From NCBI GenBank assembly GCA_944362555.1, contig CALVTL010000009.1:1-56235 (forward strand): 56,235 bases of DNA, written 5' to 3'. This document shows, piece after piece, positions 1 to 56,235 of this stretch. The stretch comes from an uncultured Clostridia bacterium. Lineage in GTDB: Bacteria; Bacillota; Clostridia; Christensenellales; Borkfalkiaceae. The position numbers and the translations under genes were made by a program. Below the pieces are notes generated by a model. That model was given only the letters and a program-made list of their open reading frames with translations. It did not search any database and had not been told where the DNA came from. The number at the start of each line of letters is the position of its first letter. The first letter of the stretch is position 1.

Positions 1-62
1 TCCGCAGGCGGGGCGCTTCCCGCCGCGGCAAGCAATTACAGAAAAATATCAGGAGCAATTCT

Positions 63-719
63 ATGGCACCCAGAAAGCATTTTGATGAAGAACTTCTCGA
101 CCTGCATGAGACGCTCGAGAGGATGTGCACCATCACCGAGCAGATGATCGGCGACGCCGTCAATTCCTTAAAGACGCTCGACAGAAAGCTCGGCGCGTCC
201 GTCGCCGAGACGGACAGGGAGGTGGACGACCTCGAGATCGCCATCGAGAAGAAGTGTATGCGCATTTTGTTGAAGCAGCAGCCCGTCGCAAGGGATCTTG
301 TCAAGGTGACGACGGCGCTCAAGGTCATCACCGACGTCGAGCGCATCGGCGACCAGGCGGCGGACATCGGCGAGATCGTCCGCTCTTTCCCCGACGACAA
401 GCTGTTTAAAGAGCCCGAATATATCGCGCGCATGGGGGATCTTGCCGTCGCCATGATCCATCAGAGCGTCGAGGCGTTCCTCAACGAGAGCGTGGGCGGC
501 GCCGACATGGTCATCCATGCCGACGACGAGATGGACACCCTCTTCAACGAGGTGAAAAAGGAGCTCATCGACCGCATCGCGGGCGACGCGTCCGTCGCCG
601 ACCAGGCGGTGCAGCTTCTGATGATCGCCAAATACCTCGAAAAGATCGGCGATTACGCCGTCAATGTGAGCGAGTGGGCGAAGTACCTCGTGACGGGCAT
701 CCACAAGGAATATCAGTAA
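63..719 (+). CDS. phoU: Phosphate signalling protein PhoU
   Basis: PhoU is a cytoplasmic adaptor between the PstSCAB phosphate transporter and the PhoR-type kinase, repressing the Pho response when phosphate is plentiful. The 218-residue protein has the usual length and two three-helix PhoU repeats. Each repeat carries its signature (ERIGDQAADIGE around residue 95 and KIGDYAVNVSEW around residue 195). The start is fixed by AGGAG at 51-55. The 62 bases upstream hold no gene end I can recognise, but pst genes are the usual upstream neighbours. A phosphate transporter and a two-component pair follow downstream, so the block looks like a Pho locus. Confidence 0.95.
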   Translation: MAPRKHFDEELLDLHETLERMCTITEQMIGDAVNSLKTLDRKLGASVAETDREVDDLEIAIEKKCMRILLKQQPVARDLVKVTTALKVITDVERIGDQAADIGEIVRSFPDDKLFKEPEYIARMGDLAVAMIHQSVEAFLNESVGGADMVIHADDEMDTLFNEVKKELIDRIAGDASVADQAVQLLMIAKYLEKIGDYAVNVSEWAKYLVTGIHKEYQ

Positions 720-745
720 AACTGTTCAAAAGATGATAGCATAGA

Positions 746-768
746 GGGCGGGGCACGACCCGCCCTTA
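746..768 (+). terminator. GC hairpin after phoU
   Basis: GGGCGGG (746-752) and CCCGCCC (759-765) form a 7-bp stem, but no clear T-run follows. It may be a weak terminator separating phoU from the promoter at 809. Confidence 0.4.
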
Positions 769-808
769 CGCCGCTTGCGGAAAATTTTTTCAAACTGTTG
801 AAAAACAG

Positions 809-837
809 GTGACAAATAACCCTCGACCCTGTATAAT
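809..837 (+). promoter_or_regulatory. Promoter of the Na/Pi cotransporter operon
   Basis: GTGACA (809-814), a 17-bp spacer, then TATAAT (832-837). This is a near-consensus housekeeping promoter about 45 bases upstream of the cotransporter start. No Pho box was recognised. Confidence 0.7.
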
Positions 838-881
838 GGAATTGTCTGCATGGCAGGCATTCTACGTTGGGAAGAGGATTT

Positions 882-2558
882 ATGGAATACTTTTATCTTG
901 TGCTCGAATTATGCGGCGGGCTGGGGGCATTCCTTATCGGCATGAACATGATGTCGGACAGCATGTCCCGCCTTGCGCACGGCAGGCTGAAGAGTATGCT
1001 CAACAAGACGGCGAATAACCGCATTGCGGGCGTAGGGATCGGCGCTGCCACCACCATGATCATCCAGAGCTCGTCAGCGACCACCGTCATGGTCGTCGGT
1101 CTTGTCAACGCGGGCATCATGACGCTCTTTCAGGCGACCGCCGTCATCATGGGCGCCAACATCGGCACCACCATCACGGCGTGGATCGCTTCGCTCGGCA
1201 GCCTCGACGTCTCGGTATTTTTGCTCGTACTTGCGGTCGTCGGCGTGTTTATGACCATGTTCGCCAAGAGCGAGAAGGTGAAAGTGATCGGAAATGTGCT
1301 TGCGGGACTGGGGCTCATCTTCGTAGGGCTCAAAGTCATGTCCGATTCCATGGACCCCGATCTTCATCCCGAGATCCAGGAAGTATTGAACGGCGCGCTT
1401 TCCGTTGTCAAAAATCCCTTTCTTCTTTTGCTCATCGGGATCGTGGCGACAGGCATCATCCAATCCTCCTCGGCGGTGACAAGTATCGTCGTCGTCCTTG
1501 CCATGAGCGGCGTGCTCATCGGCGGCAGCGGGGACGGGGTGTATTACGTCATTATCGGCTCCAATATCGGCACTTGCGTCACGGCAATGCTCTCCTCCAT
1601 CGGGGCGAGCCTCAACGCCCGCCGTGCCGCCGTCATTCACCTGCTCTTTAACTGTTTCGGCGCCGTACTCTTTACGGTGTTCCTTTTGTGCTGGCAGCCC
1701 TTCGGCACGTCTTTTTCGGAGACGGTGCTCGAAAAGATCTTCCCCGCCACGGTGACGGGTCCCAACTACGAGTTCCAGATCGCCTTCTTCCACACCCTCT
1801 TCAACGTCGTCTGCACCTGTCTCTTCCTGCCCTTCGCCAAGGGATTTGTCAAACTTGCCAATCTCATCGTGCGCGAGAAGAAGAAGGAAGAAGTGCCCGC
1901 AGAGGAGAGCATCATGGGCGAGCTGGACGACAGGCTCTTGCTGCAGCCCTCCGTCGCGCTCGGGCACCTCTACCGGCAGGTGGCGAACATGATCGGCTAT
2001 TCGATGGAGACGCTCTCCATCGCCTTCTCCGCCTTCGAGAAGAAGGACACTTCCGCCAAGAAAGAGGTGCAGGAGCGCAACGCCAAGCTCACGGAGGCAA
2101 ACCGCAGGGCGGTGGAGTACCTCGTCAAGCTCTCGGCGTCCTCCCTTGTCATGGAGGATGAAAAGACCATTTCGAGTATGCATTACGTCCTCAACGACAT
2201 CGTGCGTATCGGCGAACTTGCCGACAACGTCACGAAGTATACCGACCACTACGTGAACGACGGGCTGGTGTTCTCCTCCGAATTCCTCTCGATGACGCAG
2301 GAGATGTTCGACAAGATCCAAAAGCTCTACGCCGCCTGCTCGGAGGCGTTCGCAAAGCGCGACTACGCCGAACTCAAAGAGGTGGACGCCGTGGAGGACG
2401 AGATCGACAACTACCGCCGCACGCTCGTCAATCAGCACATCAAGCGCCTCAACGAGGGGCGCTGCCAGCCGCAGAGCGCCAGCGTCTTTATCAACCTCGT
2501 CGGCAATCTCGAGCGCGCCGCCGACCATCTCACTTACATCGCACATTCCATCGAATAA
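882..2558 (+). CDS. Na+/phosphate cotransporter (NptA/YjbB family) with PhoU-like tail
   Basis: This is an inner-membrane sodium-coupled phosphate transporter. Two inverted Na_Pi_cotrans repeats each carry the family hallmark QSSSA (first followed by TTVMVVGLVNAG, second by VTSIVVVLAMSG) within about eight hydrophobic segments in residues 1-330. A cytoplasmic, charged, helical PhoU-like domain fills residues 360-558 and ends in GNLERAADHLTYIA. I place the start at the ATG at 882, preceded by GAAGAGG (871-877), rather than the TTG at 867. The response regulator starts 3 bases after its stop, so the two are co-transcribed. Direction (uptake or efflux) cannot be read from sequence. Confidence 0.92.
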   Translation: MEYFYLVLELCGGLGAFLIGMNMMSDSMSRLAHGRLKSMLNKTANNRIAGVGIGAATTMIIQSSSATTVMVVGLVNAGIMTLFQATAVIMGANIGTTITAWIASLGSLDVSVFLLVLAVVGVFMTMFAKSEKVKVIGNVLAGLGLIFVGLKVMSDSMDPDLHPEIQEVLNGALSVVKNPFLLLLIGIVATGIIQSSSAVTSIVVVLAMSGVLIGGSGDGVYYVIIGSNIGTCVTAMLSSIGASLNARRAAVIHLLFNCFGAVLFTVFLLCWQPFGTSFSETVLEKIFPATVTGPNYEFQIAFFHTLFNVVCTCLFLPFAKGFVKLANLIVREKKKEEVPAEESIMGELDDRLLLQPSVALGHLYRQVANMIGYSMETLSIAFSAFEKKDTSAKKEVQERNAKLTEANRRAVEYLVKLSASSLVMEDEKTISSMHYVLNDIVRIGELADNVTKYTDHYVNDGLVFSSEFLSMTQEMFDKIQKLYAACSEAFAKRDYAELKEVDAVEDEIDNYRRTLVNQHIKRLNEGRCQPQSASVFINLVGNLERAADHLTYIAHSIE

Positions 2559-2561
2559 CGT

Positions 2562-3212
2562 ATGAACGAACAAGTCTACCTTCTTGAGGACGACGAGAGC
2601 ATCTGCGAGCTCGTCCAATGCACGCTGGATATGCACAGCATCTCCTGCCGCACCTTTCCGACGGTGAAGGCGTTCTCCGCCGCCATCGAGGAGCATCTTC
2701 CCGACGTCGTCCTGCTCGACATCATGCTTGCGGACGGCAACGGGCTGGAGGTGCTCGAACGGCTGAAGGCGCGCTATCCCGCGCTCTGCGTCATCATGCT
2801 CTCTGCGCTCGGAAAGGAGACGGACAAGGTGAAGGGGCTCAACGCGGGCGCGGACGACTACATCTCCAAGCCCTTCGGCGTGCTCGAGCTCATCGCCCGC
2901 GTCAACGCGGCGCTCCGCCGCATCCACAAGACCAACCGTCTGCGTGCCGGCTCCCTCGTGCTCGATCCCGAGAATATGTCGGTCACCTACCGCGGCAAGC
3001 CGCTCGAATTGAGCAACAAGGAATATCAGCTCCTGCGCTACTTCATGACGAACGAGGGAAAGGTGCTCCCGCGCGAGACCATCCTCTCCGACGTGTGGGG
3101 TTTTGAAGGGGGCGAAACGCGCACGCTCGACAACCACGTCGCGCGGCTCAGAAAGCTCGGGCTCAACTTTGAGACGGTGTTCGGCGTCGGATACAAGTTC
3201 ATTGCGGACTGA
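2562..3212 (+). CDS. OmpR/PhoB-type response regulator (PhoP-like)
   Basis: A 216-residue two-component response regulator. The receiver domain (residues 1-120) shows the acidic pair DD near residue 10, the phospho-acceptor D53 in VVLLDIML, and the KPF lysine near residue 105. The C-terminal winged helix (residues 125-216) contains RTLDNHVARLRKLG, the recognition-helix region of the OmpR/PhoB class. It sits 3 bases behind the phosphate transporter and ahead of a sensor kinase, so control of phosphate genes (PhoP/PhoB role) is the natural inference. An intrinsic terminator directly follows its stop codon. Confidence 0.93.
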   Translation: MNEQVYLLEDDESICELVQCTLDMHSISCRTFPTVKAFSAAIEEHLPDVVLLDIMLADGNGLEVLERLKARYPALCVIMLSALGKETDKVKGLNAGADDYISKPFGVLELIARVNAALRRIHKTNRLRAGSLVLDPENMSVTYRGKPLELSNKEYQLLRYFMTNEGKVLPRETILSDVWGFEGGETRTLDNHVARLRKLGLNFETVFGVGYKFIAD

Positions 3213-3213
3213 A

Positions 3214-3237
3214 AAAGGGGCGCGCGCCCCTTTTTTT
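3214..3237 (+). terminator. Intrinsic terminator between regulator and kinase
   Basis: GGGGCGC/GCGCCCC palindrome (3217-3230) with A-rich left flank and seven T (3231-3237). It lies between the response regulator and its likely partner kinase. Confidence 0.8.
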
Positions 3238-3308
3238 GCACCATACGGCCTGCAAACGTCATTCTGCCCCGCTTTCTGCGCGCAGGCGCTTTCGGGATAG
3301 GAGGTCCT

Positions 3309-4685
3309 ATGAAAAAGCGAATCATGTGGATGGGCTTCGCCATCACGGCGATCGCGCTCATCGTCTTTTCCGTCATCTCCGCCGAGATATACTATCGGCG
3401 CAGCCTCTCCTATACGGAGCGCTATCTGCGCGGCTACATGGCTGCCTTCGACGAGGCGCGCACCATGGAGGAACTCACCGAGCAGTACGCAAAGGAGCTC
3501 TCCTCCGCGCTGGGCGGCGCGCGGGTCACCTTTCTCACGGCGGAGGGGGTATTCCTCGCCGATTCGGAGGACGAGGACGACGGCTCGCGCGCCATGCGCC
3601 CCGAAGTGCGGCAGGCGATCGCGGAGGGGGAGGGGTTCGACGCGCGCACGTCCCAGACGCTGGGCGACGCCTTCCTCTATTATTGCAGGCGGTTCGACGG
3701 GTATCTCGTGCGCATCGCCGAGCGCACGCAGTCGATGGGCACCATCTATCTGGACGCCCTGCCCGCCGTCGCCGTGTTCCTCGTGGCGGACGCCCTCGTC
3801 TGTCTGCTCCTTTCCTACCTCTCCACGGGCTACATTTTGCGCCCGCTCGAGCAGCTCACCCGCGACGCCGCCTTGAAAAAGCGCGTGACGCCCTCCGTGC
3901 CCGAGCTCGCCTCCTTCGCCGACATCGTCAACCGCATGAACGAGGACGCCGAGGCGCGCGTGCGGGAGATCGCCGACGAGCGCGAACAGGTCGTGCGGGC
4001 GCAGCGCTCCAAGGATGAATTTATCGCCAACGTCACGCATGAGATGAACACGCCGCTCACCTCCATCCGCGGCTTTTCCGAGCTGCTCGCCTCGGGCGGG
4101 CTGGAGGGGGAACGCGCCGCCCGCGCCGCCTCCACCATCCTCACGCAGAGCGAGCGCCTTCAGAGCCTCGTCGCCTCCATCATCAACTATTCGGAGATCG
4201 ACAGCGACGATCTGCCCGTCTACGAGGTGGACGCCTCCCGCATCGCGCGCGAGACGCTCGCGGCGCTCACGCCCGAATTCCGCGAGAAGAAAGTGGTGCT
4301 CCTCTCCGAGGTCAAAGACGGCGTCATCCTCATGAGCCGCCAGGAGCGCGTCACGGAGATCTTCGGCAACATCATCCGCAACGCCATCCGCTACAACCGC
4401 GAAGGGGGGAGCGTCTCCGTGCTCCTCACGCCCGCCGAATTTACCGTATCGGATACGGGCATCGGCATCGCGGAGGAGAACCTCGGACGCATCTTCGACC
4501 GCTTCTTCACGGTGGACAAGTCGCACAACGGTAAGAACGGGGGCTTCGGATTGGGACTCTCCGTCGTCAAAAAACTTTGCAAAAAGCAGGGCTGGACGCT
4601 CACCGTCGAGAGCAAGGAGGGCGTGGGCAGCACCTTCCGCATCGGATTTGGCGGCGCGCAGCGGACGGAAAACGATAAAAAGTGA
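3309..4685 (+). CDS. Membrane sensor histidine kinase (PhoR-like)
   Basis: A 458-residue kinase. TM1 lies at about residues 5-27, an extracytoplasmic sensor at 28-147, and TM2 at about 148-177 with a short HAMP-like linker. The HisKA domain carries phospho-accepting H244 in NVTHEMNTPLTS. The HATPase domain shows an N box (NIIRNAIRYN), DTGIGI and GFGLGL. An AGGAGGT sequence directly upstream gives a strong start. It probably phosphorylates the upstream regulator. A terminator lies between them and I see no good promoter in the 70-base gap, so the kinase may rely on read-through. Confidence 0.93.
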   Translation: MKKRIMWMGFAITAIALIVFSVISAEIYYRRSLSYTERYLRGYMAAFDEARTMEELTEQYAKELSSALGGARVTFLTAEGVFLADSEDEDDGSRAMRPEVRQAIAEGEGFDARTSQTLGDAFLYYCRRFDGYLVRIAERTQSMGTIYLDALPAVAVFLVADALVCLLLSYLSTGYILRPLEQLTRDAALKKRVTPSVPELASFADIVNRMNEDAEARVREIADEREQVVRAQRSKDEFIANVTHEMNTPLTSIRGFSELLASGGLEGERAARAASTILTQSERLQSLVASIINYSEIDSDDLPVYEVDASRIARETLAALTPEFREKKVVLLSEVKDGVILMSRQERVTEIFGNIIRNAIRYNREGGSVSVLLTPAEFTVSDTGIGIAEENLGRIFDRFFTVDKSHNGKNGGFGLGLSVVKKLCKKQGWTLTVESKEGVGSTFRIGFGGAQRTENDKK

Positions 4686-4703
4686 ACTTTTTTCAAAAAA
4701 TTT

Positions 4704-4734
4704 CCCGCAGAAGTCTTTCCCTGCGGGCTTTTTT
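4704..4734 (+). terminator. Intrinsic terminator after the kinase
   Basis: CCCGCAG (4704-4710) pairs with CTGCGGG (4721-4727), followed by CTTTTTT. Confidence 0.85.
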
Positions 4735-4787
4735 GTGATATACTGTACTTACCGAAAACCGATAATTTCTTCCTTCGGAGGGAACGC

Positions 4788-6716
4788 ATGAAGATCGTAT
4801 TTCAGAAAGAGGGTAGCGTGCCCGTCGCGCCCGGCGGAACGGGCATTTTTATCGAAGATATCAACTATTGTATCGACGGCGGTCTGTACGCCGAACTCCT
4901 CGAAAACCGCAACTTCGAGGCGAAGGACGTCCACGGCAGCGTCGGAAATTACGTCGTGCGGCAGGACGGCGCCTTTGCGTGGCGCGCCTATCCCGACGAC
5001 GCGCACGTCCGCATCAAGGTGAAGGACGACCGCGCGCTCTTCGTCGAGAACCCGCACTACCTGCGCGTCACCTGCGCGGGGGAGGGCTGCGGCGTCGAGA
5101 ACAGGGCGTACGACGGCATTTTTTTAAAGAAGGGCGAGGCGCTCCGCCTCTCCTTCTGGGTGCGGTCCTATGACTATGCGGGCAGCGCCTCGGCGGGCGT
5201 CTTTCAGGGGGAACAGACCGTCTTTGCGGTGCGCTGCAAGCTCCGTCCCGACGGCAAGTGGCATAAATACAGCTTCCGCGTCAAGGCAAAAACAGATTGC
5301 CAGGGCGCAAAATTACGCTTTACGCTCGCCAAGGCGGGCGCGGTGCACATCGACGCCTTCTCTTTAATGCCCGAGAGCGCCGTCTTCGGCGTGTTCCGCC
5401 GCGATCTGTGCGAACTTCTGCGCGAGCTGCGCCCCGGGTTCGTGCGCTTCCCGGGCGGGTGCGTGGTGGAGGGCAATACGCTCGCCAACCGCTATCGCTG
5501 GAAGCAGTCGGTGGGGCCCGTCGAACGCAGGCGTCACAACTGGAACCGCTGGGCGGTGCACGGCGCCCTCCCCGAGGGGGATTTCCGTTCGCCGTTTTCG
5601 CACTACGGGCAGACGCTGGGCATCGGGTACTATGAGTATTTCCGCTTGTGCGAATATCTCGGCGCCAAGCCGCTCCCCGTCGTCAGTCTGGGCATCGCCT
5701 GCCAATTCATGTCGCAGGAATGCGTCCCTTTGGACGATCCCGAGCTTGAAAACTACATCCAGGACGCGCTCGACATCGTGGAATTTGCCAACGGCGGAAC
5801 GGACACCGTCTGGGGCAGGGTGCGCGCGGAGCTCGGGCATCCCGAGCCCTTCCGCCTCGAATATATCGGGCTGGGCAACGAACAGTGGGAGACGGAGAAC
5901 AACGCCTTCTACGCCCGTTTCGAGGTGTTCGCCGCGCGGATGCGCGAGCAGTATCCCGACATCCGGATCATCGGAACGGTGGGTCCCGACGTCGATACGC
6001 CGCGCTTTCAGAGCGCGTGGGAGTGGACGCGCGCCAACCTCAAAAAGCAGGAAAATTTCGTCTACGCCGCCGACGAGCACTTCTACACTTCCCCCGCGTG
6101 GCTGTATGAGCACGCGGACAGATATTCGGAATATCCCCGTACGGGTAAGGTTTATGCAGGGGAATTTGCCGCGCACGTCGAGGGGAAGGCGCCGCTCCTT
6201 TCGCCCGCGTCCAACGTGTGGGAGGGCGCGCTCGCGGAGGCTGCCTACATGACGGGCATGGAGCGCAACGCGGACGTCGTCGTCATGAAGTCGTACGCGC
6301 CGCTGCTCGCGCGCATCGGCTGGACGCAGTGGAGCCCCGACCTCATCTGGTTCGACGCAACGCGCGCGTTCGGCTCCGCCAACTACCATGTGCAAAAGCT
6401 GTTCTCCCTGTTGACGGGCGAAGTGTCCTATCCCACGCAGACGGGTGAAAAGGACGTCTATGCCTCGGCGACCTCCGCGGGCGATCTCACCTTCGTCAAG
6501 GTCGTCAACGCGTCGGCGTCGCCCGTCACAGTGGACGTGGAGGCGGACTTCGACTTCGGCGAAATGATGCGCGTGGTGCAGATGCGGGGCGAAGATGATG
6601 ATTTCAACTCGTTGGAAGAGCCCGAAAAGCTCGTTCCCGTCGATGTCGCGCCCACGTCGGCGCGCTCGGCGCAGCTCCCGCCGCGCAGTTTCTCCGTGCT
6701 CGTGTTCCGCAAATAA
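4788..6716 (+). CDS. Alpha-L-arabinofuranosidase, GH51
   Basis: A glycoside hydrolase that removes arabinofuranosyl residues from plant polysaccharides such as arabinan and arabinoxylan. The 642-residue protein has no signal peptide, so it acts in the cytoplasm on imported oligosaccharides. Family signatures are RFPGGCVVEGNTLANRYRWK near residue 220, the acid/base E365 in YIGLGNEQWE, and the probable nucleophile E459 in YAGEF. A jelly-roll-like segment lies at residues 90-190 and a C-terminal beta domain closes the protein. GGAGGG (4777-4782) fixes the start. It stands alone between two terminators; no transporter or regulator for arabinosides is next to it. Confidence 0.92.
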   Translation: MKIVFQKEGSVPVAPGGTGIFIEDINYCIDGGLYAELLENRNFEAKDVHGSVGNYVVRQDGAFAWRAYPDDAHVRIKVKDDRALFVENPHYLRVTCAGEGCGVENRAYDGIFLKKGEALRLSFWVRSYDYAGSASAGVFQGEQTVFAVRCKLRPDGKWHKYSFRVKAKTDCQGAKLRFTLAKAGAVHIDAFSLMPESAVFGVFRRDLCELLRELRPGFVRFPGGCVVEGNTLANRYRWKQSVGPVERRRHNWNRWAVHGALPEGDFRSPFSHYGQTLGIGYYEYFRLCEYLGAKPLPVVSLGIACQFMSQECVPLDDPELENYIQDALDIVEFANGGTDTVWGRVRAELGHPEPFRLEYIGLGNEQWETENNAFYARFEVFAARMREQYPDIRIIGTVGPDVDTPRFQSAWEWTRANLKKQENFVYAADEHFYTSPAWLYEHADRYSEYPRTGKVYAGEFAAHVEGKAPLLSPASNVWEGALAEAAYMTGMERNADVVVMKSYAPLLARIGWTQWSPDLIWFDATRAFGSANYHVQKLFSLLTGEVSYPTQTGEKDVYASATSAGDLTFVKVVNASASPVTVDVEADFDFGEMMRVVQMRGEDDDFNSLEEPEKLVPVDVAPTSARSAQLPPRSFSVLVFRK

Positions 6717-6730
6717 AACGGATAAAAAAT

Positions 6731-6770
6731 GTCCCGCTCCCATCGGATATGGGGGCGGGACTTACTTTTT
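6731..6770 (+). terminator. Intrinsic terminator after the arabinofuranosidase
   Basis: A 13-bp stem from GTCCCGCTCCCAT (6731) to ATGGGGGCGGGAC (ends 6761), followed by TTACTTTTT. Confidence 0.85.
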
Positions 6771-6774
6771 CAGT

Positions 6775-7190
6775 CTATGCGTTGCGTGCGTTGAGCGCCT
6801 GCTGCGTGCGCACCACGGTGCCGAGCTCGGCGAGCATCTGCTTTACCACGGGGTAATTGACGCGGATCTTCGTCTTTCTCGCCCGCTTTTTATAGTTGTC
6901 GGCGCGGCGCTGCGTCTGAATGCCGTCGCTCGCCGCTCCTTCAAGGTCAAGAGAGAGTTCCACCGTGGAGGGCGCCTTCGACCAGAGCACGAGCAAAATG
7001 ATGCCGATGATGGCGGTCACGAGGCACAGGATGAAGAGGATGCCGAGCACGAGCAGCACGGTGTTGTTTGCACGCTTGCACGAACCGCTGATCGTCTTTA
7101 CCTTGTCGATGGGTACCTCGCTGTGCGAAAAGACTTCTTGCCGTCCACCGTGTGGATGACCCGCTTGTTGGTGACGGTGAGCCGCGCCGT
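6775..7190 (-). pseudogene. Broken bacterial-PH-like membrane protein
   Basis: Read on the minus strand, the segment gives LTVTNKRVIHTVDGKK, then after one lost base FSHSEVPIDKVKTISGS, then a long hydrophobic stretch (NTVLLVLGILFILCLVTAII and on). This pattern resembles small bPH/YdbS-type membrane proteins, and the tail after the membrane segment is basic. The frame is broken near 7132: restoring a single T would give GKKFFSHSEVP. The 5' part is missing because a stop (TAG) precedes the conserved part and the sequence then joins an unrelated gene fragment. Family identification is tentative; the frameshift and truncation are visible. Confidence 0.6.
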
Positions 7191-7194
7191 CTAG

Positions 7195-7275
7195 CCCAAA
7201 ATGAGCGCGCTCATCGCGCTTGCGCGCTATTTCGATACCTCGGTGGATTTTCTGGTCGGGCTCAAAGATTTTTAA
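7195..7275 (+). pseudogene. C-terminal relic of an XRE-type regulator
   Basis: The frame from 7195 reads PKMSALIALARYFDTSVDFLVGLKDF, then stop. This is the standard end of a short HTH-XRE repressor (last helix of the DNA-binding domain plus the D-F-L-V-G tail). The rest of the gene is absent and there is no start signal. It abuts the bPH relic head to head at about 7191-7195, which suggests both were cut by one deletion or rearrangement. Confidence 0.6.
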
Positions 7276-7317
7276 GCTCCGCGGGCTCTTCGCGGACGGC
7301 GCCCTGCGCGCCGATAG

Positions 7318-7346
7318 GCATAATGCGGCGCCGGGCGGCATAGAGT
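7318..7346 (+). promoter_or_regulatory. Sigma-E-like sporulation promoter of spoIVA
   Basis: GCATAAT (7318-7324) matches 6 of 7 positions of the sigma-E -35 (KMATATT). After 14 bases, CATAGAGT (7339-7346) matches the -10 CATACANT with one mismatch. spoIVA is a classic sigma-E gene in Bacillus. Element and spacing are seen; the sigma assignment is inferred. Confidence 0.6.
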
Positions 7347-7387
7347 AGTTCCAGCAAAGCATTTTCGCGGAGGAGCCAAACAGCGGT

Positions 7388-8854
7388 ATGAAATCTTTCG
7401 GAGTGTACGAGGAGATCGCGACGCGGACGGGCGGGGACATCTATATCGGCGTCGTGGGTCCCGTCAGAACGGGAAAATCCACCTTCATCAAAAAGTTCAT
7501 GCAGGAGCTCGTGCTCCCGCAGGTGACGGGCGCGCGCAAAAAGCGGTATGTGGACGAACTGCCGCAGGCGGCGAGCGGCAGGACGGTGATGACCACCGAG
7601 CCCAAGTTCGTCCCCGAGGAAGCGGCAGAGCTAAAAGTCAAGGACGCCGTTGCGCGCGTGCGCCTTATAGACTGCGTCGGCTTTCCCGTCGAGGGGGCGG
7701 CGGGGTTCGAGGAGGGCGGCGCGCCCCGCCTCGTCAAAACGCCGTGGAGCGAGGAGGAAGTGCCCTTCGGCAGGGCAGCCGAGGAGGGCACGCGGCGGGT
7801 CATCCGCGACCATTCCACCATCGGTATCCTCGTCACGACGGACGGCAGCGTCACCGACCTTCCCCGTTCCGTCTATGAGGAGGCGGAGGAGTGCGCGCAG
7901 GGGGAGCTGAAAGAACTCGGCAAGCCCTACGTCATCGTGCTCAACTGCCGTTCGCCCGAGGAGGCGGAGCCGCTGCGCGCGGCGCTGGAGGAAAAATACG
8001 CGGCGCCCGTGCTCGCGCTCAACGTGGAGGAGGCGAACGCGGCAAAGCTCGCCGCCGTTCTGGAGCGCGTGCTGTATGAATTTCCCGTCGCCTGCGTGGA
8101 CATTTCCCTGCCCGATTGGATGCGCGTGCTCGGCGCGGAGTGTCCCATCCTCTGCGAGGTGCTCGAGGGGGTGCGCGCCGTCGCGCCAAAGCTCGTGAAG
8201 ATGAGCGACTGCGCCCTGCTCGACACCCTCTTTTCGGAGAGCGCGCGCCTGCTGCCGCCCTCCGACGTGCGGCTGGATGCCGCCACGGGGTGCGTCGAAT
8301 GCCGCGTTCAGCCCAAAGAGGGGGTGTTCTATTCGGTGCTCGGCGACGCGTGCGGGGAGGAGATCGGGGACGATCTCTCGCTCATGCGCTACTGTACGCA
8401 GCTCTCCGCCGCCAAAAAGCTCTCCGACCGGCTGGAGCGCGCCTTTTCGGACGCGCGCGAGACGGGCTACGGCGTCGTCGGGCACGAGGCGGACGAGATG
8501 CACCTTGCAGAGCCCGCCCTCGCGCGGCGGGGCGGCAGGGCGGGGGTGTGCCTGCGCGCCGACGCGCCCAGCTATCACATCATCCGCGTGGACGTGCGCG
8601 GCGAAGTGCGCCCCGCACTCGGCACCGAGGAGCAGAGCGCCGCGTTCGTCAAGCAGCTCTCCGAATGCCTGGAAGAGGACCCCGACCGCGCCTGGAACAC
8701 CAATATGTTCGGCAGAACGCTCAAAGAGATGCTCGGCGAGGAGCTCACCTCCAAGACGCGCGCCATGCAGGAGACGGCGCAGCGCAAGATGCGCCGCACG
8801 CTCAACAAGATCGTCAACGAGGGCAAGGGCGGCGTCATCTGCATTCTGCTATAA
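7388..8854 (+). CDS. spoIVA: Stage IV sporulation protein A
   Basis: SpoIVA is a cytoskeletal ATPase made in the mother cell that polymerises on the forespore surface and forms the base layer of the spore coat. The 488-residue length equals the family norm (492 in B. subtilis). The Walker A GPVRTGKS lies at residues 24-31, followed by TTEPKFVP and LIDCVGFPVEGA. The protein ends with GGVICILL, like the membrane-contacting tail of the family. GGAGGAG (7369-7375) lies 12 bases before ATG, slightly far. This is the clearest sign that the organism forms endospores. Confidence 0.97.
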   Translation: MKSFGVYEEIATRTGGDIYIGVVGPVRTGKSTFIKKFMQELVLPQVTGARKKRYVDELPQAASGRTVMTTEPKFVPEEAAELKVKDAVARVRLIDCVGFPVEGAAGFEEGGAPRLVKTPWSEEEVPFGRAAEEGTRRVIRDHSTIGILVTTDGSVTDLPRSVYEEAEECAQGELKELGKPYVIVLNCRSPEEAEPLRAALEEKYAAPVLALNVEEANAAKLAAVLERVLYEFPVACVDISLPDWMRVLGAECPILCEVLEGVRAVAPKLVKMSDCALLDTLFSESARLLPPSDVRLDAATGCVECRVQPKEGVFYSVLGDACGEEIGDDLSLMRYCTQLSAAKKLSDRLERAFSDARETGYGVVGHEADEMHLAEPALARRGGRAGVCLRADAPSYHIIRVDVRGEVRPALGTEEQSAAFVKQLSECLEEDPDRAWNTNMFGRTLKEMLGEELTSKTRAMQETAQRKMRRTLNKIVNEGKGGVICILL

Positions 8855-8886
8855 GCGCGGCTTATAAAAAAGACTTTATAAAACGC

Positions 8887-8925
8887 AAAGTTCCCTCTCC
8901 GATGCACTTCGGAAGGGAACTTTTT
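8887..8925 (+). terminator. Intrinsic terminator after spoIVA
   Basis: AAAGTTCCCT and AGGGAACTTT pair around an inner TCCGATGCACTTCGGA helix, followed by T5. Confidence 0.85.
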
Positions 8926-8975
8926 GCAATATATAACACTTTTTGTAATGTCTTATAAAAAAATGAAAACAGGTC

Positions 8976-9006
8976 TTGACAAGCAGGGGGGTGCGCGTGG
9001 TATAAT
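8976..9006 (+). promoter_or_regulatory. Promoter with extended -10
   Basis: TTGACA (8976-8981), a 19-bp spacer and TATAAT (9001-9006) preceded by TGG, i.e. an extended -10 that can compensate the long spacer. It serves the membrane protein at 9037. Confidence 0.7.
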
Positions 9007-9036
9007 GGAAACTGATAGAATAAGGAGGAATTCACC

Positions 9037-10497
9037 ATGCAGTATCTCATGCTTGCAGCCATCACGCCGCTGCATATCGTCCTGTTTGCGGTCGCAGCTA
9101 TCCTGATCGCCGCGCTCGTCGTTTTGGGCGTCGTCTTTGCCTGCGTCAGACGCAAAAAGACCCCGAAAGTTGAGGACGTATCGGAAAATCTGCAACCGGC
9201 CCCCGCAGAGCCCGTTGAGGCATCCGATGCGAAGGCAGAGCCAGTCGTGGAAGAACCCGTTGTGGAAGAGCCCGTTGAGGCATCCGATGCGAAGGCAGAA
9301 CCCGTCGTGGAAGACCCCGTCGTGGAAGACCCCGTTGTGGAAGACCCCGTCGCGACAGAATCCAATGCGGAGACAGAACCCGAACCCGAGCCCGTTCCCG
9401 AGGAACAGCCCGCGCCCGCGGCAGAGCCTGCGCCTGCGGAGCAACAGCCCGCGCCCGCCGAGCCCGTCCGCACCGTATATGTTTCGGAGGATGGCTGGTT
9501 TGTGCGTGTACGGTACGACAAGAGTTTTGAGGCAAAGCTCATCCAAGGGGACGACGCGCTCAAGCGCCGGTACTCCGAGCTCAAACAGGAGCTTCTGTCC
9601 TATAAAAAGGTGTCGGCGCGCAGGAGCTGGCAGCACGAGGCGTTCCGTCTGGGCAGGGGACCCGTCGCAAAGCTCGTCGTGCGCGGCAAGACGCTGCGCC
9701 TCTATCTTGCGCTCGACCCCGCTCCCTACGAGGGCAGCAAGTTCCTTGTGGAGGACGCATCCGAACACGCCAAGTTTGAAAAGACGCCCCTTCTCTACCG
9801 CATCAAAAACGACAGGCGCTGCCGCTATGCCAAGGAGCTCATCGCGGCAGCCGTTGCGTCGGCGGGCGGCGTGCGCGGGGAGGACTGCGCCGAGGACTTC
9901 TCCCAAATCCCCTTTGAGGACACCAAGGCACTCATCGACCGCGGGCTCGTGCGCATCGTGGAGGTGCGCCGCCGCACGCCCGGCGAGGGCGCGACCGACC
10001 TTCCCGACGAGGACTTGGAGGACGAGGACGCCGCCGGACCCGAAGACCTTTTGGAAGAGCCCGAGGAAGAGCCCGTTCCCGAACCTGCGCCCGCTCCCGA
10101 GGAAGAGCCCGAACCCGAGCCCGTTCCTGAACCCGAGCCCGCGCCGCTGCCCGATCCCGCTGCGGAACACCGCGTCAGCGTGACCGTCGCCGAGCAACTC
10201 ATGGCGGACGAGGAGGCGGAGGCGCTCGAGCTGGAGGCGGAGACCAAAAGCGACAAGGGCAGGCAGACCATCGTGAACATCGACACGCTGGGCGAATACT
10301 TTGCGGACGGCGAGCGCGTCACCATAGAGGAGATGCGCGAGCGCATTCCCTTCTTCGACAGGCGCGCCACGGCGGTCAAGGTGCTCGCGCGCGGCGTGCT
10401 CAACAAGCAGCTCGAGGTGGAGGCGGACGACTTCTCGCTCGCGGCGGTCAAGATGATCGCGCTCCTGGGCGGCAAGGCGTACATCCGTAAAGATTGA
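9037..10497 (+). CDS. Membrane-anchored E/P-rich protein with ribosomal-L15-like C-terminal domain
   Basis: A 486-residue protein of unknown function. One N-terminal TM segment (about residues 8-35) is followed by RRKK, so the bulk should be cytoplasmic. A Glu/Pro/Val-rich low-complexity linker fills residues 45-143. A compact domain at 145-275 (FVRVRYDKSFEAKLIQGDD, WQHEAFRLGRG, GKTLRLYLALDP, KNDRRCRYAKELI) is one I know only as an unnamed domain in gut Clostridia. A second acidic Pro-rich linker lies near 335-385. The tail, residues 413-486 (VNIDTLGEYFADGERVTIEEM, VKVLARGVLNKQLEVEADDF), resembles the uL15 fold. AAGGAGG precedes the start. Confidence 0.75.
   Translation: MQYLMLAAITPLHIVLFAVAAILIAALVVLGVVFACVRRKKTPKVEDVSENLQPAPAEPVEASDAKAEPVVEEPVVEEPVEASDAKAEPVVEDPVVEDPVVEDPVATESNAETEPEPEPVPEEQPAPAAEPAPAEQQPAPAEPVRTVYVSEDGWFVRVRYDKSFEAKLIQGDDALKRRYSELKQELLSYKKVSARRSWQHEAFRLGRGPVAKLVVRGKTLRLYLALDPAPYEGSKFLVEDASEHAKFEKTPLLYRIKNDRRCRYAKELIAAAVASAGGVRGEDCAEDFSQIPFEDTKALIDRGLVRIVEVRRRTPGEGATDLPDEDLEDEDAAGPEDLLEEPEEEPVPEPAPAPEEEPEPEPVPEPEPAPLPDPAAEHRVSVTVAEQLMADEEAEALELEAETKSDKGRQTIVNIDTLGEYFADGERVTIEEMRERIPFFDRRATAVKVLARGVLNKQLEVEADDFSLAAVKMIALLGGKAYIRKD
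9208..9354 (+). repeat. 60-bp and 15-bp in-frame repeats in the E/P linker
   Basis: The block beginning CCCGTTGAGGCATCCGATGC recurs at 9211 and 9271 (60-bp period). It is followed by 15-base units coding V-E-D-P-V up to about 9354. Such repeats probably vary in number between strains. Confidence 0.8.
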
Positions 10498-10514
10498 TTT
10501 TTCGGGAATTGAAA

Positions 10515-10552
10515 GGGCGGGGCGTCGTTTGCTTGACGCGCCGCCCGTCTTT
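10515..10552 (+). terminator. GC-rich terminator-like hairpin
   Basis: GGGCGGGGCGTC (10515-10526) pairs with GACGCGCCGCCC (10535-10546) with one mismatch; the following T-run is poor (GTCTTTAT). It overlaps the -35 of the next promoter. Confidence 0.6.
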
Positions 10553-10562
10553 ATGATATAAT
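10533..10562 (+). promoter_or_regulatory. Promoter for the TM1266-ABC operon
   Basis: TTGACG (10533-10538), an 18-bp spacer and TATAAT (10557-10562). The -35 lies within the right arm of the preceding hairpin. Confidence 0.65.
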
Positions 10563-10673
10563 CAATTCCGCCTGAACGGAAAGAGCTTTCTGACCGCAAA
10601 GGGGATGAACAAACAAGTCTGCACGCCTGCGGCGTGCCTGTTCCCCTTGCGCTTCGGGCAGGGGGATTTTTTT
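10563..10673 (+). promoter_or_regulatory. Structured 5' leader with terminator touching the start codon
   Basis: CCCCTTGC (10643-10650) pairs with GCAGGGGG (10658-10665) and is followed by A and seven T that run straight into the ATG at 10674. The GGGGG that could act as SD lies in the hairpin. An alternative fold pairs GGGGA...ACA (10601-10611) with TGTTCCCC (10639-10646) around a strong GCACGCC/GGCGTGC hairpin (10621-10637), and would break the terminator. I do not recognise a known riboswitch class. Confidence 0.6.
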
Positions 10674-10922
10674 ATGGAAGAAAAGCGCATCTGCGTGCTC
10701 TCGGTCATCGTCAAGGACCGCGTCGCGGCGGAGCGGCTCAACGCCCATCTCTCCGCCTACGGGGAATATGTCGTGGGCAGAATGGGCATCCCGTACCGCG
10801 AAAAGGACGTCTCTGTTCTGTGCGTGGTGCTCGACGCTCCCGTCTCCGTCGTAAACGCCTTGACGGGCAAGATCGGAAAGCTCGAGGGCGTCTCGGCAAA
10901 GACGCTGTTCAGCCAGTATTAA
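10674..10922 (+). CDS. TM1266-family putative iron-only hydrogenase system regulator
   Basis: An 82-residue ACT-like protein. MEEKRICVLSVIVKDR, GEYVVGRMGIPYREKDVSVLCVVLDAP and LTGKIGKLEGVSAKTLFS fit the family annotated as putative regulator of the [FeFe]-hydrogenase system, whose true ligand is unknown to me. An in-frame ATG at 10605 would add 23 residues lying over the leader hairpins; this extension does not look like the family, so I use 10674. The gene is 22 bases from the lipoprotein gene, so it shares an operon with an ABC transporter, not with hydrogenase maturation genes. Confidence 0.8.
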   Translation: MEEKRICVLSVIVKDRVAAERLNAHLSAYGEYVVGRMGIPYREKDVSVLCVVLDAPVSVVNALTGKIGKLEGVSAKTLFSQY

Positions 10923-10944
10923 AAAACCTTTCGGAGGAATTTGT

Positions 10945-12021
10945 ATGAAGAAGTGTTTTGTGTTGGGCGCAGCCCTTCTGATGGGTGCGTCGCTGTGTGC
11001 CTTCGCCGCCTGCGACGAAGGGGAACAAAATGATGGCGACGGAACGGGAACGGGGAGCGCTTCCGCCTTCCGTATGGCGGGCGATCTGCAGTCTCTGTAC
11101 GGCGAAAACGGATACCCGCAGGCGGTTTTGGTCGCCAAAAAGTCTCTGATCGAGGGAGACGCAGCCGCCGTCGGCACGCTCGTTTCCTACATGGAGGGGA
11201 GCGCGGAGTACCTCGCCTCCTGCTCGGCACAGACGGTCGTCGACGCCCTCGCGCCCTACTACACGCAGGGCATGACGCCCTCGCTCAACGCCAAAAACCT
11301 CACCCAAGAGGTCATTTCGCACTGCTCCGTCGCCTATCATTCCGCGGCGGAGGAGGCAACGCGCACCCGCGTCGACAATTATCTTGCGGAGATGATCGAA
11401 GTGGACGAGAGTGCCGCAAAGAAGGTTTCGGAGGCGTTCTATTATACGGGCACGGTGCAGGCGGGAACGTCCGATAAGAGCTACACCGTCTATGCGCCCG
11501 ACGGCGCGCCCGCGCTCGCCCTCGCCAATGCCATCGCAAAGCAGGGGGAAGGGGAGACGTTCGACTTCCGCATCGTCGCGTCCGATACCATCGGCGCGCA
11601 GGTCACCAATGCGGACGCCGCAAAGAATGCGGATTTTTGCATCATGCCCGTCAATGCCGCCGCAAAGGCGCTCGGCACGGGCGAAAAATATCAGATGCTC
11701 GGCGTCGTCACGAACGGGAATATTTACTTTCTGACGACGGGCGACAACGCCGCGCTCACCAAAGACAACCTCTCCTCGCTCAAAGGAAAGACGATGGGCG
11801 TCGTGCAGCTTCCCAACGTGCCCGGGCTCACGCTGCGCGCCGTGCTCGAAAAATACGGCGTTCCCTATCAGATCCTCTCGAACGACAGCGAGCCCGCCGC
11901 CGATAAGCTCAACTTAAAGGCGATGACGCCCGACAACGTGACGCCCGCCTCGGGGTGCGATTACTATCTCTGCCCCGAACCCGCTGCCAGCGCCAAGATC
12001 GCCGCAACGGCAGGCAAATAA
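10945..12021 (+). CDS. ABC transporter substrate-binding lipoprotein (NMT1/TauA-like)
   Basis: A 358-residue exported lipoprotein. The signal peptide MKKCFVLGAALLMGASLCAFAAC has a lipobox FAAC with lipidated C23. The mature part has the two-lobe pattern of the SsuA/TauA/ThiY group (TMGVVQLPNVPGLTLRAVLEKYGV). GGAGG (10933-10937) sets the start. A permease begins 7 bases later and an ATPase after that, so it delivers the substrate to them. The substrate cannot be read from sequence; thiamine precursors, sulfonates and other small anions are all handled by relatives. Confidence 0.85.
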   Translation: MKKCFVLGAALLMGASLCAFAACDEGEQNDGDGTGTGSASAFRMAGDLQSLYGENGYPQAVLVAKKSLIEGDAAAVGTLVSYMEGSAEYLASCSAQTVVDALAPYYTQGMTPSLNAKNLTQEVISHCSVAYHSAAEEATRTRVDNYLAEMIEVDESAAKKVSEAFYYTGTVQAGTSDKSYTVYAPDGAPALALANAIAKQGEGETFDFRIVASDTIGAQVTNADAAKNADFCIMPVNAAAKALGTGEKYQMLGVVTNGNIYFLTTGDNAALTKDNLSSLKGKTMGVVQLPNVPGLTLRAVLEKYGVPYQILSNDSEPAADKLNLKAMTPDNVTPASGCDYYLCPEPAASAKIAATAGK

Positions 12022-12027
12022 GGGTTT

Positions 12028-12774
12028 ATGAACAAACGGAACGCGCTGTTATCGGCGGCAGCCGTCGTCGCGCTGTGGCTCGCGTGGCTTGTCGCCTATA
12101 CCTGCGTGAAGAACGACTATGTGCTCCCTTCCTTCTGGGATGCTTGCCGCGAAACGGGACGCCTCCTTGCGAGCGCGTCCTTTTGGCGCGCGCTCGGCAA
12201 CACCTTCTTGCGCACGCTCTGGGCGTTCCTCATTTCCCTCGCGCTCGGCGTTCTGCTTGCGGTCGCGGCGCATCTTTCGCGCGGGCTGCGCGCCTTTTTA
12301 TCGCCCGTCATTTCCCTGCTGCGCACCCTTCCGACCATGGCGGTCATTCTGATGTTGCTCCTGTGGACGACGCCCGCCGTCACGCCTGTCATCGTCTCGG
12401 CACTTGTGCTCTTTCCCGCCGTCTATGCGGCGGCGCTCGCCGCGCTCGACGAGGTGGGGGAGGCGTACGGCGAGCTCGTCCGCTCCTTCCGCGTTCCGCT
12501 CGCGCGCAGGATATTTCAGATGTATCTGCCCCTCTCCGCGCCCGTTTTATTAAAACAGGCGGGGGGGATCTTCTCGCTGGGGCTCAAAGTCGTCATCTCG
12601 GGCGAGGTGCTCGCCGCTACCTACCGCTCCCTCGGCGGCATGATGCAGGAGGCGAAGATGTATCTCGAAATGCCCACGCTCATGGCGCTCACCCTGCTGG
12701 TCATCCTCCTCGGCTTTCTTCTGGAGGGCGCGTGTTATCTTTCCTATCGCCTGATCGTGAGGTGGCGGCAATGA
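12028..12774 (+). CDS. ABC transporter permease (SsuC/ThiX-like)
   Basis: A 248-residue inner-membrane permease of the BPD_transp_1 family. It has about six hydrophobic segments. The cytoplasmic EAA-type loop appears as ALDEVGEAYGELVRSFRVPLARRIFQMYLPLSAP near residue 150, which contacts the ATPase. It begins 7 bases after the binding protein stop and its stop overlaps the ATPase start (ATGA at 12771-12774), indicating translational coupling. Confidence 0.9.
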   Translation: MNKRNALLSAAAVVALWLAWLVAYTCVKNDYVLPSFWDACRETGRLLASASFWRALGNTFLRTLWAFLISLALGVLLAVAAHLSRGLRAFLSPVISLLRTLPTMAVILMLLLWTTPAVTPVIVSALVLFPAVYAAALAALDEVGEAYGELVRSFRVPLARRIFQMYLPLSAPVLLKQAGGIFSLGLKVVISGEVLAATYRSLGGMMQEAKMYLEMPTLMALTLLVILLGFLLEGACYLSYRLIVRWRQ

Positions 12775-13430
12775 ATCTTCTCCACATTACCAAGCGCTAC
12801 GGCGACCGCCTCGCCCTCGACGACGTCTCGCTTGCGCTGCGCGAGGGGGAGCTGTGCGCCGTCCTCGGCGAGAGCGGCGCGGGCAAGACAACGCTTTTGA
12901 ATGTGCTTGCGGGACAGACTTCTTACGAGGGAACGGTCGAAGGCGCGCTGCCCTGCTCCTATCTCTTCCAATCCCCCAAACTCCTGCCCAACCTGACGCT
13001 GGAGGGCAATCTTCGGTTTGTGCTCCCCAAAGACAAGTGGGACGGCGTGGGGGAGATGCTCCGCCTTGTGGGGCTCTCCGGGCGCGAAAAGTCGTACCCG
13101 CACCAGCTTTCGGGGGGTGAACGGCAGCGCGTCGCCATCGCAAGGGCGTTTTTGTACCCGCATGAGATGCTGCTCATGGACGAGCCGTTCTCCTCGCTCG
13201 ACCTCTCCTTAAAAAAGTCGCTTTTGGAGCTCGTCGCGGCGCTCCACAAAGGCACGCAAAAGACGGTCGTCTTCGTCACGCACGACGTGCACGAGGCAGC
13301 CGTGCTCGCCCGCCGCGCCGTTGTGTTGAAATGCGGGCGTATCGTCGGCGACATCCCCGTCGGCGGCACGCACGACTTCTTCGCGCATCCGCCCGCAGAG
13401 GAGGAGCTCGTCCGCCTGCTCATGAACTGA
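12771..13430 (+). CDS. ABC transporter ATP-binding protein (SsuB/ThiZ-like)
   Basis: A 219-residue ATPase energising the preceding permease. Walker A GESGAGKTT, Q loop LFQSPKLLPNLT, signature LSGGERQRVAIARAF, Walker B MLLMDEPFSSLD and switch H in VFVTHDVHEA are all present, so it should be active. Its start overlaps the permease stop. At 219 residues it is slightly shorter than most SsuB proteins (about 250), mainly at the C-terminus. Confidence 0.93.
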   Translation: MNLLHITKRYGDRLALDDVSLALREGELCAVLGESGAGKTTLLNVLAGQTSYEGTVEGALPCSYLFQSPKLLPNLTLEGNLRFVLPKDKWDGVGEMLRLVGLSGREKSYPHQLSGGERQRVAIARAFLYPHEMLLMDEPFSSLDLSLKKSLLELVAALHKGTQKTVVFVTHDVHEAAVLARRAVVLKCGRIVGDIPVGGTHDFFAHPPAEEELVRLLMN

Positions 13431-13451
13431 ACGCATATTTTTTCACAGATT

Positions 13452-13482
13452 CGGCATTCCTGTTAAGGGAGTGCCGTTTTCT
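13452..13482 (+). terminator. Intrinsic terminator after the ABC operon
   Basis: GGCATTCC (13453-13460) pairs with GGAGTGCC (13468-13475), followed by GTTTTCTTTT. Confidence 0.75.
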
Positions 13483-13520
13483 TTTATAAATAAGGAAAAA
13501 TTCCCACCCGCTTTTTTGAA

Positions 13521-13574
13521 TTTTGTCATAGATTTCGTTGACATTTTGTCATGACCGTGTTAGAATGTTGTCAT
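13521..13574 (+). promoter_or_regulatory. Promoter with three phased TTGTCAT repeats
   Basis: TTGACA (13538-13543), a 17-bp spacer and TAGAAT (13561-13566) form the promoter of the giant surface protein. TTGTCAT occurs at 13523, 13546 and 13568, i.e. every 22-23 bp, placing copies upstream of, within and downstream of the core promoter on about the same helix face. GTCATGAC (13548-13555) is a perfect palindrome. A regulator binding site is inferred. Confidence 0.65.
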
Positions 13575-13621
13575 AGAAATTTGTGACTAACGCGCCGCTT
13601 TATGCGGTGCGGAGGAGAAAT

Positions 13622-16600
13622 ATGAAACAAAGGAAACAGACGGCGGGCGATATGATGACGCTCGGGGGCGAAGGGATCCCCCGTCCCGTCCGCAAAAAGG
13701 GGAGGTTGCGCCTCAAAGCCAAGCAGCACCGCCGCCTGAAAAAGGGGCTCGCCGCCGCATCTGCCGTCGCCATCGTGGTGGGCGGCACGTTCGGCATCAA
13801 CGCGCTCTTCTTCAACAAGGCTGCGCCCAACACCGTCGCCGAGGGGTTCGACACCATCTGTCTCGAACTTCCCACCGACGGCTCCACGCCCGATCTTCAT
13901 TCCGCGCTCGAAAATATCGGCTACATGAACGCGCGCTTTCAGGCGCAGGACGTGTGGTATTCCGAGATGCAGGGCTCCGTCAACACCATGCTCTCCCAGC
14001 AGGTGAACACCTGGAAGCAGTATTCGGACGGCGTGCTCATCCAGACGGACATCACCACGTCCAGCCTCATCAACTCCGCCAAGCAGTTCTGCTGGGTGGG
14101 CGACCGCGTCATCTGGCGCGAGGCGGCGGGCGGGCCCTCCACTTATGACGGCATCGACACCGCCTGGAAGGACGGCGCGCCCTACGGCAATATGTCGGTG
14201 GAGGACTATAAAGTTTCCCGCGGGCTCCCGGGCACGGCGTTCTCCGTGTATGTCATCAACGAGGAGACGCTTTTGGATGCCTCCGAAGTCACCGCGAACG
14301 GGGACGGGACGTACACGCAGACCTACCATCTCGACCCTGCGACCGACAAGGCGCCCGCTTACTACGTCAACCAGATGATGTACACGGGCGGGCTCACGTC
14401 GCTGCCCACCTTCGACTATATCACCGTCACCTACACCTTCGACGCAACGTGGCAGGTGCTCTCCTCCGAGATCGAGGAGGCGTACACCGCTACCAAGGGC
14501 GTCAACGCCAAGTGCACGGCGACCTATTCGACGCAGTATGAATACGGCACCGACCGCGCCTATTCCACCGCCTACGACGACTATTTCAAGAGCTATGCCG
14601 ACAAGCCCGCCACGGGCGCGCCGACGGAGCAGGAGCTCACGGCTGCCGACTGCCTTGCCGAGGCGTTCGGCACCGTTCTCACGCAGCCCGTCACCTTCTC
14701 CTTGCAGCTCACGCTGAACGGGCAACCCTTCGAGGGGCTCGTCTATGTGGACGCTTCCGATACGTCCGCCCTCTCTCTTCGCGCGCGCATCGGCGAGGTG
14801 TTCCTGCAATATGCGGGGGAGGACGTGTTCCTGCGCTACGGCGACGGGGTGAAGGTAAAGCTCTCCGTTTCCGAACTCACCGCGCTCATCTCCTCCCTCA
14901 CGGAAGGGGAGGAAGTGCAGACGATGGCAAGCAAAGAGGGGGGCATCTCCTTCGATACCGACGAACTGCTCGCTCAACTCGGCAGCGGCTCGTTCACCGT
15001 CGCGGAGGACAAGAGGAGCGCCACGCTCTCCTCCGAGCTCTCCCTCATGGGCTTGCAGCTCCCCGTTACCTTCCGTTTCCTCGTCGGGGAGGACGGCGCC
15101 GTCACGTTGGGAGACGTCGCCGCACGGCTCACCCTCGGCAATACCGAGCTCGGCGCAACGCTCGCCTTTTCGCAGGAGGAACTTCCCGCCCTCACCGAGC
15201 AGGAGGCGGCGGGCTATGTTCCCCTCATGCCCTATGTGCAGAACGTGCTCTCCGTCCTCTCGGGCGAGGCGCTCCGCGTCGGCGTCTCCTATCAAATGGG
15301 GGATCTCGCCGTCGAGGGCTCGCTCGACGTCATGACGGACGAGTTGTGCGTGCAGGGTACGCTCACCGTTGCGTATAAGAGCGCCAAAAAGGAGCTCTCC
15401 TTCCTCTTTGCGGACGGCACCGCCTATCTCGCGGTGGACGGTATCCGCATCAAGGCGGACGTCACGGAGGCGCTCGCCCTGCTCGGAAACTTCGTTGAAC
15501 TTCCCGAAATGCCCGAACTTCCCGATGTTTCGGCGCTCGACTTCGGGCAGCTCGTCTCCACCGCGCTCTCGCCCGAATTTGCCGCGCTCTTTGCGGTGAG
15601 TGAGGCGGACAACGCACTTTCTCTCGCCGTCAAAGGCACGGAACTTCTCAAGGCGTTCGGGGTGGACTTCGCGCTCGGCGACGTGCAGCTCTCCGTCGAA
15701 GAAGGCGAAATTTCCGCCGCCGCGCTCGGGGCAGAACTCACGCTCACGGCGGGCGAGGCGTTCAGTTATTCCACGGACGGCTATGTGGACGGCGTTGCGC
15801 TTGCAAAGAACGTGCTTGCCCTCTTGCAGAACGATTACCTCTGCGCGGACATTGCCTACGCCGCGGGCGAGCTTGCTGTGAGCGGCACGGTGACGCTGGA
15901 CGTGAATAAACTTGCCGCCAAGGGCACGCTCGTGCTCAACTATAAGTCGGCGACCAAGACGGTCGGCGTTCTCTACGCGGACGGCGCGGTGTACGTCGAG
16001 GTCGAGGGCATCAGGCTCACGGCAAACGTGGAGGAGCTTGTCTCCCTCATCGGATCGCTGCTCGGCAAAGACGTCACGCTCGACACGCCCGAAGGTGACC
16101 TCATCGAGCAAGTCCTTTCTCTCAACTTTGCGGAGCTTGTCTCCATCTCGGAGGGCGAAACTTCCGTTGAAATTCTCTTAAAGGGTACGGAACTTCTCAA
16201 GGCGTTCGGCATCGACTTCGCGCTCGGCGACGTGCAGCTCTCCGTTACGGAAGGCGAAATTTCCGCTGCCGCGCTCGGGGCAGAGCTCACGCTCACGGCG
16301 GGCGAGGCGTTCAGCTTCACGACGGACGGTTATGTGGACGGCGTCAAACTCGCGCAGAACGTGCTCACGCTCTTGCAGAACGATTACCTTTGCGCGGATA
16401 TTGCCTACGCCGCGGGCAACCTTGCCGTGAGCGGTACGGTGACCGTGGATATGAACGCGCTCGCCGCAAAGGGCACGCTTGTCCTCAATTATAAATCGGC
16501 GACCAAGACGGTCGGCGTTCTCTATGCAGACGGCGCGGTGTATGTCGAGGTCGAGGGCATTAAACTCACGGCAAACGTGGAGGAGCTCGTCGCTCTCATC

Positions 16601-19600
16601 GGTTCGCTGCTCGGCAAGGACGTCACGCTCGGCACGCCCGAAGGGGATCTCATCGAGCAGGTCCTTTCTATGAACTTTGCAGAGCTCGTCTCCATCTCGG
16701 AGGGCGAAACCTCGGTCGAAATCCTCTTAAAGGGTACGGAACTTCTCAAGGCGTTCGGCATCGACTTTGCCCTCGGCGACGTTGCTCTCTCCGTTATGGA
16801 AGGCGAGATTTCTGCCTCTGCGCTCGGGGCAGAACTCACGCTCACGGCAGGCGAGGCGTTCAGCTATTCGACGGACGGCTATGTGGACGGCGTTGCGCTT
16901 GCAAAGAACGTGCTCGCACTCTTGCAGAACGACTATCTTTGCGCGGACATTGCCTACGCGGCGGGCGAGCTTGCAGTCAGCGGCACGGTGATGCTGGATA
17001 TGAACGCGCTCGCCGCCAAGGGCACGCTCGTGCTCAACTATAAGTCGGCGACCAAGACGGTCGGTATTCTTTACGCGGACGGCGCGGTGTATGTCGAGGT
17101 GGAGGGCATCAAGCTCACGGCGAACGTGGAGGAGCTCGTTTCTCTCATCGGCTCGCTGCTCGGCAAAGACGTCACCCTCGGCACGCCCGAAGGGGATCTC
17201 ATCGAGCAGGTGCTCTCCCTCAATTTTGCGGAACTCGTCTCCATCTCGGAGGGCGAAACTTCGGTTGAAATCCTCCTCAAAGGTACGGAGCTTCTCAAGG
17301 CGTTCGGGGTGGACTTCGCCCTCGGCGACGTTGCTCTCTCCGTAGCGGAAGGTGAAATTTCCGCCGCTGCGCTCGGCGCAGAACTCACCCTCACGGCGGG
17401 CGAGGCGTTCACATACACGACGGACGGCTATGTGGACGGCGTCAAGCTCGCGCAGAACATTCTCGCCCTCTTGCAGAACGATTACCTCTGCGCGGACATT
17501 GCTTACGCCGCGGGCGAGCTTGCCGTGAGCGGCACGGTGACGCTGGATATGAACGCGCTTGCCGCCAAGGGCACGCTCGTGCTCAACTATAAATCGGCGA
17601 CCAAGACGGTCGGCGTTCTCTACGCGGACGGCGCGGTGTATGTCGAGGTCGAGGGCATCAGGCTCACGGCGAACGTGGAGGAGCTCGTCGCGCTCATCGG
17701 ATCGCTCCTCGGCAAGGACGTCACCCTCGGCACGCCCGAAGGGGATTTAATTGAGCAGGTGCTCTCCCTCAATTTTGCGGAACTCGTCTCCGTCTCGGAG
17801 GGCGAAACTTCGGTTGAAATCCTCCTCAAAGGTACGGAGCTTCTCAAGGCGTTCGGCGTTGACTTCGCCCTCGGTGACGTGCAGCTCTCCGTAGCGGAAG
17901 GTGAAATTTCCGCCGCCGCGCTCGGGGCAGAACTCACCCTCACCGCGGGCGAGGCGTTCAGCTTCACGACGGACGGTTATGTGGACGGCGTTGCGCTCGC
18001 AAAGAACGTGCTTGCACTCTTGCAGAACGACTATCTTTGCGCGGATATTGCCTACGCCGCGGGCGAGCTTGCCGTGAGCGGCACGGTGACCGTGGATATG
18101 AACGCGCTTGCCGCCAAGGGCACGCTTGTGCTCAACTATAAATCGGCGACCAAGACGGTCGGCGTTCTCTATGCGGACGGCGCGGTGTACGTCGAAGTCG
18201 AGGGCATCAGGCTCACGGCGAACGTGGAGGAGCTCGTCGCTCTCATCGGTTCGCTGCTTGGCAAGGATGTCACGCTCGGCACGCCCGAAGGCGATCTCTT
18301 GGAGCAAGTTCTCTCTTTGAACTTTGCGGAACTCGTCTCCATCTCGGAGGGCGAAACCTCCGTTGAAATTCTTCTCAAAGGTACGGAACTTCTCAAGGCG
18401 TTCGGCATTGACTTTGCGCTCGGCGACGTTGCTCTCTCCGTCGAGGAAGGGGAAATTTCCGCCTCTGCGCTCGGGGCAGAGCTCACGCTCACGGCGGGCG
18501 AGGCGTTCACCTTCACGACGGACGGCTATGTGGACGGCGTTGCGCTTGCAAAGAACGTGCTTGCCCTCTTGCAGAACGATTATCTCTGCGCGGACGTTGC
18601 CTACGCCGCGGGCAACCTTGCCGTGAGCGGCACGGTGACGCTCGACGTAAATAAACTTGCCGCCAAGGGCACGCTCGTGCTCAACTATAAATCGGCGACC
18701 AAGACGATCGGTATATTGTACGCAGACGGCGCGGTGTATGTCGAGGTCGAGGGCATCAGGCTCACGGCGAACGTGGAGGAGCTCGTCTCCCTCATCGGTT
18801 CGCTCCTCGGTAAGGACGTCACGCTCGGCACGCCCGAAGGGGATCTCATCGAGCAGGTTCTCTCCCTCAATTTTGCGGAACTTGTCAGCATTTCAGAGGG
18901 CGAAACTTCGGTCGAAATCCTCCTCAAAGGCACGGAGCTTTTGCAGGCGTTCGGCATCGACTTTGCGCTCGGCGACGTGGCGCTCTCCGTCGAAGAAGGG
19001 GAAATTTCCGCCGCCGCGCTCGGCGCAGAACTCACGCTTACCGCGGGCGAGGCGTTCACCTATACGACGGACGGCTATGTGGACGGTGTCAAGCTCGCGC
19101 AGAACGTGCTCACGCTCTTGCAGAACGATTATCTTTGCGCGGACATTGCCTACGCCGCGGGCGAGCTTGCCGTGAGCGGCACGGTGACGCTCGACGTAAA
19201 TAAACTTGCCGCCAAGGGCACGCTCGTGCTCAACTATAAATCGGCGACCAAGACGGTCGGCGTGTTGTACGCAGACGGCGCGGTGTATGTCGAGGTCGAG
19301 GGCATTAAACTCACGGCGAACGTGGAGGAGCTCGTCGCTCTCATCGGTTCGCTCCTCGGCAAGGATGTCACGCTCGGCACGCCCGAAGGGGATCTTATCG
19401 AGCAGGTGCTCTCCCTCAATTTTGCGGAACTTGTCAGCATTTCAGAGGGCGAAACTTCGGTTGAAATCCTCCTCAAAGGTACGGAGCTTCTCAAGGCGTT
19501 CGGCATTGACTTTGCCCTCGGCGACGTTGCTCTCTCCGTTATGGAAGGCGAGATTTCTGCCGCCGCGCTCGGCGCAGAACTCACCCTCACGGCGGGCGAG

Positions 19601-22600
19601 GCGTTCAGCTTCACGACGGACGGCTATGTGGACGGCGTCGCGCTTGCAAAGAACGTGCTTGCCCTCTTGCAGAACGATTATCTCTGCGCGGACATTGCCT
19701 ACGCGGCGGGCGAGCTTGCAGTCAGCGGCACGGTGATGCTGGATATGAACGCGCTCGCCGCCAAGGGCACGCTCGTGCTCAACTATAAGTCGGCGACCAA
19801 GACGGTCGGTATTCTTTACGCGGACGGCGCGGTGTATGTCGAGGTGGAGGGCATCAAGCTCACGGCGAACGTGGAGGAGCTCGTCGCTCTCATCGGTTCG
19901 CTGCTCGGCAAGGACGTCACGCTCGGCACGCCCGAAGGGGATCTCATTGAGCAGGTCCTTTCTATGAACTTTGCAGAGCTCGTCTCCATCTCGGAAGGGG
20001 AAACCTCTGTCGAAATTCTGTTGAAGGGCACAGAACTTCTCAAGGCGTTCGGCATTGATTTTGCACTCGGCGACGTTGCCCTCTCCGTCGAGGAAGGGGA
20101 AATTTCCGCCGCCGCGCTCGGCGCAGATCTTACCCTCACCGCAGGCGAGGCGTTCACCTATACGACGGACGGCTATGTGGAGCTTGCCCCCGTGTTCGAC
20201 CTCGTCAAGACGGTGCTCACGGACGGGCGCATCGCGCTCGGCGGTTCGCTCAAATTAAAGTATAAGAATATGGCGGCGGAAGTCGCCATCGAGAACGGCG
20301 TGCTCTCGTGGAAGGACGGGTTCGCGCTCTCGCTCGACCTCACCGTCATTGCGAACGGCACGCGGCAGACCATCAAGGTGAGTGCGGACGCGTCGCAGCT
20401 CCGCCTTGTCTATGGCAGCGTGGGCGTGGCGCTCGGCTACGACGAGCTCTACAAGCTCTCGGATACCTTTGAAGCGGTGTATGAACGCGTCGCGCGCACG
20501 ATCAGATCGTACGTTGCGGGCGCGGACATCCCCGCGACGGCGGAGGAGCTGATGAACACGCTGGGCGCGGGCGCGGCGGTCACGGAAATTTTTGCCTCCG
20601 TCGGCCTTCCTTCGCTCATCGACGGCGTTCATTTCGGCGGCGCGACGGGCACCGAAGGGAGCATGGGCACCGTCACGCTGGGCGGGTTCACCTTCGATCT
20701 CATCATGCAGAACGGGGCATTCTCGCTCGCCCTTGCGGAGAGCAAGGCGGGGGATGTGACGCTCTCGGGCAAGGTGGACATTGCCGCCTCCGGGCGCCTT
20801 CCCGACGCCCCCGCAGGCACGCCGGAGGAGTCCGGGCTCATGACGGCGGACGATCTGTGCGAACTGCTCGACTTTGTCGGCGCAGCCGTGGGAACGCTCG
20901 CCTCGCAGGATGTGACCGTGTCCTTTGCGGGCGGCACAAAGAACGCAGATAACGAGGACGTATACAACATTTCGGGACAGCTCGTCTATCACGCGGGCGC
21001 GTCCGGAAAGGTCGTCACCATCGATGTGGACGGCAAGAGCATCGTGGTCGATCCCACCATGTACCTTGTGTTCCGCCTCGTTCTCGAGGATAAGCGCACG
21101 GAGGGGAACGACCTCTATCTCGACTTCTGGATGTTCGACGCGGAGGGCGACGGCGAGCTCGACTTCTTTGTGAGTATCTCCAAATACCCCGGAAAGACGT
21201 ATGCGGACGACGGGGAGACCCGCCTCGATCAGCCGCTCTGCTTCCGCGTTCCCGCGGGCGACATTCTGACCCTGCTTGCGAGCGGCGTCTCGCTGACGGA
21301 GGGCAAGCTCTCCGGCTTCCTCACGGGGTTGGGGCTTCCCGCCGACGCGGTGGATGCCGTCTTCTCCACGCTGGACGCCTTCTTCGGCTCCAGGTGGCTG
21401 ACGGACACCGACAAGGCGCAGCTCGGCGCGCTCGGCAACGTGCTCATGTCGACGCTCGGCATCGACGCAAAGCTCGAGGGCATTTTGAGCGAGCTCAACA
21501 GCGCCATCGGTGGCGCGCTCGACGATGCTGCCGCCGTCGACCCCGGGAAGTACCTCTCGGAACTCGGCATCCGTCGGGACGAGAAGGGCGTCACCTTCTT
21601 CCTCACTCTCAACTCCGACCTCATCTACGGCGGGAACGGGCTTGCCCCGCTCACCATCGAGCTCACCAAGACGCAAGCCGTGGGAGGGGAGAGCCTGCTC
21701 TCGGGCGTCCTGCTCGGCAATGTCTGGGGCAACAAGAACACGGAAACGACGGGCATCTCCTTCGGGTTCGCCTTCGGCAAGACGCAGCTTTCGGCGTCGT
21801 CGGCGGACGCGCAGCTCACCGCGGCGGACGGCACGAAGCTCGCCTCCCTCGCCCTGGAACAGTTCCAAAGCTACACCTTCAAGGGGGTGGATGAACTCAT
21901 CAAGGCGATCGCCGCCTCCGCAACGTATCCCGTCGCCGATGGCGAATATGCCCTCAACGAGAAGTTCATCGTCGAGGGAACGGCGTCGGCATCTCTCGAT
22001 ATTTTCGGCGGCATCGACCTTACGGGCATCGGCGTGCAGCTTGCAGTCTCCTTAAAGGAGAACGGCAGCCCCGTCGTCAATATCCGCATCTCTTACGAAA
22101 AGTACTCTTTTATCCTTCCCGTCATCAACAGCGACGGCGTCACCGACCTCACCATCGAGGACGGCATGGTGTATGTGCGCCGCACGGCGGGCGGGGAGAC
22201 GACGTACCGCGTTGCGCCGCTCGGCAAGTTCTTTGCGGGCTTCCTCACGGAGCACCTTGCCTATCTCTTCAACTTCTCCGATACGATCGCGGACGCCATC
22301 AAGAAAGCGGAAACGAGCGGCGGCGGGAGCAGTTCGGGCGATTACGGCGCGGTGCTCGGCAACATCCTCTCCTCCTATTCCTATGCGCCTTCGGGCAGCG
22401 GGAAGGCGGCGAGCTGGTCGCTCACCCTCAACGGTAACAGTCTCACGAACGGCGCGCTCACGGACATCCTGCTCACGCTCGGAACGGACGAAGAGGGCAT
22501 TTTGCGCACCCTCAACGTCGATACCTCCCTCATCGATCTCATCAGGCTCTCCCTTCCGCTCACCTTCCAAAACCCGTGCGGGGAGAGCTATCCCGACCCC

Positions 22601-23722
22601 ACGACCAACGTCAAAGACCTGCTCTCGGGCGCCGACCTTGCCTCTGTCGATTGGAACGCCATGGCGGAAAACGCCTATCTCGCGCCGCAGACGTCCACCG
22701 TGTCCTATGCAGTGGACGGCGTGCAGGTCGGCTCGCAGCAGGTGTGGTATTCGGGCGATATGCTTTTAACGGCGCTCGCTCGCCCCGACCTTGCTGCCTG
22801 GCAGAAGGAGGGCTACACCCTCTCGTGGAAGGACTTTGCCTTTACCCCGAACGGCGTGTGCGAGGCGGTCTATTCGCCCAATCTCTATCCCGTCACCATC
22901 ACAGCGCCCGTCAATCTGGGCGGGGATTGGACGGACAACAGCGACGGAACGTACTCCTTCACGACGCAGATGTACTACGGAGAAGCGCTCACCCTCACCT
23001 GGGGCAGCAAGACGCACGTCTTCCGCGTGGGAACGGACAACAACGTCTTTGACCTCGGCGCAGCCATCGGCGAGGACAGCGTGGTCTGGGAGGACGCGGT
23101 GTGCGACATTGTTGCAAACGGGTCCACCATCACGGTACCGCTCACGCCCGACACGGTGGTGTATACGAGCAGCTCGGTTGCGTTCACGTTGGACGGCACG
23201 TCGCTCACCGGGCAGTCCACGGCGGAATTTAACGCGCAGTACACCCTTCTCACGCCGACGGCGGAGGGCTATACCTTCCTCGGCTGGTACAAAACGGAGG
23301 ACGGCGAACTCACCCGCGTGACGGAGCTTGCCTATCAGGGCGGCGGCAACGTGACGACGGTCTCCGCAATGTGGGTGAGCAACCTCTCGGACGCGGCGAT
23401 CACCATTGAGAGGAGCGGCTCGTGGTTCAGTTACGATCAGCGCATCTCCTTCCGGGCGGAGGGCGGAAAGGTCGTCGGGGAATACGCCGGGCATTTCACG
23501 GTCAGCGCCTCCTACGAGTTGACTTTCAAATGGAATACCGTATCCTATGACGTCGATACCTCGGACTTCACCCCCTACGAGACGACGTCGGGCTGGCAGA
23601 CGGGGGTGGCGACGTCGCACACGCCTGTTGCCGATCCGACGGCGCGCCTCACGTTCACGGTGAGCGTTCTCCTGAACGGGCAGAGCGTCGGCGCGACGAG
23701 CGTCTATGCAGAGAAAAAATAG
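13622..23722 (+). CDS. Giant repeat-containing surface protein (3366 aa)
   Basis: A membrane-anchored extracytoplasmic protein of unknown function. GGAGGAG at 13611-13617 chooses the ATG at 13622. A very basic N-terminus (residues 20-41) precedes one hydrophobic segment (about 42-64), which fits an uncleaved signal anchor with the bulk outside. Residues 70-520 are unique. A divergent repeat (about 530-720) leads into eight near-identical 183-residue repeats (about 721-2184), then a divergent remnant and a unique region (2185-3080). Near residue 3214, GYTFLGWYKTEDGE is a Listeria-Bacteroides (Flg_new/InlB-B) repeat. No LPXTG motif, SLH domain or C-terminal membrane segment is seen. Very few Cys suggests an extended, disulfide-free fibre; adhesion or an envelope-spanning role is a guess. 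Confidence 0.85.
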   Translation: MKQRKQTAGDMMTLGGEGIPRPVRKKGRLRLKAKQHRRLKKGLAAASAVAIVVGGTFGINALFFNKAAPNTVAEGFDTICLELPTDGSTPDLHSALENIGYMNARFQAQDVWYSEMQGSVNTMLSQQVNTWKQYSDGVLIQTDITTSSLINSAKQFCWVGDRVIWREAAGGPSTYDGIDTAWKDGAPYGNMSVEDYKVSRGLPGTAFSVYVINEETLLDASEVTANGDGTYTQTYHLDPATDKAPAYYVNQMMYTGGLTSLPTFDYITVTYTFDATWQVLSSEIEEAYTATKGVNAKCTATYSTQYEYGTDRAYSTAYDDYFKSYADKPATGAPTEQELTAADCLAEAFGTVLTQPVTFSLQLTLNGQPFEGLVYVDASDTSALSLRARIGEVFLQYAGEDVFLRYGDGVKVKLSVSELTALISSLTEGEEVQTMASKEGGISFDTDELLAQLGSGSFTVAEDKRSATLSSELSLMGLQLPVTFRFLVGEDGAVTLGDVAARLTLGNTELGATLAFSQEELPALTEQEAAGYVPLMPYVQNVLSVLSGEALRVGVSYQMGDLAVEGSLDVMTDELCVQGTLTVAYKSAKKELSFLFADGTAYLAVDGIRIKADVTEALALLGNFVELPEMPELPDVSALDFGQLVSTALSPEFAALFAVSEADNALSLAVKGTELLKAFGVDFALGDVQLSVEEGEISAAALGAELTLTAGEAFSYSTDGYVDGVALAKNVLALLQNDYLCADIAYAAGELAVSGTVTLDVNKLAAKGTLVLNYKSATKTVGVLYADGAVYVEVEGIRLTANVEELVSLIGSLLGKDVTLDTPEGDLIEQVLSLNFAELVSISEGETSVEILLKGTELLKAFGIDFALGDVQLSVTEGEISAAALGAELTLTAGEAFSFTTDGYVDGVKLAQNVLTLLQNDYLCADIAYAAGNLAVSGTVTVDMNALAAKGTLVLNYKSATKTVGVLYADGAVYVEVEGIKLTANVEELVALIGSLLGKDVTLGTPEGDLIEQVLSMNFAELVSISEGETSVEILLKGTELLKAFGIDFALGDVALSVMEGEISASALGAELTLTAGEAFSYSTDGYVDGVALAKNVLALLQNDYLCADIAYAAGELAVSGTVMLDMNALAAKGTLVLNYKSATKTVGILYADGAVYVEVEGIKLTANVEELVSLIGSLLGKDVTLGTPEGDLIEQVLSLNFAELVSISEGETSVEILLKGTELLKAFGVDFALGDVALSVAEGEISAAALGAELTLTAGEAFTYTTDGYVDGVKLAQNILALLQNDYLCADIAYAAGELAVSGTVTLDMNALAAKGTLVLNYKSATKTVGVLYADGAVYVEVEGIRLTANVEELVALIGSLLGKDVTLGTPEGDLIEQVLSLNFAELVSVSEGETSVEILLKGTELLKAFGVDFALGDVQLSVAEGEISAAALGAELTLTAGEAFSFTTDGYVDGVALAKNVLALLQNDYLCADIAYAAGELAVSGTVTVDMNALAAKGTLVLNYKSATKTVGVLYADGAVYVEVEGIRLTANVEELVALIGSLLGKDVTLGTPEGDLLEQVLSLNFAELVSISEGETSVEILLKGTELLKAFGIDFALGDVALSVEEGEISASALGAELTLTAGEAFTFTTDGYVDGVALAKNVLALLQNDYLCADVAYAAGNLAVSGTVTLDVNKLAAKGTLVLNYKSATKTIGILYADGAVYVEVEGIRLTANVEELVSLIGSLLGKDVTLGTPEGDLIEQVLSLNFAELVSISEGETSVEILLKGTELLQAFGIDFALGDVALSVEEGEISAAALGAELTLTAGEAFTYTTDGYVDGVKLAQNVLTLLQNDYLCADIAYAAGELAVSGTVTLDVNKLAAKGTLVLNYKSATKTVGVLYADGAVYVEVEGIKLTANVEELVALIGSLLGKDVTLGTPEGDLIEQVLSLNFAELVSISEGETSVEILLKGTELLKAFGIDFALGDVALSVMEGEISAAALGAELTLTAGEAFSFTTDGYVDGVALAKNVLALLQNDYLCADIAYAAGELAVSGTVMLDMNALAAKGTLVLNYKSATKTVGILYADGAVYVEVEGIKLTANVEELVALIGSLLGKDVTLGTPEGDLIEQVLSMNFAELVSISEGETSVEILLKGTELLKAFGIDFALGDVALSVEEGEISAAALGADLTLTAGEAFTYTTDGYVELAPVFDLVKTVLTDGRIALGGSLKLKYKNMAAEVAIENGVLSWKDGFALSLDLTVIANGTRQTIKVSADASQLRLVYGSVGVALGYDELYKLSDTFEAVYERVARTIRSYVAGADIPATAEELMNTLGAGAAVTEIFASVGLPSLIDGVHFGGATGTEGSMGTVTLGGFTFDLIMQNGAFSLALAESKAGDVTLSGKVDIAASGRLPDAPAGTPEESGLMTADDLCELLDFVGAAVGTLASQDVTVSFAGGTKNADNEDVYNISGQLVYHAGASGKVVTIDVDGKSIVVDPTMYLVFRLVLEDKRTEGNDLYLDFWMFDAEGDGELDFFVSISKYPGKTYADDGETRLDQPLCFRVPAGDILTLLASGVSLTEGKLSGFLTGLGLPADAVDAVFSTLDAFFGSRWLTDTDKAQLGALGNVLMSTLGIDAKLEGILSELNSAIGGALDDAAAVDPGKYLSELGIRRDEKGVTFFLTLNSDLIYGGNGLAPLTIELTKTQAVGGESLLSGVLLGNVWGNKNTETTGISFGFAFGKTQLSASSADAQLTAADGTKLASLALEQFQSYTFKGVDELIKAIAASATYPVADGEYALNEKFIVEGTASASLDIFGGIDLTGIGVQLAVSLKENGSPVVNIRISYEKYSFILPVINSDGVTDLTIEDGMVYVRRTAGGETTYRVAPLGKFFAGFLTEHLAYLFNFSDTIADAIKKAETSGGGSSSGDYGAVLGNILSSYSYAPSGSGKAASWSLTLNGNSLTNGALTDILLTLGTDEEGILRTLNVDTSLIDLIRLSLPLTFQNPCGESYPDPTTNVKDLLSGADLASVDWNAMAENAYLAPQTSTVSYAVDGVQVGSQQVWYSGDMLLTALARPDLAAWQKEGYTLSWKDFAFTPNGVCEAVYSPNLYPVTITAPVNLGGDWTDNSDGTYSFTTQMYYGEALTLTWGSKTHVFRVGTDNNVFDLGAAIGEDSVVWEDAVCDIVANGSTITVPLTPDTVVYTSSSVAFTLDGTSLTGQSTAEFNAQYTLLTPTAEGYTFLGWYKTEDGELTRVTELAYQGGGNVTTVSAMWVSNLSDAAITIERSGSWFSYDQRISFRAEGGKVVGEYAGHFTVSASYELTFKWNTVSYDVDTSDFTPYETTSGWQTGVATSHTPVADPTARLTFTVSVLLNGQSVGATSVYAEKK
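15782..20173 (+). repeat. Eight tandem 549-bp repeats, indel-free
   Basis: The landmark TATGTGGAC falls at 15782, 16331, 16880, 17429, 17978, 18527, 19076, 19625 and 20174 (the last before a divergent unit), every step exactly 549 bp. Each unit codes 183 residues (DGYVDGV..LAQNVL, NYKSATKTVGVLYADGAVYV, GSLLGKDVTLGTPEGDL, LLKGTELLKAFGIDFALGDV, ALGAELTLTAGEAF). Units differ only by small shared alternatives (VKLAQ or VALAK; VTLDVNKL or VTVDMNAL). Confidence 0.97.
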
Positions 23723-23735
23723 ATCCGCATAAGGC

Positions 23736-23772
23736 AAGCGCCGTTCTTCCGCGAGAAGAACGGCGCTTTTTT
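23736..23772 (+). terminator. Intrinsic terminator after the giant gene
   Basis: AAGCGCCGTTCTT (23736-23748) and AAGAACGGCGCTT (23756-23768) form a perfect 13-bp stem with T6. Confidence 0.9.
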
Positions 23773-23796
23773 GTGCTTTTTTTGCGTTTTTCTTGC

Positions 23797-23927
23797 CTCC
23801 CTTCCCGAGTGAGGTGGCTTGCCGAAGGCAAGGCGGAAGGAGTTGATAAAAATGCGGATAGCAAATGGAAAAGCAACTCCTTCAGACTGCTTCGCAGTCA
23901 GCTCCCTCAAAGAGGGAGCCTTTGCAT
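23797..23927. repeat. Palindromic extragenic element, noncoding
   Basis: The only content of the 23773-24008 gap is a set of hairpins: AAGGAGTTG (23837-23845) with CAACTCCTT (23874-23882), GACTGC-TTC-GCAGTC (23885-23899), and GCTCCCTC-AAA-GAGGGAGC (23901-23919). Elements of this CTCCCT...AGGGAG type are scattered between genes in many gut Clostridia (general recollection). Only one copy is present here. Confidence 0.5.
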
Positions 23928-24008
23928 CCGCGACTACTTGCCCTCTCTGTGAAAATCCCACAAAAATGCTGCGCATTTTTGCGGGAGTCCTAGCGGCGGG
24001 GGAATATT

Positions 24009-24941
24009 TCACCCTCGATCTGCGTAGGCGGCGGCGATGCGCTCCGCCGCCCTGCGTACCCGTTCCGCAAGGGATGCGGGGGAGAGGACGGTGAACCCCG
24101 CGCCCGCGGAGAGGATCTTTCCGATGAGCGCGCTGTCGTCGGGCAGGGTCGCCTCGGCGTACTTTTTGCCGTCCTTTTCGTAAATCGCCTCGATGCCCAG
24201 CCATTCTTCGGCGAAGGGCACTGCCTCGTCGGTGAGGGCAAAGCGCGCCTCCACGCACTTCTCGTCGTCCTTCCAGAAGGAGAGGGGGATGTCCGCCCGC
24301 GTGAAGGGGAGTCGTTCAAACGTCTCGCCCGTCGAAAAAGCCGTGCGGATGCGTCCCACTTTAAAGAGGCGGAAGGCGTCCCGCTTGCGGCAGAACGCAA
24401 AGATGTACCAGATATTCTGCTTATAGACGAGCAGATGGGGGAGGATGACGCGGTGCGTGCGTCCGCCGCCGCGGTCGACGTAGTCGATCTCCAGCGCCTC
24501 CCGCGCCTTGACGGCACGCTCTAAAAGCAGCAGTTTATCGGAGAACCTGCTCTCCTTTCCCCACGTTCCGCTGTCCACCAGGATCTCGCCCGTGACGGCT
24601 TCGTCCTGCCGCTCCGACTTCATCTGCGAGGTGAGCTTGCGGATAGCGGAGGCGAGCGCCTCGTCCTGCCATTCGCTGTCCATGGCGCGCATCGCCGCCA
24701 CGGCGCGCTCGTATTCCGTGCGTGTCAGAAAGCCGCGCGGCAGCTTGTAGGCGTCCGAAATGTAGATGCCGCCGTACTGCCCGCGCGCCACGTCGATGGG
24801 GATGCCCGCGACGGTCATCTCCTCGATGTAGCGGTAGACGGAGCGGGGGGAGATGTCGAACCGCGCGGCAAGTTCCTGCGCGGTCGCCCTGCGGTTTTTG
24901 AGGAGGGTGAATAAAATGCCCATCATCACCTGGTACTTCAT
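24009..24941 (-). CDS. YafY-type transcription regulator with WYL domain
   Basis: A 310-residue DNA-binding regulator. The N-terminal HTH_11 winged helix (residues 1-65) contains ATAQELAARFDISPRSVYRYIEEM. A middle WYL domain (about 140-205; PHLLVYKQNIWYIFAFCRKRDAFRLFKVGRI) is the sort that binds small effectors or nucleic acid, and a WCX-type C-terminal domain ends the protein. GGAG lies 6 bases before ATG. Its promoter carries the palindrome TGACA-N5-TGTCA, consistent with autoregulation. No obvious target gene adjoins it apart from the divergent region toward tyrS. Confidence 0.9.
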   Translation of the reverse strand: MKYQVMMGILFTLLKNRRATAQELAARFDISPRSVYRYIEEMTVAGIPIDVARGQYGGIYISDAYKLPRGFLTRTEYERAVAAMRAMDSEWQDEALASAIRKLTSQMKSERQDEAVTGEILVDSGTWGKESRFSDKLLLLERAVKAREALEIDYVDRGGGRTHRVILPHLLVYKQNIWYIFAFCRKRDAFRLFKVGRIRTAFSTGETFERLPFTRADIPLSFWKDDEKCVEARFALTDEAVPFAEEWLGIEAIYEKDGKKYAEATLPDDSALIGKILSAGAGFTVLSPASLAERVRRAAERIAAAYADRG

Positions 24942-24979
24942 GGCTTGCTCCGGAAAAATTTTTTTGATTTGCGGAAATT

Positions 24980-25008
24980 ATTTTATCATATATGACAATA
25001 TCTGTCAA
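24980..25008 (-). promoter_or_regulatory. Promoter and candidate operator of the WYL regulator
   Basis: On the minus strand TTGACA (25008-25003), 17 bp, TAAAAT (24985-24980). The 15-bp inverted repeat TGACA-ATATC-TGTCA (24993-25007) overlaps the -35. Confidence 0.65.
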
Positions 25009-25031
25009 GTATGCTGCGTACAATAGGGAGT

Positions 25032-25223
25032 ATGAACAGGCTCTTGACGGAAACAGTATTGGAGGAGGGGCGCCGCCGCGAGCGGGACGCCCGCAACGAG
25101 GCGCTGCGCGCGCGCCTTCGGGAGGCGCGCCGCACGGGGAAGTGGGCGCTTTCTTGCCTGCGCGGACTGAATATGGAGGAACGCGGCTGCGCAAATTTCG
25201 GAAATGTGTGCGCAAGCGTTTGA
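25032..25223 (+). CDS. Possible small basic protein (63 aa), doubtful
   Basis: An open frame of 63 residues with a charged helical start (MNRLLTETVLEEGRRRERDAR). GGGAG ends only one base before the ATG, too close for a good SD, and I see no matching promoter apart from TACAAT at 25019. GC-rich bias could create this by chance. Listed because it is the only candidate between the regulator and the tyrS promoter. Confidence 0.2.
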   Translation: MNRLLTETVLEEGRRRERDARNEALRARLREARRTGKWALSCLRGLNMEERGCANFGNVCASV

Positions 25224-25248
25224 CATTCTGCGCGCGGCGTCGTATAAT
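25220..25248 (+). promoter_or_regulatory. Consensus promoter of tyrS
   Basis: TTGACA (25220-25225), 17 bp, TATAAT (25243-25248), a perfect consensus. Transcription should start about 25254-25256, at the ATG of the leader peptide, so the leader message may be leaderless. Confidence 0.88.
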
Positions 25249-25254
25249 AACAAT

Positions 25255-25311
25255 ATGAAACAGTCGCTCGCAGTTGCAATTTACGGCTACGCGTATTACG
25301 TTCTTTCGTAA
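25255..25311 (+). CDS. Tyrosine-rich leader peptide of tyrS
   Basis: An 18-residue peptide, MKQSLAVAIYGYAYYVLS, with four Tyr codons in six (TAC GGC TAC GCG TAT TAC) followed by three residues and TAA. It starts about 7 bases after the -10 of the tyrS promoter, so it has no room for an SD. Tyr codons 10-15 form the left arm of a hairpin, and an intrinsic terminator follows before tyrS. The layout is that of an attenuation leader sensing Tyr-tRNA, as in the trp, his or phe operons of proteobacteria. Function is inferred; the codons, hairpins and position are seen. Confidence 0.75.
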   Translation: MKQSLAVAIYGYAYYVLS

Positions 25312-25380
25312 TACTCTTTTCGCGCGTAGACTGAATTTTCTGATTTCAACGGTTTGCGCGCAGGCGCGGACCGTTTTTTT
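25288..25380 (+). promoter_or_regulatory. Transcription attenuator of tyrS
   Basis: Pause hairpin: GTATTACG (25293-25300) pairs with CGTAATAC (25307-25314), and TACGC (25288-25292) with GCGTA (25324-25328). Terminator: ACGGTTTGCGC (25349-25359) pairs with GCGCGGACCGT (25364-25374), loop GCAG, then T7 to 25380. Antiterminator: CGCGCG (25321-25326) can pair with TGCGCG (25355-25360), blocking the terminator. Stalling at the Tyr codons would free the antiterminator strand. No T-box sequence is present. Confidence 0.72.
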
Positions 25381-25404
25381 ATCGGCGGGCAAGAAGGAGA
25401 CAGG

Positions 25405-26598
25405 ATGCAGAACGTCATGGACACCCTGCGCGCGCGGGGATTTATCAAACAGACCGTCTTTGAGGATGAGCTCTACGAAAAGCTCGGGCAGGAGAGCGTG
25501 CCCTTTTATATCGGGTTCGACCCGACGGCGGACAGCCTGCACGTCGGGCACTTCATGCAGCTCGTTGCGATGAAGCATATGCAGGACGCGGGACACAAGC
25601 CCATCATCCTCATCGGCGGCGGAACGGGCATGATCGGCGACCCCTCGGGAAGGACGGATATGCGCTCGATGATGACGCGCGAAACGGTGAAGTATCACGT
25701 CGAGTGCTTCAAAAAGCAGATGGCGCGCTTCATCCGCTTCGAGGGCGAGAACGGCGCCGTCGTCGTGGATAACGCCGATTGGCTGCTCTATCTCAACTAT
25801 GTGGACTTCCTGCGCGACGTGGGCGTCTATTTTTCCGTCAACAAGATGCTCACGGCGGAGTGCTACCGCTCGCGCATGGAGAAGGGGCTCACCTTCCTCG
25901 AATTCAACTATATGCTCATGCAGGCGTACGATTTCCTCGTATTGAACCGCAAGTACGGGTGCCTCCTGCAGCTCGGCGGCGACGACCAGTGGAGCAACAT
26001 TCTGGCGGGCGCCGACCTCATCCGCAGAAAGGAGCGCAAAGCGGCGTTCGCCATGACCTTCACCCTGCTCACGACGAGCGAGGGCAAGAAGATGGGCAAG
26101 ACGCAAAAGGGCGCCGTCTGGCTGGATGAGAACAAGACCTCGCCCTATGAGTTTTATCAGTATTGGCGCAACACGGCGGACGCCGACGTCGAAAAGTGTC
26201 TCAAGCTCCTCACCTTCCTTCCGCTCGAAGAGATCGCGGAACTCACCGGATTTCAGGACGAGCGCATCAACCGCGCCAAGGAGGTGCTCGCCTTTGAGCT
26301 CACCAAGATGGTGCACGGCGAAGAGAAGGCGCTCGCGGCGCAGGCGGAGGCGCGCGCAGCCTTCGGCGGCGAGGGTGAGATGCCCGAAAAGCGGGTGCCC
26401 GCAGGCACGCAGACGGTGCTTGCCGCGCTGCTCGCCACGGGGCTGTGCAAGTCCAACGGCGAGGCGCGCAGGCTCGTCGAACAGGGCGGCGTGAGCATCA
26501 ACGGCGAGAAGGTGACCGACGTCAACGCCGCGCTTCCCGCTTCGCCCTTCACCCTGTTCAAGGGGAAGAAGGTGCGCTTCAACGTCATCGTCGGATGA
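25405..26598 (+). CDS. tyrS: Tyrosyl-tRNA synthetase
   Basis: A class I aminoacyl-tRNA synthetase charging tRNA-Tyr. In the 397-residue protein the HIGH motif is HVGH at residues 46-49 and the KMSKS loop is KMGKT at 229-233. GGDDQWSN and LMQAYDF are typical TyrRS segments, and a C-terminal S4-like RNA-binding domain (about 330-397) ends the protein. AAGGAG (25394-25399) picks the ATG at 25405. Its stop overlaps the next start (ATGA at 26595), so the two genes are coupled. Expression should depend on the upstream attenuator. Confidence 0.97.
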
Positions 26599-27224
26599 GT
26601 TTTCTGAGCGTCGCCGCGCCGCATTGCGCGGAGAAGGTCATCGAAAAATCGCGCTTTCTCACCTACTGCGCCCACACGGCGGGAGAGGAGGAGGCGCGCG
26701 CGTTCCTCGCCTCCGTGCGCGCGGAGCACCCGCTCGCCACGCACGTCTGCCACGCCTTTATTGCCGACCGCCTCGGCAACCTCATGCGCTTTTCGGACGA
26801 CGGCGAGCCGCAGGGCACGGCGGGGATGCCCATTCTGAATGTGCTGCGCGCGCGCAAGCTCTTTGAGTGCGCGGTGGCGGTGGTGCGCTACTTCGGTGGC
26901 ATCAAGCTGGGCGCGGGCGGACTGACGCGCGCCTATTCGGGGTGCGCGGCGGAGTGTCTGGACGGCGCGCCGCTCGCGCTGTGGGAGGAGTGCTCGGAAT
27001 TTGTCATCACGGTGGACTACGCGCAGGTCAACGCGCTGCAGCGCTTTCTGGAAGGCAGGTGCGAGGTGCGCTCGCGCGAATTCGCCGAGAATGCGCGCTT
27101 TGCCGTCGTCATCCGCTCGCGCGGGGAGGCGGCGTTCCGTGCGCAGCTCGCCGACGTCCTCGGCGGCAGGGTACAAATTTCCGAAAGCAGGCAGGAAATC
27201 GCCCCCTTTCCGCTCGACAAATGA
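26595..27224 (+). CDS. YigZ/IMPACT-family protein
   Basis: A 209-residue member of UPF0029/YigZ. Signatures are [40 protein letters not shown] and [23 protein letters not shown]. Relatives resemble eukaryotic IMPACT and bind ribosomes or the translation machinery; the bacterial role is unclear. The C-terminal DUF1949 domain (about 140-205) has an EF-G domain-like fold in the family. Translation is coupled to tyrS by a 4-base overlap. Confidence 0.92.
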
Positions 27225-27242
27225 GGGAAAGGAGCGTATAAT
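27214..27242 (+). promoter_or_regulatory. Promoter of ilvE
   Basis: TCGACA (27214-27219), 17 bp, TATAAT (27237-27242). The -35 lies inside the end of the preceding gene. Confidence 0.75.
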
Positions 27243-27272
27243 AGACGTAATTTTTACAGGGGGTCAGACGGT

Positions 27273-28334
27273 ATGGAGATCGTCAGAAGGCAGCAGTTGA
27301 AAGAAAAGCCCGCAAAGGGGACGGCGCTCGGATTCGGGCATTACTTCACCGACTATATGTTCACGATGAAGTATACCAAGGAGAAGGGCTGGCATGACGC
27401 CAAGGTGGAGCCGAACGAGCCCAAGGCGTTCGACCTCGCCACCAGCATTTTCCACTATGCGCAGGGCATTTTTGAGGGGATGAAGGCGTTCCGTCAGCCG
27501 GACGGCTCCATCGCCGTGTTCCGCCCGGAGGAGAATTGGGCGCGCATGAACCGCTCGGCAACGCGGATGTGCATCCCCAACTTCCCCGCGGACGTCGCGC
27601 AGGAGGGGCTGGAAACGCTCCTGAAGCTCGATAAGGATTGGATCCCTTCCGAGCCCGGCACCGCGCTCTATATCCGTCCGACCATCGTGGCGACGCGTGT
27701 CATGCTTGGCGTGCACGCCTCCACCGAATATCTCTTTTTCATCATCCTCTCGCCCGTCGGCAGCTACTATGCGCACGGGCTGGAGCCCACCAAACTCATC
27801 GTGGAGGACCGCTACACCCGCGCGACCATCGGCGGCACGGGGGAGGCAAAGTGCCTCGGCAACTACGCCGCGTCCATGAAGGCGGGTGAGGAGGCGGAGG
27901 AGAAGGGCTTCGACCAGGTGCTCTGGCTGGACGCCAACGAGAAGAAGTACGTCGAAGAGGTGGGGAGCATGAATATGTTCTTCGTCATCGGCGGCGAGGT
28001 GGTGACGCCCGCGCTCGTCGGCTCCATCCTGCCCGGCATCACCCGCAAGAGCTGCATTCAGGTGTTGAAGGACAAGGGCATCCCCGTGTCGGAGCGCCGC
28101 ATCTCCATCGACGAGGTGATCGCCGCGCAGCAGAACGGCACGCTTGACGAGGCATTCGGAACGGGCACGGCGGCGGTCATCTCGCCCGTCGGGCTCATCC
28201 GCTACCGGGACAAGGACTATGTGATCGGCGGCGGCAAGATGGGGCGCATTACCAAGATGCTCTACGATACCATCACGGGTATCCAATACGGCACCGCGCC
28301 CGATGTCTACGGCTGGCGCAGGCCCGTCAGATGA
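27273..28334 (+). CDS. ilvE: Branched-chain amino acid aminotransferase
   Basis: A fold-type IV PLP enzyme that interconverts Leu, Ile and Val with their 2-oxo acids using glutamate. The 353-residue length and N-terminus (FGHYFTDYMFTMKYTKEKGW) fit the BCAT2-like subgroup of Firmicutes. The PLP lysine is K193 in GTGEAKCLGNYAAS. FHYAQGIFEGMKAF and GTGTAAVISPVG line the active site in relatives. GGGGG precedes the ATG at 27273. It is flanked by its own promoter and a strong terminator, so it is a single-gene unit; no other ilv/leu gene is nearby. Confidence 0.95.
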   Translation: MEIVRRQQLKEKPAKGTALGFGHYFTDYMFTMKYTKEKGWHDAKVEPNEPKAFDLATSIFHYAQGIFEGMKAFRQPDGSIAVFRPEENWARMNRSATRMCIPNFPADVAQEGLETLLKLDKDWIPSEPGTALYIRPTIVATRVMLGVHASTEYLFFIILSPVGSYYAHGLEPTKLIVEDRYTRATIGGTGEAKCLGNYAASMKAGEEAEEKGFDQVLWLDANEKKYVEEVGSMNMFFVIGGEVVTPALVGSILPGITRKSCIQVLKDKGIPVSERRISIDEVIAAQQNGTLDEAFGTGTAAVISPVGLIRYRDKDYVIGGGKMGRITKMLYDTITGIQYGTAPDVYGWRRPVR

Positions 28335-28370
28335 ACCAAAAAACGAGCAACGTTCTGCAAAAATAAGGCA

Positions 28371-28412
28371 AGCGGGGCGGCGCTATCTTCCGATAGCGCC
28401 GCCCCGCTTTTT
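28371..28412. terminator. Bidirectional terminator
   Basis: A perfect 17-bp stem (AGCGGGGCGGCGCTATC, loop TTCC, its complement) with T5 on the plus side and an A-rich left flank. It serves ilvE and the convergent ABC gene. Confidence 0.88.
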
Positions 28413-28427
28413 CTGTCGTTTTGTATT

Positions 28428-31400
28428 TCACAGCGCGCGGATGCTCTCCACGGGCTTGCGCTTTGCCGCGCTGCGCACGGGCAGGAAGGTGGCGACGAAG
28501 GAGGTGAGCGCCGCAATTGCCAGCATGACGAGCCACGAAAGGGGGCCGAAGATGAACAGCGTGACGGGCAGCAGGGTGGCGACGACGTGATTGAGCACGG
28601 CGCACGTCACAAGGCAGACGACGACGGAGAAGACGTAGCAGATGAGCGCGATGAGGACGGCTTCCGAGAAGAAGATCTTGAACACGTCCGTGCTCCTTGC
28701 GCCCAGCGCCCGCAGGATGCCGATCTCCCGCTTCTTGTTGGAGATGGAAACGGAGATGAAGTTGAACAGAAGCAGCATCGCAAACAGCGCCATCACTACG
28801 CCGACGATGAGGAAGATGTTTTCCAGCATCCCCACAATGTCGCTCACGGCGTCGATCTGATATGTAACGAAGGTGCTCACCACATAGAACGTGTCGTCCG
28901 TTTCGTCGGGCTGCCGTTCTCCCCGCAGCATACTGCGCAGCGCCGCGTTGCTCTCGGGAACGGGCACGACGATGCGCTCATAGACGGCGTCCGCCGTCCG
29001 CATATATTTGGTGTAGCTCACCTGCGTGTACCGATCGTCCTCCACGTCCGCATAGGAGGCGTGAAAGATATGGTCGAAGTCCTCTTCGGAGAGGTAGAAT
29101 CCGTCAAAATTCGAATTTCCGTAAGTGAACCCCGCGATGGTGAGGACAATATCCCCATCCCCGAAGGGATCTTTCAGGGTGAGTTCGGGAACGTAGTCCG
29201 CTTCCCATGCTTCGAGCAGCGAAAAGAACAGTTCCAGTGCGGGGGCAATGTCCTCCTGCGTCGTCTTGTCGTCCTCCCGCGGGCCATTCTCCAGAACGTT
29301 CGCATATTTTTCGAGCGTCTGCATCCATTCCTCGGCGGCGTCCGCGCCCTCCGACGCGAGCTTTCGCGCATACTCCTCCTCCGCAAGCGGTTGGAGCTGC
29401 TCGATGATGACCGAGAAGGGGACGATGGTCTCTCCCTTTTTCAGCGTCGAAATTTCCCCGCCGTCCGGGCGGATGACGGAGGGCATTGCCGCCTCGGTGG
29501 GCGGCGGCCACGCGTTGACGCTCCAGAACAGGGTGTCGAGCATCTGTTCCTCCCCGCCGATCGTCGCGTAGACGGAGTACCCGTGCCCGAGCGCAAGATA
29601 GTTGGCGTTGTGCGTGAAGTAGGAATCGGACGTCACTTGCAGCGCCTCGCGGTGCGCTTCAAAAAAGTCCTCGCTGACAAACCCGATGTCGTACACGCCG
29701 TATTCGAGTTCGAGAACCAGGCTGTTGGCGAGCTGCTCGAAGGCGGGGGTGAGCTTGTCGGGCGGGTCGAGCAGGTCGTCGTACTGCTCGGGCAGGTCGG
29801 CGCGGTACACGCCGCGCACGGTGAGCCGCACGTCGGGGCGCCCGAATTCCTGAAAGATGAGCGGCTGTCCCACGATGTCGTCGTAATCATTCAGCTCGAC
29901 GGGGATGAAAAAGTTGGTCTCCGTGTACATCCCGAAGTATTTCAGGCTGTCGAACGTATAGGTGGAGATGAGCACGTCGTCCGCGGTGAGCGCGGTGAGG
30001 TCGGTGTCGGTGACCAGCCGTTCCGCCCAGGAGGAGGCGGGGTCGATGGCGGCAAATCCCGAGATGCCGTGATCGTAATAATAGGTGGAGCTTCCGCGCA
30101 TGAGGTTGGCGTTGGCAGCATCGTATGCGGTCGCCCGCCCGTAATCGAACACGGCGAACACGTCGGCGCCGAACTGCCCGCGGAATTTTTCAAGATCGGC
30201 GTCCGTGAACAGGGTGGAGTATTCGTTGTCCCAGCGCTCGTGCTCCTTGCCGTTCTTATAGGAGATGGTTTGCGTGCGGTATTTGTTGACGAGGGAGAGC
30301 TGCTCATACCCCAATTCGCGGTAGGTGCGCAGGGAGGTCTCCGCGCGGTTGAAAAAGGTGAGCGTGGAGAACATCCCGAACATGGAAAAGGCAATGACGC
30401 ACAGCAGAACGGTGAAGATGAGGCGGAAGGGCTTCACCCTCATGCTGCTCGCGCCGATGCGGACAGCGTGGCACAGGGGCAGGCGGGAGCGGATGAGCGA
30501 TCGTTCCTCTTCGGAATATTCCCGCACAGGCAGCGCCCCCTCGTCGGTGACGGTAAATTCCGTTGTCGTCGCCTGCGGCACGTTCTTGCCCGCCGCCGAA
30601 ATGGCGGCTTTGTCGGACGTGATGAGCACGTCCTCCTCCGCCGTCTGCAAAAAGCGGTTGATGGCGGAAAGGTCGTCCGCCGTGAGCATTCTTCCGCTGT
30701 GGACGGAGATGGTGCCGTCGTCCAGAAAACGCACGTTGCGCTCGTCCTGTGCGGCGCGGACGTGTTTGGTGACGTCGGAGACGATCTTCCCGTCTTTGAG
30801 CTCGATGATGCGGTCGCCGAACTGCTCGGCAAACTCCCTGTCGTGGGAGACGACGATGACGAGCTTGTTTTCCGAGAGCTTTTTCAGCGTTTCGAGCACC
30901 TGCCGCCCCGTCTCGGAATCGAGCGCGCCCGTCGGCTCGTCCGCCATGATGATCTCGGGGTCTTTGACGAGCGCGCGCGCAATGGCGACGCGCTGCCGCT
31001 GTCCGCCCGAGAGGGTGTTGGGCTTGCGCTTTTCGTAGCCTTCCAGCTCCACCTGCCGCAAGATCTCCGTCACACGGGTGCGGTCCTTTCCCTTGCTCTG
31101 CAATTCGAGCGCGAGGGCAATGTTGTCCTCCACGGTAAATTCTTCCAGAATATTGTATTCCTGAAAGACGAATCCGACAAAGGTGTTGCGGTAGCTGTCG
31201 AAGTCGGCGGGGGAGAAGTCGCGGCTGCTCCTGCCTTTGATGACGATCTCGCCCTCGTCGGGCGCGTCCAGCCCGCCGCAGAGATTGAGCAGGGTGGACT
31301 TCCCGCTGCCCGACTTGCCGAGCAGGAACACCATGCCCCGCTCCTCAAAGCGGATGGACACGTCGTCGACGGCGCGCACCGGCTCCCCGCCCTTCGTTTC

Positions 31401-31433
31401 ATACACTTTTACAAGGTTTTTAACTTCCAGCAT
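28428..31433 (-). CDS. ABC transporter, ATPase fused to FtsX-type permease
   Basis: A 1001-residue fusion of the MacB class. The ATPase (residues 1-230) has GKSGSGKST, LSGGQRQRVAIARAL and IIMADEPTGALDSETG. A linker leads to a first TM near residue 340 (LIFTVLLCVIAFSMFGMF). A large extracellular region (about 365-850) is unlike standard MacB. Three C-terminal TMs (from about 865) carry the FtsX signature (ALFAMLLLFNFISVSISNKKREIGILRALGA). I prefer the second ATG (31433), 8 bases from GAGGAG, over the one at 31439. Relatives export peptides or confer antimicrobial-peptide resistance; the substrate here is unknown. No two-component system adjoins it. Confidence 0.88.
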   Translation of the reverse strand: MLEVKNLVKVYETKGGEPVRAVDDVSIRFEERGMVFLLGKSGSGKSTLLNLCGGLDAPDEGEIVIKGRSSRDFSPADFDSYRNTFVGFVFQEYNILEEFTVEDNIALALELQSKGKDRTRVTEILRQVELEGYEKRKPNTLSGGQRQRVAIARALVKDPEIIMADEPTGALDSETGRQVLETLKKLSENKLVIVVSHDREFAEQFGDRIIELKDGKIVSDVTKHVRAAQDERNVRFLDDGTISVHSGRMLTADDLSAINRFLQTAEEDVLITSDKAAISAAGKNVPQATTTEFTVTDEGALPVREYSEEERSLIRSRLPLCHAVRIGASSMRVKPFRLIFTVLLCVIAFSMFGMFSTLTFFNRAETSLRTYRELGYEQLSLVNKYRTQTISYKNGKEHERWDNEYSTLFTDADLEKFRGQFGADVFAVFDYGRATAYDAANANLMRGSSTYYYDHGISGFAAIDPASSWAERLVTDTDLTALTADDVLISTYTFDSLKYFGMYTETNFFIPVELNDYDDIVGQPLIFQEFGRPDVRLTVRGVYRADLPEQYDDLLDPPDKLTPAFEQLANSLVLELEYGVYDIGFVSEDFFEAHREALQVTSDSYFTHNANYLALGHGYSVYATIGGEEQMLDTLFWSVNAWPPPTEAAMPSVIRPDGGEISTLKKGETIVPFSVIIEQLQPLAEEEYARKLASEGADAAEEWMQTLEKYANVLENGPREDDKTTQEDIAPALELFFSLLEAWEADYVPELTLKDPFGDGDIVLTIAGFTYGNSNFDGFYLSEEDFDHIFHASYADVEDDRYTQVSYTKYMRTADAVYERIVVPVPESNAALRSMLRGERQPDETDDTFYVVSTFVTYQIDAVSDIVGMLENIFLIVGVVMALFAMLLLFNFISVSISNKKREIGILRALGARSTDVFKIFFSEAVLIALICYVFSVVVCLVTCAVLNHVVATLLPVTLFIFGPLSWLVMLAIAALTSFVATFLPVRSAAKRKPVESIRAL

Positions 31434-31482
31434 CGGCATTTCTCCTCATGCGTATGGCGGCACTTGTGTATTACTTGTTATA

Positions 31483-31511
31483 ATTATAGCGCGCCATCCT
31501 GCCGATGTCAA
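31483..31511 (-). promoter_or_regulatory. Consensus promoter of the ABC fusion gene
   Basis: On the minus strand TTGACA (31511-31506), 17 bp, TATAAT (31488-31483). Just downstream in transcript direction, ACTTGT occurs twice (plus coordinates 31473 and 31462), possibly an operator. Confidence 0.8.
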
Positions 31512-31638
31512 TAGGGAGGATGAATTTTTTAAAAATTGCCGAACGATTGTTTGATTTTGTTTGAAGGGGGAAGTTTTGCGGTATAAACAATAGGAACAAA
31601 CAAGCGGGCGGAAAAAACGCGCCCGCAGGGAGGAAGAT

Positions 31639-34242
31639 ATGGACGCCAACAAATTCACGCAGAAATCGCTGCAGGCGGTGCAGCAGGCGCAAAATACCGC
31701 TGCGGAGTACGGCAATCCCGAACTCACCGCGCTCCACCTTGCCCTTGCGCTCCTGGAGCGCGACGGGCTGGATCTCCGCATCGTCGGGCGCGCGGGGGTC
31801 GACGCGGAGGGGCTCGCCCGTGCCGTAAAGGACGCCGTCGAGCGGCTGCCCCGCACGTCGGGCGGGTCGCAGCCCTATGCGACGCCCGCCGTCGGCAGGA
31901 TCCTGAACGAGGCGGAGAAGCTCGCCGCCGGCATGAAGGACGAGTATATCTCCGTCGAGCACCTCTTTTTGTGCCTATTTGACAACGACGAGCGGGGCTT
32001 GAAGGATATTTTCTCGCGCTTCGGGCTGACGAAGAACAAGTTTCTGGAGGGGATGCGCGCGGTGCGCGGCAATCAGAACGTGACGAGCGACAACCCCGAG
32101 GACACCTACGAGGCGCTCGAAAAATACGGCACCGACCTCACCAAGGCGGCGCGCGAGCACAAGCTGGAGCCCGTCATCGGCAGGGACGAGGAGATCCGCA
32201 ACGTCGTGCGCATCCTCTCCCGCAAGACAAAGAACAATCCCGTGCTCATCGGCGAGCCGGGCGTCGGCAAGACCGCCATCGCCGAAGGGCTTGCGCAGCG
32301 CATCGTCAAGGGCGACGTGCCCGAGACGCTCAAAAACAAGACGCTCTTTTCCCTCGATATGGGCGCGCTCATCGCGGGCGCCAAGTACCGCGGCGAATTT
32401 GAGGAGCGCCTCAAAGCGGTGCTCGCCGAAGTCACCAAGTCAAGCGGGCGCATCCTGCTCTTCATCGACGAGCTGCACACCGTGGTGGGCGCGGGCAAGT
32501 CGGAGGGCGCGATGGACGCGGGCAACCTCTTAAAGCCCCTCCTTGCGCGGGGCGAGCTGCACTGCATCGGCGCGACCACCCTCGACGAATACCGCAAGTA
32601 TATCGAAAAGGACGCGGCGCTCGAGCGGCGTTTCCAGCCCGTTCTGGTGGGCGAACCCACGGTGGAGGACACCATCTCCATCCTGCGCGGCTTAAAGGAG
32701 CGGTTTGAAATCTTCCACGGCGTGCGCATCCACGACGACGCGCTCGTCGCGGCGGCGGTCCTCTCCAACCGCTATATCACCGACCGTTTCCTGCCCGATA
32801 AGGCGATCGACCTGGTGGACGAGGCGGCGGCGATGATCCGCACCGAGATCGACTCCATGCCCGCCGATATGGACGCGATGAACCGCAAGATCGCCCAGCT
32901 CGAGGTAGAGGAGAAGGCGCTCTCCAAGGAGAGCGACAACCTCTCCGTCGCCCGCCTCGAGGCGCTCAAAAAGGAGCTCGCCTCCTTAAAAGAGACCTTC
33001 TCCGCCATGAAGGCGAAGTGGGAGGACGAAAAGAACGCCATCCGCGCCGAGAAGGAACTGAAGGCGGAGATCGACCGCGTGAACGGGGAGATCGATTCTG
33101 CAATGAACGCGGGTAAGTTCGACGAAGCCTCCCGCCTCAAATACGGCACCCTCGTCGAACTCAACAAAAAGCTGGAGAAGGCGAAGTCGAGCGTCAACGC
33201 GCGCGAGGACGCCATCCTGCAGGACGAGGTGACGGAGGAGGAAATCAGCCGCATCGTGTCGCGCTGGACGGGCATCCCTGTCGCGCGCTTGAAAGAGGGC
33301 GAGCGCGAGAAGATCCTGCACCTTGAAGACGATCTGCATAAACGCGTCGTCGGGCAGGAGGAGGCGGTCACCAAGGTTTCGGACGCCATCCTGCGTTCGC
33401 GCGCGGGCATCTCCGACCCCAACCGTCCCATCGGCTCTTTCCTGTTCCTGGGGCCCACGGGCGTGGGCAAGACGGAGCTCGCCAAGTCGCTCGCGGAGAA
33501 TTTGTTCGACGACGAAAAGAATATCGTGCGCATCGATATGTCGGAGTACATGGAGAAGTTCTCCGTCTCCCGCCTCATCGGCGCGCCTCCCGGATATGTC
33601 GGGTACGAGGAGGGGGGCGCCCTCACCGAGGCAGTGCGCCGCAAGCCCTATTCCATCGTGCTCTTCGACGAGATCGAAAAGGCGCATCCCGACGTGTTCA
33701 ACATTCTGTTGCAGATCCTCGACGACGGAAGAGTGACCGATTCACAGGGCAGGACGGTGGACTTCAAGAACACCATCATCATCCTGACGTCCAATCTGGG
33801 CTCGGAGTTCATCATGGACGGCATCGAGAACGGGGAGATCTCCGAGAAGGCGCGCGCGCAGGTCTCGGAACTGTTGAAGCGCTCCTTCCGCCCCGAATTT
33901 TTGAACAGGCTGGACGAGATCATCATGTTCAAGCCCCTGACGCACGAGAATATCGATAAGATCGTAAATATTCTGCTCGGCAAGCTCAAAGCGCGCCTTG
34001 CGGCGGAGAACCTCACGCTCGAAGTGACGCCGCGCGCGGTGGCGTACATCTCCGACAACGGCTACGACCCCGCCTTCGGTGCGCGCCCCTTAAAGCGTTT
34101 CATCCAGTCGCACGCCGAAACGCCCATTGCAAAGTTCATCGTCAAAGAGAACCCGCAGGCGGGCGAAACGGTCACCCTCGATTGCGGCGACGGCGGGCTG
34201 TTCCTCACGCGCAGTGCCAAAACTTCCGCAGACGTATCGTAA
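31639..34242 (+). CDS. clpB: ATP-dependent disaggregase ClpB
   Basis: A hexameric AAA+ chaperone that rescues aggregated proteins with DnaK. In the 867 residues, an N domain (1-150) with two Clp_N repeats is followed by AAA1 with Walker A GEPGVGKT (205-212), a middle coiled coil (about 405-525; typical of ClpB, not ClpC), AAA2 with GPTGVGKT (605-612), and a D2-small domain with [21 protein letters not shown] precedes ATG. No CIRCE or CtsR box was seen upstream; two TTGTTTGA copies (31548 and 31558) lie in the promoter region. The ATP-grasp gene follows after 15 bases. Confidence 0.96.
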
Positions 34243-34257
34243 ATTGAAGGACATCGT

Positions 34258-35130
34258 ATGAAGGGTCTCATTCTCGTCAACGGCTATACCCGCTCCGAGC
34301 ACGAGCTCAACCAGCCCCGCCGCATCCGGGCGGAGCTGGCGGCGCGCGGCGTGCAGTGCCAAATCCTTCGCAACGACGGGACGCTCGCCTTCCTTGCAGA
34401 GGGCGCCCGTTCGCAGCTTGCGGACGCGGCGTTCGCCGTCTATCTCGATAAGGACAGCTACGCCTCTCATCTTCTGGAGAAGGCGGGGCTGCGCCTTTTC
34501 AACCGCGCCGACGCCGTGGAAGTGTGCGACGACAAGATGCGCACGCACATTGCGCTTGCGGGCGCCGTCCCCATGCCCCGTACGCTCGCCGCGCCCCTTT
34601 GCTATACGGACGGCGAGCCCGTTCCGGAGCATCTTCTGGACGAGGCGGAGCGCCTTCTGGGCTATCCCGTCGTCGTCAAGGAATGCTTTGGCTCTCTCGG
34701 AAAGGGGGTGCACCTCGCCCGCGACCGCGCGCAGCTTCGTGCCCTTCTCACCCGCCTGCAAAAGGTGCCGCACCTGTTGCAGCAGTTTGCGGCGGAACGG
34801 GCGGGGGAGGATGTGCGCGTCATCGTCATCGGCGGGCGCGCGGTCGGCGCCATGCGCCGCATTGCGCAGGGTGATTTCCGCTCCAATGCCGAGCTGGGCG
34901 GAAGGGCGGAATCCGTCTCGCCCGACGGGGAAGCCGTCCGCATCGCGGAACGCGCCGCCGCCCTGCTGGGGCTTGACTACTGCGGCGTCGACCTGCTGCC
35001 CACGGCGGACGGGTATCTGCTGTGCGAGGTCAATTCCAACGCCTTTTTCGGCACGTTCGAGCGCGTGACGGGCATCAACGTCGCCGCGCGCTACGCGGAG
35101 CATATCATTGCAGCCATGTCCGCGCGATAG
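34258..35130 (+). CDS. RimK-family ATP-grasp ligase
   Basis: A 290-residue ATP-grasp enzyme. The N-terminal part (MKGLILVNGYTRSEHELNQPRRI) is as in RimK/LysX/CphA-like ligases. The ATP-binding core has VVVKECFGSLGKGVHLA (glycine-rich loop) and the metal site CGVDLL..DGYLLCEVNSNAFFGTFE, whose Glu and Asn are conserved in active enzymes. Such enzymes join an amino acid (often Glu) to a carboxylate of a protein, peptide or cofactor; the substrate is unknown here. It follows clpB by 15 bases and is probably co-transcribed. Confidence 0.85.
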   Translation: MKGLILVNGYTRSEHELNQPRRIRAELAARGVQCQILRNDGTLAFLAEGARSQLADAAFAVYLDKDSYASHLLEKAGLRLFNRADAVEVCDDKMRTHIALAGAVPMPRTLAAPLCYTDGEPVPEHLLDEAERLLGYPVVVKECFGSLGKGVHLARDRAQLRALLTRLQKVPHLLQQFAAERAGEDVRVIVIGGRAVGAMRRIAQGDFRSNAELGGRAESVSPDGEAVRIAERAAALLGLDYCGVDLLPTADGYLLCEVNSNAFFGTFERVTGINVAARYAEHIIAAMSAR

Positions 35131-35165
35131 GCGCCGCGCTTTCAAATGGAATTTACAATAGAAAA

Positions 35166-35205
35166 ACAGCCCGCGGGTAAGACTTTTACCCACGGGCTGT
35201 TCTGT
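35166..35205. terminator. Bidirectional terminator
   Basis: ACAGCCCGCGGGTAA (35166-35180) pairs with TTTACCCACGGGCTGT (ends 35200) with one mismatch. It is shared by the convergent ATP-grasp and leuS genes. Confidence 0.8.
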
Positions 35206-35216
35206 ATCTTATGTCT

Positions 35217-37646
35217 TTATCCGACGATGAGGTTGACGAGCCGTCCGGGGATGACGATGACCTTTTTCACCGTCTTGCCCGCCGTCTTTTCCTGTACCTC
35301 GGGCAGGGCAAGGACGAGCGCCTTCGCCTCTTCCTCGGTGGGGGAGGTGGGCAGCATGGCGCGGCACGCCATCTTGCTGTTCACCTGCACGGCGTATTCC
35401 TTCTCGTCGAGGCGGAGCGCCTCCTCGCTGGCGACGGGGAAGGTCTGTTCAAACACAGAGCCCTTTCCGCCCGTCTGCTCCCAGAGCTCCTCGCAGAAAT
35501 GCGGGGCGAAGGGGGCGAGCAGCAGGACAAGGTCGTGCATCGCCGCCTTTTCGGCGGAGATGTTCTTGTTTTCGAGCGCGTCGTACTTTGCGAGCGCGTT
35601 GACGAACTCCATGATGCGCGCGAGCGCCGTATTGAAGGAGAACGCCTCGAGATCCTTCGTCACGCGGTCGATGGCGTAGTTCTGCGCGTATGCGAGCGCC
35701 TTTTCCTCCGCGCCCGACGTTTCGTCCTTATGCGCCTTATAGCCGTCGATCTTTAAGACGAGCTTTTCCACGCGGTCCATGAATTTGGCGATCGCCTTGA
35801 TACCGTCGTCGTTCCACGGCCCGCCCTCGGTGTAGGAGAAACCGAACATGAGGTACATCCGGAAGGCGTCCGAGCCGTACGTCTCCACATATTCGTCGGG
35901 GGAGACGATGTTGCCGTGCGACTTGGACATACGGTTGCCGTCGGGACCTAAAATGACGCCCTGATGCACGAGGCGGCGGAAGGGCTCGGAGAAGTCGAGA
36001 TACCCCATATCGCGCAGCGCCTTGGTGAAGAAGCGCGCATACAGAAGGTGCATACAGGCGTGTTCCGCGCCGCCGACGTACACGTCGACGGGCAGCATTT
36101 TGTCCACCGCCTCGCGGGAGAAGGGCTCTTTTTCGTTATGCGCGTCCGCATAGCGCAGATAGTACCAGCTCGAGCAGACGAAGGTGTCCAGCGTGTCGGG
36201 ATCGCGCATCGCCTCGCCGCCGCACTTGGGGCAGGTGGTGTGCATGAATTTTTCGCACTTCGCAAGGGGGGATTTTCCGTCGGGGCGGAATTCCACCTCA
36301 TACGGAAGGCGCACGGGAAGGTCTTTTTCGGGAACGGGCACCGCGCCGCACTGCTTGCAGTGGACGACGGGGATGGGCGCGCCCCAATAGCGCTGGCGGG
36401 AGACCAGCCAGTCGCGCAGGCGGTAGTTTACCTTCTTGCCGCCCTTGCCGAGCTTGGAGATATACGCCGCCACTTCCGCGCGCGCCTCCTCGCCGAACAG
36501 CCCGTCGAATTGCAGGGAGCCCACCATGATGCCGTCCTCGGTGAAGGGGAGCTCCGTCTCGCCGCCCTTCTTTTCGATGACCTTTTCGATGGGCAGATGA
36601 TACTTGGTGGCGAAGGCGAAGTCGCGCTCGTCGTGCGCGGGAACTGCCATCACCGCGCCCGTTCCGTAGCTCGCAAGAACGTAGTCGGCGAGCCAGACGG
36701 GGATCTTCTTCCCGTTGACGGGGTTGATGCAGTAGCTGCCCGTGAACACGCCCGTCTTCTCCCGCGTGGAGGAGAGGCGCTCGATCTCGTTCGCCTTGGC
36801 TGCCTGCGCAATGTATTCCTCCACGGCGGGGAGCTGCTCGGGCGTCGTCAGGGCGCGGGCGAGGGGATGCTCGGGCGCAAGCACCACATAGGTGACGCCG
36901 AACACCGTGTCGCAGCGCGTCGTGTAGACGCGCAGTTTTTCGCCGTTTTCGCAGGCAAATTCGATCTCGCAGCCCGTGGATTTTCCGATCCAGTTGCGCT
37001 GCATATTCTTGGTCTTTTCCGGCCAGTCGAGGGCGTCCAGCCCCGTTAAGAGTTCTTCCGCATAATCGGTGATCTTAAAGAACCATTGCGTGAGGTTTTT
37101 GCGCACCACCTCGCTGCCGCAGCGTTCGCACCTGCCGCCCTCCGCCTGTTCGTTGGCGAGCACGGTCCGGCAGGAGGGGCACCAGTTGACGGGTGCCTCC
37201 TTGCGGTAGGCGAGCCCCTTCTTGTAGAGCTGCAGGAACATCCACTGCGTCCACTTGTAGTAGCTCTCCTCGCACGTCTTGACTTCCGCCGACCAGTCGA
37301 ACATGGCGCCCATCGCGCGGAGCTGACCCTCCATCGTGGCGATGTTCTGCTCGGTGGAGTCCTTGGGGTGGATCCCCGTCTTGATGGCATAGTTCTCGGC
37401 GGGCAGCCCGAAGGCGTCAAAGCCCATGGGCTGGAACACGTTGTAGCCCTGCATCCGCTTGAAGCGGGCATAGGAGTCGGTGGGGCCGTAGTTGTACCAA
37501 TGCCCGATATGCAGTTTCGCGCCCGAAGGGTAGGAGAACATCTCCAGAACATACCACTTCTTTTTGTCGCTCTTCTTGTCAAACTGATTGAGCTTCGCCT
37601 TTTCCCAGCGCGCCTGCCACTTGTGTTCGATCGTATGATGATCCAT
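35217..37646 (-). CDS. leuS: Leucyl-tRNA synthetase
   Basis: A class I synthetase charging tRNA-Leu, 809 residues, normal for bacteria. HIGH is HIGH at residues 46-49, a zinc-finger-like [22 protein letters not shown] follows near residue 160, the CP1 editing domain spans about 225-420, and KMSKS is RMSKSHGN. The start is the ATG at 37646, 5 bases after GAGGAGA. The reading frame stays open further upstream, but that part overlaps the promoter and is not LeuRS-like. No T-box or leader peptide fits in the roughly 40-base leader. Confidence 0.96.
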
Positions 37647-37683
37647 ACTATCTCCTCTTGACTTAAAATGTTGCACTTCCCAT

Positions 37684-37712
37684 ATTTTACTATGAACGTG
37701 CGGGAAAGTCAA
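37684..37712 (-). promoter_or_regulatory. Promoter of leuS
   Basis: On the minus strand TTGACT (37712-37707), 17 bp, TAAAAT (37689-37684). Confidence 0.75.
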
Positions 37713-37808
37713 GCCGCGCGCCCCGCATTTTCGCATTTTCGTGCACTTTGCAGCCCTGCCTCCGGCTGCGGCGGGGAGAAGGGGAAGAGCCGTGCGGGCG
37801 CGCGCGAT

Positions 37809-37836
37809 GAATACAAGCGGGAAAACGTCATACAAT
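37809..37836 (+). promoter_or_regulatory. Sigma-E-like promoter
   Basis: GAATACA (37809-37815; 5 of 7 to KMATATT), 13 bp, CATACAAT (37829-37836; full match to the sigma-E -10). It lies directly before a gene in the position of ytxC. Transcription would start about at the GTG codon. Confidence 0.5.
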
Positions 37837-37843
37837 AAAGGGT

Positions 37844-38533
37844 GTGGAGACCGTCTATCTTTCCGAGCGCGCGCAGAACGCGCCCTTTTTGTCCTATCTC
37901 TATAACGCCGTCCTCTCCGACGTCATGGCGGCGGGCGGGAGGGGAGAGCTCGTCTTTGCGGGCGGGCGCGCCGCCGTGGGACTGGAACTTCCCGAAAAGG
38001 ATACCGCCGCGGAGCGCGTCGCGGACGCGGTGACCGAGGTGCTGTGCATCGGCTACAAGCAAAAATTTTTAAGGGAACGGCTGTGTGTCTCCCTCTCCGC
38101 GCGGGAGAGGGGGCTCTTCATTGCGGCGCTCATCGCGGCGGATTTTGCGGGGGACGCCGCCTTCGTGCGCGCCCGCTTGCCCGGGCGGGGCGGCTGCGCC
38201 ATCGACGGCGTGTACGCCTTCCGCCTCGCGCCCCTGCGCGAAAAGTGGGAGCGCATCGTGCGCAGCGTCCCCGCCTCGTTCTCCTCGCGCGATCTCGTGC
38301 ACTTTTGCGGATTTCTCGCGTCGGAGAGCCGCAACAAAATTTACCTGAAAGGCCGCGCCGTCTACGGGCAGGATCTGCGCCTTCTGCGCCGCAGCCGCCT
38401 TCTGGGCGAGGAGGACGCCGAAACGGAGATCGTGCTCTCGGACGCGGGCTGCATCTGCTGCCTCGGCGACGTCGAGCATTCCCTCGGGGATTTTCTTCAA
38501 AAATATTATGCGCAGAGCGCGATATTCTCTTGA
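37844..38533 (+). CDS. Uncharacterised protein, possibly YtxC-like sporulation factor
   Basis: A 229-residue soluble protein starting with GTG ([23 protein letters not shown]). It has a Cys-containing tail ([23 protein letters not shown]), no membrane segment and no catalytic motif I can name. Two context points suggest the YtxC family: ytxC lies next to thrS in Bacillus, as here, and the promoter looks like sigma E. The sequence itself gives only weak support ([20 protein letters not shown] recalls the middle of YtxC). The SD is poor (AAAGG two bases from GTG). Treat the function as unknown. Confidence 0.7.
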
Positions 38534-38558
38534 CAAACGAAAGGGGGAATAGTACAAT
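38530..38558 (+). promoter_or_regulatory. Promoter of the thrS T-box transcript
   Basis: TTGACA (38530-38535), 17 bp, TACAAT (38553-38558). The -35 overlaps the stop of the upstream gene. Confidence 0.85.
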
Positions 38559-38559
38559 A

Positions 38560-38776
38560 GGAAATGCTCGGAACAAGTAGTGCCGCCGCGTATTTTCCAG
38601 AGAGCGCACCCTCGGCTGAAAGGTGTGCAAAGACGGGCGGAAGGCGAAACCATCCGTGTGTTTTACAACGAAAAAAAGAGCGGCCATGCGTCCGGATGGC
38701 AATTAAGGTGGAACCGCGCAGAACGTCTGCGTCCTTAAATTTTCTCGTCAAGAGGGGATTTTGGGGCGCGTTTTTT
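38560..38776 (+). ncRNA. T-box riboswitch, threonine
   Basis: A tRNA-sensing leader of thrS. The T-box core AAGGTGGAACCGCG lies at 38705-38718; the TGGA bulge would pair with a U73 acceptor end, as expected for tRNA-Thr. The Stem I specifier is probably ACC (38649-38651), a Thr codon, in GAAACCATC. The antiterminator pairs AAGG (38705-38708) with CCTT (38733-38736). The competing terminator pairs 38730-38746 with 38752-38768 (16 of 17 positions, several G-U), followed by T6 at 38771-38776. Uncharged tRNA-Thr should allow read-through. Confidence 0.92.
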
Positions 38777-38798
38777 ATGTTTTTCGCGCTTTGCAAAG

Positions 38799-38817
38799 TA
38801 CTATGTCAGACATAATA
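38799..38817. repeat. Near-palindrome TACTATG-TCAGA-CATAATA, copy 1
   Basis: A 19-bp imperfect palindrome between the T-box terminator and the thrS SD. It matches copy 2 at 43645-43663 in 17 of 19 positions. Confidence 0.7.
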
Positions 38818-38840
38818 GCCGCATTTACGGGAGGAACATC

Positions 38841-40748
38841 ATGCAGATCACATTAAAGAACGGCGATTCGCTCGACCTGGAAACGGGTGCGAGCGCCTAC
38901 TCTGCCGCGCAGCACATCTCGGAGGGGCTCGCCCGCGCCGCCGTCGCCGCGAGGGTGAACGGCAGGCTCGTCGACCTTTCGCACCCGCTTGCGGAGGGCG
39001 ACGCGCTCGAGATCGTCACCTTAAAGGAGAAGGAGGGGCTGGAGGTCTACCGCCACACCTGCGCGCACGTTCTGGCGCAGGCGTTAAAGACCATCTATCC
39101 CACCTGCAAGCTCGCCATCGGCCCCGTCATCGACAACGGGTTCTACTACGACGTCGACTTCAAGACGCCCATCACGATGGAGGACTTCGAAAAGATCGAG
39201 GCGGAGATGAAGAAGATCGTCAAGAGCAACCTTCCCATCGAGCGCTTCACCCTGCCCCGCGAGGACGCCATCGCCCTCATGAGCAAGTACCACGAAAAAT
39301 ACAAGGTGGAGCTCATCCAGGATCTTCCCGAAGGGGAGGAGATCTCCTTCTACCGCCAGGGCGCGTTCGTCGACCTGTGCCGCGGCCCGCACCTTCCCTC
39401 GACGGGGAAGATCAAGGCGTTCAAGCTCGTGTCTATCGCGGGCGCCTATTGGCGCGGGGACGAAAAGAAGAAGATGCTCACCCGCATCTACGGCACCGCC
39501 TTCGCCAGGAAGGAGGAGATGGACGAATATTTTGAGATGCTCGAAGAGGCGAAAAAGCGCGATCACATCAAGCTCGGCAAGGAGATGAAGCTGTTCGCGC
39601 TCCTGCCCGAGGGCAAGGGATTTCCCTTCTTCCTGCCCAACGGCATGGTGCTCAAAAACACACTCATCGACTATTGGCGCCAGATCCACCGCCGCGAGGG
39701 GTACGTCGAAGTGCAGACGCCCATCATCCTCAACCGCTCCCTGTGGGAGACGTCTGGGCATTGGGATCACTATAAAGAGAATATGTACACGACCAAGATC
39801 GACGGGGAGGACTGCGCCATCAAGCCCATGAACTGCCCCGGCGGTCTGCTCGTCTACAAGACGCAGCCGCACAGCTATAAAGATCTCCCCATCCGCATGG
39901 GGGAACTCGGCATCGTCCACCGTCACGAAAAGAGCGGACAGCTCCACGGGCTCATGCGCGTGCGGTGCTTCACGCAGGACGACGCGCACATCTTCATGCT
40001 GCCCGAGCAGATCACGCAGGAGATCAAGGGCGTCGTGCGCATCATCGACGAGGTGTACAAGCTCTTCGGCTTCAAATATCACGTCGAACTCTCCACCCGC
40101 CCCGAAAACTCCATCGGTTCGGATGAGGATTGGGCGGCGGCGACGGACGCCCTGCGCGCCGCGCTGGACGAGCTCAAGCTCGACTACACGGTGAACGAGG
40201 GCGACGGCGCCTTCTACGGCCCTAAGATCGACTTCCACCTCGAGGACTCCATCAAGCGCACCTGGCAGTGCGGCACCATCCAGCTCGACTTCCAGCTCCC
40301 GCAGCGCTTCGAGATCGAGTATGTGGGCGAAGACGGGCAGAAGCACCGCCCCATCATGATCCACCGCGTCGTGTTCGGCTCCATCGAGCGCTTCATCGGC
40401 ATCCTCATCGAGCACTTTGCGGGCAAGTTCCCCGTGTGGCTCGCGCCCGAACAGGTGAAGGTGCTCCCCGTCACCGACCGCGCCTCGGCGTATGCCGAGC
40501 AGCTCGTCGCCGAAATGAACGCGATGGGGCTGCGCGCCTCCGCCGACCTGCGCAAGGAGAAGCTGGGCAGAAAGATCCTCGATGCCGAGATGGAAAAGGT
40601 GCCCTATAAGCTGGTCGTCGGCGACAAGGAGGTGGAGGAAGGCACCGTCTCCGTCCGCCGCCGCGGCAAGGGGGACATCGGCAGCATGGCGAAAGCCGAC
40701 TTCTTCGCCCTCGTCAAAAAAGAGGACGCCGACAAAACGATTTTCTGA
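38841..40748 (+). CDS. thrS: Threonyl-tRNA synthetase
   Basis: A class II synthetase, 635 residues. A TGS domain (1-62) is followed by the editing domain with HTCAH (near residue 74) and GPVIDNGFYYD. The catalytic core has MNCPGGLLVYK (zinc-ligand Cys), motif 2 GLMRVRCFTQDDAHIF, and motif 3 near HRVVFGSIERFIGILIEH. The anticodon-binding domain occupies about 540-635. GGGAGG precedes ATG. The T-box leader controls it. The following translation-factor operon has its own promoter. Confidence 0.97.
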   Translation: MQITLKNGDSLDLETGASAYSAAQHISEGLARAAVAARVNGRLVDLSHPLAEGDALEIVTLKEKEGLEVYRHTCAHVLAQALKTIYPTCKLAIGPVIDNGFYYDVDFKTPITMEDFEKIEAEMKKIVKSNLPIERFTLPREDAIALMSKYHEKYKVELIQDLPEGEEISFYRQGAFVDLCRGPHLPSTGKIKAFKLVSIAGAYWRGDEKKKMLTRIYGTAFARKEEMDEYFEMLEEAKKRDHIKLGKEMKLFALLPEGKGFPFFLPNGMVLKNTLIDYWRQIHRREGYVEVQTPIILNRSLWETSGHWDHYKENMYTTKIDGEDCAIKPMNCPGGLLVYKTQPHSYKDLPIRMGELGIVHRHEKSGQLHGLMRVRCFTQDDAHIFMLPEQITQEIKGVVRIIDEVYKLFGFKYHVELSTRPENSIGSDEDWAAATDALRAALDELKLDYTVNEGDGAFYGPKIDFHLEDSIKRTWQCGTIQLDFQLPQRFEIEYVGEDGQKHRPIMIHRVVFGSIERFIGILIEHFAGKFPVWLAPEQVKVLPVTDRASAYAEQLVAEMNAMGLRASADLRKEKLGRKILDAEMEKVPYKLVVGDKEVEEGTVSVRRRGKGDIGSMAKADFFALVKKEDADKTIF

Positions 40749-40774
40749 AAATCAAAATTACAGCCGAAAAATTC

Positions 40775-40803
40775 TTGACAGCGGGCGCGCTTTCTGCTAA
40801 AAT
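40775..40803 (+). promoter_or_regulatory. Promoter of infC-rpmI-rplT
   Basis: TTGACA (40775-40780), 17 bp, TAAAAT (40798-40803). Confidence 0.85.
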
Positions 40804-40954
40804 ATACACCGTCAAGCAGAGGTGAACCCTTCTCTCCGTATCTGCTCACGCGGAACGGGTCTACGAAATTTCGGCGATAAGCGCAAGGCGCTTACTGATT
40901 TTTCCGCGGGTCGCACTTCTGTGCGGCCCGATAATTTTTTTGAGGTGGAAAGCC
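40804..40954 (+). ncRNA. infC/L20-type autoregulatory leader with terminator
   Basis: A 150-base structured leader. AGCAGA...TCTGCT and TAAGCGC-AAGG-CGCTTA helices precede a strong terminator, CGGGTCGCAC (40907-40916) with GTGCGGCCCG (40921-40930) and a T-run to 40941. The infC SD follows at once. In Bacillus, ribosomal protein L20 binds the equivalent leader and causes premature termination. Position and form match; the L20-binding fold was not verified. Confidence 0.75.
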
Positions 40955-41467
40955 ATTAAAACGCAGAATCAGATGAACGGTGAGATCCGTGACCGTGAGA
41001 TCCGCGTGATCTCCGAGACGGGGGAAATGCTCGGGGTGATGACCCCGCGGGAGGCGATGCGCCTTGCCGAAGAGGCGGGGCTCGACCTCGTCAAAATTTC
41101 GCCCAACGCCGTGCCGCCCGTGTGCAAGATCATGGATTGGGGCAAGTTCAAATTTGAACAGGCGAAGAAGGAGAAGGAGAACCGCCGCAACCAGAAGGTG
41201 GTCGAGCTCAAAGAAGTGCAGCTCTCCGTCACCATCGATGTGGGCGACGTCAAAGTCAAGGCACGCAAGGCGACCGAGTTTCTGGAGGACGGCAACAAGG
41301 TGAAGGTCACCATCCGTCTGCGCGGCCGTCAGATGGCGCACGCGCACCTCGGCAGGGACGTCATGATGAACTTTTATGAGATGCTCAAAGACATCGCCGT
41401 CATCGAGAAGCCCGTCAACCAGGAGGGGCGCAACCTCATCATGATCCTGGGCCCCGCAAAAAAATAA
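40955..41467 (+). CDS. infC: Translation initiation factor IF-3
   Basis: IF-3 binds the 30S subunit, prevents subunit joining and proofreads start codons. The 170-residue protein reads KTQNQMNGEIRDREIRVISETGEMLGVM, then PPVCKIMDWGKFKFEQ in the interdomain region, then the C-terminal domain (VTIRLRGRQMAHAHLG). The best start is the non-canonical ATT at 40955, six bases after AGGTGG (40943-40948). An AUU start is the known autoregulatory device of infC, because IF-3 discriminates against it. An internal ATG at 40973 is a poorer choice. Confidence 0.95.
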   Translation: MKTQNQMNGEIRDREIRVISETGEMLGVMTPREAMRLAEEAGLDLVKISPNAVPPVCKIMDWGKFKFEQAKKEKENRRNQKVVELKEVQLSVTIDVGDVKVKARKATEFLEDGNKVKVTIRLRGRQMAHAHLGRDVMMNFYEMLKDIAVIEKPVNQEGRNLIMILGPAKK

Positions 41468-41526
41468 AGAGCAACGCCGCCTCGGGCGGCTGCGCATAGA
41501 ACAAGGAAAAATTCGGAGGTTACAAT

Positions 41527-41727
41527 ATGCCTAAACAGAAATCGCATAGCGGCAGCAAAAAGCGCTTTTGGCTCACGGGCACCGGCAAGGTCAAGCGGCC
41601 TCACGGCGGCAAGAACCACAAAGCGGAAACCAAGAACAGAAAGAGAAAGAGAAATCTGCGCAAGAACACGCTCGTCTCCTCGGCTCAGGAGAACAACGTC
41701 AAGCAGATGATCCCTTACAAGGACTAA
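41527..41727 (+). CDS. rpmI: Ribosomal protein bL35
   Basis: A 66-residue basic 50S protein. MPKQKSHSGSKKRFWLTGTG and the KRPHGGKNHK segment are characteristic. It lies 59 bases after infC and 15 before rplT in the conserved infC-rpmI-rplT order, with GGAGG before its start. Confidence 0.97.
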   Translation: MPKQKSHSGSKKRFWLTGTGKVKRPHGGKNHKAETKNRKRKRNLRKNTLVSSAQENNVKQMIPYKD

Positions 41728-41742
41728 CGGGAGGTACCGACA

Positions 41743-42093
41743 ATGCGTATCAAAAGAGGCGTCAACGCCGTTAAAAAGCGCAGAAAGATCTTAAAGCTCG
41801 CCAAGGGCTATTTCGGCTGCAAGAGCAAGAACTACCGCATCGCCCGCGAAGCGGTGATGAAATCGCTGAACTATGCCTACATCGGCAGAAAGCGCCGCAA
41901 GCGCGATATGCGCGCCCTGTGGATCGCCCGCATCAACGCAGGTGCACGGGAGAACGGGCTTTCCTACTCCAAGCTCATGCACGGGCTGAAGGTCGCAGGC
42001 ATCGAGCTCAACCGCAAGGTGCTCGCCGATCTCGCCGTGACGGATGCCGCCGCGTTCGCGGACATCTGCAACAAGGCGAAAGCCGCCATCTGA
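41743..42093 (+). CDS. rplT: Ribosomal protein bL20
   Basis: A 116-residue 50S assembly protein ([64 protein letters not shown]). It is the expected repressor acting on the leader at 40804-40954. GGGAGGT precedes the start. Confidence 0.97.
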
Positions 42094-42100
42094 ACTTCGG

Positions 42101-42126
42101 AAAAGCCTTTGCAAAAAGGCTTTTTT
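42101..42126 (+). terminator. Intrinsic terminator after rplT
   Basis: AAAAGCCTTT, loop GCAA, AAAGGC and T6. It ends only 12 bases before the next start codon. Confidence 0.85.
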
Positions 42127-42137
42127 CGCGTACATTC

Positions 42138-42872
42138 ATGATCATCCTTTCCAAACAAAACCCGCTCGTCAAAGAACTTGCCTCCTTAAAGGAGAAAAAG
42201 GGCAGAAGAGCGCGGGGGAGCTTCCTCGTCGAGGGCGCCAAAATGGTGCGCGAAGCCGCGGAGAGCGGAATGCACGTCCTGCGCGTCGTCGTGCGGGAGG
42301 GGTATGCGGGGGAGACCTGTCTTCCGCCCGCAGCCGTTCTGGGCAGCGACGCCTTTGCGGCGGTCTCCGACGAAAAGACGCCGCAGGGCATCCTTGCGGA
42401 AGTCGCCCTGCCCGCCGCGCCCCTTGCTTCGCCCCAAAAGAGCTGCGTTTTTCTTGACGGGCTGCAAGACCCCTCCAACGTGGGCGCCATCCTTCGCACG
42501 GCGGTCGCCGCGGGATATGAGGAGGTGTATCTTGCGGGCTGCGCCGATCCCTTCTCCCCCAAGAGCGTGCGCGCGTCCATGAGCGGCGTCTTTTTCGCCC
42601 GCATCATGCAGGGAACGCGGCAGGAGATCCTGTCCGCTCTGAACGTGCCTCTGATCGCGGCGGATATGGACGGGGAGGATGTGTTCGCGTTCCGCCCGCC
42701 CGAGGTGTTCTGCCTCGCCGTCGGAAGCGAGGGGAGCGGGCTCTCGGAGGAGGTGCGCGGCGCCGCCGCGTACACCGTGCGCATCCCGATGGACACGCGC
42801 ACGGAGAGCCTCAACGCAGCCGTCTCGGCGGGCATCCTCATGTACGCGTTGAAGGCGGGAAGAAAATTTTAA
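42138..42872 (+). CDS. TrmH/SpoU-family rRNA 2'-O-methyltransferase
   Basis: A 244-residue SPOUT methyltransferase using S-adenosylmethionine. The N-terminal substrate-binding part ([31 protein letters not shown]) is L30e-like. The knotted C-terminal part has LQDPSNVGAILRTAVAAG (motif 1), CLAVGSEGSGLSEEV (motif 2) and IPMDTRTESLNAAVSAGILMY (motif 3). Genes of this kind often follow rplT in Firmicutes. Oddly, it has no SD and starts 12 bases after a terminator T-run, so its expression signal is unclear. Confidence 0.9.
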   Translation: MIILSKQNPLVKELASLKEKKGRRARGSFLVEGAKMVREAAESGMHVLRVVVREGYAGETCLPPAAVLGSDAFAAVSDEKTPQGILAEVALPAAPLASPQKSCVFLDGLQDPSNVGAILRTAVAAGYEEVYLAGCADPFSPKSVRASMSGVFFARIMQGTRQEILSALNVPLIAADMDGEDVFAFRPPEVFCLAVGSEGSGLSEEVRGAAAYTVRIPMDTRTESLNAAVSAGILMYALKAGRKF

Positions 42873-42885
42873 CGGAGGTAATCCC

Positions 42886-43626
42886 ATGTCAGGTCACAGC
42901 AAGTGGCACAATATTCAGGCAAAAAAGGGTAAGGCGGACGCCGCGCGCGGCAGGATCTTCACCAAACTCGGGCGCGAGATCGCCGTTGCGGCGCGCAATA
43001 ATCCCAACCCTTCCACCAACTCCAAACTTGCCGACGTCATCGCCAAGGCGAAGGCGGCAAATATGCCCAACGACAACATCGAGCGCTCCATCAAGCGCGC
43101 CGCGGGCGAGCTGGGGGACAGGGACTATAAGGAACTCACCTACGAAGGGTACGGCGTGGCAGGCGCGGCGGTCATCATCTCCACGCTGACGGACAACAAC
43201 AACCGCACGGCGGGCGACGTGCGCGCCATCATGACCAAGCACGGCGGCTCGCTCGGCACCACGGGGAGCGTTTCCTATATGTTCGACAACAAGGGGCTCA
43301 TCGTGGTGGAGCGCACGCCCGATCTCGACGAGGACACCATCACCGATTACGCCATCGAGGCGGGCGCGGACGACGTCGTCACGCAGGACGACGTCTACGA
43401 GGTGTACACCTCCGTCCCCGCGTTCTCCGACGTGCGTAAATTTTTGGAAGAGAAGGGACTCACCTTCCTCTCCGCAGAGCTCTCCATGATCCCGCAGAGC
43501 AAAATAACGCTCCCCGAGGACAAGCTGGAGACCTTCCGCAAGATGCTCGACAAGCTCGAGGAGAACGACGACGTGCAGACCGTCTGGCACAACGTTGACC
43601 TCCCCGACGACGAAGAAGAGGAGTAA
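42886..43626 (+). CDS. YebC/PmpR-family protein
   Basis: A 246-residue UPF0082 protein. MSGHSKWHNIQAKKGKADAARGRIFTKLGREI and NMPNDNIERSIKRA are diagnostic. The family is annotated as transcription regulators, and some members are reported to ease ribosome stalling at proline stretches. CGGAGGT precedes the start 13 bases after the methyltransferase, so the two are likely co-transcribed. Confidence 0.95.
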   Translation: MSGHSKWHNIQAKKGKADAARGRIFTKLGREIAVAARNNPNPSTNSKLADVIAKAKAANMPNDNIERSIKRAAGELGDRDYKELTYEGYGVAGAAVIISTLTDNNNRTAGDVRAIMTKHGGSLGTTGSVSYMFDNKGLIVVERTPDLDEDTITDYAIEAGADDVVTQDDVYEVYTSVPAFSDVRKFLEEKGLTFLSAELSMIPQSKITLPEDKLETFRKMLDKLEENDDVQTVWHNVDLPDDEEEE

Positions 43627-43644
43627 AATCAACCGCATTCATGG

Positions 43645-43663
43645 TATTATGCCAGACATAATA
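43645..43663. repeat. Near-palindrome TATTATG-CCAGA-CATAATA, copy 2
   Basis: Seven-bp arms around CCAGA, 18 bases after the yebC stop and directly before its terminator. It is the partner of 38799-38817. Confidence 0.7.
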
Positions 43664-43666
43664 CTG

Positions 43667-43706
43667 CAAAAAGCCTGTCGGAGGGGGCTTCGGCGGGCTT
43701 TTTTGT
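43667..43706 (+). terminator. Intrinsic terminator after yebC
   Basis: AAAAAGCCTGTCG pairs with CGGCGGGCTTTTTT (two G-U), loop about 10 bases, T6. Confidence 0.8.
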
Positions 43707-43722
43707 GTGGTTTTTCGTTGAT

Positions 43723-43751
43723 TTGACAGCAGCGCGGAATTTTGATATAAT
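43723..43751 (+). promoter_or_regulatory. Consensus promoter of proA
   Basis: TTGACA (43723-43728), 17 bp, TATAAT (43746-43751). Confidence 0.88.
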
Positions 43752-43790
43752 TTTGTTACCATCATCAGAATACGAAAAAGAGGTGTCAGG

Positions 43791-45026
43791 ATGACCATTT
43801 CCGAAACGTGTCGGCTTGCGAAAGAGCACGCAAGCGCCGCGGCGTTTTCTTCCGAAGCGGAAAAGAACAAAATGCTCATGCTTGCGGCGGACGCGCTGCT
43901 TGCGCGCGAGGAGGAGATCCTTGCGGCGAACGCGGAGGACCTTGCCCGCTTCACGCGCGAGGCGTGGCTGCGCGACCGGCTGCTGCTCGACAAAAAGCGC
44001 ATTGCGGGGATCGCGGAGGGGCTTCGTCAGCTCGTCGCACTCACCTGTCCCGTCGGGGAAGTGATCGAGCATTTCACGACGGCGGGCGGGCTGGACGTCT
44101 CCCGCGTGCGCGTTCCCTTCGGCGTCGTCGGCATCATCTATGAGGCGCGACCCAACGTGACGGCGGATGCCGTCGGGCTGTGCTTAAAGAGCGGGAATGC
44201 CGTCGTTCTGCGCGGCAGCAAGGACGCGTTCTGTTCCAACGCCGCCATCGTGCGCGTGATGAAGGATGCCATCCGCGCGGGCGGGTCCGACCCCGAATTC
44301 ATCCAGCTCATCGAGGACACCTCCCGCGAGGGCGCGCGCGAGTTCATGCGGCAGAAGGGCACGCTCGACGTGCTCATCCCGCGCGGGGGTGCGGCGCTCA
44401 TCCAAAGCACGCTGGAGAACGCGTCCGTCCCCGTCATCGAAACGGGAACGGGCAACTGCCACGTCTATGTGGAAAAGAGCGCCGACCTTGCAATGGCAAA
44501 GACCATTCTCTTGAACGCCAAGACGCAGCGCATCAGCGTGTGCAACGCCTGCGAGAGCCTTGTCGTGGACGATGCCTTCGCGCGCGAGCACCTTGCAGAC
44601 CTGCTTGCGCCCCTGCGGGAGAAGGGTGTGGAGCTTGTGGGGGATGAACGGGCGCGCCGCTACGCGCCCTTCGTGGGCACCGCCTGTGAGGAGGACTATT
44701 TCACGGAATATCTTGCGATGAAGCTCTCCGTCAAAGTCGTGGAGGACGTGCGCGAGGCGGTCGGTTGGATCAATGAGCACTCCACCCATCACAGCGAGGC
44801 GATCGTCACCGCCGACGACGAGGCGGCGGAGCTCTTCCTGCGCGAGGTCGATTCTGCGTGCGTCTACCGCAATGCCTCCACGCGTTTCACGGACGGGTTT
44901 GAGTTCGGATTCGGGGCGGAGATGGGCATCTCCACGCAAAAGCTGCACGCGCGCGGCCCGATGGGGCTCAGAGAGCTCACTTCTTATAAATTCGTCATCC
45001 GCGGGAACGGACAGGTGCGCGGCTGA
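43791..45026 (+). CDS. proA: Gamma-glutamyl phosphate reductase
   Basis: The second step of proline synthesis, NADPH-dependent reduction of glutamyl-5-phosphate to the semialdehyde. The 411-residue protein has the aldehyde-dehydrogenase-like catalytic Cys in SVCNACESLVVDD, VGIIYEARPNVTADAVGLCLKSGNAVVLRG for the nucleotide site, and FGAEMGISTQKLHARGPMGL near the end. GAGGTG precedes ATG. proB and proC are not in the window, so the pathway is split. Confidence 0.95.
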   Translation: MTISETCRLAKEHASAAAFSSEAEKNKMLMLAADALLAREEEILAANAEDLARFTREAWLRDRLLLDKKRIAGIAEGLRQLVALTCPVGEVIEHFTTAGGLDVSRVRVPFGVVGIIYEARPNVTADAVGLCLKSGNAVVLRGSKDAFCSNAAIVRVMKDAIRAGGSDPEFIQLIEDTSREGAREFMRQKGTLDVLIPRGGAALIQSTLENASVPVIETGTGNCHVYVEKSADLAMAKTILLNAKTQRISVCNACESLVVDDAFAREHLADLLAPLREKGVELVGDERARRYAPFVGTACEEDYFTEYLAMKLSVKVVEDVREAVGWINEHSTHHSEAIVTADDEAAELFLREVDSACVYRNASTRFTDGFEFGFGAEMGISTQKLHARGPMGLRELTSYKFVIRGNGQVRG

Positions 45027-45077
45027 CGCCCTTCGCCCCGCCCAAACGCGAGAGACAGACGTATGATGTAGCAAAAA

Positions 45078-45114
45078 ACGGGGCGGGCTTGCCGTGTCGG
45101 CAAGCCCGCCCCGT
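45078..45114. terminator. Terminator hairpin after proA
   Basis: A 17-bp perfect stem (ACGGGGCGGGCTTGCCG, loop TGT) with A6 on the left, so it is better as a terminator for minus-strand transcripts; the plus-side T-run is weak. Confidence 0.75.
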
Positions 45115-45252
45115 ATTCTGCTTATTTTTCTCGCTCGGGCATTTCATCTTTCCGCAAAAGCGTTCCGGCTACCTGTGGGAGTTCCGGATGTTCGTGCGAG
45201 CACTCCGAAAAGAGCCGTTTCCGCGCCGCAAAGGGACGCCGGACGCGCCGCA

Positions 45253-45312
45253 TTCACCGTTCCGCGCGCCATCCGCACGATCCGCGCCGTTCTGCGCCGT
45301 TCCGCGCCGAAA
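45253..45312. repeat. Short degenerate TTCCGCGCCG repeats, noncoding
   Basis: About five imperfect 9-10-base copies of TTCCGCGCCG. The rest of 45115-45330 shows no gene I can support. Confidence 0.4.
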
Positions 45313-45330
45313 CCGCAGAAAGATCTGCGT

Positions 45331-45822
45331 TCACCTTTTTCTTCCGAGGTCGTTGAGGGCGCCCAGAAGGAAGTATTCCGCCGTCGAACCCTTCACGACG
45401 TTCTCTTTCGCCTCCTCGGGGGTGAACCAGCGCGCGTCCTCGATCTCGTCGTTGAGCACGATGTCGCCCTCCTCGGCGGTCACGATGAAGTTGAGCATGA
45501 GCACGTCCTTTGCCTCGTGATAGCGGGAGGCGTGGAAGCGCCATTTGATGGCGGTGAGGTGCGTCTCCTCTTTCAGTTCGCGCGGGATGGCTTTTTCGGC
45601 GTTTTCGCCCTTTTTGATATAGCCCGCAAACAGCTTGTAGCTCTCCTCGCCCGTGTGCTTTGCAAGCAGAATTTTATTCTCCGCACGGTTGACGACCGTC
45701 ATGGAGACGGCGACGGGGAAGTAGGGGAACTTGAACGCCCCGCAGTGTTCGCAGTAGGGGATGAGCCCCTCGTTTTCCAAAAAGCGCAGGGAAAGTTTTG
45801 CGCCGCAGTCTCTGCAATACAT
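45331..45822 (-). CDS. NUDIX hydrolase with N-terminal zinc ribbon
   Basis: A 163-residue NudC-like protein. The zinc ribbon is CRDCG (near residue 3) and CEHCG (near residue 24). The Nudix box is GYIKKGENAEKAIPRELKEET: G-x5-E-x7-RE-x2-EE is intact, while the later Gly is replaced. It should hydrolyse a nucleoside diphosphate-linked compound (NADH-type or capped RNA ends in relatives). The start is the ATG at 45822, six bases after GGAGGTG, rather than an in-frame TTG at 45837. Confidence 0.9.
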   Translation of the reverse strand: MYCRDCGAKLSLRFLENEGLIPYCEHCGAFKFPYFPVAVSMTVVNRAENKILLAKHTGEESYKLFAGYIKKGENAEKAIPRELKEETHLTAIKWRFHASRYHEAKDVLMLNFIVTAEEGDIVLNDEIEDARWFTPEEAKENVVKGSTAEYFLLGALNDLGRKR

Positions 45823-45853
45823 CCTTGGCACCTCCAACGTTGTTCATTTTTCT

Positions 45854-45882
45854 ATTTTACGCCGCAAAACGAGCGCTGTCAA
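45854..45882 (-). promoter_or_regulatory. Promoter of the NUDIX gene
   Basis: On the minus strand TTGACA (45882-45877), 17 bp, TAAAAT (45859-45854). Confidence 0.82.
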
Positions 45883-46001
45883 CTCTTTGAGGTGATAAAA
45901 TTGTAAATAAATGTCAAAAACAGAAAAAAGGCAACGCCAACTTTCCGAAAAGCGAGAACGCCTCCCACCCAACTTTGCCCGTTCTTTTTTGGGGTTACCG
46001 C

Positions 46002-46031
46002 TTGACAAACGCGCATTCCTTATTGTATAAT
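46002..46031 (+). promoter_or_regulatory. Promoter of purA-dapF
   Basis: TTGACA (46002-46007), 18 bp, TATAAT (46026-46031) preceded by TTG. Confidence 0.82.
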
Positions 46032-46092
46032 ATCACCGATTGTTTTATGGCGTCCGCGGGGAGCCCCCACGGGCGCGGTCAAGGAGGAAATT

Positions 46093-47364
46093 ATGCTGAC
46101 TTCGATCTGCGGGATCAACTGGGGCGATGAGGGCAAGGGCAGAATGGTGGACCTTCTGTCCGCCGACTACGACATCGTATGCCGCTATCAGGGCGGGAAC
46201 AACGCGGGACACACCGTCATCAACGAACGGGGGAAGTTCATTCTCAATCTCCTGCCTTCGGGTATTCTGCGCGAGGGCGTGGTGAACGTGCTCGGCAACG
46301 GCATGGTCGTGGACATCAAGCACCTCACTGAGGAGGCGGACAAGCTCCGCTCGCAGGGCATCTCCATTTCGCCCGAAAATCTGAAGATCAGCGATAAGGC
46401 GGTCATCACCATGCCCTACCACGTTCTGATGGACTGCCTCGAAGAGGAGCGCCTTGCCGACAAAAAATTCGGCTCTACCCGCCGCGGCATCGCGCCCGTC
46501 TATGCGGATAAGTACATGAAGAAGGCGTTCCGCATGGGCGAACTGCTGCACACCGACCTCATGTACGCGCGCATCAAGGACATCGTGGAGTGGAAGAACC
46601 TCACGGTGGAGAAGGGGTATTCCCATGCGCCCGTCACGGTGGACGAGGTGATGGATTACTTTGAGACGTACGGAAAGCCCCTGAAGGAGTATATCTGCGA
46701 CGTCGGGCTGTATCTGCACGAGGCGAACAGAGCGGGCAAGAACATCATGTTCGAGGCGCAGCTCGGCGCCCTGCGCGACATCGACTTCGGCATCTATCCC
46801 TACACGTCGTCCTCCTCGACCATCGCCGCCTATGCGCCCATCGGCGCGGGCGTGCCCAATCTGAAGCTCGATAAGTCCATCGGCATCATGAAGGCGTACT
46901 CCACCTGCGTGGGCGAGGGTCCCTTCACGGCGGAATATTTCGGCGAAAAGGCGGAAAAACTGCGCAAGGCGGGCGGCGAATACGGCGCCGCGACGGGCAG
47001 ACCCAGAAGGGTGGGGCCCTTCGACGTGGTCGCCTCCCGCTACGGCATCCGCTGCCAGGGCGCGGACGAGGTGGCGCTCACCAAGCTCGACATCCTCTCC
47101 GGACACGAGGAGCTGGAAATTTGCACCGCGTATGAGCTGGACGGCAAGCGCATCACGGAATTTCCCTTCCCCGACGCGCTCGCAAAGTGCACGCCCGTGT
47201 TCGAGAAGGTCAAGGGCTGGAACTGCGACATCTCCGCCTGCCGCACCTTTGAGGAGCTGCCCAAGGCGGCGCAGGACTATGTGGAGCTTCTGGAAAAGCT
47301 CTGCGAATGCAAGATCACCTACATCTCCGTCGGCGCCGAGCGCGACGAGATCATCCGCCGATAA
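46093..47364 (+). CDS. purA: Adenylosuccinate synthetase
   Basis: GTP-dependent joining of IMP and aspartate, the first committed step to AMP. The 423-residue protein has the P-loop-like NWGDEGKGRMVDLL at the start, NNAGHTV, STRRGIAPVYADK, IMFEAQLGALRDIDFGIYPYTSSS and TGRPRRVGPFD, all diagnostic. AAGGAGG precedes ATG. The stop overlaps the dapF start (TAATG). Confidence 0.97.
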   Translation: MLTSICGINWGDEGKGRMVDLLSADYDIVCRYQGGNNAGHTVINERGKFILNLLPSGILREGVVNVLGNGMVVDIKHLTEEADKLRSQGISISPENLKISDKAVITMPYHVLMDCLEEERLADKKFGSTRRGIAPVYADKYMKKAFRMGELLHTDLMYARIKDIVEWKNLTVEKGYSHAPVTVDEVMDYFETYGKPLKEYICDVGLYLHEANRAGKNIMFEAQLGALRDIDFGIYPYTSSSSTIAAYAPIGAGVPNLKLDKSIGIMKAYSTCVGEGPFTAEYFGEKAEKLRKAGGEYGAATGRPRRVGPFDVVASRYGIRCQGADEVALTKLDILSGHEELEICTAYELDGKRITEFPFPDALAKCTPVFEKVKGWNCDISACRTFEELPKAAQDYVELLEKLCECKITYISVGAERDEIIRR

Positions 47365-48203
47365 TGCGCCTGCATTTTTGGAAGATGCACGGCATCGGGA
47401 ACGATTATATCTATTTCGATTGTTTCGATTTCTTTCCCGACGACCCTGCCTCGATCGCCAAAAAGCTGTCCGACAGGCACTTTTCCGTGGGCGGAGACGG
47501 CGTCGTGTTCATCTGCCGCAGCGAGAAGGCGGACGGCAGGATGCGGATGTTCAACGCGGACGGCAGCGAGGGCGCGATGTGCGGCAACGCCATCCGCTGC
47601 ATCGGAAAGTGGCTGTATGAGGTCAAGGGCATCCGTAAGGACACCCTCCTTGTTGAAACGCAGAGCGGCGTCAAGACGCTCTTTATTGCGGCGGAGGACG
47701 GGAAGGTGCGCTCCGTGCGCGTCGATATGGGCGCGGCGGAACTGCGCCCCGCGCATATCCCCGCCCGCTTTGCGGGCGAGCGCGCCGTGGACGTTCCGCT
47801 CACGGTGAACGGGCAGACGTACGCCGTCACCTGCGTCTCGATGGGCAATCCCCATTGCGTGACCTTCGTTTCCGATCCGTACGCCATCGACCTGGAAAAA
47901 ATCGGCCCCGCCTTCGAGCATCACGAGGCGTTCCCCGCACGGGTGAATACCGAATTCGTGCGCGCGGACGCAAGGAACGAGCTCACCATGCGCGTCTGGG
48001 AACGCGGCAGCGGGGAGACGTGGGCGTGCGGCACGGGCGCGTGCGCGGCGGCGGTCGCGGGCGTCCTGACGGGTGCGTGCGGCATGGGGGAGGACGTCAC
48101 CGTGCATCTGCGCGGGGGGGATCTTTCCGTCTGCGTCACGCCCTCCGCCGTGTTCATGACGGGCCCCGCGGCATTCGCCTTCGAGGGCGACGTCGAGATC
48201 TGA
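47364..48203 (+). CDS. dapF: Diaminopimelate epimerase
   Basis: Converts LL- to meso-diaminopimelate for lysine and peptidoglycan. The 279-residue protein begins [17 protein letters not shown]. The two catalytic cysteines are in [17 protein letters not shown] and [16 protein letters not shown] overlaps the purA stop by one base (TAATG), indicating coupling. With dapL 1.7 kb downstream it gives the last two steps of the aminotransferase variant of the pathway. Confidence 0.96.
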
Positions 48204-48304
48204 TGCGGGGCGCCCGCACGGCGGGACGCAATACGTTATATCACTTCATATCCAAATCATTACACAATACACTTGCACAATTCCAAGGAGGAAGGAAAGG
48301 GAAC

Positions 48305-49911
<1,607 letters not shown>

Positions 49912-49915
<4 letters not shown>

Positions 49916-51108
49916 AGATCAACGAGAATTTTCTGAAGCTCAAAGACAGTTATCTCTTCTCCACCGTCGCAAGAAAGACGGCGGAGTATAAGAGCGCGCA
50001 TCCCGAAAAAGAGGTCATCCGCCTCTCCATCGGCGACGTCACGCGCCCGCTCGTGCCCGCGGTCATCTCCGCCATGCACGGTGCGGTGGACGAAATGGCG
50101 TCGGCGGCGACCTTCAAGGGCTACGGCCCCGACAAGTACTGCTACGCCTACGACGCGCTGCTCGATTCCATCCTTGCAAGTTACCGGAAAAAGGGCGTCA
50201 CGCTCGAAAAGGGGGAGGTGTTCGTATCGGACGGCGCCAAGTCGGACTGCGGCAACATCCTCGACATCTTCTCGACGGACAACACCGTGCTGGTGCCCGA
50301 CCCCGTCTATCCCGTCTATCTCGACACCAACGTCATGGCGGGACGGCGCATCCTGTTTTCGGACGCCACCGAAGAGAACGGCTTTCTGCCCATGCCCGAC
50401 GGGCGGGTGCAGGCGGACATCATCTACCTGTGCTCCCCGAATAACCCGACGGGTGCGGCTTACACGCGTGAACAGCTCAAAGTCTGGGTGGACTATGCAA
50501 AGAAGAACGACGCCGTCATCCTCTTCGACGCGGCGTACGAGGCGTTCGTCACCGATCCCGCCTGTGCGCGCAGCATCTACGAAGTGGAGGGCGCCGCGGA
50601 GTGCGCCATCGAGCTGTGCTCCTATTCCAAGACGGCGGGCTTTACGGGCGTGCGCTGCGGCTACACGGTGGTGCCCGAGGCGCTCGTGCGCGGCGGCGTT
50701 TCCCTCAACAGGCTGTGGGCGCGCAGGCAGTCCACCAAGTTCAACGGCGTCTCCTACATCACGCAGATGGGGGCGGCGGCGGTGTTCACCGAGGAGGGCG
50801 AGCGGCAGATCGGCGAAAATCTCGCCTACTACCGCAACAACGCAAAGATCATTTCGGAGTGCCTCGACGGGCTGGGCGTCTGGTATACGGGCGGCAAAAA
50901 TTCCCCCTATATCTGGCTGAAGTGCCCGCGCGGCATGACGAGCTGGGAATTTTTCGACTACCTTCTGGAGAACGCGCAGGTCGTCGGAACGCCCGGCAGC
51001 GGCTTCGGGAAGAACGGCGAAGGCTTTTTCCGCCTCACGGCGTTCGGAACGGAGGAGAACACGCGGCGCGCGTGCGAACGCATGAGCGCCCTGCTCAAAC
51101 AGTCGTAA
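49912..51108 (+). CDS. dapL: LL-diaminopimelate aminotransferase
   Basis: A PLP enzyme converting tetrahydrodipicolinate directly to LL-diaminopimelate with glutamate, bypassing succinyl or acetyl intermediates. The 398-residue protein has [20 protein letters not shown] near residue 38, [16 protein letters not shown], and PLP lysine K240 in [16 protein letters not shown], all typical of DapL. Start and pyrG stop overlap (ATGA at 49912), so translation is coupled. Confidence 0.95.
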
Positions 51109-51133
51109 ACAAACATTCTGAAAGAGGAGTACC

Positions 51134-52621
51134 ATGGAAACAGGCAGAGCTGCGGGCGTTTTGTGCCATATTTCCTCCCTTCCCGGAAAATACGGCATCG
51201 GTTCGCTCGGCAAAGAGGCGTATCGTTTTGCAAAGATCCTCAAAAAGAACGGGATAAAGTATTGGCAGGTGCTGCCCCTGGCGCAGACGGGCTACGGCGA
51301 TTCTCCGTACAGCTCGGTCTCCTGCACGTCGGGCAATCCCTATTTCATCGATCTCGACCTGCTTGCCGGGGAGGGGCTGCTCACCAAGGAGGAGCTGCTC
51401 GCCGCGCGGCACGAGGGGGGCGCCGTCTCTTACGGTTCGCTCTATAACGAGCGCTACGTCACCCTGCGCAAGGCGTTCGCGCGCTTCAATTTCGACGGCG
51501 AGGACTTCCGCGCCTTCGTAAAGAGCGGCGTGTGCGAGGATTATGCGCTCTTCATGACGGCAAAGCGCGTCTATGGGGAGAACTTCCTCTATTGGGAGGA
51601 CGCGCTCAAATTCCGCGACCCCGCCGCGCTCGAAAAACTGCGCACCGACTTCCACGAAGAATATCTCTATTGGAACTTCCTGCAATACACCTTCCGCAGG
51701 CAGTGGAAGGCGCTCAAGCAGTACTGCAACGGGTTGGGCGTGCGCATCATCGGCGATCTCCCGCTCTATGTGGCGACGGACAGCGCCGACGTCTGGGCGC
51801 ATCCCGAGCTCTTCAAGCTGGACAGGGAGCTGCGTCCCACCAAGGTGGCGGGCGTCCCGCCCGACTATTTCTCGGAGACGGGGCAGCTCTGGGGCAATCC
51901 CATCTACGATTGGAAGGCGCACGAAAAAGAGGGCTTTGCATGGTGGACGCACCGCCTTGAGGATGCGCTCGCAACGTACGACGTCATCCGCATCGACCAC
52001 TTCCGCGGCATCGACCGCTATTATGAAGTGCCCGCCTTTGCCGAGAACGCCGTCAAGGGCGAGTGGAAAAAGGGCCCCGGCGAAAAGCTGTTCGCAAATA
52101 TCGGGGCGGAGGGGCGCATCATCGCCGAGGATCTCGGCGTCATGGACGAGGGTGTCGTCGCTTTGCGCGAAAAGCTGGGATTCCCCGGCATGAAGGTGCT
52201 GCTCTTCGCCTTCGACGGCAACGCGGAGAACGAATTCCTTCCCAAATATATCGGGAAAAATTCGGTGTGCTACACGGGCACGCACGATAACGACACGGTG
52301 GCGGGCTATGTGCAGGCGCTCTCCACGGAGGAGTTTTTGCTCTTCCGCTCGCGCGTGGCGCAGGTCCTGCAGGAGGAGGGCGTGTTTGTCCGCCTGGGCG
52401 CCAAGCCCGCGGAGTTCTCCGCCGCGTTCTGCCGTCTCGCCCTTGCAAGCAAGGCAGACCTCGCCGTCCTGCCCGTGCAGGATATTTTGGGGCTCGGGAA
52501 CGAGGCGCGCATGAACTTCCCTGGCGTCGGAGAGGGAAATTGGAGATTCCGCATGGAAAAGCTCGCTGCGGGGAGTGCCATGCGTAAGATCGGACGAATG
52601 ATAAAAGTTTACCGGAGGTAA
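51134..52621 (+). CDS. malQ: 4-alpha-glucanotransferase (amylomaltase), GH77
   Basis: Transfers alpha-1,4-glucan segments between maltodextrins, in the cytoplasm. The 495-residue protein has the nucleophile D288 in VIRIDHFRGIDRYYEVP, the acid/base region IIAEDLGV, the 250s-loop region PPDYFSETGQLWGNPIYDW, and the late Asp in YTGTHDNDT. GAGGAG precedes ATG. No other glycogen or maltose gene adjoins it. Confidence 0.96.
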   Translation: METGRAAGVLCHISSLPGKYGIGSLGKEAYRFAKILKKNGIKYWQVLPLAQTGYGDSPYSSVSCTSGNPYFIDLDLLAGEGLLTKEELLAARHEGGAVSYGSLYNERYVTLRKAFARFNFDGEDFRAFVKSGVCEDYALFMTAKRVYGENFLYWEDALKFRDPAALEKLRTDFHEEYLYWNFLQYTFRRQWKALKQYCNGLGVRIIGDLPLYVATDSADVWAHPELFKLDRELRPTKVAGVPPDYFSETGQLWGNPIYDWKAHEKEGFAWWTHRLEDALATYDVIRIDHFRGIDRYYEVPAFAENAVKGEWKKGPGEKLFANIGAEGRIIAEDLGVMDEGVVALREKLGFPGMKVLLFAFDGNAENEFLPKYIGKNSVCYTGTHDNDTVAGYVQALSTEEFLLFRSRVAQVLQEEGVFVRLGAKPAEFSAAFCRLALASKADLAVLPVQDILGLGNEARMNFPGVGEGNWRFRMEKLAAGSAMRKIGRMIKVYRR

Positions 52622-52626
52622 GTATT

Positions 52627-53169
52627 TTGGCAGAAGAAAAGAAGGAGAAGAAGGGCTTTTTCAAGGAGTTCAAGGAGTTCATCGCGCGCGGGAACGTGCT
52701 CGACATGGCAGTCGGTATCATCATCGGCGGCGCCTTCACGGCGATCGTCAACGCGCTCTGCAACAACATCTTAAAGCCCATCATCAACTGGATCCTCGCC
52801 GCCATCTTCGGCGCAGATTCCCTCACGGGCGTGTTCACCTTCCTTCGTAAGGTGGTGGATGCGGAGGGCGTCGTCGATCTCACGCAGTCCATCTATATCG
52901 ATTGGGGTACCTGCATCAATGCCGTCATCAACTTCATTTTGACGGCGCTCGTCCTGTTCCTCATCCTCAAAGCGGTGATGAAGGTGAGCAAGATGCGCGA
53001 AGAAGCCAAAAAGGCGCTCGAAGAGGCGGCCGAAAAGCGCAAGGCGGAAAAGGCTGCCGAAGCTGCCGCTGCCGCCGCTCCCGCCGCTGCCGAGGCAGGC
53101 GAGAAGGACGCGCAGAGCGCCGCTCCCGCCGAGGCGGACAAGGCGCCTTCGTCCCCCGAAACAAAATAG
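52627..53169 (+). CDS. mscL: Large-conductance mechanosensitive channel MscL
   Basis: A pentameric tension-gated channel releasing solutes in osmotic downshock. KEFIARGNVLDMAVGIIIGGAFTAIVNAL is TM1 with its amphipathic N-helix. TM2 is near residues 95-118 (CINAVINFILTALVLFLILKAVM). The start is TTG at 52627, 7 bases after GGAGGT, which overlaps the malQ stop. The C-terminal tail beyond residue 125 is unusually long (Ala/Glu/Lys-rich, about 55 residues), giving 180 residues against a usual 130-150. Confidence 0.93.
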   Translation: MAEEKKEKKGFFKEFKEFIARGNVLDMAVGIIIGGAFTAIVNALCNNILKPIINWILAAIFGADSLTGVFTFLRKVVDAEGVVDLTQSIYIDWGTCINAVINFILTALVLFLILKAVMKVSKMREEAKKALEEAAEKRKAEKAAEAAAAAAPAAAEAGEKDAQSAAPAEADKAPSSPETK

Positions 53170-53175
53170 TGTCCG

Positions 53176-53213
53176 AAAAAAACGGCTGTTCCCCGCGGGA
53201 CAGCCGTTTTTTT
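53176..53213 (+). terminator. Intrinsic terminator after mscL
   Basis: AAAAACGGCTGT..ACAGCCGTTTTTTT; a strong stem with T7. Confidence 0.88.
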
Positions 53214-53299
53214 GCGGCGCGCGGAAGGGGCGGAGATCTCCACGTGAAAAAATTTTTTTCTCCGTCGGACGAAAAGTGCGGAAAGCCTTGCAAAAGAAG

Positions 53300-53328
53300 T
53301 TGCATTTTTTGCGGATTTGTTGTAAAAT
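53300..53328 (+). promoter_or_regulatory. Promoter of tRNA-Ser
   Basis: TTGCAT (53300-53305), 17 bp, TAAAAT (53323-53328), 15 bases before the tRNA. Confidence 0.7.
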
Positions 53329-53343
53329 AGCTTTCGTTCCGAT

Positions 53344-53434
53344 GCAGAGATGTCTGAGTGGTTTAAGGAGCACGATTGGAAATCGTGTGACGGGGGTGAC
53401 TCGTCCGGAGGTTCGAATCCTCTTCTCTGCGCCA
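53344..53434 (+). tRNA. tRNA-Ser(GGA)
   Basis: Acceptor GCAGAGA with TCTCTGC, discriminator G and encoded CCA (53432-53434). Anticodon stem CACGA/TCGTG with loop TTGGAAA, anticodon GGA. A long variable arm (GACGGGGGTGACTCGTC) and T-loop GTTCGAATC define a class II serine tRNA. The part from 53375 on is the attachment core of the integrated element, which restores the intact 3' half. Confidence 0.97.
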
Positions 53435-53435
53435 A
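53375..53435 (+). repeat. attL, 61-bp core inside tRNA-Ser
   Basis: Identical over 61 bases to 55859-55919. It runs from the anticodon loop to one base past CCA and completes the functional tRNA. Confidence 0.93.
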
Positions 53436-53437
53436 AA

Positions 53438-53467
53438 GGCGAGGTTTTGCGACCTCGTCTTTTTTTG
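53438..53467 (+). terminator. Terminator after tRNA-Ser
   Basis: GCGAGGT, loop TTTGCG, ACCTCGT, then a T-run. It lies just inside the element, so the element supplies it. Confidence 0.75.
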
Positions 53468-53472
53468 TATTT

Positions 53473-54363
53473 TCAGCCGCCAAAAGAGGGGAAAAGCGTA
53501 AATTTTGCCGCTTCTTTGCGCTTGTAATCGTCCATAACGTGGGTATAGACGTTGAGCGTCATTGCCGCCGTAGAGTGCCCGACAAGCTGTTGACAGACAC
53601 GCACGTTCACTCCACTTTCTGCGCATAGTGTGATGTATGTATGGCGTAGGTCATGCAGGTGGTGCGCGGGGCAAAGCTCTTTGAACGTCCTGCTCACGTA
53701 TTCCGCGGAAAAGGGGAACACCATATTTTCACGGGCTTCATGAAACTTGCCGCGCCCTTTTTTGAGCTTGTCTGCTTCGTTCTGCTTGCGTTGCTCGGAT
53801 AGCACGTATTTGAGATCGTCGGTCAAAGGTATTGAGCGGTAGCTTCCTTCCGTTTTTGTCCCGCGGATGAGGATGAGCCGCTCGTCCTCGTCAATGTCCG
53901 ACCATTCGAGCGTGAGCGCTTCCGTACGGCGCACGCCCGTGAGCATGTAGAACAGCATGAGCCATTGCAAGCGCTTACCCTTGATTGCTTCGAGGAAGTC
54001 CCGCCGTTCCTTGATATTGAGCGCGTTCCCGCGTTGCCGTTTGTACTTGACTGCATCCGTGAGCTCGACCACGTTGCGCTCGATAATACCGAGCTTGCAT
54101 GCCTTTGCAAATGCGTTGTGCCACGTCTGCCGCGCGTATTGCATGGTGCGCCCGTTCGGCAACTCTGCGAGCGCTTTGTCAAGGTCAAGCACGCAAATAT
54201 CTCTCATGCGCATTGCTTTGAGCCATGCGGGCGTATGCAAGCGAATCATTTGCTCGATATTGCGCAGGCTGTACGGGCGCAAATACGGGCGCTTGTAGGT
54301 GGTGAACCACTCGGCAAGCCACTCTCCGAGCGTGATATTCTTATAGCGTTGCTTGGCGTTCAT
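53473..54363 (-). CDS. Tyrosine recombinase (integrase)
   Basis: Site-specific recombinase, 296 residues. A SAM-like core-binding domain (1-110) precedes a catalytic domain with R145 (TGVRRTE), K170 (RGTKTEG), H237-x2-R240 (HLHDLRHT), H263 (VGHS) and nucleophile Y273 (NVYTHV), all present. It ends close to attL, as integrases of tRNA-borne elements do, and should act on the 61-bp repeats. It follows rep by 67 bases on the same strand and is likely co-transcribed with it from the promoter at 55547-55520. Confidence 0.95.
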   Translation of the reverse strand: MNAKQRYKNITLGEWLAEWFTTYKRPYLRPYSLRNIEQMIRLHTPAWLKAMRMRDICVLDLDKALAELPNGRTMQYARQTWHNAFAKACKLGIIERNVVELTDAVKYKRQRGNALNIKERRDFLEAIKGKRLQWLMLFYMLTGVRRTEALTLEWSDIDEDERLILIRGTKTEGSYRSIPLTDDLKYVLSEQRKQNEADKLKKGRGKFHEARENMVFPFSAEYVSRTFKELCPAHHLHDLRHTYITLCAESGVNVRVCQQLVGHSTAAMTLNVYTHVMDDYKRKEAAKFTLFPSFGG

Positions 54364-54430
54364 GTGCTTCTCTTTCTCCTATAAACACGCGGGGGACTCT
54401 GAACAGGCGGGGCGGGTTTCGCGATACAGA

Positions 54431-55261
54431 CTAACCACAGCCGCGCCGCTTTTTTCTACCAATAACAGGGGCGCGCCCCTGTACCCCGTGTTTATTACTG
54501 CTTGGCTGCTCCTGCGGGCTTTCCTGTTCCCTGCGGCAGATGATTTGCGTGTACCGCACAATGCCGTAATACTCGCTCTCATACGTTGAGCTTTGCACGC
54601 GCTGCACGTCTGCAAGGCTCTCTAACTCTGCTTCTATTTGCTCTTCGTCCGTGTATTCCTGCGGCGCATTGAGCCCGCGGGACATGGAGTAACTTCTATA
54701 TCCGATGAGCCGCTCATCCATGTTTTCTTTCGTCATGTACTTGGTGACATAAGCGCCGACATTATCAACGTTGTCAATGCGGTTGAGCTTAATGAAGCCA
54801 TGCCCCCAAACTTCGGCAAGCGCTTTGACATCGACAAAGGGGAGGTTGCAGAGCAAATGAAAATGCACCGCCCCGCGCTTTTGAAACTCAATCACGCAGA
54901 CATAGGCAAAGCGGGGAAATTGCCGTTTTAATCGCTTGAAGAAATTATCAAGCTCTTTGCGGGCGCGGTCAATGTCTGTCATATTCTCCGCGTAAGTCAG
55001 CGTGAGAAACTTGTTAAGCTGCGGATTTGCATTGATGATGCGCCGCACATGTCTCCGCGCTCTGGCTGCCGTCTTGTTGCGGTTGTCAAGCTTGGTCTCG
55101 TCCGAGGTAAAGGGCGCGTTTGCGCGTCCTTTGCGGGAGAACGTGCCGCCACGGAGTACGGGCATTTCATACTCGTAGAGCTCGACGACGTTTCCAGACC
55201 GAATAAGCCGCCGATTATAGGGCGTGAGGGTATGAAGCTTTGGCAGTATCATGCAGTTCAT
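54431..55261 (-). CDS. HUH-type rolling-circle replication initiator
   Basis: A 276-residue Rep. Motif I is FLTLTY (85-90). Motif II is the HUH metal site HFH (133-135) in RGAVHFHLLCN. Motif III has Tyr171 and Tyr175 in YVTKYMTKEN (Y-x3-Y), the pattern of microvirus VP4-like and some plasmid Reps that nick and rejoin ssDNA. The start is uncertain: ATG at 55261 or 55252, neither with a good SD. The tail is Gln/Arg-rich. It implies the excised circle replicates by rolling circle. Confidence 0.88.
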   Translation of the reverse strand: MNCMILPKLHTLTPYNRRLIRSGNVVELYEYEMPVLRGGTFSRKGRANAPFTSDETKLDNRNKTAARARRHVRRIINANPQLNKFLTLTYAENMTDIDRARKELDNFFKRLKRQFPRFAYVCVIEFQKRGAVHFHLLCNLPFVDVKALAEVWGHGFIKLNRIDNVDNVGAYVTKYMTKENMDERLIGYRSYSMSRGLNAPQEYTDEEQIEAELESLADVQRVQSSTYESEYYGIVRYTQIICRREQESPQEQPSSNKHGVQGRAPVIGRKKRRGCG

Positions 55262-55294
55262 CGCGGTGAATTAAATACCTTTAATCGAGTTAAG

Positions 55295-55319
55295 AGGCGC
55301 CCCGCCTGACGGGGCGCCC
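55295..55319. promoter_or_regulatory. GC-rich palindrome upstream of rep, possible origin
   Basis: GGCGCCCCG and CGGGGCGCC flank a 5-7-base loop. A stable hairpin near rep is a plausible nick (double-strand origin) site; no nick sequence was identified. Confidence 0.35.
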
Positions 55320-55395
55320 GCAAGCGGGTCCCCCGTCGTTGCGGCGCTCGTCGAAGCACGCGGCTTTCGCTCTTGCCTGTCTCCTTTCCTGAATC

Positions 55396-55428
55396 AAAAA
55401 AGCCCTTGCGGTGCGAGCGCAAGAGCCT
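55396..55428 (-). terminator. Terminator in the rep leader
   Basis: On the minus strand GGCTCTTGCG, loop CTCGCAC, CGCAAGGGC, then T6. It lies between the rep promoter and rep, so it can attenuate rep-int transcription. Confidence 0.7.
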
Positions 55429-55468
55429 TTCTATCTATAAGGGAATTCGGAAGCCCCTCATATTCTGA

Positions 55469-55497
55469 TTGACAAAGTCCTCGCACGGCTTTATGAT
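55469..55497 (+). promoter_or_regulatory. Plus-strand promoter of the XRE repressor
   Basis: TTGACA (55469-55474), 17 bp, TATGAT (55492-55497), followed by TTGACTA at 55507, 55535 and 55554, probable operators. Confidence 0.7.
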
Positions 55498-55519
55498 ATA
55501 GTCATATTGACTACCTCAT

Positions 55520-55547
55520 ATTATACTCGCCGTTTTGACTATGTCAA
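55520..55547 (-). promoter_or_regulatory. Minus-strand promoter of rep-int with operator
   Basis: On the minus strand TTGACA (55547-55542), 16 bp, TATAAT (55525-55520). The palindrome TTGAC-TAT-GTCAA (55535-55547) covers the -35. Confidence 0.7.
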
Positions 55548-55598
55548 GTCATTTTGACTACCTTTGTGATATAATTTTCTTTGAGGAGAAAATGTGCT

Positions 55599-55856
55599 AT
55601 GAAAAATTCGGTAAATTCGGTTCTAAAAGTTTTTTTAGATGCTGGCTCGGTGTCCGTTCGCTTTGGAAAGCATTTGATGCAACTTCGGGCAGAGCGCAAT
55701 ATGACGCAAAAAGCAATGGCGGAAAAATTGCAGGTCAGTGAGAGTACATACGCAAATTGGGAGCAGGGGAGACGAGAACCGTCTCTCTCTAATTTAATTC
55801 AAATTGCAAAGATTTTAGAGACTGATATGAACTCTCTTTTTGATATTGAAGCGTGA
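55599..55856 (+). CDS. XRE-family repressor of the element
   Basis: An 85-residue DNA-binding protein. The HTH (LRAERNMTQKAMAEKLQVSESTYANWEQGRREPSLSNL) occupies residues 29-67 with the standard tail ILETDMNSLFDIEA. GAGGAG (55583-55588) lies 10 bases before ATG. Codon use is much AT-richer than in the surrounding genes, fitting foreign origin. It stands divergent to rep-int with repeated TTGACTA sites between, so it probably represses rep-int. It ends 2 bases before attR. Confidence 0.9.
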   Translation: MKNSVNSVLKVFLDAGSVSVRFGKHLMQLRAERNMTQKAMAEKLQVSESTYANWEQGRREPSLSNLIQIAKILETDMNSLFDIEA

Positions 55857-55858
55857 CT

Positions 55859-55919
55859 ATTGGAAATCGTGTGACGGGGGTGACTCGTCCGGAGGTTCGA
55901 ATCCTCTTCTCTGCGCCAA
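55859..55919 (+). repeat. attR, 61-bp core
   Basis: The second perfect copy of the tRNA-Ser 3' half. It lacks the 5' half of a tRNA and is nonfunctional as a gene. Confidence 0.93.
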
Positions 55920-55970
55920 CACGAGAGCGCCCCAACGGGGCGCTTTTTTCGTGTTGGCGCAGAGAAGAGG
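55903..55970. repeat. 22-bp inverted repeat around a terminator at attR
   Basis: 55903-55924 (tRNA 3' end plus ACACGA) is the exact reverse complement of 55949-55970. The loop holds an AGCGCCCC-AAC-GGGGCGCT hairpin with T6, a terminator. Confidence 0.9.
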
Positions 55971-56235
55971 CAGAATGACCCTCCGATTCCCGGAGGTTCG
56001 CGCGAAGCATTGCCTTTCAGCGGTGCAGGTCAGTGTCGGAATGCGCAAAGGCAATGCGAAGCTTTGGCGAGGGGACCCCCTTGGGGGTGTCGCCAAAATC
56101 CTCTAAAAGCCCGCCTTTTGGCGGGCTTTTTGCGTGGCGCAGAGAAGAGGTGGAAAGACCCTCCGATTCCCGGAGGTTCGCGCGAAGCATTGCCTTTCAG
56201 CGGTGCAGGTCAGTGACGGAATGCGCAAAGGCAAT
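55955..56235. repeat. 180-bp tandem repeat starting with inverted tRNA-Ser end
   Basis: 55955-56054 and 56135-56235 align at an exact 180-base offset with four mismatches in about 100 bases; the second unit runs off the window. Each begins with GGCGCAGAGAAGAGG, the reverse complement of the tRNA-Ser 3' end, and carries CCGGAGGTTCG from the T-arm. The first unit also has GCATTGCCTTT/AAAGGCAATGC, TTGGCGA/TCGCCAA, and a terminator (56105-56132). No supported gene lies here. Confidence 0.85.

Follow-up and report, generated by a model that had tools for sequence, protein, structure and literature searches.

A predicted tyrosine leader-peptide attenuator upstream of tyrS in a family of uncultured Clostridia

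The tyrS gene described here encodes a tyrosyl-tRNA synthetase of 397 amino acids (positions 25405 to 26598) and lies in a 56,235-nucleotide stretch of DNA that was analysed whole and is called the window (contig G000:C9; the host genome, G000, comprises 1.8 Mb in 60 contigs and is 92% complete). Its product matches the NCBIfam tyrS profile TIGR00234 at 418 bits (cut-off, 113.8), and it is the single tyrS match in the host genome at this completeness. All parts of the element upstream, which we propose controls this gene, are on the forward strand, as is tyrS. A sigma-70-type promoter, TTGACA-17-TATAAT (25220 to 25248; sequence and consensus scan), is followed after 6 nt by the ATG (25255) of an 18-codon open reading frame (ORF), MKQSLAVAIYGYAYYVLS, which ends in TAA (25309 to 25311; ORF with stop codon, 25255 to 25311, identified from the sequence and by a frame test). 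The A of this ATG coincides with the predicted +1 position. Tyrosine is encoded at leader codons 10, 12, 14, and 15 (25282, 25288, 25294, and 25297), so that four of the six codons TAC GGC TAC GCG TAT TAC (25282 to 25299) specify Tyr; this cluster is the proposed sensor. A Shine-Dalgarno sequence, AAGGAG (25394 to 25399), precedes tyrS itself. A preliminary description of this DNA had listed the promoter, leader ORF, Tyr cluster, hairpins, terminator with its T7 tract, and tyrS, and each lies where it had been placed.

Directly 5′ of the promoter is a 63-amino-acid ORF, P0002 (25032 to 25223, forward strand), whose stop codon overlaps the −35 box. It has no Pfam match and, judging by a TACAAT box 7 nt from its ATG, may also be leaderless; similar frames with a GLN..ER motif occur 5′ of tyrS in congeners (e.g., L007, L009, L024, and L118). 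Farther upstream is an ORF of 3,379 amino acids (13583 to 23722, forward strand) with a Listeria-Bacteroides repeat domain near its end. Antisense frames recur within it every 549 nt (15973, 16522, 17071, 17620, and 18169), which suggests long protein repeats.

The leader RNA can form competing structures from four strands. Hairpin 1:2 (25287 to 25329; supported by folding and by 19 relatives) is built from the Tyr codons and sequesters strand 2, with 25287 to 25294 pairing with 25322 to 25329 and 25295 to 25300 with 25307 to 25312 (−15.9 kcal/mol for 25285 to 25330). Strand 2 can alternatively pair with strand 3 in an antiterminator, 2:3, that spans 25322 to 25361 (25322 to 25333 with 25350 to 25361; −18.7 kcal/mol for 25318 to 25362). 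Strands 3 and 4 form an intrinsic terminator (25348 to 25380; −20.3 kcal/mol for 25346 to 25380), which consists of a 12-bp stem (25348 to 25359 with 25364 to 25375), a GCAG loop, and a T7 tract at 25374 to 25380. The antiterminator is mutually exclusive with hairpin 1:2 and with the terminator 3:4. This exclusivity had been recognized in the preliminary description, which gave the antiterminator only 6 bp (25321 to 25326 with 25355 to 25360); the helix in fact has 12. The unconstrained fold of the whole leader contains hairpin 1:2 together with the terminator (−43.1 kcal/mol), so the modelled default state would be off, as attenuation requires.

When the tyrS upstream regions of relatives were aligned, both the Tyr codons and the hairpins proved to be conserved, contrary to the outcome that would have refuted the earlier proposal. 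From an alignment of 19 leaders, RNAalifold predicted the Tyr-codon hairpin and the terminator, with both sides changed in at least one sequence for 9 of 15 pairs. In these 19 relatives, the antiterminator had 90.1% of cells paired, compared with 20.4 to 54.5% when slid by 1 to 3 columns, and the strand 1:2 stem had 87.5% paired, compared with 23.2 to 62.5% when slid. Shuffle controls gave moderate support for both competing helices: the real value for the antiterminator was matched in 38 (covariation score), 14 (paired cells), and 244 (both-side-changed pairs) of 500 shuffles, and that for strand 1:2 in 33, 33, and 299 of 500, respectively. The small excess of covariation over shuffles is expected, since strand 2 has to fit two partners, and the structural evidence lies more in conserved complementarity than in compensatory change. 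We also compared a larger set of 56 loci with 49 distinct leader peptides, collected partly for Tyr content. A hairpin with a T tract lay between the ORF and tyrS in all 49 distinct leaders, with weak stems in four (L151, L186, L214, and L215; simple hairpin finder). In 28 of the 49, the antiterminator outperformed those of 95 or more of 100 shuffles of the upstream stretch; over all 49, the median z was −1.8, and z was positive in 4. The weakest leader of the set, L065, has 2 Tyr codons and an antiterminator z of 0.4. Judged by sequence comparison, both competing helices are maintained in relatives.

The Tyr codons in these leaders follow the reading frame. Tyrosine accounted for 196 of 961 residues (20.4%) in the 49 distinct peptides, an estimate biased by the partial selection of the set for Tyr, and ranged from 2 to 8 per peptide; the peptides are otherwise highly divergent. 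TAT or TAC occurred 196 times in the leader frame versus 8 and 21 times in the two remaining forward frames. On the reverse strand, the three frames held 7, 66, and 22, of which the 66 is probably due to GTAT and similar words repeated in the stems. Over all 56 loci, the Tyr codons comprised 114 TAC and 105 TAT. Within a 15-sequence subfamily, codons 4 to 12 carried 19 minor letters at third positions and 2 at first positions. Over all 18 codons, the counts were 23, 22, and 31 for the three codon positions, because codon 3 and the codons of the hairpin loop and stem (13 and 16 to 18) vary freely. The leader is a short ORF, predicted to be translated, whose codon cluster is cognate to the gene it precedes.

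Chance offers a poor account of this arrangement. The window contains five perfect promoters (spacing, 16 to 18) and two short ATG frames with four Tyr in six codons; only once does a short ATG frame containing four or more Tyr in six codons begin 4 to 10 nt after a perfect promoter. In 100 dinucleotide shuffles of the window there were no perfect promoters (spacing, 16 to 18), no short ATG frames with four Tyr in six codons, and no joint sites. We regard conservation in relatives as stronger evidence against chance than this test.

Bacterial transcription typically starts about 7 nt past a −10 box. Across the 49 distinct leaders, the promoter scored 10 to 12 of 12, and the gap from the best-scoring −10 box to the ATG was 6 nt in 31 leaders, 7 nt in 9, 9 nt in 8, and 10 nt in 1, so the leader 5′ untranslated region (UTR) would be 0 to 4 nt long. 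Such a UTR has no room for a Shine-Dalgarno sequence, and the leader ORF is probably leaderless. In the host genome, 17 near-consensus promoters stand 6 to 7 nt from an ATG (backward control pattern, 0); 15 of these precede open frames of at least 165 amino acids, one is that of the Tyr leader, and one precedes a 57-amino-acid frame. When gaps of 0 to 30 nt were allowed, there were 126 matches (control, 1); two of the 31 possible distances thus account for 17 of the 126. Leaderless genes look common in the G000 genome by these promoter distances. The 15 long frames leave no room for a Shine-Dalgarno sequence (e.g., L203, L204, L209, L256, and L259), and tyrS itself is apparently leaderless or nearly so in some congeners (L027, L028, and L032). 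The cited accounts place Firmicute leaderless genes mainly in Lactobacillales and Mycoplasma (PMC3160421) and give only 15 possible leaderless genes for C. difficile (PMC7438776).

The distribution of the element was followed outward from the genus, by a tyrS-anchored survey limited to leaders 5′ of tyrS and by genome-wide model searches. In a first set of 37 genus genomes, upstream regions were usable in 35 (the gene start was unmatched in G014 and G022), and 16 of these 35 had the leader; the frame scan used a cut-off of 3 Tyr, and L024, with 2 Tyr, was added from its sequence. With a covariance model built from the 19 aligned leaders, 41 of the 103 genomes of the genus then had a match 5′ of tyrS (E up to 0.01); these matches comprise 31 loci (30 from the genus search plus L166) and a further 10. 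The 41 leaders encode 34 distinct peptides. All have two or more Tyr, a count that is not blind, the model having been built on Tyr leaders. A 42nd genus match (G028:C2; E = 0.0085) does not precede tyrS. The remaining 62 of 103 genomes had no match under stricter filters, some of them being incomplete, and leader control therefore looks dispensable. Beyond the genus, Tyr leaders were present at 10 of 40 family tyrS loci sampled from 17 other genera; these 10 are diverged and belong to five genera (g26, g28, g30, g145, and g148). Two more family genomes, G407 and G451, also have a Tyr leader before tyrS. One metagenome-assembled genome (MAG), JAFTPR01 (RGIG4036), has two tyrS genes, one with a Tyr leader and one without (L050 and L055), reflecting either duplication or a mixed bin.

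An order-wide model search gave matches in 15 of 396 genomes, of which those with a Tyr leader before tyrS were G000, G004, G034, and G009, from the same genus, and G407 and G451, from the same family. The 11 matches in the other nine genomes (L167 to L169, L171, and L173 to L179) were rejected as Tyr leaders: their loci lack tyrS, the matched sites contain no short frame with a Tyr cluster, and several end in what appears to be a bare terminator. In L174, three Tyr codons open a frame that continues past 40 codons. Elsewhere in the order, in 15 regions 5′ of tyrS taken from other families (L131 only 64 nt long), no Tyr leader was found by eye or by a scan for frames with at least 3 Tyr behind a promoter. 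Frames with at least 3 Tyr occur in L128, L130, and some others, but they have no promoter in place and were excluded as leaders. In a narrow search of the host genome, covering 21 perfect promoters with an ATG within 3 to 12 nt and 17 near-perfect ones with gaps of 6 to 7 nt, only the tyrS leader combined, by eye, an amino-acid run with a terminator; further leaders of this build may exist in the genome. A leader of the same build, MEILICRTNEAMYPVSAKQIR, lies 6 nt past a consensus promoter and ahead of a terminator in L190 (G028:C2:84500-86500), where it precedes an apparent GNAT acetyltransferase gene (identified by eye). We consider it a candidate attenuator with another signal.

The leader appears to have turned over within the family. 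Mapped onto a tree of 55 TyrRS proteins, presence or absence of the leader requires 7 changes (15.4 for shuffled labels), of which well-supported branches force at least 5; without L044, which has only 6 nt of upstream sequence, the tree again needs 7 changes, at least 4 of them forced (shuffled, 15.6). L015 (G019) keeps a terminator-like stem without a leader frame or a good T tract, and L048 keeps such a stem with its leader frame gone; from these remnants, both are read as decayed leaders. Several congeners without the element have a promoter directly before tyrS instead. We infer old presence with repeated loss rather than repeated gain, since the leaders resemble one another in promoter spacing, codon cluster, and strands.

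The anatomy of the element, its conservation, the coding nature of its Tyr cluster, and the maintained competing pairings lead us to regard it as very probably a classical attenuator of tyrS transcription, mediated by the ribosome and responsive to charged tRNA-Tyr. Comparative evidence backs the earlier proposal of ribosome-sensed Tyr attenuation, possibly from a message with no 5′ UTR. RNA polymerase would begin on the A of the leader ATG or beside it, and the resulting mRNA, with almost no 5′ UTR, would probably undergo leaderless translation. With an ample supply of Tyr-tRNA, the ribosome would pass the four Tyr codons and reach the stop codon; hairpin 1:2 would form, or the ribosome would cover strand 2, leaving strand 3 free for strand 4, and the terminator would end transcription ahead of tyrS. 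When Tyr-tRNA is short, the ribosome would stall at codons 10 to 15 and cover strand 1, and strand 2 would pair with strand 3 over 12 bp once the latter is made, blocking the terminator and allowing tyrS to be transcribed. We infer the direction of this response, with a shortage of Tyr-tRNA turning tyrS on. Given the size of the ribosome footprint, a ribosome at the stop codon of the window's leader is estimated barely to reach strand 2, so refolding of 1:2 after release would have to do much of the work.

Firmicute tyrS genes are usually under T-box control, and a degenerate or new kind of T-box could read tRNA-Tyr here without translation. The host genome does contain T-boxes: five matches elsewhere have E values of 2.3e-12 or better, of which the two that exceed the Rfam cut-off precede leuA and trpB and the other three precede pheS, thrS, and cysE (genes read from sequence; thrS confirmed). 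One of these matches lies within the window (38560 to 38739, forward strand), before thrS (38841 to 40748), at 65.2 bits versus a gathering score of 93 (E = 4.7e-14). A T-box over cut-off also precedes tyrS at both of the two loci from genus g147, in the same family (20 of 40 family loci scanned). Before the window's tyrS, however, a T-box (RF00230) is absent, as the preliminary description had also noted: there was no match at gathering score in the window and none at E up to 5 in 25100 to 25500. The tyrS leader measures about 125 nt versus 219 T-box model positions, and transcription seems to start at the ORF, which leaves no room for stem I. A T-box of any kind is the least probable reading of the element, and extremely so. 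Matches to MicF and Zeta-pan near tyrS fell far below their gathering scores and were taken as chance.

Attenuation by another sensor, with an incidental ORF and direct binding of the leader RNA by tRNA-Tyr or a protein (TyrRS or some other RNA-binding protein), would find possible binding sites in hairpin 1:2 and the GTATTACG/CGTAATAC stem, both conserved. Yet it would have to accommodate Tyr content confined largely to one frame, core substitutions that respect that frame, diverged leaders that retain their Tyr codons while stem sequence and length change, and a promoter fixed 6 to 10 nt from an ATG; we judge it very unlikely. The terminator might also be constitutive, with the promoter making its own short RNA or micropeptide and tyrS receiving fixed read-through without Tyr sensing. 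Neither the Tyr enrichment before tyrS nor the two conserved, exclusive pairings would then be explained, and we think this very unlikely, even with the many congeners that lack the element, the promoters directly before tyrS in several of them, and the terminator-like stem that remains in L015 without a leader ORF.

Leader-peptide attenuation of synthetase genes is a known kind of control. As described in the cited texts, the attenuators of gamma-proteobacterial pheST, Streptomyces trpS and leuS, and Rhodobacterales cysS (uORFC-8-2) share with the tyrS leader a cognate-codon ORF, competing structures, and a downstream synthetase gene (PMC1262725 and PMC8632094), but they concern other amino acids and phyla, whereas the present case concerns tyrosine, tyrS, and Clostridia. 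As of 2005, classical attenuation was stated to be absent from Firmicute synthetase genes (PMC1262725). The suggestion that ribosome-sensed synthetase control would be new in Firmicutes is nevertheless unsupported, since Naville and Gautheret predicted in 2010 that hisS*, a histidyl-tRNA synthetase paralogue of bacilli, is preceded by a His leader peptide (PMC2965389). The bacilli hisS* and hisZ case is likewise a predicted leader peptide on a Firmicute synthetase paralogue (PMC2965389); it differs in its amino acid, histidine, and in that hisS* stands beside a T-box-controlled hisS, whereas only one tyrS was found here. Leader-peptide attenuation by amino acids is otherwise described in Firmicutes for the S. 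aureus ilv-leu operon, where a Leu attenuator is supported (PMC5794164), and for his operons, where His-leader attenuators were predicted in three groups in 2022 (PMC9413887); unlike the tyrS leader, these serve biosynthetic operons and other amino acids. Transcripts that start at the leader start codon, as predicted here, are reported for Streptomyces lividans leuS, trpS, thrS, trpE, and ilvB and for Sinorhizobium meliloti trpL, in Actinobacteria and alpha-proteobacteria, respectively, several of the Streptomyces leaders lacking a clear terminator (PMC8079986 and PMC7298713). The T-box (RF00230) does the same job, raising synthetase transcription upon accumulation of uncharged tRNA, but reads the tRNA directly without translation, and its model is unmatched at tyrS. 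Among the open-licence PMC papers listed by the literature searches, none was recognizable from its title and abstract as describing a tyrosine or tyrS attenuator. Within that scope, the tyrS member of this known kind, its occurrence in this clostridial family, and its turnover are new.

The attenuator reading adds tyrosine and tyrS to the leader-attenuated synthetase genes, in a clade where T-boxes would be expected and are present elsewhere in the genome. We put forward tentatively, as a possibility that may well prove wrong, a broader scenario for this single family of uncultured Clostridia: a leaderless Tyr leader would have taken the place of the T-box customary for tyrS, with a 70S ribosome initiating at the 5′-terminal nucleotide of the growing transcript; the leader would since have diversified to dozens of peptides and been lost repeatedly, in a lineage where leaderless messages are common. 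The TyrRS proteins of g147 are only about 64% identical to that of the host, so their tyrS may be another gene line, which weakens the case for a swap within the same gene line. If the scenario is true, factors that govern leaderless initiation may also act on the attenuator. The leader's 5′ UTR is apparently missing, which suggests that attenuation can operate from a leaderless start in a clostridial lineage. Presence, decay, and absence of the leader in near relatives, together with the T-box-bearing tyrS of another genus, would offer a natural series for the exchange of tRNA sensing and ribosome sensing.
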